Assembly: GCF_000020725.1 (NCBI RefSeq) | Contig: NC_011146.1 | Coordinates: forward strand, 3,533,501-3,597,500 | Direction of reading: 5' to 3' | Source: Citrifermentans bemidjiense Bem | GTDB lineage: Bacteria > Desulfobacterota > Desulfuromonadia > Geobacterales > Geobacteraceae | DNA: 64,000 nt | Shown here: one piece after another, positions 1 through 64,000 of the stretch | How positions within the stretch are numbered: position 1 is the stretch's first letter | How the letters are laid out: each line of letters begins with the position of its first letter | Notes under the pieces: model-generated | Databases searched by the model: none | Seen by the model: only the letters and a program-made list of their open reading frames with translations | Told to the model about the DNA's origin: nothing | Made by a program: the position numbers and the translations under genes

Positions 1-1461
1 GGTGACGCTTTGCGTTGCCGGCGCGGTGGGAGGCTGGTTCAAAACCTCGGCCACAACCCCGAACTTGTGCGACACCACGGAATATCCGTCGCTGACGTCG
101 ACCTGGACCGGGGTATAGACGTCCCTCTGGTCTATGGTCGGGGTCCAGTTCAAGGTGTTGGTAGCCGGGTCCAGGGTCATTCCCACAGGTGACTGGACCA
201 ACGTGTAGGAGAGGGCGTCGAGTTCGCGGTCCGTTGCCGTTATCTGGTAGGCGTAGGGCATGCCGACGGTTGCTTTGGTAACCGCGGTCGAGGTCACAAC
301 CGGAGGGTAGTTGCAAAGGGGAGTGGCGACCTCAGCCTGTGCCGGGTAGGTTTCGTCGCCGTAGGTTTTCGCCTTGGAGCTGAAACCATCCATAAAGTTT
401 GTCAGGACCGTCGCCTGATAGCACTGGCCTGCAGCGCCGGCGGCAAGAACCGGAATGGTCCAATTCACGCTTTTGGTGGTTGGGTCATAGGTCCCCCCAC
501 TCGTGGCGCTTACAAAGGAGAAGGTGCCGAGAATGTCGCTAGCGCCCGGCGTCACGACGGAGCTGACCTTCACGTTGTTGATGTCGACGAGGTTGGAGTT
601 GCCCACACAGACCTGATAGGTGGTGTTGCTGCCGTTGCTGCCACAGGCGCCCCCCACCTGCGAGTAGCTGATGTCCAGCGGCAGCGTGGTGTACGTCTTG
701 TCGGTGACCACGACAGAAGAGGAGCCGTTGACAGGGATGGTGAGGTCATACTGAAAGGCGAACTGCATGTCGCCCGCTTCGGGGAAGGGGCCCGCGGCGT
801 CGGAAAGAGTAAGCGGAGAAATTCCGTTTTGCAGCGTGTCGATTATAGCGAAGGCCGTCATGTCGATATCGTAGTGACTCGGCTTGATGGAGGAGGTTTG
901 AACCAGCGTCATGCCGAGCATGTCGCTCTGCGCCGCTCTGCTCCCCTCGACGATCTGTACGTTATCCAGGCCTGAGAGATCGAAATCGTTGTAGCTATAC
1001 AGATGGAGATCGAGATCCGCAGCGGTGGTGTTCTGTATGCTGACACTCTTCACGAAGGTGGAGTTTAAGGAATCGTCCAGTTTGTCCGGGACGGTGAAGA
1101 CAACCGTGGCCACAAATTCCGGAGCAGTGTAAACCGCCGTGACACTGGTGCGGTCGGCACTGTAGGAGGCAGTCACCGGGAGCGAGTTGAACGGAGTCTG
1201 CGTCTCGGCAGTTCCTAGCCGGTACCAAAACCACTGCTTGTACAGCGGGTCCCACATAGCCGACGAAATGTACCAGTCCGTAGCGCCATTGGGATAAAGG
1301 TTGTAATCGTACCCGGATACATCGATAACTCCCATGTCCAGGTTGCCGATGGTCCAGATACTGGTGCCATCTATGTCGTCGGCTTGTGAATCGCCCCCCC
1401 AGAGCAAGGCTCCCATGAGTACACAAAGCGCAAGCAGCGCTTTGATGGTAATCCCTCTCAT
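1..1461 (-). CDS. Secreted Ig/cadherin-like repeat protein (3' end outside window)
   Basis: The minus-strand frame is open from the ATG to the left edge: 487 residues are visible and there is no stop, so the gene is partial. It starts with a signal peptide (KALLALCVLMGALLW, cleavage probably after SQA). Residues about 30-380 are beta-rich and not recognised. Residues about 388-470 form a cadherin/He_PIG-type repeat (YQITATD ... LNWTPT), and a second repeat seems to begin at QPP at the edge. Two tandem ATGs (1464, 1461) follow an AAGGAGG; the second has the better spacing. It lies 24 bases after the parvulin gene, probably in the same operon, so a surface or matrix role beside the nanowire genes is inferred. 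Specific function unknown. Confidence 0.8.
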   Translation of the reverse strand, partial: MRGITIKALLALCVLMGALLWGGDSQADDIDGTSIWTIGNLDMGVIDVSGYDYNLYPNGATDWYISSAMWDPLYKQWFWYRLGTAETQTPFNSLPVTASYSADRTSVTAVYTAPEFVATVVFTVPDKLDDSLNSTFVKSVSIQNTTAADLDLHLYSYNDFDLSGLDNVQIVEGSRAAQSDMLGMTLVQTSSIKPSHYDIDMTAFAIIDTLQNGISPLTLSDAAGPFPEAGDMQFAFQYDLTIPVNGSSSVVVTDKTYTTLPLDISYSQVGGACGSNGSNTTYQVCVGNSNLVDINNVKVSSVVTPGASDILGTFSFVSATSGGTYDPTTKSVNWTIPVLAAGAAGQCYQATVLTNFMDGFSSKAKTYGDETYPAQAEVATPLCNYPPVVTSTAVTKATVGMPYAYQITATDRELDALSYTLVQSPVGMTLDPATNTLNWTPTIDQRDVYTPVQVDVSDGYSVVSHKFGVVAEVLNQPPTAPATQSVT

Positions 1462-1485
1462 CATCCCTCCTTATTGAATTGCATT

Positions 1486-2463
1486 CTATTTAAGAGAAAC
1501 CTCGATGCGAGCATCTCTCCTTAGTTCCATAGCAATTTCAGTACGCTTTCTCTCCTGGTACTGGTTAAGAAGAAACTTCTCCAACAAACCCTTAACCTCG
1601 GCAAATTCCTGAACCCGACTAGGCTTCTTGTCGAAAACTTTTATGACGTGGAAACCGAACTTGGTCTTCACCACGTCGCTTACCTCGCCTACCTTCAGCT
1701 GGAAGGCGACCTTGTCGAATTCGGGGGGCATGAACTGCGGATTGATGTAACCGAGATCGCCACCCTTGCTGGCGCTGTCACCGCTGGAGTGCTCCTTGGC
1801 CAGCTCTTCGAAGCTTTTCTTGCCCTGCAGCACCTCCTCCCTGACCTTCACAATTTTGGCGTTGGCTTGGGCGATCTCTTCCGGGGTCGCCTTCTTGTTG
1901 ACGGTGATCATGATATGGCTCGCCTTCACCGCTTCGGGCACCGTGAATTTAGCTGAGTTGTCCTTGTAGAACCGCTTGAGGTCCTCCTCGGGAACACGGA
2001 CATCCTGGATGCCGCGCTGAATCAGGTACGACTCCGCGAGCAGGTTGCGCCGCAACTGCTCCCGCATTTCCTTCTCCTTGGACTCGTCCTTCTTGGCGCT
2101 GGTCGAGCCTTGCGGGCTCTTCAGGCTCAATAGCGCTTCCATTTTCTTCTCGAGGTCGGTCTGCTTCAGCTTCTCGCCTGCCTGAACCAGCAGTTCCATA
2201 TCGACTTGCCTGTTGATCTCGTCCTTCTGTACCTGCTTCCGCACATCGTCTGAGACTTTCGCGGCTCCCAATCGCTTGTATTTGGCGAGGGTCCGCTCCA
2301 CGTTGGCCTTGATCTGGTGGTAGTAGATGGGGCGATCATTCACCCGGGCCGCGATCTGGAGACCCTTTTCCTCCGCTATCGGCTCCGCCCATGCCGGCTG
2401 GTTTCCGGCCAAGGACAGCGCGCACGCTGTAAGTAGACAGATGATCGTTTTCATTACCTGCAT
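1486..2463 (-). CDS. Periplasmic parvulin-type peptidyl-prolyl isomerase (PpiC/SurA family)
   Basis: This 325-residue exported protein has a signal peptide (residues 1-26, ending PAWA), a helical charged N-terminal half (about 35-175) like SurA/PrsA chaperone regions, and one PpiC rotamase domain at about 177-280. The domain shows ASHIMI (His183), GGDLGYI (234-240) and FGFHVIKV (269-276). The family catalyses cis-trans proline isomerisation and helps exported proteins fold. The ATG is preceded by GGAGGA. It sits 24 bases behind the subtilisin-like protease and two genes behind the OmcZ-type cytochrome, so its natural clients are likely the secreted products of this cluster; that part is inference. 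Confidence 0.92.
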   Translation of the reverse strand: MQVMKTIICLLTACALSLAGNQPAWAEPIAEEKGLQIAARVNDRPIYYHQIKANVERTLAKYKRLGAAKVSDDVRKQVQKDEINRQVDMELLVQAGEKLKQTDLEKKMEALLSLKSPQGSTSAKKDESKEKEMREQLRRNLLAESYLIQRGIQDVRVPEEDLKRFYKDNSAKFTVPEAVKASHIMITVNKKATPEEIAQANAKIVKVREEVLQGKKSFEELAKEHSSGDSASKGGDLGYINPQFMPPEFDKVAFQLKVGEVSDVVKTKFGFHVIKVFDKKPSRVQEFAEVKGLLEKFLLNQYQERKRTEIAMELRRDARIEVSLK

Positions 2464-2487
2464 CAGATTCTCCTCCCGGTAATCAGG

Positions 2488-3939
2488 TTATAAATTCGCG
2501 GCAATGCCGATTTCGGCGGAACTGCCGACGCTTCCAAAGGGGTAAAAAGTGATCTGGTCGTCGGTCGCGGATTCGTACTCAAAGCTGAAGTAGGTCTCCT
2601 CGTGAGCCCAGTTCCCTTCCTGAAGATGCTTCACGTCCTGGACCCCCTGGGGAGATGCGATCACCAGCCGCCTCAACCCGTGGTTCACCACGTTGATGCG
2701 GTACTTGCCCGCCTTTACCGGCAAGGTCAGGGCGTTTTCCCAGGTGGGGCCGGGGGTCCGGCGCACGGTCCAGTAGGCAGGCGCCTGCACCAGGCCGTAG
2801 CCGAAGGTGGCATCCCTGCCCGGCTCGCCCAGGTCGAGCGCTCCGGCGCCAAGCCAGCTGCGCACCGCTTCCACTTTCCCCGCATCCTGAGCGGAATCGT
2901 CAACCATGCCGGCCGAAAGCAAGAGCGCCACCGCCCCGGCTACGTGCGGGGCAGCCTGGGAGGTCCCGCTTAGCAAACCGTACCTCCCTCCGGGGAGGGT
3001 CGAGGTGATCCCCACCCCGGGGGCGGAGAATTCGATCTTCGCGCCGTAATTGGAGAAGAAGGCGCGGGTGTTGTCCGCCGCGGTGGCTGCCACGGCTATC
3101 ACCGAGGCGAAATCCGCCGGGTAGTCCACGACAGGCTGCCCCGAGTTGCCGGCCGCGGCAACGATGACGATCCCGGCCGCGTACGCCTCGTCGCAGGCGT
3201 CCTTCACGGCCTGGGAGAAATACAGGGGGGAGTTGGGCATGCTGAAGCTGATGTTGATGACATCGACTTTGTTGCTGATGGCCCACTCCAAGCCGGCCAG
3301 GACCCTGGAAGTGCTGCCGAACATGTTCCGGTCCAGGATCTTCACCGCGTAGAGCGAGGCGTCCGGGGCAACGCCCACGACGCCAGTTCCGTTGTCCTTG
3401 GCGCCGATGATCCCGGCGAGATGGGTACCGTGCCCCCGGCGGGAGTCGTCGAACGGATCTGCGGTGTTGGTGACGAAGTTGTAGCCGCCGCGGTAGTTCT
3501 CCTTGAGTTCGGGATGGTTGTAGTCGATCCCCGTATCGAGGATGGCGACCTTGATGCCGGCGCCCCTGATGCCGTTCCAGGCCGACCGATTGGCGGCTAT
3601 GCGAGTCACCCCCCAGGAGAGGAGGTATTCCGGTGTGAGTTCGGGCTCGGGAAAAGCCGGTTCCGCCGAGAACTCCCGGTCCTCCTCCACGTAGGAGACA
3701 TCGGGGTCTTGCTTAAGCGAGCCGATCGCCTCTTCGGGAAGGTCTGCCGTTAAAGCGTTAGCGACCGCGTGGGAACGCTCCACCCGGCCGCCGGCTCGAT
3801 GCACTCTGTCCTGCTTTTCCAGTTCGGTAAGGGGTGCGGTTTTGCGAAAGCCGATGATCACCTTCTTCTCTGCCCCCTGGGCCAGGCCAGGGATCAAAAC
3901 AAGGGCTACGAGCGCATAACACATTAAAGTTCTTACCAT
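2488..3939 (-). CDS. ozpA: Subtilisin-like S8 serine protease, OzpA-type (OmcZ-processing)
   Basis: This 483-residue secreted protease has a signal peptide (1-22, ending AQG), an inhibitor I9-type propeptide (about 25-92), and a peptidase S8 domain (about 105-375). The catalytic residues are Asp135 (VAILDTGID), His170 (RGHGTHLAG) and Ser327 (SGTSQAAPHVAG), with oxyanion Asn265 (AAAGNSG). The usual Met after the catalytic Ser is Gln. A C-terminal beta-domain follows, about 385-483. GAGGTGAAAA precedes the ATG. In Geobacter sulfurreducens the gene next to omcZ encodes OzpA, the protease needed to convert OmcZ to its short, filament-forming form. Position directly downstream of the OmcZ homologue and the domain plan support the same job here. 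A hairpin (3988-4016) separates the two genes and may lower protease expression. Confidence 0.87.
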   Translation of the reverse strand: MVRTLMCYALVALVLIPGLAQGAEKKVIIGFRKTAPLTELEKQDRVHRAGGRVERSHAVANALTADLPEEAIGSLKQDPDVSYVEEDREFSAEPAFPEPELTPEYLLSWGVTRIAANRSAWNGIRGAGIKVAILDTGIDYNHPELKENYRGGYNFVTNTADPFDDSRRGHGTHLAGIIGAKDNGTGVVGVAPDASLYAVKILDRNMFGSTSRVLAGLEWAISNKVDVINISFSMPNSPLYFSQAVKDACDEAYAAGIVIVAAAGNSGQPVVDYPADFASVIAVAATAADNTRAFFSNYGAKIEFSAPGVGITSTLPGGRYGLLSGTSQAAPHVAGAVALLLSAGMVDDSAQDAGKVEAVRSWLGAGALDLGEPGRDATFGYGLVQAPAYWTVRRTPGPTWENALTLPVKAGKYRINVVNHGLRRLVIASPQGVQDVKHLQEGNWAHEETYFSFEYESATDDQITFYPFGSVGSSAEIGIAANL

Positions 3940-3987
3940 TTTTCACCTCATAGATACGTTATTTTGGGTATACCCCTAAAGATGAAA

Positions 3988-4016
3988 ATATGGGAGCGCT
4001 GGGCGCGCTCCCATAT
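3988..4016 (-). terminator. Terminator-like hairpin after the OmcZ-type gene
   Basis: A perfect 12-bp stem (3988-3999 with 4005-4016) and a 5-base loop lie between the octaheme cytochrome and the protease. On the minus strand it runs into TTTTC, so it can act as a partial terminator that favours the cytochrome over the protease. Confidence 0.6.
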
Positions 4017-4045
4017 CTATTGCTGCGATTACCGCTCAAATTGCG

Positions 4046-5524
4046 TTACTTCTTAATGGGCACCACGATCGGCTTGGAGACCTCACCGTACACTGCCTTC
4101 ACGACGGCAAGCTTGCCGGCGGCGAAGTTGGTGCCGGTAACGACGATCTTGGTGTTGCTCCAGGAAACGACGTTGGCTTGGACGCCATCGACGAAGACAC
4201 CCAAAAGCTCCTGGTATTCGGCGGCCGGAGCGGTGCCGAACCCGATACCGGTGATGGTAAGGGTGGTGGAGGTCAGGAGCGCGTTGGTGGCGGTCAGTTT
4301 CGGCGTGAGAGTGAGGGTTTTCAGGTTACTTACGGTCTCGCCGCCTTTGTTGATGCGGACTTCGTACACGCCGGCAACCAGGGTCGCCGGGAGGGCAACC
4401 TTGACTTCGCTCACCGAGGTGGAGAACGGAATCAGGGTGAAGGTTTCGGTGCCGCGGGTCAGGACAACGGTCGGGATGTAGCTGTTCCCGACAGCATCCA
4501 GGTTGGTGAAGCCCATACCGGTGAGGGTAAGGGTGTTGGCGACGCCTGCCGGCAGGGTGATGGCGCTGATCTCGTTAACAAACGGAGCGGTAGCGGTGGT
4601 ATCGCTGGCGGCGGTGCCGGTCCAGGAGTAGTGGCAGCCCACGCAATCCCAGTTGTTACCGACGTGACCAAAGCCCGGATCCTCGTTGCTGGCAACGATG
4701 CCCCCCAGGTTCGCGGCATTCGGGGAGTCGGCCTGGATGTTGTGCAGGGAAGCGATGCCGTGGCAGGCCTCGCAAGCGCGGATGGTGAAGTTGTTTTCGG
4801 TGCCGGTTGAGGCATGGCACCAGGTGCAGTTACCGACCGGGCTGAGGTCCTGACCGATACCGGTGCTGTGGTGGGTGTCTTTGTTGGCGAATATCTGAAG
4901 GGTGGCGTCGGCCTGGTGGCAGGCCTCGCAACCCTGGACGATCACGGTCTTGGTCGGGTCGGTCGGGTCAACTACACTGCGGCCTACCGGAGCCGGGGTC
5001 ATGCCGTTGAAGGATGTGTCCATCGCGTAGTCGGTGCTGGTCGGGATCCAGTGGCCGTCTTTCGGGTTGTCGATGGCGGAGCCGTGGCAGTGTTTGCAGT
5101 TCTGGGCTGCAGCCTGATCGGTCAGGTGGTGCGGACCTTTGGTATGGCAGTTGAAGCAGGGCCTCGGATTCTGGACTGCAGTGACACCGCTGACCGGGTC
5201 AGTGGTGATGTAATGGCAACCGGTAGCCAGGTTGGCCGGAAGGGTGCCCGAGGCGTTGTTGCAGCTGACCACCACGCCGCCGGGCTGGTTGATCAACGCA
5301 TGGTGCTTGTCCTTCAATTTCAGGTCGCTGTCGGTCGCCGTTACCCAACCGGGGGTGTGGCAGTCGCGGCAGAGCTTGTAGTTCGAACCAGAGAAGTTCT
5401 TGTAGACCGTATCCTTGATGTAAATACCCTGAGGAGCCGGAGGGGGGGTGGCGGCGACGGCCAGAGAAGCGCTCACGAGCACGGCGGCGGCCGCTGCCAG
5501 CAGTTTAATCATTTTCTTTTGCAT
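4046..5524 (-). CDS. omcZ: OmcZ-type octaheme c-type cytochrome (nanowire subunit)
   Basis: This 492-residue exported protein has a signal peptide (1-25, ending AVAA), then eight heme sites: seven CXXCH (52-56, 123-127, 143-147, 199-203, 233-237, 251-255, 294-298) and one CX14CH (Cys88 to Cys103-His104). Seven CXXCH plus one CX14CH is the distinctive heme signature of Geobacter OmcZ, which polymerises into conductive extracellular filaments and is needed for thick current-producing biofilms. Residues about 312-492 hold no heme motifs and look like two IPT/TIG-type beta-sandwiches (GMGF, GIGF turns), matching the C-terminal part of full-length OmcZ that is removed on maturation. The OzpA-like protease gene follows at once. 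Family assignment is strong; conductivity is inferred. Confidence 0.9.
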   Translation of the reverse strand: MQKKMIKLLAAAAAVLVSASLAVAATPPPAPQGIYIKDTVYKNFSGSNYKLCRDCHTPGWVTATDSDLKLKDKHHALINQPGGVVVSCNNASGTLPANLATGCHYITTDPVSGVTAVQNPRPCFNCHTKGPHHLTDQAAAQNCKHCHGSAIDNPKDGHWIPTSTDYAMDTSFNGMTPAPVGRSVVDPTDPTKTVIVQGCEACHQADATLQIFANKDTHHSTGIGQDLSPVGNCTWCHASTGTENNFTIRACEACHGIASLHNIQADSPNAANLGGIVASNEDPGFGHVGNNWDCVGCHYSWTGTAASDTTATAPFVNEISAITLPAGVANTLTLTGMGFTNLDAVGNSYIPTVVLTRGTETFTLIPFSTSVSEVKVALPATLVAGVYEVRINKGGETVSNLKTLTLTPKLTATNALLTSTTLTITGIGFGTAPAAEYQELLGVFVDGVQANVVSWSNTKIVVTGTNFAAGKLAVVKAVYGEVSKPIVVPIKK

Positions 5525-5563
5525 GTTTTCTCCTTGTTAGATGTGAAATGAGAATGATAAGCC

Positions 5564-5605
5564 TTAAATACCCTTTGCTCTTTCGTTCAAAGTCGTTTTC
5601 GGCAT
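5564..5605 (-). CDS. Possible 13-codon leader ORF before omcZ
   Basis: ATG preceded by AAAGGAGGTG and ending TAA (MPKTTLNERAKGI). The Shine-Dalgarno spacing is very short, so this may be a ribosome standby site or chance. It is listed because it follows the 34-codon ORF in the same leader. Confidence 0.2.
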   Translation of the reverse strand: MPKTTLNERAKGI

Positions 5606-5622
5606 CACCTCCTTTGGCAGAT

Positions 5623-5727
5623 CTACCCGGAGGATGCGGCAGCTTCCGGCTCGATGCCGCTGGCGAGTCGATGTTCCCCTACCCGCAGCGGCACCGTTGC
5701 GGAATCAGCCGCATCCCCAGGTGACAC
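5623..5727 (-). CDS. Possible 34-codon leader ORF between the two large cytochromes
   Basis: A GTG codon lies 7 bases after AAAGGAGG and opens a 34-codon frame ending TAG at 5623, in the leader between the 27-heme gene and omcZ. No known domain is visible. The same DNA forms a long imperfect hairpin (5632-5716), so the frame may be a by-product of RNA structure. It could also be a regulatory leader peptide; ribosome profiling or conservation of codon-position bias in relatives would decide. Confidence 0.3.
   Translation of the reverse strand: MSPGDAADSATVPLRVGEHRLASGIEPEAAASSG
5632..5716 (-). promoter_or_regulatory. Long nested hairpin in the omcZ leader
   Basis: Reading the minus strand, GGATGCGGC (from 5716) pairs with GCCGCATCC (to 5632). 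Inside it TTCCG pairs with CGGAA and TGCCGCTG pairs with CAGCGGCA. The apical loop is about 23 bases. Three nested stems in an 85-base segment directly upstream of a highly expressed cytochrome gene suggest a structured leader RNA (stability, translation or ligand control). It does not show the conserved core of the GEMM (c-di-GMP/cGAMP) riboswitches known in Geobacter. Confidence 0.45.
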
Positions 5728-5757
5728 ACAAATCCCTCCTTTGATTGCAGGCGCCAC

Positions 5758-5784
5758 CTCTGCCGGAGCCCAGCTCCGGCAGAG
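5758..5784 (-). terminator. Strong hairpin after the 27-heme cytochrome gene
   Basis: A perfect 12-bp stem (CTCTGCCGGAGC with its complement) and 3-base loop lie 50 bases past the stop codon. There is no T-run on the minus strand, so it may protect the 3' end or cause pausing rather than act as a simple intrinsic terminator. Confidence 0.45.
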
Positions 5785-5834
5785 ATTCCAATCCATTTTC
5801 AGCTTGTCGCTTTGCAGCGGTTCTACATTCTTGG

Positions 5835-8800
5835 TTACCTTTCGATACTCCAGCGCCGGGACTTGGTGATGTGGCAGCTCGCGTTGTAGCAGCTCCCGGT
5901 CACGTTTTCAGCCGGGGCGCTCACCCTTTTAGCCCCGGTGTAAATGATGAAACCGGTGGAGAAGCGGTACTTGGGATCGACGACGACATCGACGTTCTCG
6001 ATGTTCCCTTTCAGCGGCATCGTCATCTTATGGTTACGGGAGTCCGTGAAACCGCCGTTGTGGCAGATGGCGCAGTTGCTCCACCCCTCGCTCGGTTTGG
6101 CGTTGGGCGACACGTGAGCGGCCACCAGGTGGGCGCCGCCACCGCCGGAGTAATCCTCGTAGCGCGCCGAGGACCAGCTTCCCTGCACGCCGAAGAGCTG
6201 CGGCGTGATGGTCGCCTTGGGTGCAGGCGGGTAGCCGTGGCAGGCGTCACAGGTCCCGGTGGGCTTGAAGGCGCCTCCGGTTGCGCGGTGGTCGTGGCAG
6301 GAGAGGCAGTTTGTCGTCGGGTGTGCGGTCTCCGGCACGCCGGCGCGGTAGTGGCTGGTCTGGGTGTGGCAGACCTGGCAAAGGCCCTGGTTGGTCGAGG
6401 TATTCACCAGCCCCGTCATCGCATCGTTGAAGACGATGGTCTTGCCGTTGATGACGGTTTTGATCATGTGCAGGTTGGTCGAGCCGTGCGGATCGTGGCA
6501 CTGGGCGCAGGCCATGGCCTGGCTCCCCCCCTTGGCCAGGAAGTGGGTGCTCATGTTGCGGAAGCCTTCGGCAACCACCACCGAGGAGTTGTCGTGGCAG
6601 TATCTGCAGTCGGCGTTGAGGCTGCCGCTCAGTTGCGCCTGAAGGCGGCTACCGCCGTTTATGTGCCGCGCGTTGCGCTCGTGGCAGGCGGTGCACCCCT
6701 TCCCTATCGCCGGGGCGCCGTGGCCGAGCGTTGCCGCCAGGCTCTTGTTGGGTGCCGGGACCCCGTTTATCACCGACAGGGTTCCGGTGTGGCAGCTCTC
6801 GCAGGTTACCGCTCCGATGTTCCAGTTCACCTGCGTCGCGTGGCAGGGGGTGCAGGTGCCGGTGCCGTTGCGCTGGTAGCCGAGCGTGCCGTTGAGATCG
6901 ATGCTCTGGTTGACGTGGTTGGCGCTGCTCACGTTGTGGCAGGCCTGGCAGCCGGTCGAGTTTTGCGTGGTCAGCATCGGCCCGTAGGCGGCAGCCGAGG
7001 TGCTGAAGTGCGCGAAATGGGCGCCGCTTGCGATGAGCGGGCTGCCGAGACCGGTGGCCGTGTCATGGCAGGTGCCGCACGCGCCGGTAGCCTTCATGGT
7101 CCAGTTGGGGGAGGAGTAGACCCCTCTACCGTTTGAGTGGCAGTAGCTCGTGGTGCAGGTGTCGGAGACGTCGATCTCGGTACCTAGTGCGGCGCCGGAG
7201 AAGGACATTTCCTTGATCCCGTTCACGTGCTTTGAGGCGTCCTTGATGCTGCTGTTGGAGGCTGCAGTCGCGGCATGGCAGAGCGTGCAGCTGTAGCCGC
7301 GCGAAAGGTGAGCCGTGTGGGCGTTGGTACCGGGGGCCGCGTCGTGGCATGCCGAGCACTCCCCGGGGGTGCCGACGATGCTGTTCTTGCCGAGTGCCCA
7401 GGTCGCGGTCTTGTAAACCGGGGGGACACTCGAAGGAGCGCCGTTACTGTGGCAGTAGTTGGTGAGGCAGCTCCCCGAGCCGGTCGGATCGTAGCTCGGA
7501 GTGGCGCCGTAGTAGGCCGCCGTGCCGGAACGAGTCCTGAACACCTGCTGGAAATCGCCGCTGGCGTGCTGGTTCCCGGAGTGGCAGGCAGCGCAGGTTA
7601 ATCCCCTGCTGGTGTGGGCCAGGTGCGGGGTGAGCGACTCGTCCTTGAAGACGCCGCTGGTAGCGTAGTTGGAGCTCCCGCTGCTGGCGTAGCCGCTCGG
7701 GCCGGCAGCGTTTATCTGCGGCGGGTTCCCGTGGCAGGAGTTGCACCCGGCCGCGAAGGAGCCGTCGGCGCTGTCGTGGACATGGCAGCTGCGGCAGACG
7801 TTGGGGTCGGTGCTTGTGTGTTCGGGGGGATAGTTCCCTCCCGGAGCCGGGATGGCGTGGCAGGCGACGCAGACGCCGTCGGGGCCGGCCCAGTTGCTCC
7901 CTGCGTCCTTGTACTGGTTGAGGACCTTCGTGTTGGTGGTCAGCGGGTTCATGTAGCGGCGCACCAGCCAGACGTTAGGCGCGGTGCCGTCCAGGGGGTC
8001 TACGTGGGCGGCGTGGCAGTCGGCGCACTGGATGTTCTGTCCCTTGCCGTTATGCGCCCGCTTCCCGGCGTGGCAGTTGGTACAGATGTTCACCTCATTG
8101 GCGCTCCCCCCCCTCACGTCTGTGCGCAAAAGCCGTCCTCGTGATGAAGAAAGAAGTCCGAAGGTCGACGAGGAAGCGTTGTCGAATGTGCGTGCGTTGG
8201 AGTCGGCGTAGTGAGGGGCGTGGCAGGTGGTGCAGACGAGCTTCCCACTCGGGAACAGCATGGCGGAAGTCGAGTTCGCCGGATTGGCGTTGACTGGGTC
8301 TTTGAAGAATTTCGCCGGTGTCAGCTTTACCTTGGAGGTGGCACTCGTGTAGTTGAAGTTGACCGGATGGGTGCCGGTTTGGACATCGCGCTGGTTGCGC
8401 TGGCGGTGGCAGTCGAGACAAAGGGTGTCACCGGGGCGTCTCAGCAGCAGGTCTCCGGTGAAGGAGTGGTGATTGTGGCAGCTTGTGCAACCGATGACTC
8501 CAGCCTTCGTGGGCCGAAGCGCCAGTATCGCAGGATCTGTCGAGATTTGGGCTCCTGCGGCCGGCATATTGACCGGTCCGGCCCAGTTGTGGGAGGTCTG
8601 CAACTGCTCGGACGGAAAGAGCCCCGTGTCGGTTGACCCGAACGGGTTCGCTATGTCGCTGGCCGAGAACCCGCGCGCCATCGTCTGCGGGTTGTGGCAC
8701 TTAAGGCAAAGGTTGTTGACGCCGTAGGCGTCGACGAGCGTCGCTACGTAGACGCCGTCGATGAGCGCTATGGTATGACACCCCAGGGTCCCCGAGCAGG

Positions 8801-8888
8801 ACATATTGGATATGTGCGGCGACTCGATTGCAGAGGCAGTCGAGATCGTCAGCAGTATTAACCAAAACGCTGCTATGAATCTTTTCAT
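5835..8888 (-). CDS. Giant multiheme c-type cytochrome, up to 27 hemes
   Basis: This 1017-residue exported cytochrome (signal peptide to about residue 20, STASA) contains 23 CXXCH motifs. It also has three CX4CH motifs (CLTNYCH, CTTSYCH and a C-terminal CYNASCH) and one CX5CH near the N-terminus (CSGTLGCH). CX4CH followed by CXXCH is the hallmark of the Geobacter CxxxxCH/CXXCH family. No membrane segment follows the signal, so it is periplasmic, outer-surface or extracellular. The ATG at 8888 is chosen over an upstream TTG because AGGAG lies 8 bases before it. The gene sits between an NHL-repeat protein and omcZ, so co-expression with the nanowire subunit is likely. Its exact redox partner cannot be read from sequence. 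Confidence 0.9.
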   Translation of the reverse strand: MKRFIAAFWLILLTISTASAIESPHISNMSCSGTLGCHTIALIDGVYVATLVDAYGVNNLCLKCHNPQTMARGFSASDIANPFGSTDTGLFPSEQLQTSHNWAGPVNMPAAGAQISTDPAILALRPTKAGVIGCTSCHNHHSFTGDLLLRRPGDTLCLDCHRQRNQRDVQTGTHPVNFNYTSATSKVKLTPAKFFKDPVNANPANSTSAMLFPSGKLVCTTCHAPHYADSNARTFDNASSSTFGLLSSSRGRLLRTDVRGGSANEVNICTNCHAGKRAHNGKGQNIQCADCHAAHVDPLDGTAPNVWLVRRYMNPLTTNTKVLNQYKDAGSNWAGPDGVCVACHAIPAPGGNYPPEHTSTDPNVCRSCHVHDSADGSFAAGCNSCHGNPPQINAAGPSGYASSGSSNYATSGVFKDESLTPHLAHTSRGLTCAACHSGNQHASGDFQQVFRTRSGTAAYYGATPSYDPTGSGSCLTNYCHSNGAPSSVPPVYKTATWALGKNSIVGTPGECSACHDAAPGTNAHTAHLSRGYSCTLCHAATAASNSSIKDASKHVNGIKEMSFSGAALGTEIDVSDTCTTSYCHSNGRGVYSSPNWTMKATGACGTCHDTATGLGSPLIASGAHFAHFSTSAAAYGPMLTTQNSTGCQACHNVSSANHVNQSIDLNGTLGYQRNGTGTCTPCHATQVNWNIGAVTCESCHTGTLSVINGVPAPNKSLAATLGHGAPAIGKGCTACHERNARHINGGSRLQAQLSGSLNADCRYCHDNSSVVVAEGFRNMSTHFLAKGGSQAMACAQCHDPHGSTNLHMIKTVINGKTIVFNDAMTGLVNTSTNQGLCQVCHTQTSHYRAGVPETAHPTTNCLSCHDHRATGGAFKPTGTCDACHGYPPAPKATITPQLFGVQGSWSSARYEDYSGGGGAHLVAAHVSPNAKPSEGWSNCAICHNGGFTDSRNHKMTMPLKGNIENVDVVVDPKYRFSTGFIIYTGAKRVSAPAENVTGSCYNASCHITKSRRWSIER

Positions 8889-8948
8889 GATCAAAGCTCC
8901 TAATAAGTTTTGAAGTAAATGTCGTTCTTTGTGAACAATCCCTCTTTG

Positions 8949-10163
8949 CTACGGGGAGTAGAGGATGCCGATGGCTTGTTTTGTGAACAAGTAACCGCGG
9001 GCATCCCGGGCAATCGCCGTCAGAATGTTGCTGCCCAAAACGAGATTCGGAACGGTGACACTCCAGGTGGTAGCTGAGGTGTAGGAGACCGCGGGCCCGG
9101 CGACGCCGTTGATCTGCACCTCCACGGTGGTGTTAAGGGGAAAGGTTCCGGTCATGGTCAAGCTGGGACTCTTGACCTCGGTAAGTACTGGATCGATCAC
9201 GAGCCCCTGCGGCAGACCCGGGTTCACCCCTCCGTCGATGCCGAACAGGTGCAGACGCCCGTTCCCGTTCGCGACGATGAGGCGCTTGTTGAGCGGATCG
9301 AAGGCAAGCGCCATGGGATCCATGAAGGTGCCGCTCACCAGCCCGCTGAACCCGATGAACTTCAGGAAGGTGCCGATTCCAGCCGGGTCGAGCACCTGCA
9401 CCTTGCTCATATGGAGGTCCGTCACGTACATCCGGTTCAACTGGCCGACCGGGTCGTACTCGAAAGCCGCGCCTACGGGATATTGGAATTGGAGCGGGCC
9501 GGTGCCGTAAGTCCCGATGGACTTGACGAAGGCGTTGTTGCTGCCGGCGTCGAAAAACTGCAGACGGTGGTTGCCTGCATCGGCCACCACCACCTGGTCG
9601 GCAACCTTCTCGTAGGAGACCCCGACCGGGAAGTCGAACTGCCCGGAGGCGGTACCCAGCCCCCCGATGGTCTTCACCAGAGTTCCGGCCGAGGTGAAAA
9701 GGGTTACGTTGTGGGCTTCGTTGTCGGCGACCCAGATATAGCCCCGGGCATCGACCGCAACGCCTATGGCGTATTTGAACTGCCCAAGCCCCGAGCCGAG
9801 GAGCAGCTTCTGGGCACCCTGCTGATCGAGCAGTGCTACCGAGGTCCCCATGCTCACCAACAAGTTGCCGCTGTTATCCAGGGCCACCGCACGCGCGGGT
9901 GATGCGGTCCGGAACAACTGGAGCAACTTCCCCGAAAGATTGAACTTGGAGACGCCACCCTTGCGAGTGTCAGCCACGTAGTAGAAGCCACGCGGATCCA
10001 TCGCAATGGAGACCGGGGAAGCCAAGTTTTCGTACATGGGCGGTGTCAGCACAGTCGTCACCGGTACCGTCCCGGCCATCGCGGTTGTCGTGGGCGAAAA
10101 CGAAGCGAGCATGGCCAGCAGCATTGCGGCACACCCAACTTTTTTCTGCAAAGAAATCAGCAT
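8949..10163 (-). CDS. Secreted NHL-repeat beta-propeller with C-terminal Ig-like domain
   Basis: This 404-residue exported protein has a signal peptide (residues 1-31, ending TAMAG), then six or so NHL-type propeller repeats (for example GQFKYAIGVAVDARGYIWVA, GQFDFPVGVSYE, DAGNHRLQFF). A C-terminal beta-sandwich follows at about 310-404 (NTTVEVQING ... SNILTAIARD). The ATG at 10163 has AAGGAGGAG upstream and is preferred to an upstream in-frame codon. NHL propellers are scaffolds for protein or polysaccharide binding. It is the first gene of the run that continues into the 27-heme cytochrome and omcZ (60-base gap), so a role in outer-surface assembly or anchoring of the cytochromes is inferred. 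Confidence 0.8.
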   Translation of the reverse strand: MLISLQKKVGCAAMLLAMLASFSPTTTAMAGTVPVTTVLTPPMYENLASPVSIAMDPRGFYYVADTRKGGVSKFNLSGKLLQLFRTASPARAVALDNSGNLLVSMGTSVALLDQQGAQKLLLGSGLGQFKYAIGVAVDARGYIWVADNEAHNVTLFTSAGTLVKTIGGLGTASGQFDFPVGVSYEKVADQVVVADAGNHRLQFFDAGSNNAFVKSIGTYGTGPLQFQYPVGAAFEYDPVGQLNRMYVTDLHMSKVQVLDPAGIGTFLKFIGFSGLVSGTFMDPMALAFDPLNKRLIVANGNGRLHLFGIDGGVNPGLPQGLVIDPVLTEVKSPSLTMTGTFPLNTTVEVQINGVAGPAVSYTSATTWSVTVPNLVLGSNILTAIARDARGYLFTKQAIGILYSP

Positions 10164-10926
10164 GATAACTCCTCCTTGGTACAAGGTAAAAACTGCACGT
10201 CAGCCATGGACGGATCAGGCGGTTGACCGAGAGATCGGCGCAGGCTCGCCTCCGGGAAATCGAGACGCAGCGGAGCCGCCGACCAAAGTTCAGCGGTAGC
10301 TAATGCTCATGCTGTTCCAGAATTAGTTTTTTTATATGAAATTATTTTAATACTTTTTAATTGAAACCATACCCCTTTGGTTCTAATGTTCCATCTATTG
10401 GAGTTTTCGAATATTGGTGAAAAGGAGAGTTACCTGGGAGGTAAAACTTTCTTACAGCTTCAGCGAGAGCAGCAGAGGCTTTCAAATTAAAACGTTACCA
10501 AGCTGAAACCGTCTTAAAACTAAATAAAAACCAATTAAACGGCTTTAACACAGGTAGGCGGTGAAATAACGTCAGCGCGCAACGGCAGGATCCGTTCGCA
10601 AGCAGGCAGGAACCGGAGAAGCAAATGCCAGGAGATGTCTTGTGCAAAGGGTAAGAATGAAAACAGATGCGGAAGGGAGGAAGCTCGGCTAAGGAGTGTG
10701 GCATTGGGGAATACGACGCTGACGCAAAGGAAAGTTATCTCGTGGTACAGGCCGTGCGCTTACAGATAAGGCGAGGCGACAACTATTTTGACACGGGGGG
10801 TAGCCTCTGGTTTTACCTCGGGGATGTTTTAAAGGGTAGAAACGAGAAAACCCAGACCTACTGAAGCAAAGGCTTCGGCAGATCGGGGTAAACAATAAAG
10901 AATCGAGTGGAATTCTCTGGCAGTTT
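10164..10926. other. Gene-free stretch upstream of the cytochrome cluster
   Basis: No convincing protein gene is present. It should contain the promoter and leader of the minus-strand cluster; an AT-rich patch lies at about 10322-10370. I found no clean -24/-12 (sigma-54) site and no clear GEMM riboswitch. Short open frames here (for example 10667-10864) have no recognisable domains. Segment 10550-10650 on the plus strand has a few riboswitch-like words but no plausible downstream gene. Confidence 0.5.
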
Positions 10927-10927
10927 A

Positions 10928-10952
10928 TTTGGAGCGGGAAACGGGATTCGAA
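10928..10952. repeat. Attachment-site repeat copy 1 (tRNA-Gly 3' end)
   Basis: Twenty-five bases identical to the CCA-end and T-arm portion of the tRNA-Gly gene at 22247, in the same orientation as copies 2 and 3. It is only a tRNA fragment: the sequence departs after TTCGAA. Interpreted as the outer att site left by integration. Confidence 0.85.
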
Positions 10953-11352
10953 TCCAGCTGGCCTCTATATCGACTCCCCGTAACAGCAGGCAAAACTCTT
11001 ATAAAATCAACAAGATAACACTGAGCTTCCTTGTGGTTTCCGTCCAACGAAATACAGGTAGTTCCATCAGAATCCAGCACAACCTGCGAAAGTGCGGCTT
11101 CAACCTTGACCTTCGGGTTATGAGGGCTATTCGCCGACCTCCCCTACCCTGTACAAATTTAGCAACTTACAGTTATATTAGGAAGTTAAGTAACACTAGC
11201 TAGCCTACCATGTCAATCATTCTTACCATGTTTATCAAATTTTGGTGTAACGTTTAGTGTACAGCCCCATGCCTTCCCCCCCCCGATTCCTTCGCCGGAA
11301 ATCTCCACTTTTAGCCGGACCAGTTTCTGGGAGGAGGTCACTTCGGGGGGCG
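10953..11352. other. Left end of the older element, no gene seen
   Basis: About 400 bases with lower GC than the flanks. The frames are short and one of them runs through the attachment repeat, so none is called. A run of C residues at about 11277-11284 precedes the dGTPase remnant. Confidence 0.5.
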
Positions 11353-11613
11353 TCAAACACCAGGAATGTACAATTTATGTAACTGCTTATTTGCAAAGGC
11401 ATCTGTCATTCCGCTAATGTGATCAGCAACACATCGCATAAAGATCTTGTGTTTAAGCTCAGCACTAGCTGATGAGACCTCGCCAGCCACCCCCTGATAG
11501 GCTTTAATTTCGTCCTCGAATTTATTTTTGGCACCGGTCCTGATGCTAGTTCTCCATACCGACTTTACCTTTGGGACACTATCCATGGCGGCTTTTTGCT
11601 TGGGACTGATCAA
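11353..11613 (-). pseudogene. Fragment of a dGTPase-like (HD-domain dNTP triphosphohydrolase) C-terminus
   Basis: About 86 residues remain. The C-terminal segment RCVADHISGMTDAFA..LHKLY strongly resembles the end of dGTP triphosphohydrolases (pattern DYISGMTD.FAL), proteins normally over 350 residues. The HD catalytic core is absent, and immediately upstream there is a palindrome of the GGGAACAG type instead of more coding sequence. No ATG with a ribosome site exists. Such enzymes often sit in mobile or phage-defence DNA. Here it is a remnant, not a working gene. Confidence 0.55.
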
Positions 11614-11622
11614 GAACGAGGC

Positions 11623-11664
11623 GGGAACAGACTCAGGATACCTGTCCCCCCCTGGCCTGTTCCC
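11623..11664. repeat. Palindromic element abutting the dGTPase fragment
   Basis: GGGAACAG (11623-11630) is inverted at 11657-11664, with an internal CCTGTCCCC. It is related in core to the palindromes at 42439 and 42589 and lies between the cytochrome stop and the dGTPase remnant. Confidence 0.5.
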
Positions 11665-11674
11665 GTTCCTTCAA

Positions 11675-12856
11675 TTACTTGTTCGTTATAAGCAGTGCCG
11701 AACTTCCCATCTCTTTTTCGTCAACAGCCAGCGATGCTTTGAAACGGTCGGTCGTATATCTCAATTTGGCTTTGACGGTGTACAAACCGGAGGCCAAAGC
11801 CGGTTCCCAGTTCAGCAACCGTTCTTCACCGGCCCGGACCGGTGGCTCATGCGTCCCCTGAGCGTCTGCCCGCGTCTGGGCATACCCCTCGTACCCTGAG
11901 AGCTTTTTATCCTCTTCCAAAAACGCGTTGTCGTCGGGACGGGCACTGAAGTTGGGGGCAAATAGCCATTCCTTCCGGGCGCGACTCACTCCCTGTCGGT
12001 CGAGTATGTCTACGGTAAGATATACGCCGCGGGCATTGGGGCCGGTCGGGACAGAATGTCCGGCGCCGATATTGGTCACACTGAACGAGAGGATTGCCTT
12101 CTCCTTATCGCGCTGAATGATTGAGAGGCTCAGTGCCCCCCCCAGACGCTGGCTGGAGTGACCACCAGTCCAAAGATGCCGCCCAACGGCGACAGGAGCA
12201 GCATCCGAGTCCTCGGCAGTTTTGCGCACGGTACGGGGCATGTGGCAGTCCTGGCACTGCTGTGTCCCCAAGCCCGGCTTTTTGAAGTCATCACGCCATT
12301 CGAGAAAAGTCTGGTACTGCCCCCCCACGATTCTTTTTTCCGTGATGTCAACATGACAGTGAGCGCAGACGGCAGCAGTCTGCAGAGCCGGCTCGACCAC
12401 AGATTCATGGGGTGCGTTTTTCGTCTTGTGGACGCTCCTGACTTTCCCTTCGGGGGTCAGGTGGCAGGTAGCACAGGTGATTGAGATCTCTCCGGCATTA
12501 ACCACGTTAGGCAGTTGCTTTCCCAGGGTGTCCTTGCCGGGGATGTTGAATGCCCCAGCAAAATGACAGGAGCGGCACCATTCGATATCTCCGCCAGAGG
12601 CAAGCGGGGTAAATTTCGAGGTGGCATGTGCTGTCGCTGCCGACGAAACTGCCGCAGGTATCGAACGGTTGGCGGAATGGTTATCACTGCCAACGCCTAA
12701 CGCATATTCGAGATACAGAGTCTGGTGACACTCTCCACAGGTCTCCGACGGGGTTGCAGCACCCTTGGGAAACGTGACCGTTCCTGCAAGTGCGATGGAT
12801 GTAATCGACATAAGCATAGTAAAAACTGCGCCCATAAGTCTCTGACTTCTTTTCAT
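11675..12856 (-). CDS. Exported pentaheme c-type cytochrome (cytochrome c554-like)
   Basis: This 393-residue protein has a signal peptide (1-24, ending IALAG) and five CXXCH motifs (40-44, 94-98, 128-132, 164-168, 201-205) in the first 205 residues. A beta-rich C-terminal domain (about 225-393) contains AGHSVPTGP and many extra His residues that can serve as axial ligands. The layout fits the cytochrome c554/multiheme tetrathionate- or nitrite-type fold group, but no substrate can be assigned. The Shine-Dalgarno is weak (AAAGGG, 6 bases before ATG). It is transcribed divergently from the MocR-type regulator at 13085, a common pairing of regulator and target. It lies within the older tRNA-Gly element, so horizontal acquisition of a respiratory component is plausible. 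Confidence 0.85.
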   Translation of the reverse strand: MKRSQRLMGAVFTMLMSITSIALAGTVTFPKGAATPSETCGECHQTLYLEYALGVGSDNHSANRSIPAAVSSAATAHATSKFTPLASGGDIEWCRSCHFAGAFNIPGKDTLGKQLPNVVNAGEISITCATCHLTPEGKVRSVHKTKNAPHESVVEPALQTAAVCAHCHVDITEKRIVGGQYQTFLEWRDDFKKPGLGTQQCQDCHMPRTVRKTAEDSDAAPVAVGRHLWTGGHSSQRLGGALSLSIIQRDKEKAILSFSVTNIGAGHSVPTGPNARGVYLTVDILDRQGVSRARKEWLFAPNFSARPDDNAFLEEDKKLSGYEGYAQTRADAQGTHEPPVRAGEERLLNWEPALASGLYTVKAKLRYTTDRFKASLAVDEKEMGSSALLITNK

Positions 12857-13084
12857 TGGTTACCCTTTCAATGCTTTTGTGTTTTTTTCCCGGTTGCGCG
12901 TTGTGCCGGACTGACATCAGTGACGCTAGCCTATGCCACTACTGCAACCATTCACAGTGGCAGTTTTTGTTTTTTTTATGGTGTCAAATTTAGTACTATG
13001 TGAACGTGTAAGGGAGGATGGAGCGTTGGGCTGCGCATCTAGCTTCGAAAAAACAAAACCACGCGGGGGCGAGCGGGGGGCTCC

Positions 13085-14479
13085 ATGTTCATCCTGAGTA
13101 GTAGCGATACTGTTCCATTGTACAAGCAGCTCTACAACCAGATCAGGGACCTCATACTGTCAGGCAAACTACCTGCCGATTCCAAGCTTCCGTCGGTGAG
13201 GCATCTGGCCAACGAACTCTCTGCCAGTTGCAACACGGTGGACGGCGCCTATCAGGAGCTTTATGCAGAGGGGTACATTTACAGCAGGCCGCGCAGCGGG
13301 TATTTCGTGTCGGCACTGGACCAGGAGATGGCACCACACGCTACTACCTCGGCAAAGTTGGGCCGAAACGACTTCCTGCCGCCTCCCCCAGCCCGCTTTG
13401 CCTATAATTTCCACCCTGCCCGCCTCGATCAGGAGAGCTTCCCCGCGGCTCTCTGGCGTAAATGTCTGATCGAAGGTCTGCGCGGCAACAGTAAAGAGCT
13501 GAGCCACTATGGCGACCTCCAGGGCGATTGGCGATTGCGCTGCTCCATTCAAAGTTACCTGGAAAAATCACGTGGCGTCATGTGCGATCCCGAGCAGATT
13601 GTGGTCTCTTCTGGGCTCCACCAAGGCCTCGAAATCGTCGCGCAACTGCTAAAAGACGACCACTCAGTGGTAGGGGTCGAGGACCCTGGCTATCACCTTC
13701 CTCGTGCTGTCTTTGAAAACCATGCCTATACCATTAGACCTGTCCCCGTCGGACAAAGTGGAATCGAGCTCAACCAACTCAAGGCTGGTGACGCGACTAT
13801 CGTCTACGTCACTCCGTCCCATCAGCTGCCACTGGGTTATGTGATGCCGGTGGCCAATCGGCTGGCATTGCTAGAGTGGGCCGAATCCGGTGGCAATTTC
13901 ATTATCGAAGACGACTACGACAGCGAGCTTCGCTACCAAGGTAACCCGATCCCCTCCTTGCAGGGGATTCGTCCAACTGGAAACATCATCTACTCTGGAA
14001 CCTTCTCCAAGATCCTCTCCCCGGCACTCCGCCTGAGCTATCTGGTTCTCCCTTACTCTTTACTGGGTGCCTACCGCCAGCGATACGGAAGCTACAACTG
14101 TTCAGTGTCACTCGTTGAGCAACGAGCCATGGCGTGTTTCATGGAGCAGGGGCATTGGGAGCGACATATCCGGCGGATGCGCACGGTCTACAAAAAGAAG
14201 CACGACATCCTGCTGCGGTGCGTGGAAGCCTCGTTTGGCAAACGGGCTGTGGTAATCGGTCAGGGTGCCGGCCTGCATGTTGTCATAAGGTTGCACGTGA
14301 CGCCGCTCAGCGAAGCTGAGATCATTGCTAAGGGCCGGCAAAAGGGGATCGGGCTGGTCCGGTTTTCCGATTTCCACGCCACCGGCAATTGCGAAAACGT
14401 GACGCTGATGCTCGGTTTCGGTGGACTTACCGGTAATGAAATTGAGCAAGGCATTACCTTACTCTCCCAGATCTGTTGA
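13085..14479 (+). CDS. MocR/GabR-type transcriptional regulator (GntR HTH fused to aminotransferase domain)
   Basis: This 464-residue protein has a GntR winged helix (about 8-78, with LPSVRHLANELSASCNTVDGAYQEL) joined by a linker to a fold-type-I aminotransferase domain (about 110-460). The domain has the PLP-binding lysine at Lys309 (SGTFSK) and Asp276/Asp277-Tyr278 (IIEDDYDSE). Family members use PLP or an amino-compound adduct as effector and usually control a neighbouring, often divergent, gene. Here the divergent neighbour is the pentaheme cytochrome, an unusual target for this family, which mostly controls GABA, taurine or vitamin B6 genes. The start ATG follows a purine-rich GCGGGGGG tract. 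Full length, so probably functional. Confidence 0.9.
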   Translation: MFILSSSDTVPLYKQLYNQIRDLILSGKLPADSKLPSVRHLANELSASCNTVDGAYQELYAEGYIYSRPRSGYFVSALDQEMAPHATTSAKLGRNDFLPPPPARFAYNFHPARLDQESFPAALWRKCLIEGLRGNSKELSHYGDLQGDWRLRCSIQSYLEKSRGVMCDPEQIVVSSGLHQGLEIVAQLLKDDHSVVGVEDPGYHLPRAVFENHAYTIRPVPVGQSGIELNQLKAGDATIVYVTPSHQLPLGYVMPVANRLALLEWAESGGNFIIEDDYDSELRYQGNPIPSLQGIRPTGNIIYSGTFSKILSPALRLSYLVLPYSLLGAYRQRYGSYNCSVSLVEQRAMACFMEQGHWERHIRRMRTVYKKKHDILLRCVEASFGKRAVVIGQGAGLHVVIRLHVTPLSEAEIIAKGRQKGIGLVRFSDFHATGNCENVTLMLGFGGLTGNEIEQGITLLSQIC

Positions 14480-14506
14480 GGTTTTGTAGGAGGCATCAAT
14501 CGGTAC

Positions 14507-14613
14507 CATCGGCATTTTAGGCCCCACCTTCAATCTGTAAAGCTCTATATTCCATAGGGGAGGACTGACCTTTGGACGTCAATACTGGGTTAAAATTTGA
14601 AGCCTATCCACAT
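14507..14613. repeat. Diverged copy of the IS-end-like repeat
   Basis: This stretch aligns along its length with 16493-16601 (shared words CATCGGCAT, CAATCTGTAA, ATACTGGGT, AAAATT) with many substitutions. It lies just after the MocR gene and has no coding potential. Interpreted as an old solo insertion-sequence end. Confidence 0.5.
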
Positions 14614-14624
14614 TGCCAATAATG

Positions 14625-14657
14625 ACTAAGGGCCAAGCGTTTACCTTGGCCCTTAGT
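14625..14657. terminator. Bidirectional terminator between MocR and Rrf2 genes
   Basis: A perfect 13-bp stem (ACTAAGGGCCAAG and complement) and 7-base loop, followed by TTATTCTTTT on the plus strand. It separates two convergent genes. Confidence 0.8.
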
Positions 14658-14705
14658 TTATTCTTTTGGAGTGGGACGGGGTTGGCACCCCAAAGCAGTT
14701 TTGTG

Positions 14706-15194
14706 TTACAGATTGGCTGTCCATGTGCGGATCGCGAGCTTTCTTTCCTCTGAAAAATCCTTTTGCGCCTGATCCCACAGCCAACGTAAGGACTTGTTAC
14801 GTAGTTCGTTTCGAAATACATTCTCGGCGTCCTGTATGACCACTTTGATAAGGCAGGGGCATCTGTCGGTAAAGATGGAGGGGTCGGAAACGAAAATATT
14901 CTTTTTCCTCATCTCATTGCATTGGAAGAAATAGGACGGCCCTTCTACAGCTTCGATGATATCCCAAAAAGAGATGGCTTCCGGCAGCCTGGCAAGTTCA
15001 TATCCGCCTTTTACTCCAGAGACTGATCGGACGATGCCGGTTTTCCTTAACTTAGCAAAAATCTTGGACAAGTAACTGTCAGTGCTCCCATGCAATTCCG
15101 CCAAGTGCCTTATCCCTACCGTTTTCCCCTCGGGGACATTAACCAGGTAAAACAGGGAATGCAGGGCATATTCGACTCCAACGCTAAACTGCAT
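14706..15194 (-). CDS. Rrf2-family transcriptional regulator
   Basis: This 162-residue protein has an N-terminal winged helix (FSVGVEYALHSLFYL ... IRHLAELHGSTDSYLSKIFAKLRKTGIV ... GGYELAR) typical of Rrf2. The central loop and C-terminal half contain Cys92 in FFQCNEM and CPC in DRCPCL. This spacing could bind an Fe-S cluster as in IscR/NsrR/RsrR but lacks the classic three-Cys pattern. It is divergent from the dehydrogenase-like gene at 15596, with about 400 bases between them, and is the obvious candidate regulator of it. It lies in the older integrated element. Confidence 0.88.
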   Translation of the reverse strand: MQFSVGVEYALHSLFYLVNVPEGKTVGIRHLAELHGSTDSYLSKIFAKLRKTGIVRSVSGVKGGYELARLPEAISFWDIIEAVEGPSYFFQCNEMRKKNIFVSDPSIFTDRCPCLIKVVIQDAENVFRNELRNKSLRWLWDQAQKDFSEERKLAIRTWTANL

Positions 15195-15595
15195 ACCGAA
15201 ACTCCTTGCTGAACTAATCGGTTAACTTGGAACCTGAACCACGCCATATCTTTGCCGAAGAGCCTGCCAATGTAAAGTAAATTCCCACGCAGTCCGCCTG
15301 CCCCCTGACCTATGATTCCAGAACCATGACAACATGCGGAATTTCCGCGTTCGCGCAACCGGCAGTGAGCGGGTTATGAGAGTGCTGGGAAAATTGGCTT
15401 GACTTCCCCGGCTGCTCCGGCTATTGTGGATATCACGGATAATTCTTGTCCATAATTATAAAAGATGTCGTTTGGGCTAATCCCTTCTCAGGAGGTGAGA
15501 AACGGGTTTGGCACGGGAGTGGCTCTAGGGTTTTTCAAGAGGCCAAGAACGTCCGTGTGACGTTTGGTCAAACACCACAACAAGGAGAATAGGTA
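15195..15595. other. Divergent regulatory region between Rrf2 and SDR genes
   Basis: No gene. It holds a sigma-70-like promoter for the plus-strand gene (15399-15427). Downstream of it is a run of partial palindromes around GATATCACGGATAATTCTTGTCC (15429-15451) that could be an Rrf2 operator; a second stretch near 15215-15225 (AATCGGTTAACTT) precedes the Rrf2 start. Confidence 0.45.
15399..15427 (+). promoter_or_regulatory. Sigma-70-type promoter for the SDR gene
   Basis: TTGACT (15399-15404), a 17-base spacer and TATTGT (15422-15427), about 170 bases upstream of the start codon, oriented toward the SDR gene. Confidence 0.5.
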
Positions 15596-16333
15596 ATGTG
15601 TGAGCAAAAAACGGTATTCATTGCAGGCGCAAGTGGAGCAATCGGGAGACAACTGTCTAAAATTTTGGTTAATGACGGATGGCGGGTTGTAGGAACTACC
15701 AGAACCGCCGGTAAAACGGCCATGATGAAAGAACTAGGTGTTGAACCCGTCATTGTGGACGTGTTCGATGAAAATAAGCTGGCACAGGCGGTGCGTGAGG
15801 CCCAACCTGAGGTCGTTATCCATCAACTCACCGACCTGCCGTATGGACTCGATCCCGAGCTAATGGAAGCAGCTTTGGTCCGCAATGCAATCCTGAGAGA
15901 GGTCGGCACCCGAAACCTGGTTGCAGCCGCCTGCGCTGCTGGAGCAAAACGCCTGATCGCCCAAAGCATTGCCTTTGTATTCGAGCCTGGCCCGACCCCG
16001 TTCACAGAAGAGTCTCCTCTGCTGAACTTTGAGGATCCTGGCTACGGCCCGACGTCCAGGGCGGTGGCAAACCTCGAACAGCAAGTCATGGACGCGCCGC
16101 TCGACGGGTTGGTATTGCGTTACGGGCTTATCTACGGGCCAGGAACCGGATTCGACAGCCCGCTGACCGAGATCGCGGCAACAGTGCATGTCGACGCTGC
16201 AGCCCACGCGGCACGCCTTGCTATAACCAATGGAACCCGCGGCATCTACAACGTCACCGACCCGGACGAGAGGGTCTCAAGTAGGAAAGCGGAAGAAACC
16301 TTTGGGTGGACTGCTGACTTTCGGGCCTCGTAG
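15596..16333 (+). CDS. NAD(P)-binding extended short-chain dehydrogenase/epimerase-like protein
   Basis: This 245-residue protein has a Rossmann fold with the glycine motif GASGAIG (residues 10-16) and an extended-SDR layout (QPEVVIHQ after strand 4, VLRYGLIYGPGTG near 180-192). It is shorter than usual for the class (about 300-340). The expected YXXXK is not clean: the region reads YGPTSRAVANLE, so catalysis by the standard Tyr-Lys pair is uncertain and a binding or sensory role (NmrA-like) is possible. AAGGAG lies before the ATG. It is divergent from the Rrf2 regulator, which probably controls it. Confidence 0.75.
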   Translation: MCEQKTVFIAGASGAIGRQLSKILVNDGWRVVGTTRTAGKTAMMKELGVEPVIVDVFDENKLAQAVREAQPEVVIHQLTDLPYGLDPELMEAALVRNAILREVGTRNLVAAACAAGAKRLIAQSIAFVFEPGPTPFTEESPLLNFEDPGYGPTSRAVANLEQQVMDAPLDGLVLRYGLIYGPGTGFDSPLTEIAATVHVDAAAHAARLAITNGTRGIYNVTDPDERVSSRKAEETFGWTADFRAS

Positions 16334-16388
16334 CGCAGCTGCTACAATTAGTCCCCTACCAGTAAAACATCCAACGAAGTGTCTGAAA

Positions 16389-16422
16389 CAAAGGCCCCTT
16401 GGCATACACCAAGGGGCCTTTG
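16389..16422. terminator. Terminator hairpin after the SDR gene
   Basis: A perfect 14-bp stem (CAAAGGCCCCTTGG and complement) with loop CATACA, 55 bases after the SDR stop. Usable in either direction. Confidence 0.8.
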
Positions 16423-16442
16423 GAAATTATGATTTGGTGGGT

Positions 16443-16594
16443 GTCAATCGGCGTCCAACTTTAATGTCGATCGGCTTCCAATTTTGACCCATCATCGGCA
16501 TCTTGAGACCCACCCCTCAATCTGTAAGGCCTCAATATTTCGAAAGGGGTGGGTCACCCTTGGAAGCCGATACTGGGTCAAAATTCAAAGCCGA
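16443..16594. mobile_element. IS-end remnant (IS21-like iterated terminal blocks) without transposase
   Basis: The left half carries three iterated blocks with an ATCGGC core (near 16446, 16470 and 16494). The right half carries inverted blocks ending AGCCGAT (16564 and 16589). In the middle an 11-bp inverted pair (GACCCACCCCT, AGGGGTGGGTC) spans about 16507-16557. Iterated terminal blocks are typical of IS21-family ends, but no istA/istB remains. The right end abuts the truncated recombinase and explains its missing N-terminus. Confidence 0.5.
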
Positions 16595-17397
16595 TTCACA
16601 TCTTCCACATCACCGGCGTCGAAATGCAGAAGTTCATCGCTTCACTGAAGCACCGAAGCGGCCCAACAAAAGGACAGCCCCTGTCGCGTGCACGGATTCT
16701 CAACGTTCTCCAGGTCTTCAAGACCATCTGGAACGATGCCATTGAGGAGCACCGCTGGAATCTCCCCGACCCGTGCAGGTCGTTGAAGAGGCACCTCCCG
16801 AAGAAAAAGAAGAAAGTCGTGGAGGTATTCCGTTTCGCCGAGTGGGTGGCGATCATTGAGGCGATGGAGGCGTACTACCGGCCGGTGGCGAAGCTGATGG
16901 TCATCACGGGCATGATCGCCTCGGAAATAGCGGCGCTTAAGAAGTCGCATGTACGTGACGGCTACTTGTACGTGCATCAATCCATCGTAAAGGGGGAAGA
17001 ATCCGACGAACTCAAAACCGTGCACCGGGAGCGGCGGATACTTCTGACGAAAGCTTTAACGGAAATCCTTGATGAGGCCGCGTCTAAGGCCTCAGGCGAG
17101 TACCTCTTCACTATGGAAAACGGGATGACCTTCACCGCTGAGAGGTTTCAGCGGCGGGTATGGGTTAAGGCATTGAAAAAAGCTGGCATAAAGTACCGGA
17201 AGCCCTACACGACCAGGCACACATTCGCGGCGTGGGCTCTGGCGATCAGGACGGACCAGAACCGGCTGGTGAACCTAATGGGGCACGCCAGCAAGCAAAT
17301 GATTTTCGAAGTTTATGGCCGCTACGTGGAGGGGCTGGAGCAGGACCGCCTAAAGATCCTCGCCTACTTCGGGAGGGACTTCAAGCGGGGGAAATAG
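16594..17397 (+). pseudogene. N-terminally truncated tyrosine recombinase (integrase)
   Basis: From HIFHITGVEM onward (about 267 residues) the protein aligns with residues 147-410 of the intact integrase at 20929. The N-terminal arm-binding domain, about 145 residues, is gone, replaced at 16594 by the IS-end remnant. The catalytic boxes match the intact paralogue: TGMIASE with Ile in place of Arg I, YTTRHTFAAW, GHASKQM and the nucleophile Tyr in EVYGRY. It ends 83 bases before attachment repeat 2, so it once served the older element. An ATG lies inside the IS end (16549), so a shortened product could be made, but it would lack DNA arm-site binding. Confidence 0.8.
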
Positions 17398-17450
17398 CGG
17401 TCGCAGTTCGACCACCTGCGAAAGTTCCTGCGAAAGCCGGGGCAAAAAAA

Positions 17451-17472
17451 AAGGAATCCCGAAGGATTCCTT
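17451..17472. terminator. Bidirectional terminator at the element junction
   Basis: A 9-bp stem (AAGGAATCC with GGATTCCTT), loop CGAA, flanked by a run of A on the left and TTGTTGTT on the right, between the truncated integrase and attachment repeat 2. Confidence 0.8.
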
Positions 17473-17480
17473 GTTGTTAG

Positions 17481-17505
17481 TTTGGAGCGGGAAACGGGAT
17501 TCGAA
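17481..17505. repeat. Attachment-site repeat copy 2 (tRNA-Gly 3' end)
   Basis: Same 25 bases as copies 1 and 3 and the same orientation. It forms the junction between the two tandem elements: right end of the older one, left end of the younger one. Confidence 0.87.
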
Positions 17506-17672
17506 GGCCTCCAGGGGCAAAGCCCAACATCTAAATTTAAACACAATATCAGCTTATTACAAATAGTTACCTAAACCTTCAGTGTGTCTAAAGTCCATTA
17601 CGGTACAATGAAATTCGAACCGGCACTTTGAGCATAGCAACAGTTCAGGCTCACACACCACTTAAGGTGCTG

Positions 17673-18026
17673 TTAATCATCAGCCAAGATTTCATCGAGG
17701 ATCACATCTGCCTCTGATGCAACTTTATCCCTAAGTATCTTATAAAGCTGATGTAGCTTTCTCTGTGCGTCCTCTTCAGGAATTTCTTTTTCAGTATAAG
17801 CAACCAGCTTTACATCTTCCCAATCAATAACATTGGTTAACTCTCCAGGAGAATTTTCAGGATAATAATAAATCGCGTATTTACCACTACCTGATTGTCT
17901 TAACACGCTCCAACAATACTTGGCATTATACAAGAAAAATACTTCGTCGCTATCGCCTTCAACAGCGTTACTTATTTTATCAGTATTTTCTATCATCTTC
18001 AAAATAACTTGATATATTTTGCTCAT
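17673..18026 (-). CDS. Uncharacterised 117-residue protein, third gene of island cargo operon
   Basis: No known domain recognised. The protein is soluble-looking: an N-terminal helix, a beta-rich middle (EVFFLYNAKYCWSVL, YAIYYYP, VKLVAYTE), then a charged helix and an acidic tail (ILDEILADD). Its ATG overlaps the stop of the membrane-protein gene upstream by four bases (ATGA), so the two are translationally coupled and likely act together. Base composition is AT-rich compared with the chromosome. Position at the cargo end of a compact integrated element is typical of defence or superinfection-exclusion genes, but nothing in the sequence proves that. Confidence 0.7.
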   Translation of the reverse strand: MSKIYQVILKMIENTDKISNAVEGDSDEVFFLYNAKYCWSVLRQSGSGKYAIYYYPENSPGELTNVIDWEDVKLVAYTEKEIPEEDAQRKLHQLYKILRDKVASEADVILDEILADD

Positions 18027-18469
18027 CTTTCCCCCTTTGTAAAATTATCGTAACTATCAAGATCTAAATTTTTCAATGTTTCTTTCAATTCGCTTGTCAA
18101 GCCTCTTTTCATACCCTCAGTCAGTTGTTTTGGTGTAGTTATAGTCTCAGTTATTTTATCGGTTATAGCCTTACAAGGTTCACACAAATGTGGATTACCC
18201 TGTAGCTGCCCGACTATGTCATGAAAGATGTTTACTATCTCGTTATGCTCTAACTTTACTCCCGCTTTTAGATCCTGTATTTTCGCAATCTTGGAATTCA
18301 GTTCACCTAATGTCATTTTAAAACTGTAATTCTTTAACCAGTTAAAAATGGACATAATATCATGTCTTTTCATAAAAAAAAGGTAGATAGCAATACCGCC
18401 AGCAAATATCTCAGCTAGATTTGCAACGAACCCCACCAGTTTAACCAAAAAATCCAAAAAGGATGCCAT
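18023..18469 (-). CDS. Uncharacterised membrane-anchored protein, second gene of island cargo operon
   Basis: 148 residues. One hydrophobic segment near the N-terminus (about 5-34, FLVKLVGFVANLAEIFAGGI onward to YLFF) is followed by KRH, giving a likely N-out/C-in anchor. The rest is helical and charged, probably partly coiled coil (about 50-90), with a CEPC pair near residue 96. The ATG at 18469 overlaps the stop of a 33-codon ORF (TGATG), and the 3' end overlaps the next gene (ATGA). No family recognised. A membrane anchor with a paired cytosolic protein resembles the layout of many small defence or toxin modules; that is analogy only. Confidence 0.7.
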   Translation of the reverse strand: MASFLDFLVKLVGFVANLAEIFAGGIAIYLFFMKRHDIMSIFNWLKNYSFKMTLGELNSKIAKIQDLKAGVKLEHNEIVNIFHDIVGQLQGNPHLCEPCKAITDKITETITTPKQLTEGMKRGLTSELKETLKNLDLDSYDNFTKGER

Positions 18470-18570
18470 CAAAATTCCCTCGTTTTTTTGACCCGAGACA
18501 TTGGTGAATATATACCGCCAAGGCTACCAATTCTCCTGCCTGCGCCGGGTTCTTTATTAGAAGGCACCAT
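18469..18570 (-). CDS. Predicted 33-residue protein, first gene of island cargo operon
   Basis: ATG with GAGGAGGG upstream (3-base gap before ATG), 33 codons, stop TGA sharing a base with the next ATG. The peptide is basic (GRRIG, RVKKTR) and glycine-rich in the middle. The strong ribosome site and perfect coupling to the downstream gene argue that it is translated. It may be a genuine small protein or a leader that sets translation of the membrane protein. Confidence 0.5.
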   Translation of the reverse strand: MVPSNKEPGAGRRIGSLGGIYSPMSRVKKTREF

Positions 18571-18587
18571 AAAGCCCTCCTCGGCAA

Positions 18588-18617
18588 TTGTCAAAAATTT
18601 TATATAAAACTTGACAA
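18588..18617. promoter_or_regulatory. Inverted repeat in the divergent promoter region
   Basis: TTGTCAA (18588-18594) and TTGACAA (18611-18617) form an inverted pair 16 bases apart between the cargo operon and the ribbon-helix-helix gene. The right arm contains the -35 box of the latter. Plausible operator for the ribbon-helix-helix protein. Confidence 0.45.
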
Positions 18618-18640
18618 CACCCGTTTAGGTTTTGTATAAG
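18611..18640 (+). promoter_or_regulatory. Sigma-70-type promoter of the ribbon-helix-helix gene
   Basis: TTGACA (18611-18616), an 18-base spacer and TATAAG (18635-18640), 20 bases before the start codon, with GGGAGG between. Confidence 0.65.
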
Positions 18641-18659
18641 TTTTATCGGGAGGTACTCG

Positions 18660-19034
18660 ATGAAAACAAAAGACCTAATCACAATTTGGGGGGCTCCTGA
18701 GCCACCCCGCCTTGCACCGAAGCAGTTTTCGATCCGCTTACCAATGCTGGTCTCAGCCAAGATTTCCGCTCTATGCGAAATGTTCCCGAAGAAGACCAAG
18801 ACAGAGATAATTGGCGATCTCCTTACAACTGCCCTATATCAGTTGGAGCGTGACTTTCCTACGGAACAGGGCCGACCTCTTTTCGATCACCCCGAGACCG
18901 GTGAAACCATATACGAAGATGTAGGTATAGGAACTTCATTCCGTCGCCTAACCGAAAAGCATCTTCGCGAAATTGAAAAGGATGCCGGAGTAACTGACCC
19001 AATGCCATATGTTACAAATCAAGATTGTTATTAA
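18660..19034 (+). CDS. Ribbon-helix-helix DNA-binding protein
   Basis: 124 residues. Residues about 22-64 have the ribbon-helix-helix pattern: a short basic strand (KQFSIRLP) followed by two helices (LVSAKISALCEMF and KTEIIGDLLTTALYQLE). The C-terminal half is charged and unrecognised. Such proteins are usually autoregulators or copy-number/partner-gene repressors. The strong promoter in front carries an inverted repeat that also faces the divergent cargo operon, so it may control both. It is followed closely by a 54-residue ORF with a near-perfect ribosome site. Confidence 0.75.
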   Translation: MKTKDLITIWGAPEPPRLAPKQFSIRLPMLVSAKISALCEMFPKKTKTEIIGDLLTTALYQLERDFPTEQGRPLFDHPETGETIYEDVGIGTSFRRLTEKHLREIEKDAGVTDPMPYVTNQDCY

Positions 19035-19064
19035 CTATAAACCCTGCAAAAGGAGGTGATACCG

Positions 19065-19229
19065 ATGAAAGTGCTTGAAATCGATTTCCGACAGCTTCCC
19101 CTGGTGGTCAAGATACAGGGCAACGCTAAGACAAAGAGTTACATTTTAAAATCTTCTTCCCGCAAACTTGCAGCATGCCTTATCGGTATAGAAGAACCAT
19201 ACTTGCAACTAGTAACTGACGGCAAATAA
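19065..19229 (+). CDS. Predicted 54-residue protein of the integrated element
   Basis: ATG preceded by AAAAGGAGGTGATACCG, close to a perfect Shine-Dalgarno. 54 codons to TAA. It starts MKVLEIDFRQLPLVVKIQ and shows an alternating strand/helix pattern with no known domain. It lies 30 bases after the ribbon-helix-helix gene, so probably in one transcript with it. Small size and position suggest an accessory replication or control protein; no function is claimed. Confidence 0.65.
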   Translation: MKVLEIDFRQLPLVVKIQGNAKTKSYILKSSSRKLAACLIGIEEPYLQLVTDGK

Positions 19230-19232
19230 TAA

Positions 19233-19264
19233 CCACCCGGTGGCCCCTCGGGGGTGCTGGGTGG
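19233..19264. promoter_or_regulatory. GC-rich hairpin upstream of the replication-initiator gene
   Basis: CCACCC (from 19233) pairs with GGGTGG (to 19264), with an inner GCCCC/GGGGG stem, and no T-run follows. It is either a terminator of the small genes before it or a candidate replication nick site for the Rep protein 100 bases downstream. Confidence 0.4.
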
Positions 19265-19362
19265 CCCCATCACCTACTCACGCCTTGTAGCTAGCCATTC
19301 CCTCTATGGGTGAAGCAAGCCATTGGCAATTTCCATGTGCTTATGCACAGAAGGAGTTGTTT

Positions 19363-20535
19363 ATGTCGACGCTTCCACCTTACCAAATCCCAACTAGCAT
19401 GGCAGAGTCTGTAACACGCCATGCGCAAAACCCACCTATATCAGAATCTCTCTTTCTCTCCTGCGGTATCGACACGCTCGACCTTGGGCTGTATGTCTCC
19501 TGGGACACCAGATGGAACTCCACAAAGGCAGGCCTTGAGGATAAAAAGTCTGCTGCACAACAGACGACCGAACTTCTCGACCAGACAGACATAGGAAGAG
19601 AATTTCTGCATCATCCGAGCGGCAAGGCTCCTAATTACCGCTATCAACTGCACTTCCCTGAATATCGCGTATACATCGCCATTTCCGACAAGCCCGGCAA
19701 ATCCCCTAATGTCTATGTCACCATAAAGGCAGAAACCCTCTGGCACGTTGAGTTCCCTACAATACTTGAACTCTTGGAGTTCGACCTCGACAGCTTCGGC
19801 GGAACAATCGAGCGCATCCAACCTAGCAGGGTTGACTTGTGCGCGGACTTCAGAATCAATCCGCCACCCACATTGCAATTCATACAACAGCATCGGGTGT
19901 CGCGTAGCACCATGATACGCCCCTACCTGAGCGGCGAGACCCTGGAAACATTCTATTCTGGCTCGCCATCCTCACCGGTTCAAATCCGCATCTATGACAA
20001 GGGCAAGGAAATCCTGAAAACCAACAAACAATGGTTCCTTCCCATTTGGGGAGTAGATACGCCTGAAGGCGTTTGGCGAGTTGAATTCCAATTGCGGCGT
20101 ACATTTCTCCACCAATACAGGATCAAGACCATAGAAGACCTGTGGGGCAAGATCGGGACCATATGGGAGTACCTGACTGCGGAATGGTTCTCATTGAGAC
20201 TCCCCGACAACGAGAAGGCAGAACGGCGAACCATTCATCCCTGGTGGTTATTAGTCCAGGAATGCAGTGAGCGATTCGGGGGGATGAGCGAGGTAAGACG
20301 CACATACACCACTGACACGGTAGAGCCTATTCAGAAGACACTTGCTCATATCTGCGGACGGCTCGTTTCCATAGCTGCGCAAGAAGGCATTAAGGATAGG
20401 ATGAAAGCCATTCTGCACCTGGAGGAACTTATCTACCAACGGATGGATGAAGAAAAATTCCGAAGCGAGTACAAGAAGAAGGCGATAAAGCTCGGTTATC
20501 GCGGTGAGTTGGGAGGGGCAGAATATGAGGGGTGA
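19363..20535 (+). CDS. Replication initiation factor-like protein (Rep_trans family)
   Basis: 390 residues. The central part contains SRVDLCADF, ETFYSGSP, IRIYDKGKEI and WRVEFQLRR, a set of words typical of the Rep_trans/replication-initiation-factor family of rolling-circle plasmids and integrative elements. The family nicks one strand at an origin through a Tyr and starts rolling-circle replication. The exact nucleophile cannot be fixed by eye. ATG at 19363 is preferred over an upstream in-frame ATG because AAGGAG lies 6 bases before it. It is followed, with an 11-base overlap, by the excisionase-like gene. It implies that the element can replicate after excision. Confidence 0.75.
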   Translation: MSTLPPYQIPTSMAESVTRHAQNPPISESLFLSCGIDTLDLGLYVSWDTRWNSTKAGLEDKKSAAQQTTELLDQTDIGREFLHHPSGKAPNYRYQLHFPEYRVYIAISDKPGKSPNVYVTIKAETLWHVEFPTILELLEFDLDSFGGTIERIQPSRVDLCADFRINPPPTLQFIQQHRVSRSTMIRPYLSGETLETFYSGSPSSPVQIRIYDKGKEILKTNKQWFLPIWGVDTPEGVWRVEFQLRRTFLHQYRIKTIEDLWGKIGTIWEYLTAEWFSLRLPDNEKAERRTIHPWWLLVQECSERFGGMSEVRRTYTTDTVEPIQKTLAHICGRLVSIAAQEGIKDRMKAILHLEELIYQRMDEEKFRSEYKKKAIKLGYRGELGGAEYEG

Positions 20536-20851
20536 TCCTGAACTGCTGACCGTGGAGGAATTTGCCAAACGGATGAAGGTATCCAGAACAACGGTATTCG
20601 GATGGCTGAAAAGTGGGGTTCTCAGTGAAGGGGTGCATTACTTCCGAATTGGCAGAATCCTCCGCTTCTGCTGGCGGGAAGGCCTCTTCTTCAACAGCCA
20701 GCAGAAGCAGCCTTTGGAGGATGAATGCCAAACATCTCAACCACCGTTGCCGCGAAGTGAGCAAGATTCACAGCGAGGCGCAGCCTCGGTCCCAGGCCCG
20801 GGGTTGACTGTCGGTAGGGGCGCAGCCCCGGCTATCAACCTTGACTATTGA
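20525..20851 (+). CDS. Excisionase-like helix-turn-helix protein
   Basis: 108 residues. The N-terminal 60 form a MerR/HTH_17-type winged helix (ELLTVEEFAKRMKVSRTTVFGWLKSGVL ... YFRIGRILRF) typical of Xis directionality factors. The C-terminal 45 residues look disordered and Gln/Pro/Gly-rich. ATG at 20525 is chosen because GGAGGGG lies 6 bases upstream; it overlaps the end of the Rep gene. It sits 80 bases before the integrase, the usual Xis-Int order. Confidence 0.8.
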   Translation: MRGDPELLTVEEFAKRMKVSRTTVFGWLKSGVLSEGVHYFRIGRILRFCWREGLFFNSQQKQPLEDECQTSQPPLPRSEQDSQRGAASVPGPGLTVGRGAAPAINLDY

Positions 20852-20928
20852 TTATGAAATGAAATGCCGCTATTCTCCGCACCGGACTTAGACACACTGA
20901 AGGGAGGGTAACGACATGAGGACATAAC

Positions 20929-22239
20929 ATGAGAATGAAGAAAGGCAATCTGGCCATCGAGACACCAGCCAAGGAAACCGGAGCCATCAAGAGGCGTAAA
21001 GGCTCTAAAAAGCTCTACGTCGATTTCTACTACTTCGGCCACCGGATCACCCGATCAACGGAACTTGACGACACCCCAGCCAATGAAAGGAAGGTTCGCG
21101 CCTTCCTCAACAGGATCACGGAGCGGATCGAGAACGGAACCTTCAAATTTGCCGAAGCGTTCCCCGGCTCCTCAGATCAGGAAAAGGCATATTTCACCCA
21201 AAAGGAAGGCAGGGAGTACCGACCTGAACCGCATCAGGTGTTATTCGGCGACTACGCCAAAGAGTGGATGCTGACCATTTACCCCACTTTCGGCTCACCG
21301 ACCAAGCGGAACGATTACAAGGAAGCTCTTGAATCGCGTATCCTGCCCCACTTCAAGAACTTCACCTTTTACCAGCTCACCAGCATGGAGCTTTTCAAAT
21401 TCACTGAGTCGCTGGTAAGGCAAAAAGGGAAGGACAAAGGGAAGCCGCTTTCAACGGCTCGAAAGGTTAATCTGCTGATACCCTTCCGGGCCATCTGGAA
21501 CGATGCCTGCGATCATTACCGCTGGGTACTGAAAAGCCCCTTCGACAACCTGAAAAAGAAGCTGCCGAAGACTGAGAAGAAAGAGCACACCGTCATAAGG
21601 CTTCATGACTGGCTCAAGTTCCTTGATAACCTTGAAGACCATTACCGACCCATTGCGGAAATGATGATCCTTACCGGGATGATCCCTTCCGAGCTGGGAG
21701 GCCTGAAGCGGGAAGACATTGAAGGAGACTACATCAACGTCAGAAGCTCCTATGTCCTCGGGGAAGAAAAGAAGAGCCTCAAGACCGCTTTTAGGAAGAG
21801 GCAAATCTTCATCACCCAAGCCATCAGGGAACGGCTACAGATCATCCTTGACCGTTCCTCTTCCCCCTACGTCTTCATCATGGAGGACGGGAAGAGATTC
21901 AACAGCAGCCGCTTCAGCAAACTCTGGCAGAAGGCCGTATTAACGGCGGGAATACCGTATGTCACATCCTACTCTGCCCGTCACTCCTTCGCTGCCTGGA
22001 GCCTCATTATCGGCGTTAATCCGCTGAGGCTGGTAAACCTGATGGGACATGCCAGCAAACAGATGGTCTATGAGGTGTACGGGAATTACGTTGAAGGCCT
22101 GGAGGACGACGCGGAGGAAATGCTTGATTACTTCGGGCGCGACTTCGTGCTACCCCGGAAAAAGAAATCCCCGGTTCCGTTTAGGGACAGTACCGGGGAC
22201 AGTCTTGGAAGTTCCGTTCTAACTACTGGAACCATTTAG
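20929..22239 (+). CDS. Tyrosine recombinase (site-specific integrase) of the tRNA-Gly element
   Basis: 436 residues, full length for a phage/island integrase. An N-terminal arm-binding region (about 18-80, with KKLYVDFYYFGHRITRST) is followed by a SAM-like core-binding domain (about 103-205) and the catalytic domain (about 220-400). Active-site boxes: GHASKQM (His374), nucleophile Tyr384 (EVYGNY) and Arg351 in YSARHSF. Two usual residues are replaced: box I reads TGMIPSE with Ile252 where Arg is expected, and box II has Tyr348 where His is usual. The truncated paralogue at 16594 shares the Arg I change. The stop lies 5 bases before the attachment repeat and tRNA-Gly. Confidence 0.9.
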   Translation: MRMKKGNLAIETPAKETGAIKRRKGSKKLYVDFYYFGHRITRSTELDDTPANERKVRAFLNRITERIENGTFKFAEAFPGSSDQEKAYFTQKEGREYRPEPHQVLFGDYAKEWMLTIYPTFGSPTKRNDYKEALESRILPHFKNFTFYQLTSMELFKFTESLVRQKGKDKGKPLSTARKVNLLIPFRAIWNDACDHYRWVLKSPFDNLKKKLPKTEKKEHTVIRLHDWLKFLDNLEDHYRPIAEMMILTGMIPSELGGLKREDIEGDYINVRSSYVLGEEKKSLKTAFRKRQIFITQAIRERLQIILDRSSSPYVFIMEDGKRFNSSRFSKLWQKAVLTAGIPYVTSYSARHSFAAWSLIIGVNPLRLVNLMGHASKQMVYEVYGNYVEGLEDDAEEMLDYFGRDFVLPRKKKSPVPFRDSTGDSLGSSVLTTGTI

Positions 22240-22244
22240 TATTA

Positions 22245-22321
<77 letters not shown>

Positions 22322-22455
22322 TCAATGGAGATCCTGTTTATAGCAAAGACGCCTCCCGCAGTCAACCTCTTTTTTTTAATGACAGAGAAAATTTCCGGCC
22401 CGCACCAGCGCCAAATGTCGTATCATATCGCGCACTATTGGCTATACTCTCTATC

Positions 22456-23076
22456 ATGAGAAAAACGGACAAACTACGCAGTCAAATAGCGTGCGAGGCC
22501 GCGAGGCTCATGTACGAGGACGGGGTGAGGGAGTACCGCGATGCCAAGAGGAAGGCGGCCAAGCGCTTCGGGCCGGAAAAGGCGCTTTCCCTCGGATCGC
22601 ACCTGCCGACGAACGCGGAGATCCACGAGGAGCTGGCCAGGCTCATCGCCGCCAACGAGGAGGACGTCCTTCCGGAACGCCTGCTGCGCCTGAGGCAGAC
22701 AGCCCTCTCCTACCTCGACCTGTTCGCCGACTTCTCGCCTTACCTGGTGGGGTCGGTCCTGTCGGGAGCCGTGACCAGCAGAAGCGACATCGACATCCAC
22801 CTCTTCACCGATTACATAGAGACTGTCGAAATCCTCCTTAAGGAGCGTGGCATCGCATTCCAGACCGAGACGATACCGGTCAGGAAGCATGGCATCATCA
22901 AGGATTACACCCACATCTACCTTGAAGACGACGGGGTAGTGATAGAGTGCTCCGTCTACCCCGCAGATGAGCGGCGCAACCGCACCGTAAGCAGCATCAC
23001 CGGAAGACCGATGGAACGGGCCGGCGCCTTCCGGCTGAAAAAGATCATCGCCCAGTCGCTGGGCGAAGAGGAGTGA
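22456..23076 (+). CDS. Small nucleotidyltransferase-domain protein
   Basis: 206 residues. Residues about 110-135 read LVGSVLSGAVTSRSDIDIHLFTD, matching the GS-x-SG ... D-x-D signature of the polymerase-beta/MNT nucleotidyltransferase superfamily. A third acidic residue probably lies in VVIECSVYP. The N-terminal 100 residues are helical. The start at ATG 22456 excludes an upstream frame that would be translated through the tRNA. There is no good ribosome site; a TATACT 8 bases before ATG suggests a leaderless or very short-leader transcript. The stop overlaps the ribosome site of the thioesterase gene, so they form an operon. Substrate unknown. Confidence 0.75.
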   Translation: MRKTDKLRSQIACEAARLMYEDGVREYRDAKRKAAKRFGPEKALSLGSHLPTNAEIHEELARLIAANEEDVLPERLLRLRQTALSYLDLFADFSPYLVGSVLSGAVTSRSDIDIHLFTDYIETVEILLKERGIAFQTETIPVRKHGIIKDYTHIYLEDDGVVIECSVYPADERRNRTVSSITGRPMERAGAFRLKKIIAQSLGEEE

Positions 23077-23078
23077 TA

Positions 23079-23513
23079 ATGGAAAACCGCAAGGCAGAAC
23101 TGATCGAGACGCTGCTCCCCAAAGACACCAACTCCTACGGCAACATCTTCGGCGGCGTCATCATGAGCATCATGGACAAAACGGCTGGGGTCGTCTGCTG
23201 GCGCTACGCCAGGAAGAGGGTCGTCACCGCCTGCGCCCACCGCATCGACTTCCACACCCCGATAAACGTCGGGGAAGTGGTCTATTCGAGAGCGACCATC
23301 ATCCATGTCGGGCGATCTTCGATGGAGGTCGAACTGGAAGTGGAAGTGGAAAACGTCACCGACGGCTCCACGCGCCGCGCCGCGAGCGGCCTTTTCACCA
23401 TGGTGGCAGTCGACGAGAACTGGCACACCTCCCCGGTGCCGCAATGGCAACCGGTGACCGAGGAGGAGATCGAGAAATGGCGGGAAGTAGAGAAGAGGAG
23501 AAAGGGTGCGTGA
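23079..23513 (+). CDS. Acyl-CoA thioesterase (YciA/ACOT hot-dog family)
   Basis: 144 residues, single hot-dog domain. The family words are present: NSYGNIFGGVIMSIMDKTAGVVCWRYA, RVVTACAHRIDFHTPINVGEVV and EVEVENVTDGSTRRAASGLFTMVAVD. It hydrolyses acyl-CoA to free acid and CoA in the cytoplasm; chain-length preference cannot be read. ATG at 23079 with GAGGAG upstream is preferred to the GTG six bases earlier. It is coupled to the nucleotidyltransferase before it and to the lipoprotein after it (GTGA overlap). Confidence 0.9.
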   Translation: MENRKAELIETLLPKDTNSYGNIFGGVIMSIMDKTAGVVCWRYARKRVVTACAHRIDFHTPINVGEVVYSRATIIHVGRSSMEVELEVEVENVTDGSTRRAASGLFTMVAVDENWHTSPVPQWQPVTEEEIEKWREVEKRRKGA

Positions 23514-23719
23514 CTCGGAGGCTCTTACTGCTTTGCGCGCTCGCCTTACTGGCGGGGTGCGAATCGCTGAACGATACGCTGGTGCGGCAGATGTACATCG
23601 ATCACGGGGTAAGCCGCGAAGTCGGTGACCAGATCAGGGAGGGGCTGGAACGTCGACAAAAGGCTCCTGCCGCGAAACTGCCGAAGGAACCTGCACCGCC
23701 TCTTCTTGACCTGGGCTAG
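23510..23719 (+). CDS. Small predicted lipoprotein
   Basis: 69 residues from a GTG that overlaps the thioesterase stop. It has a type-II signal peptide with lipobox LLAGC, then a short helix (VSREVGDQIREGLERRQK) and a Pro/Ala-rich tail. Residue after Cys is Glu, so outer-membrane sorting is likely. No family recognised. The start is set by GGAG upstream and by the signal peptide beginning directly after it. Confidence 0.7.
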   Translation: MTRRLLLLCALALLAGCESLNDTLVRQMYIDHGVSREVGDQIREGLERRQKAPAAKLPKEPAPPLLDLG

Positions 23720-23780
23720 CTCCTGCAACTCCTCCCACGAACCCACCCTTGTCTCTCAACAGCTTCTATCTTTGAAATGG

Positions 23781-24713
23781 TCAGAGCGGGAAAGGACCGG
23801 GCTTTTTCGGGATGGAGGCAACGTCCAGGTGAGTTACCCCCCACTGCAGCACTTCCGCCGGGGGGGCTTTTTCCAAGGCGACCGGGGGGGACTGCCCCAG
23901 GAACCTGAGCGCACTGGCCAAAAGCTCCCCCCCCTCTTTCGACAGGTCGCGACCGTGCGCGAGGGAAACGGCGTGGTCCCGCTTGCTCAGTTTCGCACCG
24001 TCGGGGCCGGTCACCAGCGGCAGATGCCAGTAGCTGGGTGTCGAGTAATTGAAGAGCCTCTGCAGGTAGATCTGGCGCGGCGTCGAACTGAGAAGGTCCG
24101 CACCTCGCACCACCTGATTCACCCCGGCGGCCGCATCATCGACTACAACAGCCAAATGGTAGGCGTAAGGGCCGTCGGCGCGATAAATGACGAAGTCGCC
24201 GCAAGAAGCGGTCAGATGCTGGCCGTAGAGCCCCATGATTCCGTCCTGGAAGGATATAACCTCGTCGTACACCTTCACCCTGAGCGCCCTCTCCACCTTT
24301 TCGGGCGGCAACCCCTCGCGGCATAGCCCCGGATAAACCAGCCCGTCCTCATGCGGCGCGGAGGCCATTTGGGCTATCTCGCTCCTGGTACAGCCGCAGG
24401 GATATGCCAGCCTCCGCCGCACCAGTTCATCGGCGGCCTCGCGGTAATAATCGGTGCGCCTGCTTTGGTAGAGGACCTCGCCGTCCCACTGGAAGCCGAG
24501 CGTTTCCAGCGTCGACAGCATGTCGTCGGCAATACAGGGAACCACCCGCGGCAGGTCCAGGTCCTCCATGCGGAGGAACCACAGCCCCCCCGCTTGTCTC
24601 GCCAGGATGTAGCTTCCCACTGCAGCGACCAGCGAGCCGACATGCAGCGGCCCGGTGGGAGACGGCGCGAAACGCCCAACGACCGGGATATTTTCGGATG
24701 CACTGTTTCTCAT
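23781..24713 (-). CDS. gluQ: Glutamyl-Q tRNA(Asp) synthetase
   Basis: 310 residues, the length of the catalytic-domain-only paralogue of GluRS. HIGH-type motif APSPTGPLHVG (16-26), Zn-binding CGC ... YPGLC (about 106-131), and KMSKS-type AKLSKRD near 242. No anticodon-binding domain. The enzyme attaches glutamate to queuosine at the wobble position of tRNA-Asp. It reads toward the lipoprotein gene (convergent, 60 bases apart). Confidence 0.93.
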   Translation of the reverse strand: MRNSASENIPVVGRFAPSPTGPLHVGSLVAAVGSYILARQAGGLWFLRMEDLDLPRVVPCIADDMLSTLETLGFQWDGEVLYQSRRTDYYREAADELVRRRLAYPCGCTRSEIAQMASAPHEDGLVYPGLCREGLPPEKVERALRVKVYDEVISFQDGIMGLYGQHLTASCGDFVIYRADGPYAYHLAVVVDDAAAGVNQVVRGADLLSSTPRQIYLQRLFNYSTPSYWHLPLVTGPDGAKLSKRDHAVSLAHGRDLSKEGGELLASALRFLGQSPPVALEKAPPAEVLQWGVTHLDVASIPKKPGPFPL

Positions 24714-24731
24714 ACTGATGAAAACCTTTGG

Positions 24732-24790
24732 CCACGGAGAACTTCTGAAGAATCGTGGGCTAACCCGGAGTTCTCAGATTCTCTCCGTGG
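24732..24790. repeat. Long inverted repeat between gluQ and ppnP
   Basis: CCACGGAGA (from 24732) is inverted as TCTCCGTGG (to 24790), with an outer AAACCT/AGGTTT pair. It could form a hairpin about 75 bases long and act as a terminator of ppnP. Confidence 0.55.
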
Positions 24791-24810
24791 CGCAGGTTTG
24801 CCTTCCGGGT

Positions 24811-25122
24811 TTAGAGGAAGGAGCAGATGTAATCGGAAACGGCGGTGACGTTGACCTTGAAGCTCGAGTTTTCGGGCACTTCGAACGCCTCTCCACCCTT
24901 GATGGCGACCGGGTCGGGAGAGCCGGGCAAAACCACCGTCATCTCGCCGGAAAGGATCTCCATGAGCTCCGCGGAGCCGGTGTTGAAGGTGTATTCACCC
25001 GGGAGCATCAGCCCCAAGGTCTTGCGCGACCCGTCAGGGAATATGACGGTGCGGCTGGTCACCTTGCCCTCGAAATAGATGTTGGCCTCTTTTACCACAC
25101 TTACGTTGTTGAATTCGGACAC
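24811..25122 (-). CDS. ppnP: Pyrimidine/purine nucleoside phosphorylase PpnP
   Basis: 103 residues, a single cupin of the DUF1255/YaiE family: NVSVVKEANIYFEGKVTSRTV, RKTLGLMLPGEY, LMEILSGEMTV, EVPENSSF. Family members split nucleosides with phosphate to base and ribose-1-phosphate in the cytoplasm. Length is typical. ATG with GGAGG about 6 bases upstream. Confidence 0.92.
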   Translation of the reverse strand: MSEFNNVSVVKEANIYFEGKVTSRTVIFPDGSRKTLGLMLPGEYTFNTGSAELMEILSGEMTVVLPGSPDPVAIKGGEAFEVPENSSFKVNVTAVSDYICSFL

Positions 25123-25150
25123 TGCACACCTCCTGATTTTGATTAAAGTC

Positions 25151-25501
25151 CTACTTGTTCCAATCCCCGGAGTCCCACCGCTCCAACGCAGCCTGCGCCC
25201 TGAATCCTGTCAGCCCGGGAAGCGTAGTGGAGAGCCGCATCAGCACCTCCCGGCAGCGGTCGGGCTCTTCGCGTATGGCGTACACGGCAGCCATGCCGGC
25301 AACCCTGACGTCTTCGTTATCCAGCAGCGTGAGAAAAAGGTCCAAGGCCCCTTCGCGCAGCACTGCAGCGTAAAACCTGTCCAGATCCTCCACCTGCGCA
25401 GCGGAGACCTCTTCCTGCAGATTTTCCATGGCTTCGGCATGCCTGATCGCGGCTTTGCAGAACCATTCGATAAGTTTGGCGGCTTTCGCTTCTCGCAGCA
25501 C
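25151..25501 (-). CDS. Small HEAT-like helical protein (DUF2019-like)
   Basis: 116 residues, all helix, with a paired-helix pattern (FYAAVLREGALDLFLTLLDNEDVRVAGMAAVYAIREEPDRCREVLMRLS) that resembles one or two HEAT-type repeats and DUF2019 proteins. GTG start with GGAGG 6 bases upstream. It follows ppnP upstream on the same strand, 28 bases away. Function unknown; a protein-binding role is the general expectation for the fold. Confidence 0.65.
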   Translation of the reverse strand: MLREAKAAKLIEWFCKAAIRHAEAMENLQEEVSAAQVEDLDRFYAAVLREGALDLFLTLLDNEDVRVAGMAAVYAIREEPDRCREVLMRLSTTLPGLTGFRAQAALERWDSGDWNK

Positions 25502-25718
25502 CTGCTGCCTCCTCGCACTTTGCTCCTGCCCCCGTTGTGAGCCTGGAAATTTCGCACCTTAGCAGTTTTTGGGAACCCCTTCAACCTAAATGAGTGAGGA
25601 CACTTGTTGTGGCGGTACACAACAAAGGTAAGTCGCCAAGGGCGAAGTCCCCAATGAACAAAAAAACCGCGATTGCTCGCGGCCATTTTCTCCTACCATA
25701 ATTCCGGCTGCCTACGGG

Positions 25719-26258
25719 TCAGCTACGATGCTTCCACCGGTACAGACCGATGGTGCCGAAACCTGCGCCCAGCAGAAACAAAGTGGAGGGCTCAGGAACC
25801 GCAGCAGGCACTACCGCGGAAAAATCGGCCTTGGCGGACCCTTCCGTGAGACCAGGGGCATTAGCGGTCACGAAGAAGGTAAAGGTATGGGGCCCCGCTG
25901 TAAGGGCCAGATCATCGAACACCCCGTGGAAATAGCCGGAACCGTCGTGGAAGGTCGAAGTCCACCGGGTAAGGACGTTATCGAAGTAGAAAGCGAATTC
26001 ATCTCCTACAGCATACTCATCGAACGCAGTAACGAGGGGCATGACGCAGTCGCTGCTCGTTGAGATGCTCCAATCGGAACTCCACCACTCGTCTTCGTTG
26101 GGCGTGGTGATAAAACCGATCGGTCCGATGCCGTCAAACCAGGAAAACTCACCGCTCCATCCCAAGGCAGGGTCGATTACAACGGTGGCCTGACATGGGA
26201 TGGATGAAAGAGTGAAAAAGGAACTGAACGCGAGTGCAGCAAGGAATCGTTTAGCCAT
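25719..26258 (-). CDS. PEP-CTERM sorting-signal secreted protein
   Basis: 179 residues. Signal peptide (1-24, ending CQA), a beta-rich Trp/Phe-rich body with no known domain, and a C-terminal VPEPSTLFLLGAGFGTIGLYRWKHR: PEP motif, hydrophobic helix and basic tail, the substrate signal for exosortase/archaeosortase processing. Such proteins accompany exopolysaccharide and biofilm matrix export. No exosortase is in this window. Monocistronic. Confidence 0.88.
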   Translation of the reverse strand: MAKRFLAALAFSSFFTLSSIPCQATVVIDPALGWSGEFSWFDGIGPIGFITTPNEDEWWSSDWSISTSSDCVMPLVTAFDEYAVGDEFAFYFDNVLTRWTSTFHDGSGYFHGVFDDLALTAGPHTFTFFVTANAPGLTEGSAKADFSAVVPAAVPEPSTLFLLGAGFGTIGLYRWKHRS

Positions 26259-26436
26259 GAGACACCTCCCGAACTGAGCTACCTCCTGATGAGTAAGCCG
26301 CGAGCGGAATTCCCAAACCGCTCCAATGGTCCCCGATACGTACCTACAAATTAAGCTATTGTAATTATCGAGTCAATTCTTTCCACGCGTCCCGGTGCCG
26401 CACCTCGATAGCGCCTATCGTGGGCCACAAATAGGA

Positions 26437-26460
26437 AAAGGCGGGGTTTCCCCCGCCTTT
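26437..26460. terminator. Terminator after glnA
   Basis: Perfect 10-bp stem AAAGGCGGGG/CCCCGCCTTT with loop TTTC, 27 bases past the glnA stop. Confidence 0.85.
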
Positions 26461-26486
26461 CCATGCTGCCTTTATGCCTGAAGCTC

Positions 26487-27899
26487 TTAAATGTCGAAGT
26501 ACAGTGCGAACTCGAGCGGTACCGGACGCATACGGACCGGGTTGACTTCGGCTTCGGTCTTGTACTCGATCCACTTCTCGACGACGTCCGGAGTGAAGAC
26601 GTCACCTTTGTAGAGGAACTCGTTGTCTTCCTGCAGCGCCTTGAGAGCCTCCTCGAGGGAGCCCGGTGCGGACGGGATGGTGGCGAGTTCTTCCGGGGAC
26701 AGGCCGTAGATGTCCTTGTCCAGCGGCTGGCCCGGATCGATCTTGTTCTCGATGCCGTCGAGGCCAGCCATCAGCAGGGCTGCGAAGGCGAGGTAGCCGT
26801 TGCAGGACGGGTCCGGAGTGCGGTATTCGATCCTCTTCGCCTTGGGGTTCGAGGAGAACATCGGGATACGGAGCGAAGCGGAACGGTTACGGCTGGAGTA
26901 AGCCATGTTCACCGGAGCCTCGAAGCCCGGCACCAGACGCTTGTAGGAGTTGGTGGTCGGGTTGGTGAAGGCGCAGAGGGCACGGGCGTGCTTGATGATG
27001 CCGCCGATGTACCAGAGAGCCATCTGGGAAAGCCCGCCGTATTTGTCGCCGGCGAAGAGGTTGGTGCCTTCTTTCCAGAGGGACATGTGGCAGTGCATAC
27101 CGGAGCCGTTGTCGCCGTAAAGCGGCTTGGGCATGAAGGTTACGGTCTTGCCGTTCCTGTTGGCCACGTTCTTGATGACGTACTTGAACCACTGGAGTTG
27201 GTCAGCCATGTCGACCAGGGAGGAGAAGCGCATGTCGATCTCGGCCTGGCCGCCGGTAGCGACCTCGTGGTGCTGGCACTCGACGCGGATGCCGACTTTC
27301 TGCAGTTCCAGGACCATCTCATTGCGGAGGTCGTTCTGTGAGTCGGTCGGGGCAACCGGGAAGTAGCCTTCCTTGTGGCGCGGCTTGTAGCCGAGGTTCG
27401 GGAACTCTTCGCGGCCGCTGTTCCATGCGCCTTCGACGGAGTCGACGGCGTAGAAGGAGGAGTTGGCGGTGGAGTCGTAACGGACGTCGTCGAAGATGAA
27501 GAATTCAGCTTCCGGCCCGAAGTATGCGGTGTCGGCAAGGCCGGTCGACTTCAGGTAGTTCTCGGCTTTCTTGGCGATGTTACGCGGGTCGCGGGTGTAG
27601 TCTTCTTTGGTGATCGGGTCGAAGATGTCGCAGATAAGCGAAAGAGTGGGAATCGCGGTGAACGGGTCCATCTTCGCGGTCTTCGGGTCCGGAATGATGA
27701 TCATGTCGGAGGCGTGAATCGGCTGCCACCCACGGATGGAGGAGCCGTCAAAGCCCTGCCCTTCCTCGAAGGTGTCCTCGCCGAACTCGCTCATCGGCAC
27801 GGTGAAGTGCTGCCAGATGCCGACGAAGTCCATGAATTTGAAATCGACCATAAGTACGCCGTTTTCTTTGGCAAACTCCACTACTTGTTTAGGTGTCAT
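26487..27899 (-). CDS. glnA: Glutamine synthetase type I
   Basis: 470 residues, the usual GSI length. N-terminal beta-grasp, then the catalytic domain with [54 protein letters not shown] Tyr in [11 protein letters not shown] matches the site adenylylated by GlnE in GSI-beta enzymes. It makes glutamine from glutamate, ammonia and ATP. It follows glnB (39 bases), so PII and its main target pathway are co-expressed; a type III synthetase lies further upstream. Confidence 0.97.
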
Positions 27900-27938
27900 C
27901 TACAATCTCCTTTCAAATTAAGTAAAAACCAGGGCCAA

Positions 27939-28431
<493 letters not shown>

Positions 28432-28456
28432 CGTGCCTTGACTGTGGCGTGGCTAT

Positions 28457-28488
28457 AAATAGGAGCCCCCGGCAGGGGGCTCCTATTT
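28457..28488. terminator. Terminator after the type III glutamine synthetase gene
   Basis: Perfect 14-bp stem (AAATAGGAGCCCCC and complement) with a 4-base loop, 22 bases past the stop. It isolates this gene from glnB. Confidence 0.88.
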
Positions 28489-28509
28489 GGGCACATAAAG
28501 ATCCAGGGA

Positions 28510-30597
28510 TTACAGAACGAAAAGCATCTCCCTGTAGGTCGGCAGAGGCCAGTACTTGGCACCTATGATTTTTTCCAGCGCATCGCCAGTGGCACGCAGT
28601 TCAAACATTTTGGTAAACACGTTTTCCCTGAATGCGGCGGCCTGCTTCTCGGCATCGGCGATGTTCAGCGCGTTCTCAAGCGCCTGCTCCAGCGCTTTGG
28701 TATTGGCGCTCATCGAAGCCAGTTTCTCGCAGAGTTCATCCAGCAATTCCTTCTGTGTCGAGACGTCCAGCTTGCTGGATACAGCGGCGACCGCATTGAC
28801 AGAGTTTGCCACTGCTGTCGCATACTCAATGGCGGTGGGGATTATGCTGTGGTTGGCCATGTCTATCATGGTCAGCGCTTCGATGTTCAGGGTCTTGATG
28901 TACTGCTCGACCATGATTTCGTAACGTGCATGAACTTCCTTTTCGTTGAAGACATTGTGAGCAGCGAACACCTTGACCGCTTCCTTGGAGACCAGCTCCT
29001 TGAGTGCGTCAGGAGTGTTGGGAATGTTCGGCAGGCCACGTTTCGCTGCTTCCTGAACCCACTCGTCGGAGTAGTTGTTGCCGTTAAAGATCACACGCTG
29101 GTGTTTTTTCGCGGTTTTCTGAAGCAGCTTGTCGAGGTCGGCGTCGAAGTTGGTGGATTTCTCCAGCACGTCGGCAAACTCCTTCAGCGCCTCGGCAATG
29201 ATGGTGTTGATGATGATGTTGGGGCCCGAAATGGAGAAGGAAGAACCGAGCATCCTGAATTCGAACTTGTTGCCGGTAAAGGCGAACGGGGAGGTCCTGT
29301 TCCTGTCGGTGGCGTCCTTGGGCAGCGAGGGAAGGGTATTTACGCCGATGTCCATGTGACCGCTCATGGAGGACGATTTTGCTACGCCCGCAACGATCTG
29401 GTCGATGATGTCGGCAAGCTGCTCGCCGAGGAAAACCGAAATGATCGCCGGAGGTGCTTCATTGGCGCCCAGGCGATGGTCATTGCCGGCGTTGGCGCAG
29501 GAGCAGCGCAGCAGCCCGGCATAGGTGTCCACAGCCTTGATGGTCGCCATGAGGAAGGTCAGGAACTGGGCATTTTCATGGGGGGTGTGGCCGGGCTCCA
29601 GCAGGTTCTGGCCGTCGTTGGAACTCATGGACCAGTTGTTGTGCTTTCCGGAACCATTGACGCCGGCAAAGGGTTTCTCGTGCAGCAGGCAGACCATGTC
29701 GTGCCTGAGGGCGACCCGCTTGAGAACTTCCATGACCATCTGGTTGTGGTCGGTGGCGATGTTGGTGTTTTCGAAGATCGGAGCAAGTTCAAACTGTCCG
29801 GGTGCTACTTCGTTGTGCTGGGTCTTGGCGGTAACGCCCAGTTTCCACAGTTCCTCGTTCACTTCCTTCATGTACGACAGCACTCTTTCCTTGATACTGC
29901 CGAAGTAGTGGTCTTCCATTTCCTGCCCTTTTGTGGACATGGCGCCGAAAAGGGTTCTGCCTGCCATCATCAGGTCGGGTCTTTTCAGGTAGAAAGACTT
30001 GTCCACCAGGAAGTATTCCTGCTCGGCTCCGACAGTCGAGGTTACCCTGGTGACACTGGTGTTTCCGAACAGCTTGAGAACGCGAACGGCCTGCGTGGAA
30101 AGCGCTTCCATGGAACGAAGCAGAGGAACCTTCTTGTCCAGCGCCTCACCGGTGTAGGAGCAGAAGGCGGTAGGGATGCAGAGAGTGATGACGTCAGCCT
30201 CTTCTCTCAGGAAGGCAGGCGAGGTGCAGTCCCAGGCGGTGTATCCCCTGGCTTCGAAGGTTGCCCTCAGGCCGCCGCTGGGGAAAGAGGACGCATCCGG
30301 CTCACCCTTGACCAGTTCTTTACCGGAGAATTCAAGCAGTACCCCGCCATCCGTCGGCGAAATAAAAGAGTCATGTTTCTCCGCGGTAATGCCGGTCATC
30401 GGCTGGAACCAATGGGTGAAGTGCGTTGCGCCTCTTTCAACGGCCCACTCTTTCATTGCCGATGCGACAACATCTGCAATAGAGGGATCAAGCGGCAGAC
30501 CTTCGTCAATGGTTTTCTTGAGGTTCTTGAAAACACTTTTCGGCAACCTATCTCTCATAACGGACTGGTTAAATACGTTTTGCCCAAACATCTCCAC
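28510..30597 (-). CDS. glnN: Glutamine synthetase type III
   Basis: 695 residues, the GSIII length (about 700). GSIII words include [68 protein letters not shown] and [17 protein letters not shown]. It catalyses the same reaction as GlnA but is a separate dodecameric family that is not adenylylated; regulation is usually transcriptional. AGGAGG lies before the ATG. Two synthetase types plus PII in one block give the cell two ammonia-assimilation routes under common control. Confidence 0.95.
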
Positions 30598-31038
30598 GGT
30601 ACAGCCTCCTTTTTATGCAGCGGTGTCTAAAAAATAAGCACTATGCTTGTCGAAGCAACGGGGTTCCAAGTATTTACAGGATCATTGCGTTAAGCATCCA
30701 ATATGTAGCAAGAGAAATGCCCAGTACAGCACCCAGCCGATTAATCTTTCCACACTGTTCCACGCTGAGAACAGCCCTCTGCGCGACCGCCGGCGCAGTC
30801 AATGCCTGGGGTACTGGCTCCGCAGGTGCCTGTCCCCCTTGATGCAGAATAGCCGGTGACTGGCTCCGCAGGTGCCTGTCCCCCTTAATACTGTCCCCCT
30901 TATGTTTAAGAGCGGCGCCTGCTAGGTAAGTGAGCAGCGAGCCGCCCCCCCAGTCGCCTCTTGCCAAGCGCCGGCCGTCATACTATAGTACGGGCGGCTT
31001 TAGGGATCAGGGAGCCCCGGACTTTGGGCGAAGGATTG
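30598..31038. other. Intergenic region with 28-bp direct repeats
   Basis: No gene. It holds the glnN leader and a non-coding block with two perfect direct repeats and a GGGACAGG-type core on the minus strand. Confidence 0.6.
30813..30886. repeat. Perfect 28-bp direct repeats
   Basis: Copies at 30813-30840 and 30859-30886, starting ACTGGCTCCGCAGG and ending CTGTCCCCCTT, 18 bases apart. A further CTGTCCCCCTT follows at 30890. The core is shared with palindromes elsewhere in the window. Confidence 0.85.
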
Positions 31039-31767
31039 ATGGTGAAGAAACTGGAAATCGCACTACGGTGGAAGGAAGCATCACAGCTCGCACGTACACT
31101 CCTGCCTGCAGCAGTGCTTTGTGCGCTCTCCGTCTCGCCGGCGCGGGCCGACTTTTTCCGCTACACAGGGGAGGACGGGGTGGAAACCTTCACCAACACC
31201 CCGACCAGCGGGGGCGCGGTCAGGGTTCTGCGCGAGGGTAAGCCCAAGAAGACGGCGAAGATCCAACCGGAGGCGCTCAAGAGCGAGCCGGGTTTTACCG
31301 AGAAAGACTCCCGGATGCCGGTCCAGGGGATCGTCACCTCCAAGGTCGGGCTGCGCCACGACCCGATCGACGACGGCATGAAACATCATAACGGAGTCGA
31401 CATAGCGGTCCCGACCGGTACCAGGGTTAGAGCGATCGCGGCCGGCAGGGTAGTCGAGAGTGCTGCGCGCGGCGGATATGGCAACCTGGTAACCATCGAG
31501 CATGAAGGAGGAATGGTTTCCCTGTACGGGCACAACGCACAACTGGAGGTCAAGATCGGGGACAGGGTAGAGGCGGGGCAGACGGTCGCGCTCTCCGGCT
31601 CCACCGGGAGATCCACAGGACCGCACCTGCACTTCGAGCTCTGGAAGGACGGGGTAAATGTGACGCAGGCCTACCTGGAGAACGGGATGGGAATTCCGGA
31701 GGTTGCGGAAAGTATCAGGAGCTATCTGTCGAAGGATGGCTCGCTGGTATTCACTAACATGAGGTGA
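31039..31767 (+). CDS. Secreted M23-family (LytM) metallopeptidase with DUF4124 domain
   Basis: 242 residues from ATG 31039. Signal peptide (to about 35, SPARA), a short DUF4124-type domain (FFRYTGEDGVETFTNTP), then an M23 domain with Zn ligands in HHNGVDIAVP and HLHFELW and the YGHN loop. Such enzymes cut, or when inactive regulate cutting of, peptidoglycan cross-links in the periplasm; here all ligands are present. An upstream in-frame ATG is ignored because the signal peptide fits only the later start. Confidence 0.87.
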   Translation: MVKKLEIALRWKEASQLARTLLPAAVLCALSVSPARADFFRYTGEDGVETFTNTPTSGGAVRVLREGKPKKTAKIQPEALKSEPGFTEKDSRMPVQGIVTSKVGLRHDPIDDGMKHHNGVDIAVPTGTRVRAIAAGRVVESAARGGYGNLVTIEHEGGMVSLYGHNAQLEVKIGDRVEAGQTVALSGSTGRSTGPHLHFELWKDGVNVTQAYLENGMGIPEVAESIRSYLSKDGSLVFTNMR

Positions 31768-31781
31768 ACCAAAACCAAAAG

Positions 31782-31828
31782 CAATTGACAATTGACAATT
31801 GACAATTGACGATTGACGATTGACAACT
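31782..31828. repeat. Tandem 7-bp repeats (CAATTGA)
   Basis: Four CAATTGA units followed by two CGATTGA units directly after the M23 gene. The same unit occurs inverted at 32024-32055, giving a long inverted pair around about 195 bases of AT-rich DNA. Confidence 0.85.
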
Positions 31829-32023
31829 AAACCACTACTCCATTCATTTACAGCGCCCAACTCATCCAACTCACAATCAACAAGCCAGAACCAATTGTTA
31901 ATTGGCAACTAGACAGTTGGCAACTAACAACTGCTCCCTTCATTTTCAACTCACAACACACATTCCAACAACAGTCCAGGTCTTACATACCTACAATTTA
32001 AAAGCTGGGTATTAGGTTGTTCC

Positions 32024-32055
32024 ATTGTCAATTGTCAATTGTCAATTGTCAATTG
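32024..32055. repeat. Tandem 7-bp repeats, inverted copy (TCAATTG)
   Basis: Four TCAATTG units directly before the hrpB stop, inverse to those at 31782. The two blocks can pair into a long stem between two convergent genes. Confidence 0.85.
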
Positions 32056-32058
32056 CCT

Positions 32059-34542
32059 CTACGACATCCTCTTCTTCACATGTCTGGTAGCTGGTGCATT
32101 CCACGGGTCGTCCGGCCAGGGGTGCTTCGGGTAGCGACCCTTCAACTCCTTGCACACCTCGCGGTAGGCCCCGTTCCAGAAGCTCTTCAAGTCCGAGGTC
32201 ACCTGAATGGGACGCCGGGCAGGCGACAGCAGGTGGATCACTACCGGTACCCTCCCCTTTGCTACCCGCGGCGTCTCGGCAAGTCCGAACATCTCCTGCA
32301 GTTTGACGGCTAGAAAGGGATCCCCCTCGGCCGAGTATTCCAGGGATATGCGGGAGCCGCTGGGGACCTTGAGATGGGTCGGAGCCTCCTCGTCGACGAG
32401 CTTTTGCTGCCGCCACTCAAGTATCCCCTTCAAAGGCTCCCGAAGGTCCACCCGCGCCAGGTGGGCGAGCGACCTCACCCCATCTAGGTAGGGAAGGAGC
32501 CAGCGCTCCAGGTTTTCCGTCAGCGCCCGGTCCGAGAGGTCCGGCAGCTCCTCCTCCGGCAGCACGCGGCGCAGGAAATTCACACGGTTTTGAAACTGCC
32601 GCGCCTCATCGCTCCAGTTAAGCCCGGAAAGGCCGGGGCCTGACAAGATTCCCCCCAAAAGGGCTGCGCCGATCTCCCGCTTGTCCGGAGTCGCGGCACG
32701 CTCAGAAAGAACGATGGCCCCGAGGCGCTCCTCTTCGCGAGCCACCACCCTTCCCTCTCGCTCATCCCAAAAGACCCGCCGCTCGCGGGTAATGGCGCCG
32801 GCGCACCCGGAGCGCACCGCGTCGAGTGTGACGGCGCTCGCCATGTGTATCTCGCCTTCGGCCCCGCCCCCCTCGACCTCGACCGCCACGATGAACGGCT
32901 GCGATCTCAGGTTGCTTCTGCGCGACAGGCGCGCGCCGCTGCCGTTGGCCATGAGGTAGCGGCCGGAGCCGGGGGTTCGCTCCCGCGCCACCCGGTCGGG
33001 ATACGCCATCAGGAGGAGTTCTCCCACCACCGAGGCGTCCCCCTGCACATGCCCCCCCTGCACCCCAAGGGCGTTCCTGAAATAAGTCGCAAGCCTTTCC
33101 ACGGTGCGGGACGCCTGCGGGTCCCGGCGCTCGGCCAAGGCGTCCAGCCGGTCGAGAAGATCGCTGTCGGAAACCGTTCCGCCCCCGCGCGGCAGGAGGT
33201 CGCGTTCGGAGAGGATGGCTGCCAGCGTGCAGGCAAGCCCCCCTTGACCGGTCGCCAGCGAACCGGCCAGCATGGCGGATAGGCGCGGGTGCATGGGGAG
33301 CGCCGCCATCTTCTTTCCCAGGGGGGTGATGTTCCCGCGCCGATCCAGTGCCCCCAGGGATTGCAATAGCGCCCTCCCCTCGGCGAGATGGGCTGCCGGC
33401 GGCAGGTCGAGAAAGCTCAGCGAAGCGGGATCGGCCACACCCCACTGCGCCAGGTCGAGGGCGAGTGGCGCAAGGTCGGATACCTTGATCTCTGGGGGGG
33501 TGAACGGGAGGAGGGTCGTTTGAGCGTGCTCGGTCCAAAGGCGGTAGCAGACGCCGGGGGCCACCCTGCCGGCACGGCCGGCGCGCTGCTGGGCGGAGGC
33601 AGCCGATATCCGCATGGTGTCCAGGCGGTTCAGGCCGGTCGAGGGATCGAAGCGGAGCTGCCGCGAGAAGCCGGAATCCACCACCACACGGACCCCCTCG
33701 ATGGTGAGGCTCGTCTCGGCGATGTTGGTGGCGAGCACCACCTTGCGGCGATCCGCCGGCAGGATGGCGCGCTCCTGCGCGGCAAAGGGGAGATCTCCGT
33801 AGAGGACCGCAACCATGACGTCGGACCCGAGCTTTTGCTGCAGCAAGGTTTCGCAGCGCCTGATGTCGCCGGCGCCGGGGAGGAAAACGAGGATGTCGCC
33901 TTTAGTCTCGGAAAGAGCGCGCAGGACCGAGGCGCAGGTGGTTTCCGCCAGCCGCCCCGAAGGCTCGCTCTTCAGGTACCTGATTTCCACCGGGTACTGT
34001 CGCCCCTCGGTGGTTATCAGCGGCGCGCCGCCGAGAAGCTGCGCCACCGGCTCGGCATCGAGCGTAGCCGACATGACCAGGAGCCGAAGGTCCTCGCGCA
34101 GCCCCAACTGCACGTCCCGGCAAAGCGCGAGCGAAAGGTCGCAGGTAAGGCTCCGCTCGTGGAACTCGTCGAAGATCACCGCCGACACCCCTTCCAGCAG
34201 CGGGTCGCTTTGCAGCCTCCGGGCCAGGATCCCCTCGGTGACCACCTCGATGCGGGTGGCGGAGGATACCTTGCGCTCGAACCTGATGCCATAGCCTACG
34301 CGCCTCCCCACCTCTTCGCCCAGACACTGGGCCATGTAGCGGGCGGCGTTGACTGCGGCCAGCCGGCGCGGCTCGAGCATGATGATCTTTCCACCTTGGA
34401 GAAAGGGGGCGTCCATCAGGGCCAGGGGGACGCGCGTCGTCTTCCCGGCGCCCGGGGGGGCCTGGAGCACGGCTACGTTGCGCAGCTCCAGCGCCTCGGC
34501 CAGTTGCGGGAGAACGGCATCGATGGTGGCGGGTTTAAGCAT
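32059..34542 (-). CDS. hrpB: ATP-dependent helicase HrpB
   Basis: 827 residues, DEAH/RHA type. Walker A GAGKTT (31-36), DEFHERS box, SAT motif, ATNIAETSLTIEGVRVVVDSG, QRAGRAGR, then HA2 and the HrpB-specific C-terminal domain. Cytoplasmic RNA helicase of unclear physiological role. It is 7 bases from the HAD-phosphatase gene and may be co-transcribed. Confidence 0.95.
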   Translation of the reverse strand: MLKPATIDAVLPQLAEALELRNVAVLQAPPGAGKTTRVPLALMDAPFLQGGKIIMLEPRRLAAVNAARYMAQCLGEEVGRRVGYGIRFERKVSSATRIEVVTEGILARRLQSDPLLEGVSAVIFDEFHERSLTCDLSLALCRDVQLGLREDLRLLVMSATLDAEPVAQLLGGAPLITTEGRQYPVEIRYLKSEPSGRLAETTCASVLRALSETKGDILVFLPGAGDIRRCETLLQQKLGSDVMVAVLYGDLPFAAQERAILPADRRKVVLATNIAETSLTIEGVRVVVDSGFSRQLRFDPSTGLNRLDTMRISAASAQQRAGRAGRVAPGVCYRLWTEHAQTTLLPFTPPEIKVSDLAPLALDLAQWGVADPASLSFLDLPPAAHLAEGRALLQSLGALDRRGNITPLGKKMAALPMHPRLSAMLAGSLATGQGGLACTLAAILSERDLLPRGGGTVSDSDLLDRLDALAERRDPQASRTVERLATYFRNALGVQGGHVQGDASVVGELLLMAYPDRVARERTPGSGRYLMANGSGARLSRRSNLRSQPFIVAVEVEGGGAEGEIHMASAVTLDAVRSGCAGAITRERRVFWDEREGRVVAREEERLGAIVLSERAATPDKREIGAALLGGILSGPGLSGLNWSDEARQFQNRVNFLRRVLPEEELPDLSDRALTENLERWLLPYLDGVRSLAHLARVDLREPLKGILEWRQQKLVDEEAPTHLKVPSGSRISLEYSAEGDPFLAVKLQEMFGLAETPRVAKGRVPVVIHLLSPARRPIQVTSDLKSFWNGAYREVCKELKGRYPKHPWPDDPWNAPATRHVKKRMS

Positions 34543-34549
34543 GGCGGCG

Positions 34550-35224
34550 TCAGACGAGGAGGCGAAGCCCTTCGAGATCGACTCCGGACAGGGAATTGAG
34601 CACCCGGCAGGCGCCGGTCAGCCGCTCCCTGGGATAGCTGTTGGTCACGGCGAGCACCTTGAGACCTGCGCCGGACGCCGAGGCGATTCCCGCCGGGGTG
34701 TCCTCGATGGCGATCGAGGCAGAAGCGTCGACCTTGCCGGGGAATGCCTCCTGAAGCCTCGTGACCGCTAGCCGATAGCTTTCCGGGTCCGGCTTGCTGG
34801 CCGCCACCTCGTCGGCGGTCACCATGACGTCAAAGGCGTCGGAAAGGCCCAGCTGCGCCAGAATGGGGTCTATGTCGCTGCGCAGGGCGCCGCTGCATAG
34901 GGCAAGCGGCAGGTTGCCGGAGATGGAGCGGATCAGCTCCACCACCCCGGCATATGGGGCGACACCAACAGAGACGATGCGCAGAAACGCCTGCGCCTTG
35001 CCGTGGATCAGCTCCTTCAACCCGCCGTCGGAGAGGGCACGCCCGGCTACAGCGAAGGCCTCGCGGAAGGCATCCCGGTCGTCGAAACCGATGTAGCGGT
35101 CCAGGTACTCTTCCCAGGAATAGCCAAGCCCAAGCGGCACCAGCAGTTCCTGGAAGGCCTTGTAGTGCAGCGGTTCGGTGTCCACGATGACGCCGTCAAA
35201 GTCGAAGATGACTGCGTTAAGCAT
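34550..35224 (-). CDS. HAD-superfamily phosphatase (beta-phosphoglucomutase-like)
   Basis: 224 residues. Motif I DFDGVIVDTEP (Asp8 nucleophile, Asp10), cap domain (about 15-85), motif II LCSGA, motif III ASKPDPESY, motif IV AIEDTPAGIASA. The subfamily includes beta-phosphoglucomutase and small sugar-phosphate phosphatases; substrate cannot be fixed. Reads into hrpB. Confidence 0.88.
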   Translation of the reverse strand: MLNAVIFDFDGVIVDTEPLHYKAFQELLVPLGLGYSWEEYLDRYIGFDDRDAFREAFAVAGRALSDGGLKELIHGKAQAFLRIVSVGVAPYAGVVELIRSISGNLPLALCSGALRSDIDPILAQLGLSDAFDVMVTADEVAASKPDPESYRLAVTRLQEAFPGKVDASASIAIEDTPAGIASASGAGLKVLAVTNSYPRERLTGACRVLNSLSGVDLEGLRLLV

Positions 35225-35246
35225 CCAAAGCTCCTTTATCGTCTTG

Positions 35247-36131
35247 CTAGAATTTGCCGACCAGCGCCAGCGCCGGGGTGCCCCCTATCGCCGTGGGGGC
35301 GACGCTCACCTTGCCCGGCTGCAGGGCGCGGTACCTCGTCACCGCATCCCCGGCGAGTTCGCCGATAGCGGCCCCGATCAGCACGTCGCTCGCCCAGTGT
35401 TTCCCTTGGTAGACCCTGGAGAAGCCGGCCAGGCCGGCTGCGGCGTAACAGGCGAACTTCGAAGACCAGCTTTCACTGTGAGAGGCGGCCACGTGGGCCA
35501 AAGCAAAAGAGCTCGCCGTGTGCATCGAAGGGAGCGAGTCGTACCCTCCCTCGAAATGGAAGGGGCGGAAGCTCGACTTGCTCTCCGTCTGGTAGGGACG
35601 CCCCCGGCCGACAGCGCCCTTGAGCACAAAGGTGGCGCTATCCGCCAGGACTAGTGCCTCCCCCATTTCCTCACCGAGATCCATCACGCCGGCGTTCCCC
35701 GAAGCGGCCCCGGCGGTGTAGACGGTCGCGGCGATGCCCAGGTGGAGAAAGGGGTTGCTGGCGTCGCTGCCGGCGTCCGTGATCCCCCTGAGGACGCCGT
35801 GGCGCGAACCGTTCGAGCTGAGCTGTTTATCGAAGATATAGGCGACGGCAATGAGACCCGCCGCGGCTCCGGTCTGCACCAGGTAAGGGTCGACGGGGGC
35901 CTTTAGGAAAAGCTTTCCCTCCGAGCCCAGGCGCCCCAGTTCCTCCTTGATGGCTGCCCCGCTGTTGAACAGGTTCTCCCCCGCATGAAGCTGTGACGGG
36001 AAGAGAGTGCTGCAACAAAGCATCAGGAAGAGAAGAAGGATCAACCGGGCAGGGATTGCTCCGACAAAGGCAGCTGCGCATGCAGTAGCTGGAGAGCAAT
36101 AAGAGGTCCTACGAGAGATGCCTACTGTCAT
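35247..36131 (-). CDS. PAP2-family membrane phosphatase
   Basis: 294 residues with a hydrophobic N-terminus (signal or anchor). The three PAP2 motifs are present: KGAVGRGRP, PSMHTAS and SRVYQGKHWASD. The motif order and exported location suit dephosphorylation of lipid pyrophosphates (undecaprenyl-PP type) or phosphatidic acid. GGAG is 7 bases before ATG. It lies 22 bases ahead of the HAD gene. Confidence 0.88.
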   Translation of the reverse strand: MTVGISRRTSYCSPATACAAAFVGAIPARLILLLFLMLCCSTLFPSQLHAGENLFNSGAAIKEELGRLGSEGKLFLKAPVDPYLVQTGAAAGLIAVAYIFDKQLSSNGSRHGVLRGITDAGSDASNPFLHLGIAATVYTAGAASGNAGVMDLGEEMGEALVLADSATFVLKGAVGRGRPYQTESKSSFRPFHFEGGYDSLPSMHTASSFALAHVAASHSESWSSKFACYAAAGLAGFSRVYQGKHWASDVLIGAAIGELAGDAVTRYRALQPGKVSVAPTAIGGTPALALVGKF

Positions 36132-36220
36132 AGCAAAGCTCCGACCATGGATTCAGAGTTACTTACGAAGAGTTCAGATAAAAAAAAGACAGCGCCCTGC
36201 TTCAAGGCGCTGTCTTTAAA

Positions 36221-36295
36221 TGGTGATCCCAAGGGGACTTGAACCCCTGTTACCGACGTGAAAGGCCGGTGTCCTAACCACTAGACGATGGGACC
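36221..36295 (-). tRNA. tRNA-Glu (anticodon TTC)
   Basis: Reverse complement starts GGTCCCATCGTCTAGTGG, anticodon loop CTTTCAC, T-arm GGGGTTCAAGTCCCC, ends GGATCACCA with encoded CCA. Confidence 0.97.
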
Positions 36296-36337
36296 AAATA
36301 TGTTCGGCTTGCGGCATCGCTAGCTCGTAAAAAGAGT

Positions 36338-36411
36338 TGGCTGGGGTGCGAGGATTCGAACCTCGGATGACGGAGTCAGAGTCCGTTGCCTTACCGCTTG
36401 GCGACACCCCA
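36338..36411 (-). tRNA. tRNA-Gln (anticodon CTG)
   Basis: Reverse complement starts TGGGGTGTCGCCAAGCGG, anticodon loop CTCTGAC, T-arm GAGGTTCGAATCCTC, ends CACCCCAGCCA. It is 42 bases upstream of tRNA-Glu on the same strand; probably one transcript. Confidence 0.97.
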
Positions 36412-36452
36412 TCGAAGGAGACCAGTTTAATACCAGATTCCACTTTCGGAAG

Positions 36453-37004
36453 TCAAGCTGTTTTTTCCAGTGCGATCTGTGCGCCTGTTTCAATCGCCTT
36501 GACGTTGGCCGGAATGTACTTGTGATTTCGCTCCGGCAGCGCCTCTTTGAGCGCGCCCGCCAGGGTCGCCAGTTGGACCGCTCCCGAAACGGCGGCGTAG
36601 GCGCCCAGTGCTACCATGTTGACCATCCTCAAGTCGCCGAGGTCCGTGGCAATCTCGTTCATCGGGACCGGGATGATCTTTATGTCGTCCCTCCCCAGGG
36701 CGGAGACGTCGACGAGCGACGTGTTGACGATGCAGATGCCGCCGGGACGGACACGGGCGCCGAAGCGCTCCAACGACGCCTGGTTCAGCACCACTAGCGT
36801 CGAGGGCTGCCCGACCACCGGGGAACCGACGGCGCCGTCGGCAATGACCACGGTGCAGGTGGCCGAACCGCCGCGCTTTTCAACCCCGTAGGCGGGAAAA
36901 TAACTGACGTTCTTTCCTTCTTCTATCGCGGCATAGGAGAGCAGATTCCCGGCCAAGAGCACACCCTGCCCGCCGAAGCCTGCTATCAACACATCTTTAC
37001 GCAT
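36453..37004 (-). CDS. korC: 2-oxoacid:ferredoxin oxidoreductase gamma subunit
   Basis: 183 residues from ATG 37004 (GGAGGTTCG before it). Begins MRKDVLIAGFGGQGVLLAG, the hallmark of the gamma subunit, with YGVEKRGGSATCTVVIAD. It binds CoA side with the alpha/beta subunits. Last gene of the korDABC operon. Enzyme complex oxidises 2-oxoglutarate (or reduces succinyl-CoA) using ferredoxin. Confidence 0.9.
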   Translation of the reverse strand: MRKDVLIAGFGGQGVLLAGNLLSYAAIEEGKNVSYFPAYGVEKRGGSATCTVVIADGAVGSPVVGQPSTLVVLNQASLERFGARVRPGGICIVNTSLVDVSALGRDDIKIIPVPMNEIATDLGDLRMVNMVALGAYAAVSGAVQLATLAGALKEALPERNHKYIPANVKAIETGAQIALEKTA

Positions 37005-37079
37005 CGAACCTCCAAACACGAACGCTTGCCGTCCGTGTCCTGCATTCATAGTTAAACCACCCCTTAAGCCGGCGGCCGC

Positions 37080-37820
37080 CTACGCCTCTTCCTTCTTGAA
37101 GACCCCCAACTGGAAGTAAGGGATCATCTCCTCGCCGACCCGCGCGTTCGCCTTGAGCGGGTTCATCCCCCAGTTGGTCGGGCAGGCGGAGAGCACTTCC
37201 ACGAAGGAGAACCCCCTCCCCTGAACCTGATAGCCGAACGCCTCGCGGATCACCTTCTTCGCCTCCAGGACGTGCTTGGGAGAATCCACCGCCACGCGGG
37301 CCGAGTAGGCCACCCCGCCCAGCTGCGCCATCAGTTCCGCCATCCTGATCGGGGAGCCGTCCTTGGACTTGTCCCTGCCGTACGGGGAGGTGGAGGTCTT
37401 CTGACCGACCAGGGTGGTCGGGGCCATCTGGCCGCCGGTCATGCCGTAGGTCGTGTTGTTGACGAAGATGACGGTGATGTCCTCGCCCCGGTTGGCGGCA
37501 TGGATGATCTCCGCGGTCCCGATGGCGGCAAGGTCGCCGTCCCCCTGGTAGGTGAAGACGAAGTTGTCCGGCTTCGCGCGCTTGACGCCGGTCGCTACCG
37601 CGGGAGCGCGCCCGTGGGGAGCCTCGACGACGTCGATGTCGAAGTAGCCGTAGAGAAAGACGGAACAGCCGACCGACGCCACCCCGATGGTCCTTTCCTG
37701 CACGCCGTGGAGGTCCATGGCGTCCGCCACCAGGCGGTGGATGGTGCCGTGATGGCACCCGGGGCAGAAATGGGTCTGCACGTCCTTCAAGCTTTGCGGT
37801 CTCTTAAAAACCTGTTGCAT
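37080..37820 (-). CDS. korB: 2-oxoacid:ferredoxin oxidoreductase beta subunit (TPP-binding)
   Basis: 246 residues. FCPGCHHG near the N-terminus (Fe-S/TPP region), TPP-Mg motif [12 protein letters not shown] ... [11 protein letters not shown], and PTNWGMNP near the end. Follows the alpha subunit by 19 bases. Specificity for 2-oxoglutarate is inferred from the four-gene layout and the Geobacter reverse/oxidative TCA use of Kor. Confidence 0.92.
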
Positions 37821-37839
37821 GTGGATATACCTCTTGTGC

Positions 37840-38910
37840 CTACTGCGGCGCCTGGTCGTAGTTCTTCCTGATGACGTCGAGGAGTTCTTCCGGCGACGGA
37901 AGCGACCCTGCCCCCGGCGGCCTGCCGTAGAAGGAAACCTTTGCCGCCGCCCCTACGCTCAGGCGGACGTCTTCAACCATCTGTCCGGTGTTGAGCTCGA
38001 TCACCAGCACGCGGCCGGCGCGGCCGGCAGCCTCGGCCAGCGCCTTCTCCGGGAAGGGGAAGAGCGTAACCGGGCGGAACAGCCCCACCTTGAGCCCTTC
38101 TTCGCGCGCCATGGCGACCGCGGTCTGGGCGATCCTGGAGACGGAGCCGAAACCGGTCACGATCAGTTTCGCGTCCGCGGTCTCGAATTCCTCGGAGATG
38201 CACTCCTTCTCTTTCATCACCTGGTACTTCGCGTGCAGGCGCCAGTTATGCGCCTCCAGCTCGCCGTCCCCAAGGAAAAGGGACTTCACCACCCTCTGCT
38301 CGGCGCTCCCCTTGCCGCGGACCGCCCATTCCTTCTCGGGCAGCTCGCGTACCGGGCGCGGATTGGGAACGAGGGCCTCCTTCATCTGGCCGACCACCGA
38401 ATCCCCCAAGAGCATCACCGGGGTGCGGTAGAGGTCCGCCAGGTCGAAGGCGTGCAAGGTCAGGTCGTACATCTCCTGCACCGAGTTAGGTGCCAGCACC
38501 GGGATGTGGTAGCCGCCGTGCCCCCCGCCCTTAACGGCCTGAAAGTAGTCCGACTGCGAGGCATCGATGCCGCCCAGGCCCGGGCCGGAACGGGAGATGT
38601 TGATGATGACGCCGGGAAGCTCCGCACCCGCCATGTAGGAGATCCCCTCCTGCTTCAGCGAGATGCCCGGGCTGGAGGAGGAAGTCATGGCGCGGACTCC
38701 CGTGGCGGAGGCGCCCAGAAGCATGTTGATCGCGCCGATCTCGCTCTCCGCCTGGATGAACTCGCCGTTCAGCTTGGGGAGCTCCCGCGAGAGGTATTCG
38801 GGAATGTCGCTTTGCGGGGTGATGGGATACCCGAAGTAGTAGCGGCACCCGGCGGCCACGGCACCCATGGCGGCGGCCTCATTCCCCTTTACAAACAGAC
38901 GTTTTGACAA
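37840..38910 (-). CDS. korA: 2-oxoacid:ferredoxin oxidoreductase alpha subunit
   Basis: 356 residues from a TTG start (38910) 5 bases after GGAGG; the longer frame to 39000 lacks a ribosome site and family similarity. Words: [55 protein letters not shown]. It is the pyrimidine-binding half partner of the beta subunit. Confidence 0.92.
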
Positions 38911-39025
38911 GTGTCCCTCCAGGGGATCCTGCTGGGCCGGGTGCACGGACAGCTCCGCCGCACGCTCAAACCGCGCTCGCGGTTGCTCAGTTAGGATCAA
39001 TGAATCTCACTGTGGAAGTAAAAAA

Positions 39026-39229
39026 TTATTTGAAGACAGTTATGGCTACGTCAGGACAAATTTCGGCGCAGAGAGCACACCCGGTACAGAGTTCCTGATT
39101 GGGAGACTCTGCAGGTGCGTATCCCTGGATATTGACCTTCTCACACAGCCTGATCAGCTTTTTTGGGCAAGCAATAGTGCAGATACCGCATCCTTTGCAT
39201 CTCAATTCGTCTATTACAATTCGTCCCAT
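39026..39229 (-). CDS. korD: Ferredoxin-type delta subunit (2[4Fe-4S]) of 2-oxoacid oxidoreductase
   Basis: 67 residues with two CXXCXXCXXXCP clusters (CKGCGICTIACP and CTGCALCAEICP). It transfers electrons from the TPP subunit to free ferredoxin. First gene of the korDABC operon; divergent from the MucR-type regulator. Confidence 0.92.
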   Translation of the reverse strand: MGRIVIDELRCKGCGICTIACPKKLIRLCEKVNIQGYAPAESPNQELCTGCALCAEICPDVAITVFK

Positions 39230-39423
39230 TCTAAGTCACCCTCATAGTCCGGCGGCAGCTTTCCGCCCATGCAATCAGCCGTGGAAACCTAGCAGAAATT
39301 TAACTTGGCAGTCAACTTTTTTGTTTACGTTTAACATTTAAGGCTTGATTTTAAATGTGTATGTAGTTTAATAATACTCGGCTAATATTTTCACCTCAAA
39401 ACTATGAAAGGAGGAGCGAAAAG

Positions 39424-39933
39424 ATGGCATCATCACTGCTCGAATTGACGGCCAATATTGTCTCTTCACATGCCTCGGTTACAGAGATGTCCGGTGAAGA
39501 TCTGCTTCTTGAGCTGCAGAAGGTGCATGTCGCACTTCAGAAGCTGGAAGTGGAGGCTGGTGAAGGAGCGGAGAAGGCCGATGCTAGAGGGCCGGCCATC
39601 TCCCTGAAGAAGGCTTTCCAGCCGGACCAGGTAAGCTGCATGCTCTGCGGCAAGAGCGGCATGAAAACGCTCGCCCGCCACTTGGCCCAGGTCCACGGCA
39701 TGAAGCCTGGCGAATACAGGAAACTGTTCGGCATCCCCAGCGGACAGGCGCTGACCGCGCGCAACTTCTCCGAGGCGCGCAGAAGGATGGCGCAGGAGAA
39801 GGGGCTCGCGGACAACCTGGCCAAGGCCCGTGCAGTACGGGCGGCCAAACTTGCCGCCAAGGGGGGTCCAGCCGAGAAAAAGCCCCCCAAGACGCCGCGG
39901 GTACCGAAGCAGAAGCAGCAGATGAGCGCATGA
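39424..39933 (+). CDS. MucR/Ros-type zinc-finger transcriptional regulator
   Basis: 169 residues. Central Cys2His2-type prokaryotic finger: Cys72, Cys75, His86, His91 (CMLCGKSGMKTLARHLAQVH), followed by GMKPGEYRKLFGIP, the conserved DNA-binding tail. The C-terminus is Lys/Pro-rich and disordered. AAAGGAGGAG precedes ATG. It is divergent from korD by about 195 bases and could regulate it. MucR proteins control exopolysaccharide and surface functions in other bacteria; targets here are unknown. Confidence 0.9.
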   Translation: MASSLLELTANIVSSHASVTEMSGEDLLLELQKVHVALQKLEVEAGEGAEKADARGPAISLKKAFQPDQVSCMLCGKSGMKTLARHLAQVHGMKPGEYRKLFGIPSGQALTARNFSEARRRMAQEKGLADNLAKARAVRAAKLAAKGGPAEKKPPKTPRVPKQKQQMSA

Positions 39934-40048
39934 CGCCTGAAGTTATCGGCGCCGCCTCCCCTCGCCTTCCTGAGCCGCAGTTCAACCACACTGACTAACT
40001 GCCCCTGCCCTGTCTCCCCGAGTGAGAAAGCAGGCATTGCACTCATAT

Positions 40049-40078
40049 AAAAAAAGCCGCCCCAAAGGGTGGCTTTTT
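40049..40078. terminator. Bidirectional terminator between MucR-type gene and rluB
   Basis: AAAAAGCCGCCC and GGGTGGCTTTTT stem with loop CAAA and T/A tracts on both sides. Confidence 0.8.
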
Positions 40079-40115
40079 CTTGTGTCCGGTTTACTGTGTC
40101 TGGTCCTTCGCTTTG

Positions 40116-40916
40116 TCAGCGTGTCCGCCTTCCTGTGCCTGTCGAACCTCGCCGCGCTACCACTCCGGTCTTGCGTGGACCGCGCCCTGTGCCTACCGGG
40201 GCCATCTTCCTGTTGAGCCGGGTCACTTCTTCAGGCGCCAGGTGCCTGTACTCCCCGGGCTTCATGTCGCCTATCTCAAGAAAGTCGTACCGGGCCCGCT
40301 TCAGGCGCACCACGTTCAGCCCCACAGCCTCGCACATGCGCCGCACCTGACGGTAGCGCCCCTCATGGATGGTAATCGAGATCCAGGAGTTGTTCTCGCT
40401 CTCGCTCACCGGGAGCACCTTGGCGGGAGCGGTCATGCCGTCCTCCAGTTTCACCCCCTCGGAGAGCTTCTTGATCTGGAGAGGAGATACCTGCCCGCTC
40501 ACCCTTACCAGGTACCCCTTGTCCACCTCGTGGCTTGGGTGCATCAGCGAGTTGGCGAGCGCCCCGTCGTTGGTCAAAAGGAGCAGCCCCTCTGTGTTGT
40601 AGTCCAGGCGGCCGATGGGGTACACCCGCTCCTTCACCCCATTGAGAAGATCGCTCACGATCGGGCGCCCTTCCGGGTCCTTCATGGTGGTCATGTAGCC
40701 GACCGGTTTATAGAGCAGGATGTAGACCCGCTTCTCTTCGATGGTGATCGGCTTGCCGTCCAGGGTTATGGTGTCGGTGTCGGGATCCGCCTTCGTCCCC
40801 AACTCCGTTACCACCGTGCCGTTAACGGCCACCCTCCCCGCGGCGATTATCCCTTCCGACTCGCGTCGGGAAGCAACCCCTGCCTGCGAGAGTATCTTCT
40901 GTAAACGTTCCAGCAT
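40116..40916 (-). CDS. rluB: 23S rRNA pseudouridine synthase (RluB/RsuA family)
   Basis: 266 residues from ATG 40916 (AAGGAG 6 bases before). N-terminal S4 domain (LQKILSQAGVASRRESEGIIAAGRVAVNG), then the catalytic domain with GRLDYNTEGLLLLTNDG (catalytic Asp) and GRYRQVRRMCEAVG. The C-terminal basic tail (RKTGVVARRGS) is extended. It modifies uridine in the 23S peptidyl-transferase region; RluB and RluE/RsuA are hard to tell apart by eye. Confidence 0.88.
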   Translation of the reverse strand: MLERLQKILSQAGVASRRESEGIIAAGRVAVNGTVVTELGTKADPDTDTITLDGKPITIEEKRVYILLYKPVGYMTTMKDPEGRPIVSDLLNGVKERVYPIGRLDYNTEGLLLLTNDGALANSLMHPSHEVDKGYLVRVSGQVSPLQIKKLSEGVKLEDGMTAPAKVLPVSESENNSWISITIHEGRYRQVRRMCEAVGLNVVRLKRARYDFLEIGDMKPGEYRHLAPEEVTRLNRKMAPVGTGRGPRKTGVVARRGSTGTGRRTR

Positions 40917-41165
40917 TATTTTCTCCTTACCTGGGTTCTCCCCGGTGACTACTGATAGACGTTCAGTCTTACCATAGCATCCACAGTTGCCGCAACCTTT
41001 AACGGCCGAAGCGGACTCAGTCCGAAAACGATGAGACAGGTGCCTGTTACCCTTTGTCATTGACGCTGACGTATTGCCTTGTAGGTCACAAACTGATAAA
41101 AAGAAGGGCTCGCCCGGATCAGTCAAGGCACAGGCAGAAAACTAGAAGGTAAGGAGTAGACGCTG

Positions 41166-42431
41166 ATGTTGGATGAGAGAAGAACTGCACTGAAAAAGAA
41201 CAAGATGATCGCCGTAGCCCTCATGGCAGGCGCCGCCGTCCTATTCGTCGTGGCCCGCCTGCAGCGGGGAAGCGGCGGCTGGGAATGGGTGGCCGCGTTC
41301 GCCGAGGCCGCCATGGTCGGCGCCCTTGCCGACTGGTTCGCCGTGGTGGCCCTGTTCAGGCACCCGCTGGGACTTCCCATACCGCACACCGCCATCATCG
41401 CCGACAAGAGGGAAACCATCGCCGACAACCTGGCCCGCTTTATCCAGGAGAAGTTCCTGACCACCGAGGTGCTGGTAGAAAAGATGAGGGAATTCGACCC
41501 CGCGCGGCAGCTTTGCCGTTATCTCACCTCGCGGGAAAACGCGGAAGGGCTGGCAAGGGGGTTGGCGCGTATCCTCTCCGAATCGATCGGTTTCCTGGAG
41601 GACGAGCGGGTGAGCAGGATAGTCATGGCCGCAATGCACGACCGGATCGGTAAATTCGACCTGGCCGGTTCCGCGGCGAGCCTCCTCGAATCCCTGAGAA
41701 AGGACGATCGCCATCAGGCCGTTCTGGACGAGATCCTGAGGCGGCTGGGCGCCTGGCTTGGGACCCCCGAGTCGCAGGAGAAGATTGCCATAGCGCTGGA
41801 CAACTGGGTCGACACCGAATACCCGCTCCTGAGCAAGTTCATCCCGAACCGTCCGCAGTTCTCCAGGAACGCCGGCGAAAAAATCATAGATAAGGTGAGC
41901 GGCTTCCTGAACCTGGTCAACGCCGACCCGGACCACGAGCTGCGCCAGGAGTTCGACCGGGCCGTGGGCGACTTCATCGCGAAGCTGAAACACGACTCCG
42001 GTACCAGGGAGAAGGTGGCCGAGCTGAAGCGGGAGGTGCTCGATAACGAACAGCTCTCGCATTACGCCAAGAACCTCGTGGCCGACCTGAAGCAATGGAT
42101 GGCAGATGACCTGGACCGGCCGTTATCCAGCATCCGCGCGAAGATAGCCGACGCCGCGGTTGCCCTTGGCAACACCCTGTCCGAGAATTCCGACTTGGCC
42201 GATTCCGTCAACGAGCACCTGGAGCGCGTGGTAAGAAAGTACGCCGACAACCTGAGAGCCGGGTTCTCCCGTCACATCGCCGGTACCGTGAAAGAGTGGA
42301 AGGAAGAGGAGTTCATCGAGGAGATCGAGCTCAGCATCGGAAGCGACCTGCAGTTCATCAGGATGAACGGCACGCTCGTCGGCGGCATGATCGGCCTTTT
42401 GCTGCACGCGGTGTCGCTGCTCATAGGATGA
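41166..42431 (+). CDS. DUF445-family membrane-anchored protein
   Basis: 421 residues. An N-terminal transmembrane segment (MIAVALMAGAAVLFVVA), the DUF445 signature AAMVGALADWFAVVALFRHPLGLPIPHTAIIADKRETIADNLARFIQEKFL, a long helical periplasmic or cytoplasmic region, and a C-terminal hydrophobic segment (NGTLVGGMIGLLLHAVSLLIG). Function of the family is unknown (YjiN in E. coli). Length typical. Convergent with accA across two palindromes. Confidence 0.88.
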   Translation: MLDERRTALKKNKMIAVALMAGAAVLFVVARLQRGSGGWEWVAAFAEAAMVGALADWFAVVALFRHPLGLPIPHTAIIADKRETIADNLARFIQEKFLTTEVLVEKMREFDPARQLCRYLTSRENAEGLARGLARILSESIGFLEDERVSRIVMAAMHDRIGKFDLAGSAASLLESLRKDDRHQAVLDEILRRLGAWLGTPESQEKIAIALDNWVDTEYPLLSKFIPNRPQFSRNAGEKIIDKVSGFLNLVNADPDHELRQEFDRAVGDFIAKLKHDSGTREKVAELKREVLDNEQLSHYAKNLVADLKQWMADDLDRPLSSIRAKIADAAVALGNTLSENSDLADSVNEHLERVVRKYADNLRAGFSRHIAGTVKEWKEEEFIEEIELSIGSDLQFIRMNGTLVGGMIGLLLHAVSLLIG

Positions 42432-42438
42432 AAAGGTA

Positions 42439-42488
42439 AAAAGGGGACAGGCTACTTTTTCGTTTCGAAAACCAGCCTGTCCCCTTTT
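42439..42488. terminator. GGGACAGGC-core palindrome 1 (terminator/REP-like)
   Basis: AAAAGGGGACAGGCT (42439-42453) inverted at 42474-42488, followed by a T-rich stretch. One of two related palindromes between convergent genes; probably a terminator of the DUF445 gene. Confidence 0.75.
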
Positions 42489-42588
42489 CTTTTTTCTTCC
42501 TCGGTGAAGCTGCTCTTTTTGTAGAGTTTATATAATAATGCTGAGCAGTTAGCCCATTTACCGGGATTCCCTTCAGCACCTTGAAAAT

Positions 42589-42639
42589 AAAGGGGGACAG
42601 GCTACTTTTTCATTTCAAAAAGTAGCCTGTCCCCTTTTT
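42589..42639. terminator. GGGACAGGC-core palindrome 2 (terminator/REP-like)
   Basis: A 20-bp-plus inverted repeat (42589-42610 with 42617-42639) whose core matches palindrome 1. It lies 19 bases past the accA stop and probably ends accA transcription. Confidence 0.8.
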
Positions 42640-42657
42640 CTATTTTCTGTTCTTTTG

Positions 42658-43617
42658 TTACTCGGCGAAGCGACTCATCTTGCGGAACTTCTGGTAACGC
42701 TGCTCGATCAGATCCTCTGCGGGAATCGCTTTGAGTTCCTTCAGGTTCTTGGAGAGGGCTTTGTGCAGGTTCTTGGCCATGGCCTCGTGGTCGCGGTGCG
42801 CGCCGCCGGCCGGCTCCGGAACGATCTCGTCGATGACTTCGAGCGCCTTGATGTCCTTGGCGGTCAGCTTCAGCGCCTCGGCAGCCTGGGCGCCCTTGGT
42901 GCCGTCGGACCACAGGATCGCGGCGCAACCCTCGGGGGAGATGACGGCGTAGACGGAATGCTGCAGCATGAGGATCCTGTCGCCCACGGCGATGGCCAGC
43001 GCGCCGCCGGAGCCACCCTCACCGGTGATGACGACGATGATGGGCACGGTGAGGCGCGACATCTCGCGCAGGTTGCGGGCGATCGCCTCGGCCTGGCCGC
43101 GCTCCTCGGCACCAATACCGGGGAAGGCGCCCGGGGTGTCGACGAAGGTGATGATGGGAAGCTTGAAGCGCTCGGCCATCTCCATGAGACGCAGCGCCTT
43201 GCGGTACCCTTCGGGGTTCGGCATGCCGAAGTTGCGGAACACCTTCTCCTTGGTGTCGCGCCCCTTCTGATGGCCGATCACCATCACCGGCTCGCCGTCC
43301 AGCCTAGCCAGACCGCCGACGATGGCGTGGTCGTCGCCGAAGTTGCGGTCGCCGTGCAGTTCCACGAACTCGGTGAAGACCAGCTCCAGGTAATCGAGGG
43401 TGAAGGGACGGTTGATGTGGCGCGCCACCTGGGCCGTCTGCCAGCGGGAAAGGTTGGCGAACATCTCCTCGCGCATCTTTTCGGATTTTTGCTCCAGCTT
43501 GGCGATCTCGGCCGAGAGGTCCACCCCTTGCGTCGAAAACCCATGCAGTTCCTGTATCTTCTTGTCCAGTTCGGCCAGCGGCTTCTCAAAGTCCAGATAG
43601 CTTTGTTGCAGTGCCAT
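42658..43617 (-). CDS. accA: Acetyl-CoA carboxylase carboxyltransferase alpha subunit
   Basis: 319 residues, standard length. Words: [76 protein letters not shown] and [10 protein letters not shown]. It transfers carboxyl from biotin to acetyl-CoA, the first step of fatty acid synthesis. It follows dnaE on the same strand, an order seen in many Geobacter genomes. Confidence 0.96.
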
Positions 43618-43760
43618 ATATTTTCATCTCCTTGATTTCAGATTAACTCGCAGAAGCGGCATTCCTGACGCGACTGCTGTGGCAGTATCACGGCTGGAAT
43701 GCCGCTCCTACATACAAAACTCATATTTTTTACGGACCTATGCCGGGAATAGAATAGAGG

Positions 43761-46700
43761 TCACTCGAAAGACACGGCATTATAGCCGAAGAGGTTGCTC
43801 ACTTCCACTGTTAATTCTTCACTTGCCGAGACTTTGTATACATCGGGAAGCTTGATGGTGACTCTGGAGCTGTTCTCTATGTCAAGGTGCAGGAAGCTGC
43901 GACAGATTCCCTGATAGCGGGAGATGATGTCTTTGAGCGTTTTGAGCTTTCCTTCGTCGACCTCTTTGGCGTCTATGGTGAAATTGACCTTCCTCGTTTC
44001 ACGCTCAACCAGGTCGCGCAGAAGGACGATGTCGCTCGCCATCACCTTGGCCCCCTTCTCACTCAGCTCAACGGTGCCGGTGACGTGGATGGGATCGTCC
44101 CCCCTGAGCACCTCGGAGCACTTGGCGTAGGTTTCCGGAAAGACCACCACCTCGACCGAGCCCACCAGGTCCTCCAGCGCGAGGAAGGCCATCCGGTCCC
44201 CTTTCTTGGTGATCAGCTCCTTGACGCTGGCCGGCACGCCGCATATCCTCACCTCGCTCTTTTCCTTGGCGTCCAGGATGGTGGAGCAGTCCACGCTGGA
44301 GAAGCGCCTCATGTCGGCGACGTAGCGGTCCAGCGGATGCCCGGTGATGAAGAAGCCGATCGCCTCCTTCTCGCACCCCAGCCGGTACTTCTCGTCCCAC
44401 TCGGGTATCTCGGGAAGCCGGTTGCCGCCGCCGTTGGCGCCGCGCACGATCTCGGCCGCGCCGAAAAGCGACGCCTGAGCGCTCTCTCGCTCCTGCTGCA
44501 CCCTCTGCCCGGCGGACGCGGCATCCTCCAGCCCCGCCATGAGCTGGGAGCGTTTGGCCCCGGTGCAGTCGAAGGCGCCGCACTTGATGAGCGCCTCTAT
44601 CACCCTTTTGTTGACCCGGCGCAGGTCGACGCGCTCGCAGAAATCGAAGAGGTCCTTGAAAGGCTCGTCGCCGCGCGCCTCGATGATCGCCTCGATGGCG
44701 CCTTCGCCCACGTTCTTCACGGCGCCCAGACCGAAGCGCATCGCCTTGTCCAGCACGCGGAAGGAACGGTCCGACTCGTTGATGTCGGGGGGGAGCACCT
44801 CGATCCCCATCTCGCGGCAGTCGCCGATGCTCTTAATGACCTTGTCGGTGTTCCCCATGTCCTCGGTCAAGAGGGCAGCCATGAACTCGACCGGGTAGTG
44901 GGCCTTGAGGAACGCGGTCTGGTAGGCGACCAGGGCGTAGGCGGCCGAGTGCGACTTGTTGAAGCCGTACTCGGCGAACTTCGCCATCAGGTCGAAGATG
45001 GCGGCGCACTTCTTCCCGTCCAGGCCGAGCTTCTCGGACCCCTCCAGGAACTTGTCGCGCTCCTTCGCCATCTGCTCGGCGTCCTTCTTACCCATGGCGC
45101 GGCGCAGGAGGTCCGCGCCCCCAAGCGAGTAGCCGGCGAGCGATCGGGAGATCTGCATGACCTGTTCCTGGTAGACGATGACGCCGTAGGTGTCTTTCAG
45201 GACCGGCTCAAGCTGCGGCAGGTCGTAGACGGTCTGCTTGCGGCCGTGCTTTCTTTCGATGAAGTCGTCCACCATGCCGCTGCCCAAGGGGCCCGGACGG
45301 TAGAGGGCGCAGACCGCGATGATGTCCTCGAAGCAGGAGGGCTTCAACTTGACCAGGAGCTCCTTCATGCCGCTGGACTCCAGCTGGAACACGCCTGTCG
45401 TGTTGCCGGCCTGCAGGAGCTTGTAGGATTCCTCGTCGTCGTCGCGCAAAAGCGTGATGTCGAAGTTGGGGTCCTTGCCGTTTCTGATGTGCTTGCAGGC
45501 GTTGTCGATAACGGTCAGGTTCTTGAGCCCGAGGAAGTCGAACTTCACCAGGCCGATCTTCTCCACGTACTTCATCGAGTACTGCGTGGTCAAGGAGCCG
45601 GTCTTCTGGTCCTTGTAGACCGGGCAGAATTCCTCCATCTGCCTGGGTGCCACCACGAGGCCGGCCGCATGCGTAGAGGCATGGCGGGCAAGCCCCTCCA
45701 GCCTGAGCGCGACGGTCATGACCTCCTTCACCTTCGGGTCGGCCGCCATCAGCTCCTTCAGCTTCGGCTCCTGCTCCAGCGCCTTATCCAGCGTGATGCC
45801 GAGCACCTCGGGGACCAGCTTCGCGATCCGGTCCACCTCGCCGAAGGTAAGGTCGAGCGCGCGCCCGACGTCGCGGATGACGCCGCGCGCCGCCATGGTA
45901 CCGAAGGTGATGATCTGGCAGACCTTCTCCCGGCCGTACTTCTCGACCATGTACTGGATCACCTCTTCGCGGCGATCCTGGCAGAAGTCGACGTCGATAT
46001 CAGGCATGGAGATACGTTCCGGGTTCAGGAAGCGCTCGAAGAGGAGGTTGTACGGCATGGGATCGATGTCGGTGATCCTGATGCAGAAGGCGACGAGAGA
46101 GCCCGCCGCGGAACCCCTGCCCGGGCCGACGGGGATGCCGTGGTCTTTGGCCCAGTTGATGAAGTCGGCGACGATCAGGAAGTAGCCCGGGAACCCCATC
46201 TGCTTGATGCAGTCCAGCTCGATGCGCAGACGGGCGTGGTAGGCCTGTTCCTGCTCTTCGGTCAAGTTGTACTTGATGCGGATCTTTTTCAGCCGCTCGA
46301 CGAGGCCGACGGTCGCCTCGCGCTCCAGCTGCTGGTCCAGCGTCTCCCCTTCAGGGGCCTCGTAGGCGGGGAAGTAGTAGGTCTTGAAGTCGAATTCGAG
46401 GTTGCAGCGCTCGGCGATCTTGACCGTGTTCTCAATCGCCTCCGGGGCGTAATGAAACGCCTGCGCCATCTCCTGCGGCGTCTTCACATAGAACTCGTCC
46501 ACGGAGAACGCCATGTGGGTCGGGTCGCTCATGGTCTTGCCGGTCTGGATGCAGAGGAGGATCTCGTGGGCCCTCGCGTCTTCGCGGTTCAGGTAATGGC
46601 AGTCGTTGGTGGCGACGAGCGGCAGGTCCATCTCACGCGCGATCTCCATGAGCCTGCGGTTGGCGATGTCCTGCTCCGGGAGCTTGTTCTCCTGCAGCTC

Positions 46701-47231
46701 GATGTAATAGCTACCGGGGAAATTCTCGGCGTACCAGGAGGCCGCTGCGCGCGCCTCGTCCATCTTGTTCCTGCCGGCAAGGTACGCCACCTCCCCCTGC
46801 AGGCAGGCGGAGAGGACGATGAGCCCCTCCTTGTGCTTCAGAAGGAGCTCCTTGTCGATGCGGGGGCGGCGGTAGAACCCTTCCTTGTATCCTGCGGATA
46901 CCAGATAGGAGAGGTTCTTGAAGCCGGTCATGTTTTCGCACAAAAGGATCAGGTGGTAGCTGGAGGCCTGGCCGGGGCTGGAGGGAGCCTGCTTCAAGAA
47001 CCTGTCCTGAGGCGCTATGTACACCTCGCTCCCCAGGATCGGCTTGACCCCTTTGTCCTTGCACTTCAAATAGAACTCAAGGGTGCCGAACATGTTGCCG
47101 TGGTCGGTCATGGCCACGGCCGGCATGTGGCACTCCTTCACCTTCTTCAGGAGGTCACCGATGCGGATCGCCCCGTCGAGGAGCGAGTACTGGGAGTGGA
47201 GATGGAGGTGAACGAAATTTGTTGAATCCAT
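43761..47231 (-). CDS. dnaE: DNA polymerase III alpha subunit
   Basis: 1156 residues from ATG 47231. PHP domain at the N-terminus (FVHLHLHSQYSLLDGA), palm with the catalytic acidic residues in MPDIDVDFCQDRR (about 405-417), fingers with RRAMGKKDAEQM and GFNKSHSAAYALVAYQTA, then tandem HhH, OB-fold and C-terminal domains. The longer frame to 47282 is ignored. Replicative polymerase of the DnaE1 class. A hairpin with T-run precedes it (47287-47312). Confidence 0.96.
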   Translation of the reverse strand: MDSTNFVHLHLHSQYSLLDGAIRIGDLLKKVKECHMPAVAMTDHGNMFGTLEFYLKCKDKGVKPILGSEVYIAPQDRFLKQAPSSPGQASSYHLILLCENMTGFKNLSYLVSAGYKEGFYRRPRIDKELLLKHKEGLIVLSACLQGEVAYLAGRNKMDEARAAASWYAENFPGSYYIELQENKLPEQDIANRRLMEIAREMDLPLVATNDCHYLNREDARAHEILLCIQTGKTMSDPTHMAFSVDEFYVKTPQEMAQAFHYAPEAIENTVKIAERCNLEFDFKTYYFPAYEAPEGETLDQQLEREATVGLVERLKKIRIKYNLTEEQEQAYHARLRIELDCIKQMGFPGYFLIVADFINWAKDHGIPVGPGRGSAAGSLVAFCIRITDIDPMPYNLLFERFLNPERISMPDIDVDFCQDRREEVIQYMVEKYGREKVCQIITFGTMAARGVIRDVGRALDLTFGEVDRIAKLVPEVLGITLDKALEQEPKLKELMAADPKVKEVMTVALRLEGLARHASTHAAGLVVAPRQMEEFCPVYKDQKTGSLTTQYSMKYVEKIGLVKFDFLGLKNLTVIDNACKHIRNGKDPNFDITLLRDDDEESYKLLQAGNTTGVFQLESSGMKELLVKLKPSCFEDIIAVCALYRPGPLGSGMVDDFIERKHGRKQTVYDLPQLEPVLKDTYGVIVYQEQVMQISRSLAGYSLGGADLLRRAMGKKDAEQMAKERDKFLEGSEKLGLDGKKCAAIFDLMAKFAEYGFNKSHSAAYALVAYQTAFLKAHYPVEFMAALLTEDMGNTDKVIKSIGDCREMGIEVLPPDINESDRSFRVLDKAMRFGLGAVKNVGEGAIEAIIEARGDEPFKDLFDFCERVDLRRVNKRVIEALIKCGAFDCTGAKRSQLMAGLEDAASAGQRVQQERESAQASLFGAAEIVRGANGGGNRLPEIPEWDEKYRLGCEKEAIGFFITGHPLDRYVADMRRFSSVDCSTILDAKEKSEVRICGVPASVKELITKKGDRMAFLALEDLVGSVEVVVFPETYAKCSEVLRGDDPIHVTGTVELSEKGAKVMASDIVLLRDLVERETRKVNFTIDAKEVDEGKLKTLKDIISRYQGICRSFLHLDIENSSRVTIKLPDVYKVSASEELTVEVSNLFGYNAVSFE

Positions 47232-47638
47232 AAGGTGAACGTCCTGGCAAAGAAACGGCGGGAACTGACTGAATCGAAACAATAAAAGGAGCCATCGCCT
47301 TAGGCGGCTCCTGTATCTGTAACGGCGTAAAAATTGCCGCTAAATATGCCACGAATGGAGCCGCTATGTCAATGAGACACAGGTGGCGGCTCTCCTAATT
47401 TTCCCGGCAGATCGCCGTCGGGCTTGGGGGGCATCACAGGGCAAAGAAGGGTGGCTCAGAAATTTCTTGACTTGGGACGGCAAACAAGTTTAATATCGAG
47501 CTATAAGAAATCAAACTAGATCCAGTGCTAACCCGAGCCCGCCTTTCCCGAACAGCTCGGGATTTATTCCCTGAATATAGTTTGACATTAAACCGGTTAA
47601 TTTTAAACCGAAAATCCAAGAACAGGAGGAGCAAACAC
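47232..47638. other. Divergent intergenic region between dnaE and the CDGSH gene
   Basis: No gene. Contains the dnaE leader hairpin (47287-47312), an inverted pair CCCGAGC/GCTCGGG (47532-47561), and a TTGACA (47582) followed by the near-palindrome TTAAACCGGTTAA (47588-47600), which may be the promoter/operator of the CDGSH gene. Confidence 0.5.
47287..47312 (-). terminator. Terminator-like hairpin in the dnaE leader
   Basis: AGGAGCC/GGCTCCT stem with an inner GCC/GGC, followed on the minus strand by TTTTATTG. As no minus-strand gene lies immediately upstream, it may attenuate dnaE or block spurious antisense transcription. Confidence 0.5.
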
Positions 47639-47869
47639 ATGAACCAGAGCACCACCACCCAGGGACCCATTGTTGTCGATCTCGAGCCCGGCACCTACTA
47701 CCGCTGTACCTGCGGCAAGTCGGCTACACCATTTTGCGACGGCGCCCACGCAGGGAGCGACAAAGCGCCGCTGGCGTTCGAGGTCAAGGAAAAGCAGCAG
47801 GTGTACCTGTGCAACTGCGGAAAAACCGCCAACGCGCCCTACTGCGACGGCAGCTGTCAGAAGGGGTAG
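47639..47869 (+). CDS. Dual CDGSH-type iron-sulfur protein with altered second site
   Basis: 76 residues. Two CDGSH-type motifs: CTCGKSATPFCDGAH (first, full 3Cys-1His set) and CNCGKTANAPYCDGSC (second, the usual ligand His replaced by Cys). Each would bind a [2Fe-2S] cluster; the second would have four Cys ligands or be altered. Small tandem CDGSH proteins of bacteria are poorly understood redox or Fe-S transfer proteins. ATG has GGAGGAGC upstream. It is followed by a small membrane protein and a pirin. Confidence 0.88.
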   Translation: MNQSTTTQGPIVVDLEPGTYYRCTCGKSATPFCDGAHAGSDKAPLAFEVKEKQQVYLCNCGKTANAPYCDGSCQKG

Positions 47870-47922
47870 ATAGAACGTCGAAGCGCCAGGGTTGCCGGTG
47901 CAGAAAACGCGAGGTTGAACAA

Positions 47923-48105
47923 ATGTTGAAATCAGTACATTGCATACTGCTGCTGGCAGCCCTGGCATACGCGGCTTGGATCGAATGGTCCGTTCTGACC
48001 AGCGCGGGCTTACTGTGGGGGATCTTTTTCGGGTTCTTCATCGTCCCCTTTGCTCTCTTCGCCGTTCTGGGTTTAGCTCCGAAGAAAATGCCGGCCCGCG
48101 AGTAG
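47923..48105 (+). CDS. Small two-helix membrane protein
   Basis: 60 residues: two hydrophobic segments (CILLLAALAYAAW and GLLWGIFFGFFIVPFALFAVLGL) and a short basic tail (KKMPARE). ATG at 47923 has GAGG upstream; a longer upstream frame lacks support. It lies between the CDGSH and pirin genes, probably in one operon. No family recognised. Confidence 0.65.
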   Translation: MLKSVHCILLLAALAYAAWIEWSVLTSAGLLWGIFFGFFIVPFALFAVLGLAPKKMPARE

Positions 48106-48123
48106 GGTCGGAAAGGAGACATC

Positions 48124-48822
48124 ATGATCACGATCAGAAAATCTGAAGACAGAGGACATGCCGATCACGGCTGGCTCAACACCTATCACAGCTTTTCCTT
48201 CGCCGGATACTACGACCCGCGGCACATGGGTTTCAGCAACCTCCGGGTCATAAACGAAGACCGGGTGCAGCCGGGAGAGGGATTCCCCACCCACCCGCAC
48301 CGGGACATGGAGATCATCTCCTACGTTCTCGAAGGGGCACTGGAGCATCGCGACAGCATGGGAAACGGTTCCGTGATACGGCAGGGGGAAGTGCAAAGGA
48401 TGAGCGCCGGCACCGGCATCACCCACAGCGAGTTCAACCATTCCAAAGAAGAGGGCCTTCACTTCTTCCAGATCTGGATTCTGCCGCAAAGCGAGGGGAT
48501 CGCGCCGAGTTACGAGCAGAAGCTCTTTCCGGAGCAGGAAAAAAGAGGAGCCTTGCGGCTCATCGCCTCGGCAGACGGCGCCGAGGGTTCAATCATCATC
48601 AACCAGGACGCGAAGATGTACGCGACCGTTATCGATGGCGGTCAGGAAGTGGTGCACCACCTGGCGCGGGGGCGCCACGCGTGGGTTCAAGCGGCACGCG
48701 GCAGCGTCACCGTCAACGGCCACCTGCTCGAAGCAGGAGACGGCGCGGCGGTAAGCGGTGAGGACCTGGTGCGCCTGACGGCAAGGCAAAAAAGCGAGGT
48801 GCTGCTTTTCGATCTGCCGTAA
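48124..48822 (+). CDS. Pirin-family bicupin protein (YhhW-like)
   Basis: 232 residues, two cupins. Metal ligands His57, His59 (PTHPHRDME), His101 and Glu103 (GITHSEFNH), exactly the set in the quercetinase YhhW. The family includes quercetin 2,3-dioxygenases and redox-sensing regulators. AAAGGAGA before ATG. It is the last gene before a strong terminator. Confidence 0.92.
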   Translation: MITIRKSEDRGHADHGWLNTYHSFSFAGYYDPRHMGFSNLRVINEDRVQPGEGFPTHPHRDMEIISYVLEGALEHRDSMGNGSVIRQGEVQRMSAGTGITHSEFNHSKEEGLHFFQIWILPQSEGIAPSYEQKLFPEQEKRGALRLIASADGAEGSIIINQDAKMYATVIDGGQEVVHHLARGRHAWVQAARGSVTVNGHLLEAGDGAAVSGEDLVRLTARQKSEVLLFDLP

Positions 48823-48846
48823 CATAAGAAAAAGCTGCTAAAAAAG

Positions 48847-48916
48847 AACGCGGCAGGGATGCCGCTCCACCAAGGTCTGAACCGGGCGGGGCGGCGCTCC
48901 TGCCGCGTTTTTTTGC
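48847..48916 (+). terminator. Terminator after the pirin gene
   Basis: AACGCGGCAGG (48847) pairs with CCTGCCGCGTT (48899-48909), followed by TTTTTT. Confidence 0.85.
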
Positions 48917-48938
48917 TTCAAAGGCTGAAAGACGTTTA

Positions 48939-49021
48939 ACAGGGATGAAGGGGATAAATGGGATATTCAAAACCTTCAATCAAGTTTTTGTCTTTATCCC
49001 TTCCATCCCCTTCATCCCTGT
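48939..49021. repeat. Inverted repeat between pirin and hisS
   Basis: 17-bp arms ACAGGGATGAAGGGGAT (48939-48955) and its complement (49005-49021) separate convergent genes. Looks like a dispersed intergenic repeat rather than a terminator (no T-run at the arms). Confidence 0.75.
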
Positions 49022-49035
49022 AGATCGCCTTTAAG

Positions 49036-50286
49036 CTATTTGCCGTTCATCCCGGCTCTGATGCTCTCCGCATCGAGCGGCACTTCGGACTGGGTGCCGC
49101 CGTCCATGTTCTTCAGGGGAGCGGTGCCGCGGGAGAGCTCGTCGCCGCCTATGATCAGCGTGAAGCGCGAGTTGAACTTGTCGGCACGCCTCATCTGGCT
49201 CTTCAGGCTCTTCCCTTCATAGTCGATCTCCACGGCCGCGCCGCCGCGCTGCAGTGCCGACATGAGACGGAACGCCTCGGCGTGCGCCTCCTCCCCCATG
49301 GCCGCGATGAAGAGGTCGGGACGGCGAGAGAACTCCTTCTCGGCCAAAAGGAGCGCAACCCGCTCGACCCCCATGGCGAAGCCTATACCCGGGATCTGCG
49401 GCCCGCCGATCTCGGCGATGAGGCCGTCGTAGCGCCCCCCCGCAGCCACTGCGCTCTGCGCGCCCAAAAGGGTGGTCACCATCTCGAAGGTGGTCCGGGT
49501 GTAGTAGTCGAGGCCGCGCACCATCCTCTTGTTGATGGCGTAGGGGGTGTCGGCGAGCTCCAGGTATTTCCTGGTCTGGTCGAAGTGGGCGCTGCACTCG
49601 CCGCAAAGGTAGTCGAGCATGGAGGGAGCGCCCTGGGTCGCCTCCTGGCAGCCTGCGGACTTGCAGTCCAAGGCGCGCAGCGGGTTCGACTCGTAGCGGC
49701 GCTTGCAGTCCTCGCACAGGCTGTCGATCCGGTCCAGGAGAAACTTCTTGAGCGCGTCGCGGTAGAGCGGACGGCAGCAGGGGCACCCCAGCGAGTTGAT
49801 CTGCAGGCTAGGCTCGGTCAATCCCAGTTCGTTGAAGAAGTGGGTCAGCATTGTGAGCACCTGGGCGTCGACGCTCGGGGCCGCCACCCCGGTGATCTCG
49901 GCGCCGATCTGGTGGAACTGGCGGTAGCGCCCCTTTTGGGGACGCTCGTAACGGAACATCGGCCCCATGTAGTAAAGGCGCGCCACCGGGTCGAGCGCGT
50001 GCATCTTGTGCTCGACGTAAGCCCGCATCACCGACGCGGTCCCCTCCGGGCGCATGGTCACCTTGTTCTCGCCCTTGTCCACGAAGGAGTACATCTCCTT
50101 TTCCACGATGTCGGTCGCGTCGCCAATGGAGCGGCAGAAAAGCTCGGTCTTCTCGAGGATGGGAATCCTGATCTCGGAGAGCCCGTAAAGTTCGAAAACC
50201 CGCCGCGCAGTCGCCTCGATGTACTGCCACTTCTCGACTTCGCCCGGGAGAATGTCGTTGAAACCCTTGATACCTGTTATGGCCAC
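49036..50286 (-). CDS. hisS: Histidyl-tRNA synthetase
   Basis: 416 residues from GTG 50286 (AAGGAG upstream; product begins MAITGIKGFNDILPGE, the family start). Motif 2 YMGPMFRYERPQKGRYRQFHQIGAE, histidine motif RGLDYYTRTTFE, and C-terminal anticodon domain. A Cys-rich insertion (CPCCRPLY, CEDCKRR, CGECSAHF) is present as in other Geobacter HisRS. Class II synthetase. Confidence 0.96.
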   Translation of the reverse strand: MAITGIKGFNDILPGEVEKWQYIEATARRVFELYGLSEIRIPILEKTELFCRSIGDATDIVEKEMYSFVDKGENKVTMRPEGTASVMRAYVEHKMHALDPVARLYYMGPMFRYERPQKGRYRQFHQIGAEITGVAAPSVDAQVLTMLTHFFNELGLTEPSLQINSLGCPCCRPLYRDALKKFLLDRIDSLCEDCKRRYESNPLRALDCKSAGCQEATQGAPSMLDYLCGECSAHFDQTRKYLELADTPYAINKRMVRGLDYYTRTTFEMVTTLLGAQSAVAAGGRYDGLIAEIGGPQIPGIGFAMGVERVALLLAEKEFSRRPDLFIAAMGEEAHAEAFRLMSALQRGGAAVEIDYEGKSLKSQMRRADKFNSRFTLIIGGDELSRGTAPLKNMDGGTQSEVPLDAESIRAGMNGK

Positions 50287-50310
50287 GTCAGTAACTCTCC
50301 TTGTGCAGAT

Positions 50311-50338
50311 TATAAAAAACAAAAGAGCCGGGAGGCTC
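50311..50338 (-). terminator. Terminator after the response regulator gene
   Basis: GAGCC/GGCTC stem and TCCC loop followed on the minus strand by TTTTGTTTTTT. Confidence 0.75.
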
Positions 50339-50377
50339 CAAGACCTGATTCGTTTGGGGGGAAACGGCTTGCTCTGA

Positions 50378-51754
50378 TCAGGGAGGGGTGGTCAGCCGCT
50401 GGGCGTGGAAGGCCTTGTTCTTGCCGGCGGCCTTGCCGCGGTACATCGCCTGATCCGCCATCTCGAGGAGTTCCGTCTTCGTGGAGGCGTCGTCCGGGGA
50501 GCAGGCGTAGCCGAGGCTGACGGTGAGCTTGATGGAGAGCCCGTCGGCCTTGGAGAATGTATGTGCCTCAACCATCTTCCTGATACGCTCGGCGACTATC
50601 GCCGCGCCGTCCAGGCCGGTCTCGACCAGCACGATGGTGTACTCGTCGCCGCCGTAGCGGATCACGGCATCCACGTCGCGGACGCTCTTTCTGAGCAGGC
50701 TGCCGATCTCCCGCAGCACCCGGCTGCCGATCAGGTGCCCGAAGGTGTCGTTCACCGACTTGAAGAGGTCGATGTCCAGAAAGAGCACGGAGAGGTTGGA
50801 ACCGTAGCGCTCCGAGCGCTTCAGCTCCCGCTCCAGCACCACGTCGAGGTAGCGGTAGTTGTAAAGGCCGGTCAACTCGTCGATGTAGAGCAGGTCCTTG
50901 GCGAAGTTGTAACGTGCGGCGTTGTCGAGAGCCAGCGAGGCTTGATCGAGGAGGAAGGTGACGTGCTTGCGGTTCACCTCCCTGGGGAGCGTGGAGTCGG
51001 GGTCGTTGACCAGGATGATGACCCCTTCCAGCGTGCTTTTCTGGCGGATGTAGAGGCAGATCGCCTCCCTTATCTCGCCGAATCCCGCCCCTTCCGGAAG
51101 AAAATCCCTGAGCATGACCAGGTTGCTGACGCCGTCGTCATGCAGGTCGCACTCGGCGATCACCGCCTGACCCAGCAGGGGAGCGCTCTGCTCGTCGATC
51201 CCCTTCATTTCGTGCAGCACCAGCTGCCCACCCTCGCTGAAGTAGCCCAACCCCCGGTTGGCGCCGATCTCCTTGGACAGCGCCTCCATCAAAAGAGGAT
51301 AGATGCGCTCCAGTTCCAGGCAGTTGGCTATGTTCTGGCTTACCTGGAACAGGTTGACCAGCCCCTTCAGCTCAAGGTTCTCGTCCAGGAGCCTGCGCTG
51401 CTCCAGGCAGTGCGCGACGATATGCCGGAATTCGTCGTGGTTGATGGGCTTGATGAGGTAGTCGGTTGCCCCGTTTTTCAGCGCGTATATGGCGGTTTCC
51501 ACATTGGCGTGCCCGGTCACCATGATGACCGCCGTGGCAGGGTCCAGCCTCTTTACCGTCGATAGGATGTCCAGTCCGCTGACGTCGCGCATCACCAGGT
51601 CGGTGACAACCAGGTGATACCCGCCCTTTCCGATCATCTCCAATGCCTCTTCACCGGAGACGGCCACCTCGACGCTGTAGCCATCTTCTTTGAGAAGGTC
51701 TGTGAAGATCTCTCTGAAGAAGCTGTCGTCTTCGACTAAAAGAATCCTTTCCAT
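50378..51754 (-). CDS. Response regulator with GAF-like and GGDEF (diguanylate cyclase) domains
   Basis: 458 residues from ATG 51754. Receiver domain (1-120) with acidic Asp9/Asp10, phosphoacceptor Asp52, Thr80 and Lys102; a GAF-like region (about 140-285); and a GGDEF domain (about 295-450) whose signature reads GGDEY instead of GGDEF. The RxxD inhibitory site (RDVD, 5 residues before GGDEY) is kept. Likely makes c-di-GMP when phosphorylated. No histidine kinase gene is adjacent, so the partner is elsewhere. Confidence 0.92.
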   Translation of the reverse strand: MERILLVEDDSFFREIFTDLLKEDGYSVEVAVSGEEALEMIGKGGYHLVVTDLVMRDVSGLDILSTVKRLDPATAVIMVTGHANVETAIYALKNGATDYLIKPINHDEFRHIVAHCLEQRRLLDENLELKGLVNLFQVSQNIANCLELERIYPLLMEALSKEIGANRGLGYFSEGGQLVLHEMKGIDEQSAPLLGQAVIAECDLHDDGVSNLVMLRDFLPEGAGFGEIREAICLYIRQKSTLEGVIILVNDPDSTLPREVNRKHVTFLLDQASLALDNAARYNFAKDLLYIDELTGLYNYRYLDVVLERELKRSERYGSNLSVLFLDIDLFKSVNDTFGHLIGSRVLREIGSLLRKSVRDVDAVIRYGGDEYTIVLVETGLDGAAIVAERIRKMVEAHTFSKADGLSIKLTVSLGYACSPDDASTKTELLEMADQAMYRGKAAGKNKAFHAQRLTTPP

Positions 51755-51828
51755 ACAACGGATCTCCAGGAATGCCGGGTATATTCTGGACAATTCTCGC
51801 CTAAACTATCAGATTGATGTTAGAAGTG

Positions 51829-54300
51829 TCAATTAAAATGCCCCCAAGGCATTGATACAATAACGGTACCTTCTTGTGCCAGTACCGCCTCTACTGTGCC
51901 TTCATGGTCGGTGCGGTAGACTCGGACACCGCGCCTTTGCAGCCGGGCGATGGTAGCGGGAGCGGGAAGGCGGAAGACATTCCCATATCCAGCTGAAATC
52001 ACAGCGTCTTTCGGAGCCAGCGCGGCTAGAAATGGGTCGCAGGTCGAGTACCTGCTGCCATGATGCGCCACCTTTAAGAGGGAAGAGCGCGAGAGCGTCC
52101 CCCGCGCCAGGAGTTCCCGTTCCCCTTTTTCCCCCAGGTCTGCGGCAAGAAACACCGACGCCGCCCCGTGGCTCAACCTGAACACCAGCGAGGAGTCGTT
52201 GGCGTCTCCGGAAGCAGGCGGGTCCGTCGACGACGGCCATAACGGCTGCACGGTCGCGCCGCCGGCGCTGAACTCCCCCAGCGCGCCGTTAACCCTGCGC
52301 ACCGGGACCCCGCGCGCGGCCAGGATCCACTTGAGCTGTCCGTACTCGTAGGAGGCAGACGGAACGCCGCTTTCCCAGAACTCCCCCACCTCGAACCTGG
52401 CGGCAAGATAGGAGACCCCCTGCAGGTGGTCAGGGTGCTCGTGGGTGAGCACCAGGTAGTCGATGCGCCGCACCCCCAAGGCGTTCAGCGCCGGCAGCAG
52501 CAGGCGCGGCCCGACCTTGGCCGACGCATCATTGGCATTCCCCCCGCCGTCCACCAGCATCCACTTCCCGTCCGGCAAATGGGCCAGCGTCGCGTCCCCC
52601 TGCCCCACGCTCAGAAAGTACAGGTGCAACAGCCCATCGCCGGCGCCGCCTGCCGGGATGGCACGCCAAACCAGCGCCAGGAGCAGGGGGGAGAGCGCCG
52701 CGAGCCGCTTGACCTTCGAGTCCGGGAAGGTGACCGCGCAAAGTGCCAGGCAGGCGAGCAGCAGGTCCAGCTTCCCCGGTGCGTATCCGGTCAAAACCGG
52801 GGCCCGGGAGAGGTATTCGATCACCCAGTCCGACATACGGACCAGCAGGGCTGCGAGCTGCAGCAGCGCCTGCGCGGCCGGTTCGGCGAGACGGCTCAAG
52901 GAAAGCGAGGCGAAGCCGGCGACGACCGAGCCGTACCCCATGAGCGGCACCACCAGCAGGTTCGCGACCAGCCCGACCAGGCTCACCCGCTGAAAGTAAT
53001 ACGCCACCGGGACCAGGGTCGCCAAGACCGCAGCCAGCGAGGCTGCCGCCAAAAGCCACAGCCAGCGCAGCAGCGCAGGGAGTTTGGTGACGGGCGCCGC
53101 CAGAGGGGGAGCGAGGACGACCAGTCCCCAGATGGCCAGGAAGGATAGTTGGAACGACACGTCGAACAAGTCCTGAGGGGCGAGGAACAAGATGGCGCAG
53201 GCGGCCAGCATGACGGTATTGACCGGATCCATCTCGCGCCTTAGATATAGCGCCGCCACCATCGCGCAGATCATCAGCACGCTTCTCAGCGTAGCCGGTG
53301 CCGCCCCGGACAGGAACAGGTAAAAGACCAGCACCGGCAGCACCAAAAGCGGAAGCACCTGCCTCAGGTTCAGGCGCAGGGCCAAGGGCTCGCAGCGGCG
53401 CGCCGCGAAGAACAGCAGCTGAAACAACGCCAGGAAGATGATCCCTATATGAAAGCCGGATATGGAGAGGATGTGGTTCACCCCGCTTCTGGCGTAGGCA
53501 TCCTGCAACTGCTCCGGCACATCCCCCTTGTCCCCGAGAAGCAGCGCCTTCAGCACGCCCCCATCGCTGCCGGGAACCTCCCTCATGACGAAGCGCCCGA
53601 GCGAAGCTGCCAGCCGGTCCATCCGGTGAGCCAGTCCCGTCCCCGAACGCAGCAGCACAATCTCCTCTGCCTTTAGTACGAAGCCGGTGGCGAAAACGCC
53701 TTGATAGGCAAGGCGGCGCGCCTGCTCCACCTCTCCCGGCAACCCCAGGTTGAGCGGCTTGCGAATCCTGGAGCGGAAGAGGATCCGGTCGCCGCTGCAA
53801 AAGGGCACCCTCCCCTCCCTGACGTAAACGAGCAGACGCCCCCGTGCTTCAGTCTCGACGGTTCCGGTCCGAAGCCGCTCCACCTGCAGATACAGCTTCG
53901 CGCCTCCAGTCACCGTACCCTCCGGGCGCTGGTCCACGACCCCCTCGACCAGCACCGGCCCAGCGCCGGCCACCGCGGCAAGGCGGTCGGCAGGGCGCAG
54001 AAACAAAGAGAGAGAAAGGGCGCCCCAGACGAAGAACAGCAGGGAAAGCGAGAGCCTAAAGGGGAAGAGGCTTCGGACGAAACAGGCGGGAAAGGTAATG
54101 GCGAGGAGCGCTATCAGGGTCCAGAACGGGGGGAGGGCATCGAGAAGATCGGCGCTGACCAAGCCGGCGACCAGGGAGGCAAGCGGTACCAGCAGGGGTC
54201 TCTCCAGAGGGCGCCTCCTCTTTTCCTTATTGCGGCCGCAGGCGGGTCTGCGGCGCAGGATCAACCACCGGGGTTTATCTACAGTTGATCCTTCCCACAA
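51829..54300 (-). CDS. comEC: ComEC/Rec2-type DNA-uptake channel protein
   Basis: About 820 residues. DUF4131 N-terminal domain, the competence (ComEC) multi-spanning membrane domain (SGVNHILSISGFHIGIIFL, RSVLMICAMVAALYL) and a C-terminal metallo-beta-lactamase domain (LTHEHPDHLQGVSYL, ADLGEKGERELL). It transports single-stranded DNA across the inner membrane in natural transformation. The first codon is uncertain: the frame opens at a TTG (54300) and no later Met occurs before the first membrane segment. Confidence 0.9.
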   Translation of the reverse strand: MWEGSTVDKPRWLILRRRPACGRNKEKRRRPLERPLLVPLASLVAGLVSADLLDALPPFWTLIALLAITFPACFVRSLFPFRLSLSLLFFVWGALSLSLFLRPADRLAAVAGAGPVLVEGVVDQRPEGTVTGGAKLYLQVERLRTGTVETEARGRLLVYVREGRVPFCSGDRILFRSRIRKPLNLGLPGEVEQARRLAYQGVFATGFVLKAEEIVLLRSGTGLAHRMDRLAASLGRFVMREVPGSDGGVLKALLLGDKGDVPEQLQDAYARSGVNHILSISGFHIGIIFLALFQLLFFAARRCEPLALRLNLRQVLPLLVLPVLVFYLFLSGAAPATLRSVLMICAMVAALYLRREMDPVNTVMLAACAILFLAPQDLFDVSFQLSFLAIWGLVVLAPPLAAPVTKLPALLRWLWLLAAASLAAVLATLVPVAYYFQRVSLVGLVANLLVVPLMGYGSVVAGFASLSLSRLAEPAAQALLQLAALLVRMSDWVIEYLSRAPVLTGYAPGKLDLLLACLALCAVTFPDSKVKRLAALSPLLLALVWRAIPAGGAGDGLLHLYFLSVGQGDATLAHLPDGKWMLVDGGGNANDASAKVGPRLLLPALNALGVRRIDYLVLTHEHPDHLQGVSYLAARFEVGEFWESGVPSASYEYGQLKWILAARGVPVRRVNGALGEFSAGGATVQPLWPSSTDPPASGDANDSSLVFRLSHGAASVFLAADLGEKGERELLARGTLSRSSLLKVAHHGSRYSTCDPFLAALAPKDAVISAGYGNVFRLPAPATIARLQRRGVRVYRTDHEGTVEAVLAQEGTVIVSMPWGHFN

Positions 54301-54558
54301 ACTAACCTGCGGCTGGACAGCCCCTGTTCACAGTTCGCCACTGAGCTAAAGCATTGAATTGACAGCTATTGATCACCGACTGAACCGCGCATGTGCATCT
54401 TTAGCACAGCGGCACTTGCAAAAGCTGCATCAAAATCCCGGTCGACACCGCCGACATTCTGACGCTATTACAGCAGGTTACAGGAAAACAACCGACTGTT
54501 GCGGTTTTGGTATGGCGGTTGAAAAGAAGAAACAAACGGCATATACGGGGGTGACACG

Positions 54559-55017
54559 ATGGGATACCGAGATCGCAGCACTGACGACAGGTCTGGAGCA
54601 TACGGCTACTGCATCATGGAAGTACGGCTCAGGAACAAGAACGCTCCGGCCGGCACGAAAGACGATCTGCGGTTAATGACCGTCGACAGCCACTGGGACA
54701 CCCTGCGCTTCGTCCAGGACAACATGGACGACTGCGTGCGCAACGTGGTGCGGCTCAAGCGCATGGAACCGGCAGCCGAGCAGCGGGTGGATGAAAGCGC
54801 GGCGCTGTTCGAGAGAAACCTGGAGCCGCTGATCTCTACGCTGGCGGCCGCCCAAGGGCAAGGGGTGATGGACAAGCTGTCGACGTCGTTGAAAAAGGCC
54901 CTCCTGCTCATGGTGATGGAGCGCTACCAGAGCGACCGGGAAAAAGCCTGCCGCGTGCTCGGCATCTCCCGCGAGAAGCTCGAAAAGGAACTGCAACTCT
55001 GCGGCGTTCCCCGCTGA
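54559..55017 (+). CDS. Small protein with C-terminal Fis-type helix-turn-helix
   Basis: 152 residues. The last 50 residues (LKKALLLMVMERYQSDREKACRVLGISREKLEKELQLCGVPR) match the Fis-type HTH used by sigma-54 activators, here without an AAA+ domain. The middle is helical. A weak ribosome site (GGGGGTG) precedes ATG; a shorter start at ATG 54616 is possible. Possible small DNA-binding regulator; targets unknown. Confidence 0.7.
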   Translation: MGYRDRSTDDRSGAYGYCIMEVRLRNKNAPAGTKDDLRLMTVDSHWDTLRFVQDNMDDCVRNVVRLKRMEPAAEQRVDESAALFERNLEPLISTLAAAQGQGVMDKLSTSLKKALLLMVMERYQSDREKACRVLGISREKLEKELQLCGVPR

Positions 55018-55033
55018 CGGGAACCTCCGTCGC

Positions 55034-55921
55034 CTAATAGTATTCTTCCTGATAAGAAGGGATCTCCGCGCACCAGCGGGGGTCCCTTTTTGCGTGTTGC
55101 AAGGCCGCATCCACGGTCTCGATCAGGCGCTCCCGGTCCTTGGGGTAGCTGCCGGCGAGGTTTAAAAAGTTGGAGACGTGGTTCGAGCGCAGGATGGTCC
55201 CCTGGGGGTGCAGCCCTTCCAGAAGGGCGCATGTTTCCAGCAGGATCTCTCCGTGGCTCAAAGGCTCGATCAGCTTCAGGAAGTCGTCGTTGTGGCGCTG
55301 GAACATGGTGAGCAGCGAGAAGTACTCCGGGGAAAGCGCGCTCACCCACTTTGCCGTGGCGGCGGCATGCTCGGCGCTACGTTTTCTGCCGGCAAGCCCC
55401 AGGATGGCCGTCACCGACAGCTTGATCCCAGCGCTCTTCGCCTTGCGGCACAGCTCCAGCATCTCCCCCGGCTCAAACCCCTTGTCCACTAGCTTGAGCG
55501 TCTCGGCGTCCCCGCTTTCCAGCCCGAAGTAGAGGATGCGCAACTTCTTGCCGCGCAGTGCGGCCAGCTCCTCGACGCTTTTGGTGCCGAGGCTGTTCGG
55601 TGAGGCATAGGCGCCAATCCGGGTCAGCGCGGGAAAGGTCTCTGCCAGCAAATCGAGGATCGACTCCAACCCCTTTTGCGGGTAGATGAGCGCGTCCCCG
55701 TCGGCAAGAAATACCCGCTTCACTTGGGCGCGGTAGCGCGGGGGGATGGAGCCGATCTCGGTGCGCACCTCGTCGAGGCTGCGGATGCGGAAGCGCTTCA
55801 TCTTGTACATCCCGCAGAACTTGCAGCTGTTCTGGGAGCAGCCGATGGTGATCTGGAAGATCAGGCTCCCCGCCTCTGAGGGGGGGCGAAAGAGCGGCTC
55901 GTCGTAGTTGAAGAAGTACAT
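55034..55921 (-). CDS. Radical SAM protein (CX4CX2C type)
   Basis: 295 residues. Fe-S cluster motif CSQNSCKFCGMY with four residues between the first two Cys, as in the uncharacterised elongator-like/biotin-synthase-like group, then a TIM-barrel pattern (FLADGDALIYP, RIGAYASPNSL, LYFGLESGDAETL). S-adenosylmethionine-dependent radical chemistry is expected; substrate unknown. Monocistronic, ends 17 bases from the Fis-like gene (convergent). Confidence 0.87.
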   Translation of the reverse strand: MYFFNYDEPLFRPPSEAGSLIFQITIGCSQNSCKFCGMYKMKRFRIRSLDEVRTEIGSIPPRYRAQVKRVFLADGDALIYPQKGLESILDLLAETFPALTRIGAYASPNSLGTKSVEELAALRGKKLRILYFGLESGDAETLKLVDKGFEPGEMLELCRKAKSAGIKLSVTAILGLAGRKRSAEHAAATAKWVSALSPEYFSLLTMFQRHNDDFLKLIEPLSHGEILLETCALLEGLHPQGTILRSNHVSNFLNLAGSYPKDRERLIETVDAALQHAKRDPRWCAEIPSYQEEYY

Positions 55922-56009
55922 GGCAGGTTCTCTCCATCCCGTGATGGTCCCGGTGCTGCGGACCCGCCCACCATACCGGAGTACCCCCCGCCGTTTCCAG
56001 AAAAAAGTG

Positions 56010-56537
56010 CTATTCCACCACGCGCAGCCCCTTGAGCGCCGCGGTAAAGGGTGCCGAGACGCCGACCTCCCCCTTGGGGAGCGCTGCCAGGTCGGTGATC
56101 CTGGCGAGAATCCACCCGTCCCCGCTTTCGTCCCTGATCACGACCAAAGCGCCGGGACGAAGATCGACGGCGGATGCAGCGCGGCTTTTCCAGTAGTGGG
56201 ATCCCATGACGACCGTGCCGTCTGGCTGCCTGACACAGCTTTGGGATGCTTCCGATTCCCCGGTCGCGGCAAGCTCCTCCGTGCAGGGGCGGACCCCCAG
56301 CCAGCCGTTGGAACCGATCTCCTCGTCTGCCACGAAATAGAGATGGTCGTCCTCGGGAAGCCTCTGCATCGCGGCCTCAGCCAATGCTGCTTCCACGCTG
56401 CGGTTTTCCTCCCGCACTCTCAGGGTCCGTTGCATGGTTCTCATAGTGTCCTCTACTGTGTTCAAGGACTCCAATGGATCTTCGGCATGGCAGGGGACAG
56501 TAATGGCAATAAATAGGAACATGACAAGAGCACGCAT
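56010..56537 (-). CDS. Uncharacterised exported protein
   Basis: 175 residues from ATG 56537 (GGAGG 6 bases before). Signal peptide (MRALVMFLFIAITVPCHA), then a helical start (NTVEDTMRTMQRTLRVREENRSVEAALAEAA) and a beta-rich C-terminal part (GALVVIRDESGDGWILARITDL) that looks like an SH3-like or agenet-type barrel. No named family recognised. Confidence 0.75.
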   Translation of the reverse strand: MRALVMFLFIAITVPCHAEDPLESLNTVEDTMRTMQRTLRVREENRSVEAALAEAAMQRLPEDDHLYFVADEEIGSNGWLGVRPCTEELAATGESEASQSCVRQPDGTVVMGSHYWKSRAASAVDLRPGALVVIRDESGDGWILARITDLAALPKGEVGVSAPFTAALKGLRVVE

Positions 56538-56836
56538 AGCCCACCTCCTCAAGCGATCTCATAGCAACATTACCATCCATTAATTTTCATTGCAACAGCA
56601 AGACATAAATTATTTTTCATGTCTATTACTGTCAGGAAGATACCGGCACAAAGACAGGGGGTTGGGAGTTCTGTGTATCAAGAAGGTTGTGGGATAGGGA
56701 TATGTCAGACGAGGAGGAAGAATCAGGTTTTATCTCCTTATGACAGAGTATGAAGACGCAGCCTGCCTTTAGTCTATGACAATAAGACGAGGGCACCTGC
56801 CTCTACAGGGTAAGCCGCCCGTAGCGCAGATAGAAA
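56538..56836. other. Intergenic region between exported protein and glyA
   Basis: About 300 bases without a convincing gene or repeat. It holds the leader of the exported-protein gene. Confidence 0.5.
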
Positions 56837-56863
56837 AAGGGGGGCGACAAGCTCGCCCCCCTT
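56837..56863 (-). terminator. Terminator after glyA
   Basis: 11-bp stem AAGGGGGGCGA/TCGCCCCCCTT, followed by TTTTTC on the minus strand, 27 bases past the stop. Confidence 0.88.
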
Positions 56864-56889
56864 CCCTTTGCTACTCTGGTTGCCGGTCT

Positions 56890-58137
<1,248 letters not shown>

Positions 58138-58171
58138 TTTGTTTCTCCTAAAAAGCGTGTTGAAATGAGAA

Positions 58172-58195
58172 AACGGGACTCCGGAGAGTCCCGTT
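58172..58195 (-). terminator. Terminator between rpiB and glyA
   Basis: 9-bp stem AACGGGACT/AGTCCCGTT, loop CCGGAG, followed by TTTC on the minus strand. Confidence 0.78.
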
Positions 58196-58230
58196 GTTGC
58201 TGGTAACGGATGCTGCTGGTTGGCGATAAA

Positions 58231-58686
58231 TCAGGAAAGCTTGGTTCCCAGTTGGCGTTCGACTGCGGCGATCTTGTCCAGGCGCCCCTGGTGCCTTCCC
58301 GCGGCGAACGCGGTGTCCAGCCAGGCGGCCACCATCTCGCGGGCGAGTTCTGTTTTCAGCACGCGCCCGCCGAGCACCAGTATGTTCGCGTTGTTGTGCT
58401 CCTTGGCCATGGTCGCCATGAAGACGTCCGTGGCAAGTGCCGCGCGTACTCCAGGGAACTTGTTGGCCACGATGGACATGCCGATTCCGGTGCTGCAGAC
58501 CAGGATACCCTTCTCCGCGCTCCCTTCCGAGACGCGGCGCGACACGGCCACCCCGAAATCGGGGTAGTCGACGGAGTCGCCGTTATGGGTGCCGAGGTCT
58601 TCGCAGGGAATCCCCCTCTGGTCTAGGAGGTTCTTGATCTCGTTCTTCAGCTCGAGGCCGCCGTGATCGCTGCCGAGGACTATCAT
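58231..58686 (-). CDS. rpiB: Ribose-5-phosphate isomerase B
   Basis: 151 residues, RpiB/LacAB fold. SDHGGLELK, GILVCSTGIGMSIVANKFPGVRAAL (catalytic Cys in VCSTG), NANILVLGGR. It interconverts ribose-5-phosphate and ribulose-5-phosphate. Two bases separate it from fabF, so it is the end of the fatty-acid operon. Confidence 0.95.
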   Translation of the reverse strand: MIVLGSDHGGLELKNEIKNLLDQRGIPCEDLGTHNGDSVDYPDFGVAVSRRVSEGSAEKGILVCSTGIGMSIVANKFPGVRAALATDVFMATMAKEHNNANILVLGGRVLKTELAREMVAAWLDTAFAAGRHQGRLDKIAAVERQLGTKLS

Positions 58687-58688
58687 GC

Positions 58689-59921
58689 CTACACCTTCTT
58701 AAAGAGCAGCGACGCATTGGTCCCGCCGAAGCCGAAGGAGTTGCTCATGGCGTACTCCACCTTGGCGTCGCGCGCGGTATTCGGGACGTAGTCCAGGTCG
58801 CACTCGGGGTCGGGATCCGTGTAGTTGATGGTCGGGGGCACCACGGAGTTCTGCATCGCCATGAGCGAGAAGCAGGCCTCTATGCCGCCGGCGGCACCGA
58901 GAAGGTGGCCGGTCATCGACTTCGTGGAAGATACCATTAGCTTGAAGGCGTGGTCGCCGAAGACGGTCTTTATGGCCGTGGTCTCGCCGACGTCGCCGTA
59001 CGGGGTAGAAGTGCCGTGGGCGTTGATGTAGTCGACCTGCTCCGGGTTGATGCCTGCGGTCCTGAGCGCCATCTTCATGCAGCGCGCCGCACCCTCGCCG
59101 CCGGGGGCGGGAGAGGTCAGGTGATAGGCGTCGCCGGAAAGGCCGTAGCCGACCACCTCGCCGTAGATCTTGGCGCCGCGTGCCTTGGCCGCCTCGTACT
59201 CCTCCAGCACCACAATGCCGGCCCCTTCGGAGAGGATGAAGCCGTCCCTACCCTTGTCGAAGGGTCTGGAGGCGCCTGCCGGGTTGTCGTTGTTGGTGGA
59301 GAGCGCCTTCATGACGGAGAAACCGCCGATCCCCAGGGGGGTCACGGTCGATTCGGTGCCGCCGGCGATCATGGCGTCTGCATCGCCGCGCTGAATCATG
59401 TGGTAGGCGTCGCCGATGGAGTGGGTGCCCGTAGCGCAGGCCGAGACGGAAGAGACGTTGGGTCCCTTAGCGCCGTACTTGATGGAGATGTGCCCCGGAG
59501 CCAGGTTGATGATCAGCATCGGGATGAAGAACGGGGAGATCTTCTTGTACCCCCCCTCCTGCAGCGCCGTGTGGTAGCGCTCGATGGCGGGGAGGCCGCC
59601 CAGGCCGGCGCCGACCAGGACGCCGACGCGCTCGGCGTTCTCTTCGTCGATGACGAGGCCGGAGTCTTCCATGGCGAAATGGGCTGCGGCAAGCGCGTAC
59701 TGGATGAAGAGATCCATCTTCTTGATCTCTTTTTTATCGATGAAATCCTCGGGGACGAAGTCCTTAACCTCACCCGCGATCTTCACCGGCAGGTCAGAGG
59801 CATCAAAACGGGTGATCGGGGCGATGCCGGACTTGCCAGCCACCAGTGCATCCCAGTTCTTGCCGTTTCCGGTCCCAAGCGGGGAAACCACACCGACTCC
59901 CGTAACAACAACTCTTCTCAT
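58689..59921 (-). CDS. fabF: 3-oxoacyl-ACP synthase II
   Basis: 410 residues. Catalytic Cys162 ([14 protein letters not shown]), His in [11 protein letters not shown] and [12 protein letters not shown]. Chain-elongating condensing enzyme of fatty acid synthesis. Downstream of acpP by 87 bases. Confidence 0.97.
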
Positions 59922-60008
59922 ACTCTCAACTCTCCTTGGAAACTGTCTCGAACATGGCCGCCGAAACAGACGGCATGAAAAAGGGGAAGTAAAACTCCCC
60001 CCTGTCTA

Positions 60009-60242
60009 CTAGGTATGATCGGTGATGTAGTCGATTGCGTCCTGGACGGACTGGATTTTTTCGGCGTCTTCGTCAGAGATTTCGATTTCGAACTCTTCTT
60101 CGAGGGCCATTACCAGTTCCACGGTATCCAGCGAGTCAGCGCCGAGGTCATCCATGAAGGAAGACTCATTAGTCACCTGTGCCTCGTCTACACCAAGCTG
60201 TTCGGCAACTATTTCTTTAATGCGTTTTTCGATCGAAGCCAT
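60009..60242 (-). CDS. acpP: Acyl carrier protein
   Basis: 77 residues with the phosphopantetheine site Ser37 in [12 protein letters not shown]. Typical acidic four-helix carrier. GGAGG before the ATG. Confidence 0.98.
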
Positions 60243-60381
60243 CTATACCACCTCCATTTGATTGAAACGTTCAGACGATTTTGATTTTGTTCTGGTGAAG
60301 CCTGCTATTTCATAGCATGAAAAGTTAAATTTGCAAAAGGTATTTTTGGCGCTGAAAGTAAAAAGAATGCCGTTAGCCGGC

Positions 60382-61122
60382 TCACATGTACATGCCGCCG
60401 TTGACTGACAGGACGTGCCCGGTAATGTAGGCTGCCGCGTCCGAAACGAGGAACAAAACGGCCCCGGAGATGTCGTCGGCGGAGCCCAGCCGCCCCATGG
60501 GGATCTGCTCCTGGAGCGACTCGCGGGTCTTCTCGGAGAGCTCGCTGGTCATGTCGGTCTCTATGAAGCCCGGCGTCACCGCGTTCACCGTTACGTTCCT
60601 GCGGGCCAGTTCCCTGGCTACCGACTTGGTGAGGCCGATCATCCCGGCCTTGGAGGCGCAGTAGTTGGCCTGCCCCGGGTTCCCCATCTCGCCCACGACC
60701 GAGGAGACGTTGACGATCCTGCCGTAGCGCGCCTTGGACATGATCTTCGCGGCCTCGCGGGTACAGTTGAAGCTCCCCTTCAGGTTCACGTCGAGCACCG
60801 CGTCCCAGTCCTCTTCCTTCATCCTGAGAAGGAGGCCGTCCTTGGTGATCCCGGCGTTGTTCACCAGGATGTCGACCTTGCCGAAGGCGGCTACCGCCTC
60901 CTTGAAGAGCGCCTCGACCTCGGAGACGACGGAGACGTCGACCTTTACCGCGAGTGCACGGCCGCCGGCAGCTGCGATCTCGTCGGCTGTGCGCGCAGCA
61001 CCTTCCTTGGTGGTGGCGGTGACCACCACGGCGGCCCCCTGTAGCGCGAGCTTCAGCGCAATGGCGCGGCCGATGCCGCGGGAGGCGCCGGTAACTATCG
61101 CTACCTGTCCGTTCAAGCTCAT
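60382..61122 (-). CDS. fabG: 3-oxoacyl-ACP reductase
   Basis: 246 residues, classical SDR. GASRGIGRA near the N-terminus, NNAG, VSSVVGEMGNPGQANYCASKAG (Ser-Tyr-Lys), PGFIETDMT. Overlaps fabD by 4 bases. Confidence 0.97.
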   Translation of the reverse strand: MSLNGQVAIVTGASRGIGRAIALKLALQGAAVVVTATTKEGAARTADEIAAAGGRALAVKVDVSVVSEVEALFKEAVAAFGKVDILVNNAGITKDGLLLRMKEEDWDAVLDVNLKGSFNCTREAAKIMSKARYGRIVNVSSVVGEMGNPGQANYCASKAGMIGLTKSVARELARRNVTVNAVTPGFIETDMTSELSEKTRESLQEQIPMGRLGSADDISGAVLFLVSDAAAYITGHVLSVNGGMYM

Positions 61123-62054
61123 ATAGCCCCTCCTGTCAAAGCCTTAACGCCGGCCACGTCCTGCACGTTGAAGCTGGCGGTTTCCTTGTTGATCCTCTTC
61201 ACCAGGCCGGCGAGCACCTTGCCCGGGCCGATCTCGACGAAGTTGGTGACGCCGGCGGCGACGATCTGCTGCACGATCTGGTCCCAGAGGACCGGGGCGC
61301 AGACCTGCTCCACTAGAAGCGGCTTCACGCGTGCGGGGTCGGAGTTGGGCTTCGCCTCCACGTTGGTCACCACCGGGGTCGCGAGCGGGTTCACCTGCAC
61401 CGACTGAAGCGTCTCGGCCAGACGCTCGGCCGCCTTCTGCATCAGGGCACAATGGAAAGGGGCGCTGACCGGAAGGAGCATCGCCTTCCTGAAACCTTTG
61501 GCCTTGGCGATTTCGATGGCGCGGTTGACCGCCGCCGTGTGGCCGGCGACGACGATCTGCCCCGGCGAGTTGAAGTTCGCGGGAGAGACCACCTCGCCCT
61601 GCGCCGCCTCGGCGCAGATCTCGGCCAGCTGCTCGGCCTCGGCCCCCAGGATGGCAGCCATGGCGCCCACGCCGACCGGGACCGCGTCCTGCATGAAGCT
61701 GCCGCGCGCCCTAACCGTCCTCAGCGCGTCGGCGAAGTCGAGCGCGCCCGAGGCTACCAGCGCGGAGTACTCGCCCAGCGAGTGGCCAGCCAGAAACGAC
61801 GGGGTGAGCGGCGTCTCCTCCCGGAGGACCCTCAAGGCCGCTACGCTCGCCGCGAGGATCGCCGGCTGCGTGTTGGCGGTAAGCTTCAGATCATCCTCGG
61901 GCCCTTCGAAGCAAAGGCGCGACAGGGAGAAACCAAGCGCGTCGTCCGCCTCCTCGAAACTGATCCTGGCGCTCTTGAAGTTCTCCGCCAGCTCCTTGCC
62001 CATCCCGGCGTGCTGCGATCCCTGCCCCGGGAAAATGAATGCAAAAGATTGCAT
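61119..62054 (-). CDS. fabD: Malonyl-CoA:ACP transacylase
   Basis: 311 residues. FPGQGSQHAGMG, active-site serine in GHSLGEYSAL, His in SAPFHCALM. It loads malonyl groups on ACP. Followed upstream by fabH across a GC-rich palindromic gap. Confidence 0.97.
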   Translation of the reverse strand: MQSFAFIFPGQGSQHAGMGKELAENFKSARISFEEADDALGFSLSRLCFEGPEDDLKLTANTQPAILAASVAALRVLREETPLTPSFLAGHSLGEYSALVASGALDFADALRTVRARGSFMQDAVPVGVGAMAAILGAEAEQLAEICAEAAQGEVVSPANFNSPGQIVVAGHTAAVNRAIEIAKAKGFRKAMLLPVSAPFHCALMQKAAERLAETLQSVQVNPLATPVVTNVEAKPNSDPARVKPLLVEQVCAPVLWDQIVQQIVAAGVTNFVEIGPGKVLAGLVKRINKETASFNVQDVAGVKALTGGAI

Positions 62055-62091
62055 AAATTACCTCTTTTCTGTTTAGTGCAGCGACTGTGCA

Positions 62092-62179
62092 CCTCCCCCT
62101 GGAGGGGGGAGGCCGGGAGGGGGGAAGTCGTATCGAGCCGCTACGCGCCCCCTCCCTGTCCCTCCCCCTCCGGGGGAGG
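62092..62179. repeat. GC-rich palindromes between fabD and fabH
   Basis: Two hairpins with C/G-runs (CCTCCCCCTGGAGGGGGG near 62092 and CCTCCCCCTCCGGGGGAGG at 62161) within an otherwise compact operon. They may slow transcription or stabilise segmental mRNA. Confidence 0.7.
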
Positions 62180-62199
62180 GAACGTCGATGGGAGACTAT

Positions 62200-63180
62200 C
62201 TACCAGCGGATCAGGGAGGCGCCCCAGGTGAGGCCGCCGCCGAAGGCGTCGATAAGCAGGATGTCCCCTTCCTTGAGCCGGCCGGCGCGCACCGCCTCGT
62301 CCAACGCGATCGGGATCGACGCAGCCGAGGTGTTGCCGTAGCGGTCCAGGTTGACGAAGACGCGCTCGCCGGTGATGCCGAGCCTCTTGCCGATGGAATC
62401 GACGATCCTCTGGTTGGCCTGGTGCGGGATGAAAAGGGAGACGTCATCGGGGGTGAGCCCGTTTGCCGCAAGCGCCTCCTGGGCGACCTCGCCCATGGCG
62501 CGCACCGCCAGCTTGAACACCTCGTTCCCCTGCATGGTCAGGTAGACCAGGCGGTCGTCCAGGTTCTTCTGGGTCGCCGGGTTGCGGCTACCGGCCCCCT
62601 TCTGGTACAGGATCTCCCAGTAGTTGCCGTCGCTGTGCATGTGGGTGGAGAGGATGCCGCTCTCACCTTCGACCGCCTCCAGGACCACCGCGCCGGAACC
62701 GTCCCCGAAAAGAAGGCAGGTGTTGCGGTCGGTCCAGTCCACGATGCGGGAAAGGACCTCGGCGCCGATGACCAGCGCCTTTTTGACCTTGCCGGAAAGG
62801 ATGTATTTCTCGGCGGTGGCTAAGGCGTAGATGAAACCGGAGCAGGCGGCGGAGAGGTCGAAGCAGAATGCGTTGGGGGCCTTGATGATCTGTTGCACGA
62901 TGCAGGCGGTAGCGGGGAAGGGGAAGTCGGGGGTCAGGGTGCCGACCACTATGAGGTCGAGTTCTTCCGGCGCCACCCCCGCTGCCTCCAGCGCCCTTTG
63001 TGCCGCCAGCGCCGCGAAGGTCGAGGTGAACTCCCCTTCCGAGGCGATGCGCCTCTCCCGGATCCCGGTACGGGAGACGATCCATTCGTCGCTGGTGTCC
63101 ACCATTTTTTCAATGTCGAAATTGGTCAGTACTTTCTGCGGCACGGCGGAGCCGGTACCGGTGATCTTCGGACGAATCAT
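62200..63180 (-). CDS. fabH: 3-oxoacyl-ACP synthase III
   Basis: 326 residues. Catalytic Cys113 ([12 protein letters not shown]), His in [10 protein letters not shown], Asn in [10 protein letters not shown]. Starts fatty acid synthesis by condensing acetyl-CoA with malonyl-ACP. Its ATG overlaps the plsX stop (ATGA). Confidence 0.97.
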
Positions 63181-64000
63181 GAAGCAACCCTTTCTGTTCC
63201 TGCGTCGGGCGCCGGGGCGCCCTCACGCTCACGTGCGTCGCCGGGGAAACTCTCGTTGAGCTTCTCGGCCATGCGGCCGTTAACCCCCTTGAGCGCATAT
63301 TCATGAGCAAAGCGGATAGCGTTTTTGATTGCTTTGGGATTGGAACCGCCGTGGCAGATCATGCCGACGCCGTTGATCCCAAGCAGGGGCGCGCCGCCAT
63401 ACTCTGCGTAGTCTACGGTTTTCTTGAAGTTATTGAAGGCCTTGCGGCTTAGGAGGTAGCCGATCTGGGACAGGAAGCTGCTTTTGATCTCGGCCTTGAG
63501 CATCTTGCCTACGGCCTCTGCGAGTCCTTCGGAGAGTTTCAGCGCGACGTTGCCGACGAAGCCGTCGCAAACAACCACATCGACCGAGCCGTTGAAGATG
63601 TCCCGCCCCTCGACGTAGCCGATGTAGTTGATCGGTTTTTCGCGCAAGAGGGCGCTGGTTTCGCGGGTGAGCTCGTTCCCCTTGCTCGCCTCCTCGCCGT
63701 TGGAAAGGAGGCCGACCTTGGGGTTGTCGACCCCCATGACGAACCTGGCGTACACCTCGCCCATGACGGCGAACTGCACCAGGTGTATCGGCTTGCAGTC
63801 GACGTTGCCGCCGACGTCGAGCACTAGGGTCTTGCCGGAGACGGTGGGAAAAAGCTGGGCGATCGCGGCGCGGTCTATCCCCTTCATCCTTTTCAGCACG
63901 AACATGCCGGCAGCCATGGTGGCGCCCGAGTTGCCGGCGCTTACCACGGCTACAGCCTCGCCCCCTTTGACCAGCTCAAAGGCGATGCGGATGGAGGAGT
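63177..64000 (-). CDS. plsX: Phosphate acyltransferase PlsX (5' end outside window)
   Basis: The frame is open to the right edge, so the start lies beyond it; 274 residues are visible. Words: [45 protein letters not shown] and [29 protein letters not shown]. It makes acyl-phosphate from acyl-ACP for phospholipid synthesis. First visible gene of the plsX-fabHDG-acpP-fabF operon. Confidence 0.96.

Follow-up and report, generated by a model that had tools for sequence, protein, structure and literature searches.

An omcZ nanowire locus with an Ig-repeat partner protein, two candidate RNA elements and a separable cytochrome-propeller pair

Among cytochrome nanowires, those of OmcZ are said to conduct best, and according to PMC12307469 little is known about their assembly and regulation. 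Which of the genes found beside omcZ belong to it, and what else in the DNA around it might serve wire production? We examined this question at a locus of Citrifermentans bemidjiense Bem, in a stretch of 64,000 nucleotides (the window, whose positions are used throughout). An earlier note, made from the letters alone, had described a complete nanowire locus here, with an OmcZ-type octahaem cytochrome, a subtilisin, a parvulin and an Ig protein preceded by a 27-haem cytochrome and an NHL propeller. All six genes are present, on the minus strand. The window does not contain the whole locus, because the Ig gene continues 8.3 kb beyond its left edge (whole gene L022:5227-14964) and is followed there by another giant cytochrome (L022:1690-5121, 1,143 aa, 31 CH motifs including 23 CXXCH). 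We consider it likely that the locus is a four-gene OmcZ nanowire operon with two RNA elements, that the 27-haem cytochrome and propeller are independent of it, and that homology between giant cytochromes destabilises it. What is new here is the Ig partner and its fold, the separate giant-propeller pair, the loss in a sister genome and the RNA elements flanking omcZ.

The OmcZ, OzpA and parvulin core

The omcZ gene (4046..5524) encodes a 492-aa octahaem cytochrome precursor with Pfam c7/c3/TIG matches. By motif count it carries seven CXXCH and one CX14CH, the haem signature expected of OmcZ; PMC11208441 describes the CX14CH motif, and PMC2996986 calls Gbem_3056 an omcZ homologue. The precursor has a signal-like N terminus, a haem domain and a C-terminal TIG/Ig-like region (Pfam TIG, 1.1e-4) that is conserved across an alignment (A1) in which the window protein is 42-54% identical to OmcZ from 11 other loci. 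The next gene on the same strand, after a gap of 106 nt, encodes an OzpA-like S8 subtilisin (2488..3939; full Pfam S8 profile, E 3e-58), a candidate OmcZ-maturing protease. It is followed by a secreted prolyl isomerase of the parvulin type (1486..2463; Rotamase, E 8e-31).

To place these genes in the order Geobacterales, we counted neighbours at 15 testable omcZ loci. One genome with omcZ at a contig end (G022) was left out of these counts and retained as omcZ-positive, and another with only a 10-haem relative (G100) was scored omcZ-negative. The subtilisin adjoins omcZ at 15/15 loci, which together with the haem signature and the full-profile S8 domain bears out the assignment of OmcZ and OzpA. 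The parvulin lies beside ozpA or the Ig gene at 14/15; at the exception (L033 of G074) neither parvulin nor Ig gene is adjacent to omcZ. Evolutionary distances among OmcZ, subtilisin, parvulin and Ig protein correlate across 12 loci (Mantel r 0.80-0.92, ignoring phylogeny), a co-divergence that also reflects shared ancestry.

Clusters of omcZ, ozpA and a prolyl isomerase have already been published, the parvulin link in PMC11208441, which describes omcZ with a protease and prolyl isomerase in Borgs, Methanoperedens and ANME-2. In Geobacter sulfurreducens, GSU2076-GSU2075 likewise pairs a CX14CH octahaem cytochrome with a subtilisin and is described as one operon; omcZ rose 5.70 fold and ozpA 2.08 fold in current-producing biofilms, according to PMC2680965. 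OmcZ maturation and polymerisation are reported in the literature for that species and are inferred for the window locus. Here, OmcZ would be exported as a precursor, with the parvulin aiding the folding of OmcZ or of its secreted partners; OzpA would then cut off the C-terminal Ig-like part, and the octahaem part would polymerise.

An Ig-repeat protein that tracks omcZ

The window contains the N-terminal 488 of the 3,245 aa of the Ig protein (1..1464, cut by the window edge). The whole protein consists of a super-beta-sandwich N-domain, a further beta domain and then He_PIG Ig repeats (32 stretches). Its gene lies near omcZ at 14/15 testable loci, and the N-domain occurs in 14/15 omcZ-positive vs 0/126 omcZ-negative genomes of the order; weak partial matches from two further genomes, G015 and G065 (E between 4e-6 and 7e-7), were left uncounted. 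By these sequence counts, the Ig protein is the tightest partner of omcZ in the order. Five genomes (G021, G074, G087, G101 and G120) have their only Ig-domain gene, or an additional one, at a distance from omcZ. None of the 14 genomes of the class that have omcZ-like matches outside the order carries the N-domain, which is therefore dispensable for OmcZ wires in general.

A predicted model of the N-domain (residues about 34-260) had a mean pLDDT of 80.4. Compared by VIA-align, it matched glucodextranase 1ug9 with Z 19.6 (rmsd 2.6 over 201 residues) and GH94 with Z about 18.4 (rmsd 2.5 over 208 residues); mutarotases gave Z about 16. The modelled fold is thus like the super-beta-sandwich of the GH15/GH94/mutarotase type (Z about 19). 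That this domain binds sugar is a guess, because super-beta-sandwich domains of glycosidases can be purely structural. With its long, variable Ig stalk, the protein may hold wires in or on a polysaccharide matrix. Since it tracks omcZ across the whole order, it is a direct candidate for attachment that a one-gene knockout could test. The published passages on G. sulfurreducens omcZ-ozpA that were compared make no mention of such an Ig/super-sandwich protein, nor of the stem-loop and leader element considered below.

Candidate RNA elements on both sides of omcZ

Upstream of omcZ, a Shine-Dalgarno-like element, AAAGGAGGTGAT, lies 91-80 nt before the start (5604..5615, minus strand) with no conserved frame behind it. 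Such an element is found 73-136 nt upstream of omcZ at 15/15 loci. With an assumed 16S tail sequence, it is predicted to pair with the 16S 3′ end, and it does so away from the start codon, as in a STAB-SD. Pairing averaged -17.1 kcal/mol at the 15 loci vs -8.3 in 101 control leaders, one of which is omcZ of L030 read from an alternative start, and the window element ranked strongest of 108 leaders scored in its own genome. At 10/15 loci the element extends into GGTGA, predicted to pair with the tail as well. Beyond the order, leaders of -15 or below occurred in 10/16 omcZ-like genes vs 2/124 controls; three of the 16 had no leader element, and at several such loci no ozpA adjoins omcZ. A 4-haem protein (L203:429-2999) was excluded from this set. 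Frame calling did not pick up the omcZ of L201, whose leader, counted from a provisional start, contains GAAAGGGGGTGAG. The element is missing at the Campylobacterales locus L072 and at the archaeal locus L070, which, unlike the window, also has no Ig N-domain match. Leaders of two omcS-like genes scored between -4.6 and -13.7, according to which start codon was taken, and thus gave no clear element.

The 310-nt gap between the giant cytochrome and omcZ (5525..5834, minus strand) has strong predicted secondary structure with two long helices (z -5.3). We considered that this leader structure might be a dispersed repeat, and rejected the idea as only one copy exists in the genome. The leader matched no known RNA family or riboswitch at the Rfam gathering score, and sigma-70-type promoters at the locus showed no excess over shuffles.

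Between omcZ and ozpA lies a stem-loop (3986..4018, minus strand; stem ATATGGGAGCGC/GCGCTCCCATAT). A stem scoring 10-18 follows omcZ at 15/15 loci of the order, none of 600 shuffles exceeded 9, and 5/42 control gaps reached 11 or more. At least two pair types were seen at 14 of the 16 stem positions having at least five sequences; this was a pair-anchored count, MAFFT alignment having misplaced G runs out of register. Beyond the order, stems of 10 or more followed 12/15 omcZ-like genes vs 13/123 controls, and a strong stem was missing at the other three; several such loci have no ozpA adjoining omcZ. For copies elsewhere, a degenerate pattern run on both strands of six genomes gave three sites, two at omcZ and one elsewhere in G031; this is a weak test because the stem in the window itself did not match the pattern.

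These elements recall the cry3A STAB-SD, a non-initiating Shine-Dalgarno-like element near -129, and the 3′ structure of the cry retroregulator hairpin, both described as protecting messages (PMC4113751). The cry3A case is from Bacillus and its function is demonstrated, whereas the function of the omcZ elements is only inferred. The genome has an RNase J gene. We propose that the two elements flanking omcZ keep its mRNA, and the wire subunit, in excess over the helpers, which would be needed in small amounts.

More ordinary roles are somewhat less than evenly probable: the stem-loop could be an attenuator or an intrinsic terminator that leaks, while the leader element could be a CsrA (GGA) site or the ribosome site of a leader peptide now lost. 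A T-rich stretch does lie downstream of the stem in the window and at L192, L194 and L204, but most stems in the order have no T run after them. A 20-aa frame lies intact directly behind the leader element at three of the 15 loci, has decayed at two and is not conserved at ten. Since the element precedes a short frame, intact or decayed, at five loci, translation may really start from it at these. However, the 12 loci without an intact frame have no conserved one, and the two with a decayed frame still keep the element. The 20-aa peptide (MKK..KPRV.GSANVHPC) had no NCBIfam match. PMC13407953 describes effects of CsrA on the biofilm and current of G. sulfurreducens, but the GGTGA extension (10/15) would pair with the 16S tail and lies outside the GGA motif.

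We suggest, tentatively, a wider reading, in which cytochrome-nanowire operons come with RNA devices of their own. An unused ribosome site in the leader and a stem-loop behind omcZ would together protect the subunit cistron, so that a single transcript gives plenty of wire subunit but only small amounts of protease, isomerase and anchor. In Geobacterales, a dedicated glycan-binding Ig-repeat anchor would complete the set by tying OmcZ wires to biofilm polysaccharide. If the RNA elements act as proposed, they would explain how the wire subunit and the enzymes of one operon reach very unequal amounts, and they could be of use for making wires in other hosts.

The giant cytochrome and NHL propeller form a separate pair

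Upstream of omcZ are the giant cytochrome (5835..8894, minus strand; 1,019 aa; 23 CXXCH + 3 CX4CH + 1 CX5CH = 27 CH) and its partner gene, a secreted NHL propeller recognised by domain search and adjacency counts (8949..10184, minus strand), which ends 21 bases past 10163, where the earlier note had closed the locus. That note had proposed a fixed association of the flanking genes with omcZ, and lack of synteny in relatives had been set beforehand as its refutation. Parvulin and Ig protein, each at 14/15 loci, are nearly fixed and stand. The giant (at least 7/15) and propeller (at least 3/15; both counts are lower bounds because several contigs end near the cluster) do not, since they were seen at only part of the omcZ loci and the pair is found without omcZ. 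Across the order, 82/92 propeller matches lie within 6 kb of a giant-cytochrome match. The pair occurs in 53/141 genomes, 42 of the 53 without omcZ, so we rejected both proteins as fixed omcZ partners. On this sequence evidence they form an independent two-gene module, now beside some omcZ cassettes.

The window giant is itself a mosaic in chunk-wise comparison: residues 1 to about 560 are of the omcZ-locus type and about 600-1019 of the type of a resident paralogue. Full-length orthology had seemed to follow from equal motif numbers (23 CXXCH / 27 CH) in the window and five neighbours; it was rejected, because in a mosaic protein this equality is partly chance.

That the whole run, giant and propeller included, forms one dedicated system of nanowire assembly or anchoring seems unlikely. 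The giant does lie near omcZ at some loci, its omcZ-type N-half is enriched in omcZ genomes (9/11 at E < 1e-250), and an ANME omcZ cluster is described with 37- and 15-haem cytochromes (PMC10874420). However, no giant of this kind was seen at 8/15 loci, the pair lies on the opposite side of the omcZ cluster at L077, and the C-terminal half of the window giant is of resident type, all in addition to the 42 genomes that have the pair without omcZ.

Giant cytochromes are described near the clusters of Borgs, Methanoperedens and ANME-2 (PMC10874420, PMC9012536); those at the archaeal locus L070 (24/26 and 25/26 motifs) have at most weak similarity to the window giant. A giant cytochrome, propeller and prolyl isomerase are combined, as described in PMC12977616 and PMC12246660, in the OmcS maturation/secretion block GSU2500-GSU2493 and in a SEEP-SRB 26/16-haem operon. 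The genome studied here also has such a run (L083:13730-19805); it contains no OmcZ or subtilisin and is distant from the window proteins (giant E 2e-8 at 22%, NHL E 6e-7).

Patchy distribution and loss of omcZ

Within the order, omcZ was found in 15/141 genomes, and in none of the other genomes of the genus examined (18 listed). In the sister genome the omcZ block is gone and only a broken remainder is left, apparently, from the sequence, through recombination between two giant-cytochrome paralogues. Because the giant cytochromes are homologous to each other, the locus would be unstable and the cassette deletable. It is very improbable that the window species, too, has only a remnant of the locus in decay, as its absence from congeners and a reported lack of growth on graphite electrodes might suggest, since all frames are open and every haem motif and both RNA elements are kept. 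The deletion in the sister genome offers a specific mechanism by which omcZ could have come to be so unevenly spread over the order.

Composition and conservation of the omcZ locus

The OmcZ locus in the window is genuine and for the most part of an already-known type. The genes named in the earlier note all run on the minus strand, transcribed in the order NHL propeller (8949-10184), giant cytochrome (27 haem motifs; 5835-8894), omcZ (4046-5524), subtilisin (2488-3939), parvulin (1486-2463) and Ig protein (1-1464 in the window, continuing outside it; 3,245 aa in full). On this strand a structured 310-nt gap separates the giant from omcZ, a 106-nt gap containing a stem-loop separates omcZ from the subtilisin, and gaps of 24 nt and 21 nt follow before the parvulin and Ig genes, respectively. 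Next after the Ig gene, outside the window, comes giant31 (L022:1690-5121, in the own-genome stretch covering the complete Ig gene), another giant cytochrome, which has 31 CH motifs; its C-terminal part shares ~58% identity with the corresponding part of the window giant. Upstream of the propeller, 1.5 kb away, a gene at 11675-12856 encodes a 393-aa cytochrome with five CXXCH motifs, which is absent among omcZ neighbours at the other loci. That omcZ is linked to genes for its protease and for a prolyl isomerase has been published before (PMC11208441; PMC9473688). The genome paper names one omcZ homologue, Gbem_3056, and cites a report that the strain did not grow on a graphite electrode (PMC2996986).

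A search of 141 genomes of the order Geobacterales found OmcZ in 16, and exclusion of a 10-haem relative in G100 left 15 omcZ-positive genomes. These gave 15 testable loci, two from G082 and none from G022, which was excluded with its contig cut at omcZ. The subtilisin adjoins omcZ at all 15. The earlier note had placed omcZ and ozpA in fixed association with a giant cytochrome, a parvulin and two beta-repeat secreted proteins. That view held for the parvulin and the Ig protein, each found beside the cluster at 14 of 15 loci (L033 has neither, and L035 has their order swapped). It did not hold for the omcZ-type giant, seen at no fewer than 7/15 loci (the window, L027, L028, L030, L031, L034 and L036), or the propeller, seen at no fewer than 3/15 (the window, L034 and L036); both counts are lower bounds because several contigs stop 1.6-6 kb from omcZ on one side. 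At L036/L077 the giant and propeller come downstream, after the Ig gene. Over 12 loci, OmcZ, the subtilisin, the parvulin and the Ig N-domain diverge in a correlated manner (Mantel 0.80-0.92), as would be expected for one inherited unit; vertical descent alone could also produce such a correlation.

Ten-CXXCH proteins of 320-380 aa related to the OmcZ haem domain occur at L039, L040 and L041 and in G069 and G074, most of these genomes also having omcZ. At five loci omcZ or the giant has upstream of it a gene for a ~900-aa membrane protein of MMPL-family type, assigned by Pfam at L028 and by N-terminus resemblance at L030, L031, L032 and L033.

The Ig protein is a new constant partner of omcZ

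A profile of the Ig N-domain gave strong matches in 14 of the 141 genomes, every one omcZ-positive, and in 0 of the 126 omcZ-negative genomes of the order; the omcZ-positive genome without a strong match is G022. Widening the search to 277 genomes of the class recovered the identical 14. The domain was found in 0 of 14 genomes outside the order that bear omcZ-like matches. The Ig protein is thus part of the order-level version of the OmcZ system. Five genomes have an additional or sole copy of the Ig-domain gene away from omcZ. In Foldseek searches, the predicted N-domain structure (pLDDT 80) resembled glucodextranase, GH94 phosphorylases and galactose mutarotases (VIA-align Z of 19.6, ~18.4 and ~16), suggesting that it may bind sugar.

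The giant cytochrome and propeller form a neighbouring module

Profiles of the propeller and the giant N-half matched 57 and 66 of the 141 genomes, respectively, and 82 of 92 propeller matches have a giant within 6 kb. The pair is present in 53 genomes, 42 of them without omcZ, which clearly demotes it from omcZ partner to neighbouring module. A close giant subtype is enriched with omcZ (9/11 genomes). The species' own omcS region has a similar but distantly related arrangement (PPIase, 26-haem, 16-haem, NHL), and arrangements of this type are published for OmcS and SEEP-SRB clusters (PMC12977616; PMC12246660).

Comparison in 60-residue chunks revealed that the window giant is mosaic: residues up to ~560 match omcZ-locus giants, and those from ~600 match the species' other giants. 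It lacks the FN3-like tail carried by giants of five neighbour loci. When compared with the window giant, two further giants with 27 CH each, L073:14811-17699 and L075:8839-11805 (genome positions 1.33 and 3.98 Mb), have near-identical scores, pointing to a recent duplication.

In the omcZ-negative G031, of the same genus, a left flank 97% identical to that of the window locus leads directly into a giant gene. The first stretch of this gene is giant31-like (for example, 40/40 vs 32/40 bases at L159:6400-6439) and the remainder window-giant-like (37/40 vs 32/40 at L159:6480-6519, mostly higher beyond). Approximately 18.1 kb is absent, and with it the omcZ, subtilisin, parvulin and Ig genes; the remaining giant carries in-frame stops, and the propeller is shortened and frameshifted. 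The simplest reading of these sequences is that two paralogous giant cytochrome genes recombined and so deleted the block. Although the assembly is a draft of 80 contigs, the junction is internal to a 379-kb contig.

Two conserved RNA features flank omcZ

All 15 omcZ-ozpA gaps of the order contain a near-perfect stem (score 10-18) 13-38 nt past the omcZ stop, except at L027 (148 nt). None of 600 shuffles scored above 9, and 5 of 42 other same-strand gaps reached 11 or more. The stem sequence varies with pairing kept (at least two pair types at 14 of 16 positions). For omcZ-like genes in other families of the class, stems scoring at least 10 were found in 12/15 compared with 13/123 controls; among these genes, T runs end some stems and several have no adjoining ozpA.

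Upstream, a Shine-Dalgarno-like leader element 73-136 nt before the omcZ start has strong predicted pairing with the 16S tail, with a mean of -17.1 kcal/mol at 15 loci versus -8.3 in 101 control leaders. Values of -15 kcal/mol or lower were found at 12/15 omcZ loci versus 4/101 controls, one of which is omcZ itself. In the other families of the class, 10/16 omcZ-like genes reach this level versus 2/124 controls. The omcZ leader element ranks strongest among 108 own-genome leaders. The second strongest (-16.2 kcal/mol) lies 109 nt upstream of the gene at 15596-16333, whose product is probably a sugar-nucleotide epimerase-like protein.

Both elements are present at two Thiodiazotropha loci and L071; the leader element is missing from the one archaeal and one Campylobacterales locus checked. 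Together they constitute two conserved RNA features of putative function. They resemble the STAB-SD and retroregulator described for cry genes (PMC4113751), and the genome encodes RNase J. A study of current-producing G. sulfurreducens biofilms reports a larger increase in omcZ than in ozpA (PMC2680965), which is consistent with, but not proof of, uneven dosage. A limited literature search found no published account of the omcZ leader element.

No frame lies behind the leader element at 10 of the 15 loci. At three (L028, L030 and L031) a 20-residue frame, MKK(R/Q)xYxKPR(V/I)(V/I)GSA(N/D)VHPC, has a strong ribosome site upstream of omcZ, and at two (L032 and L033) it is decayed. The frame, which had no match in NCBIfam, may encode a precursor peptide; at L034 it lies ~310 nt upstream of omcZ.
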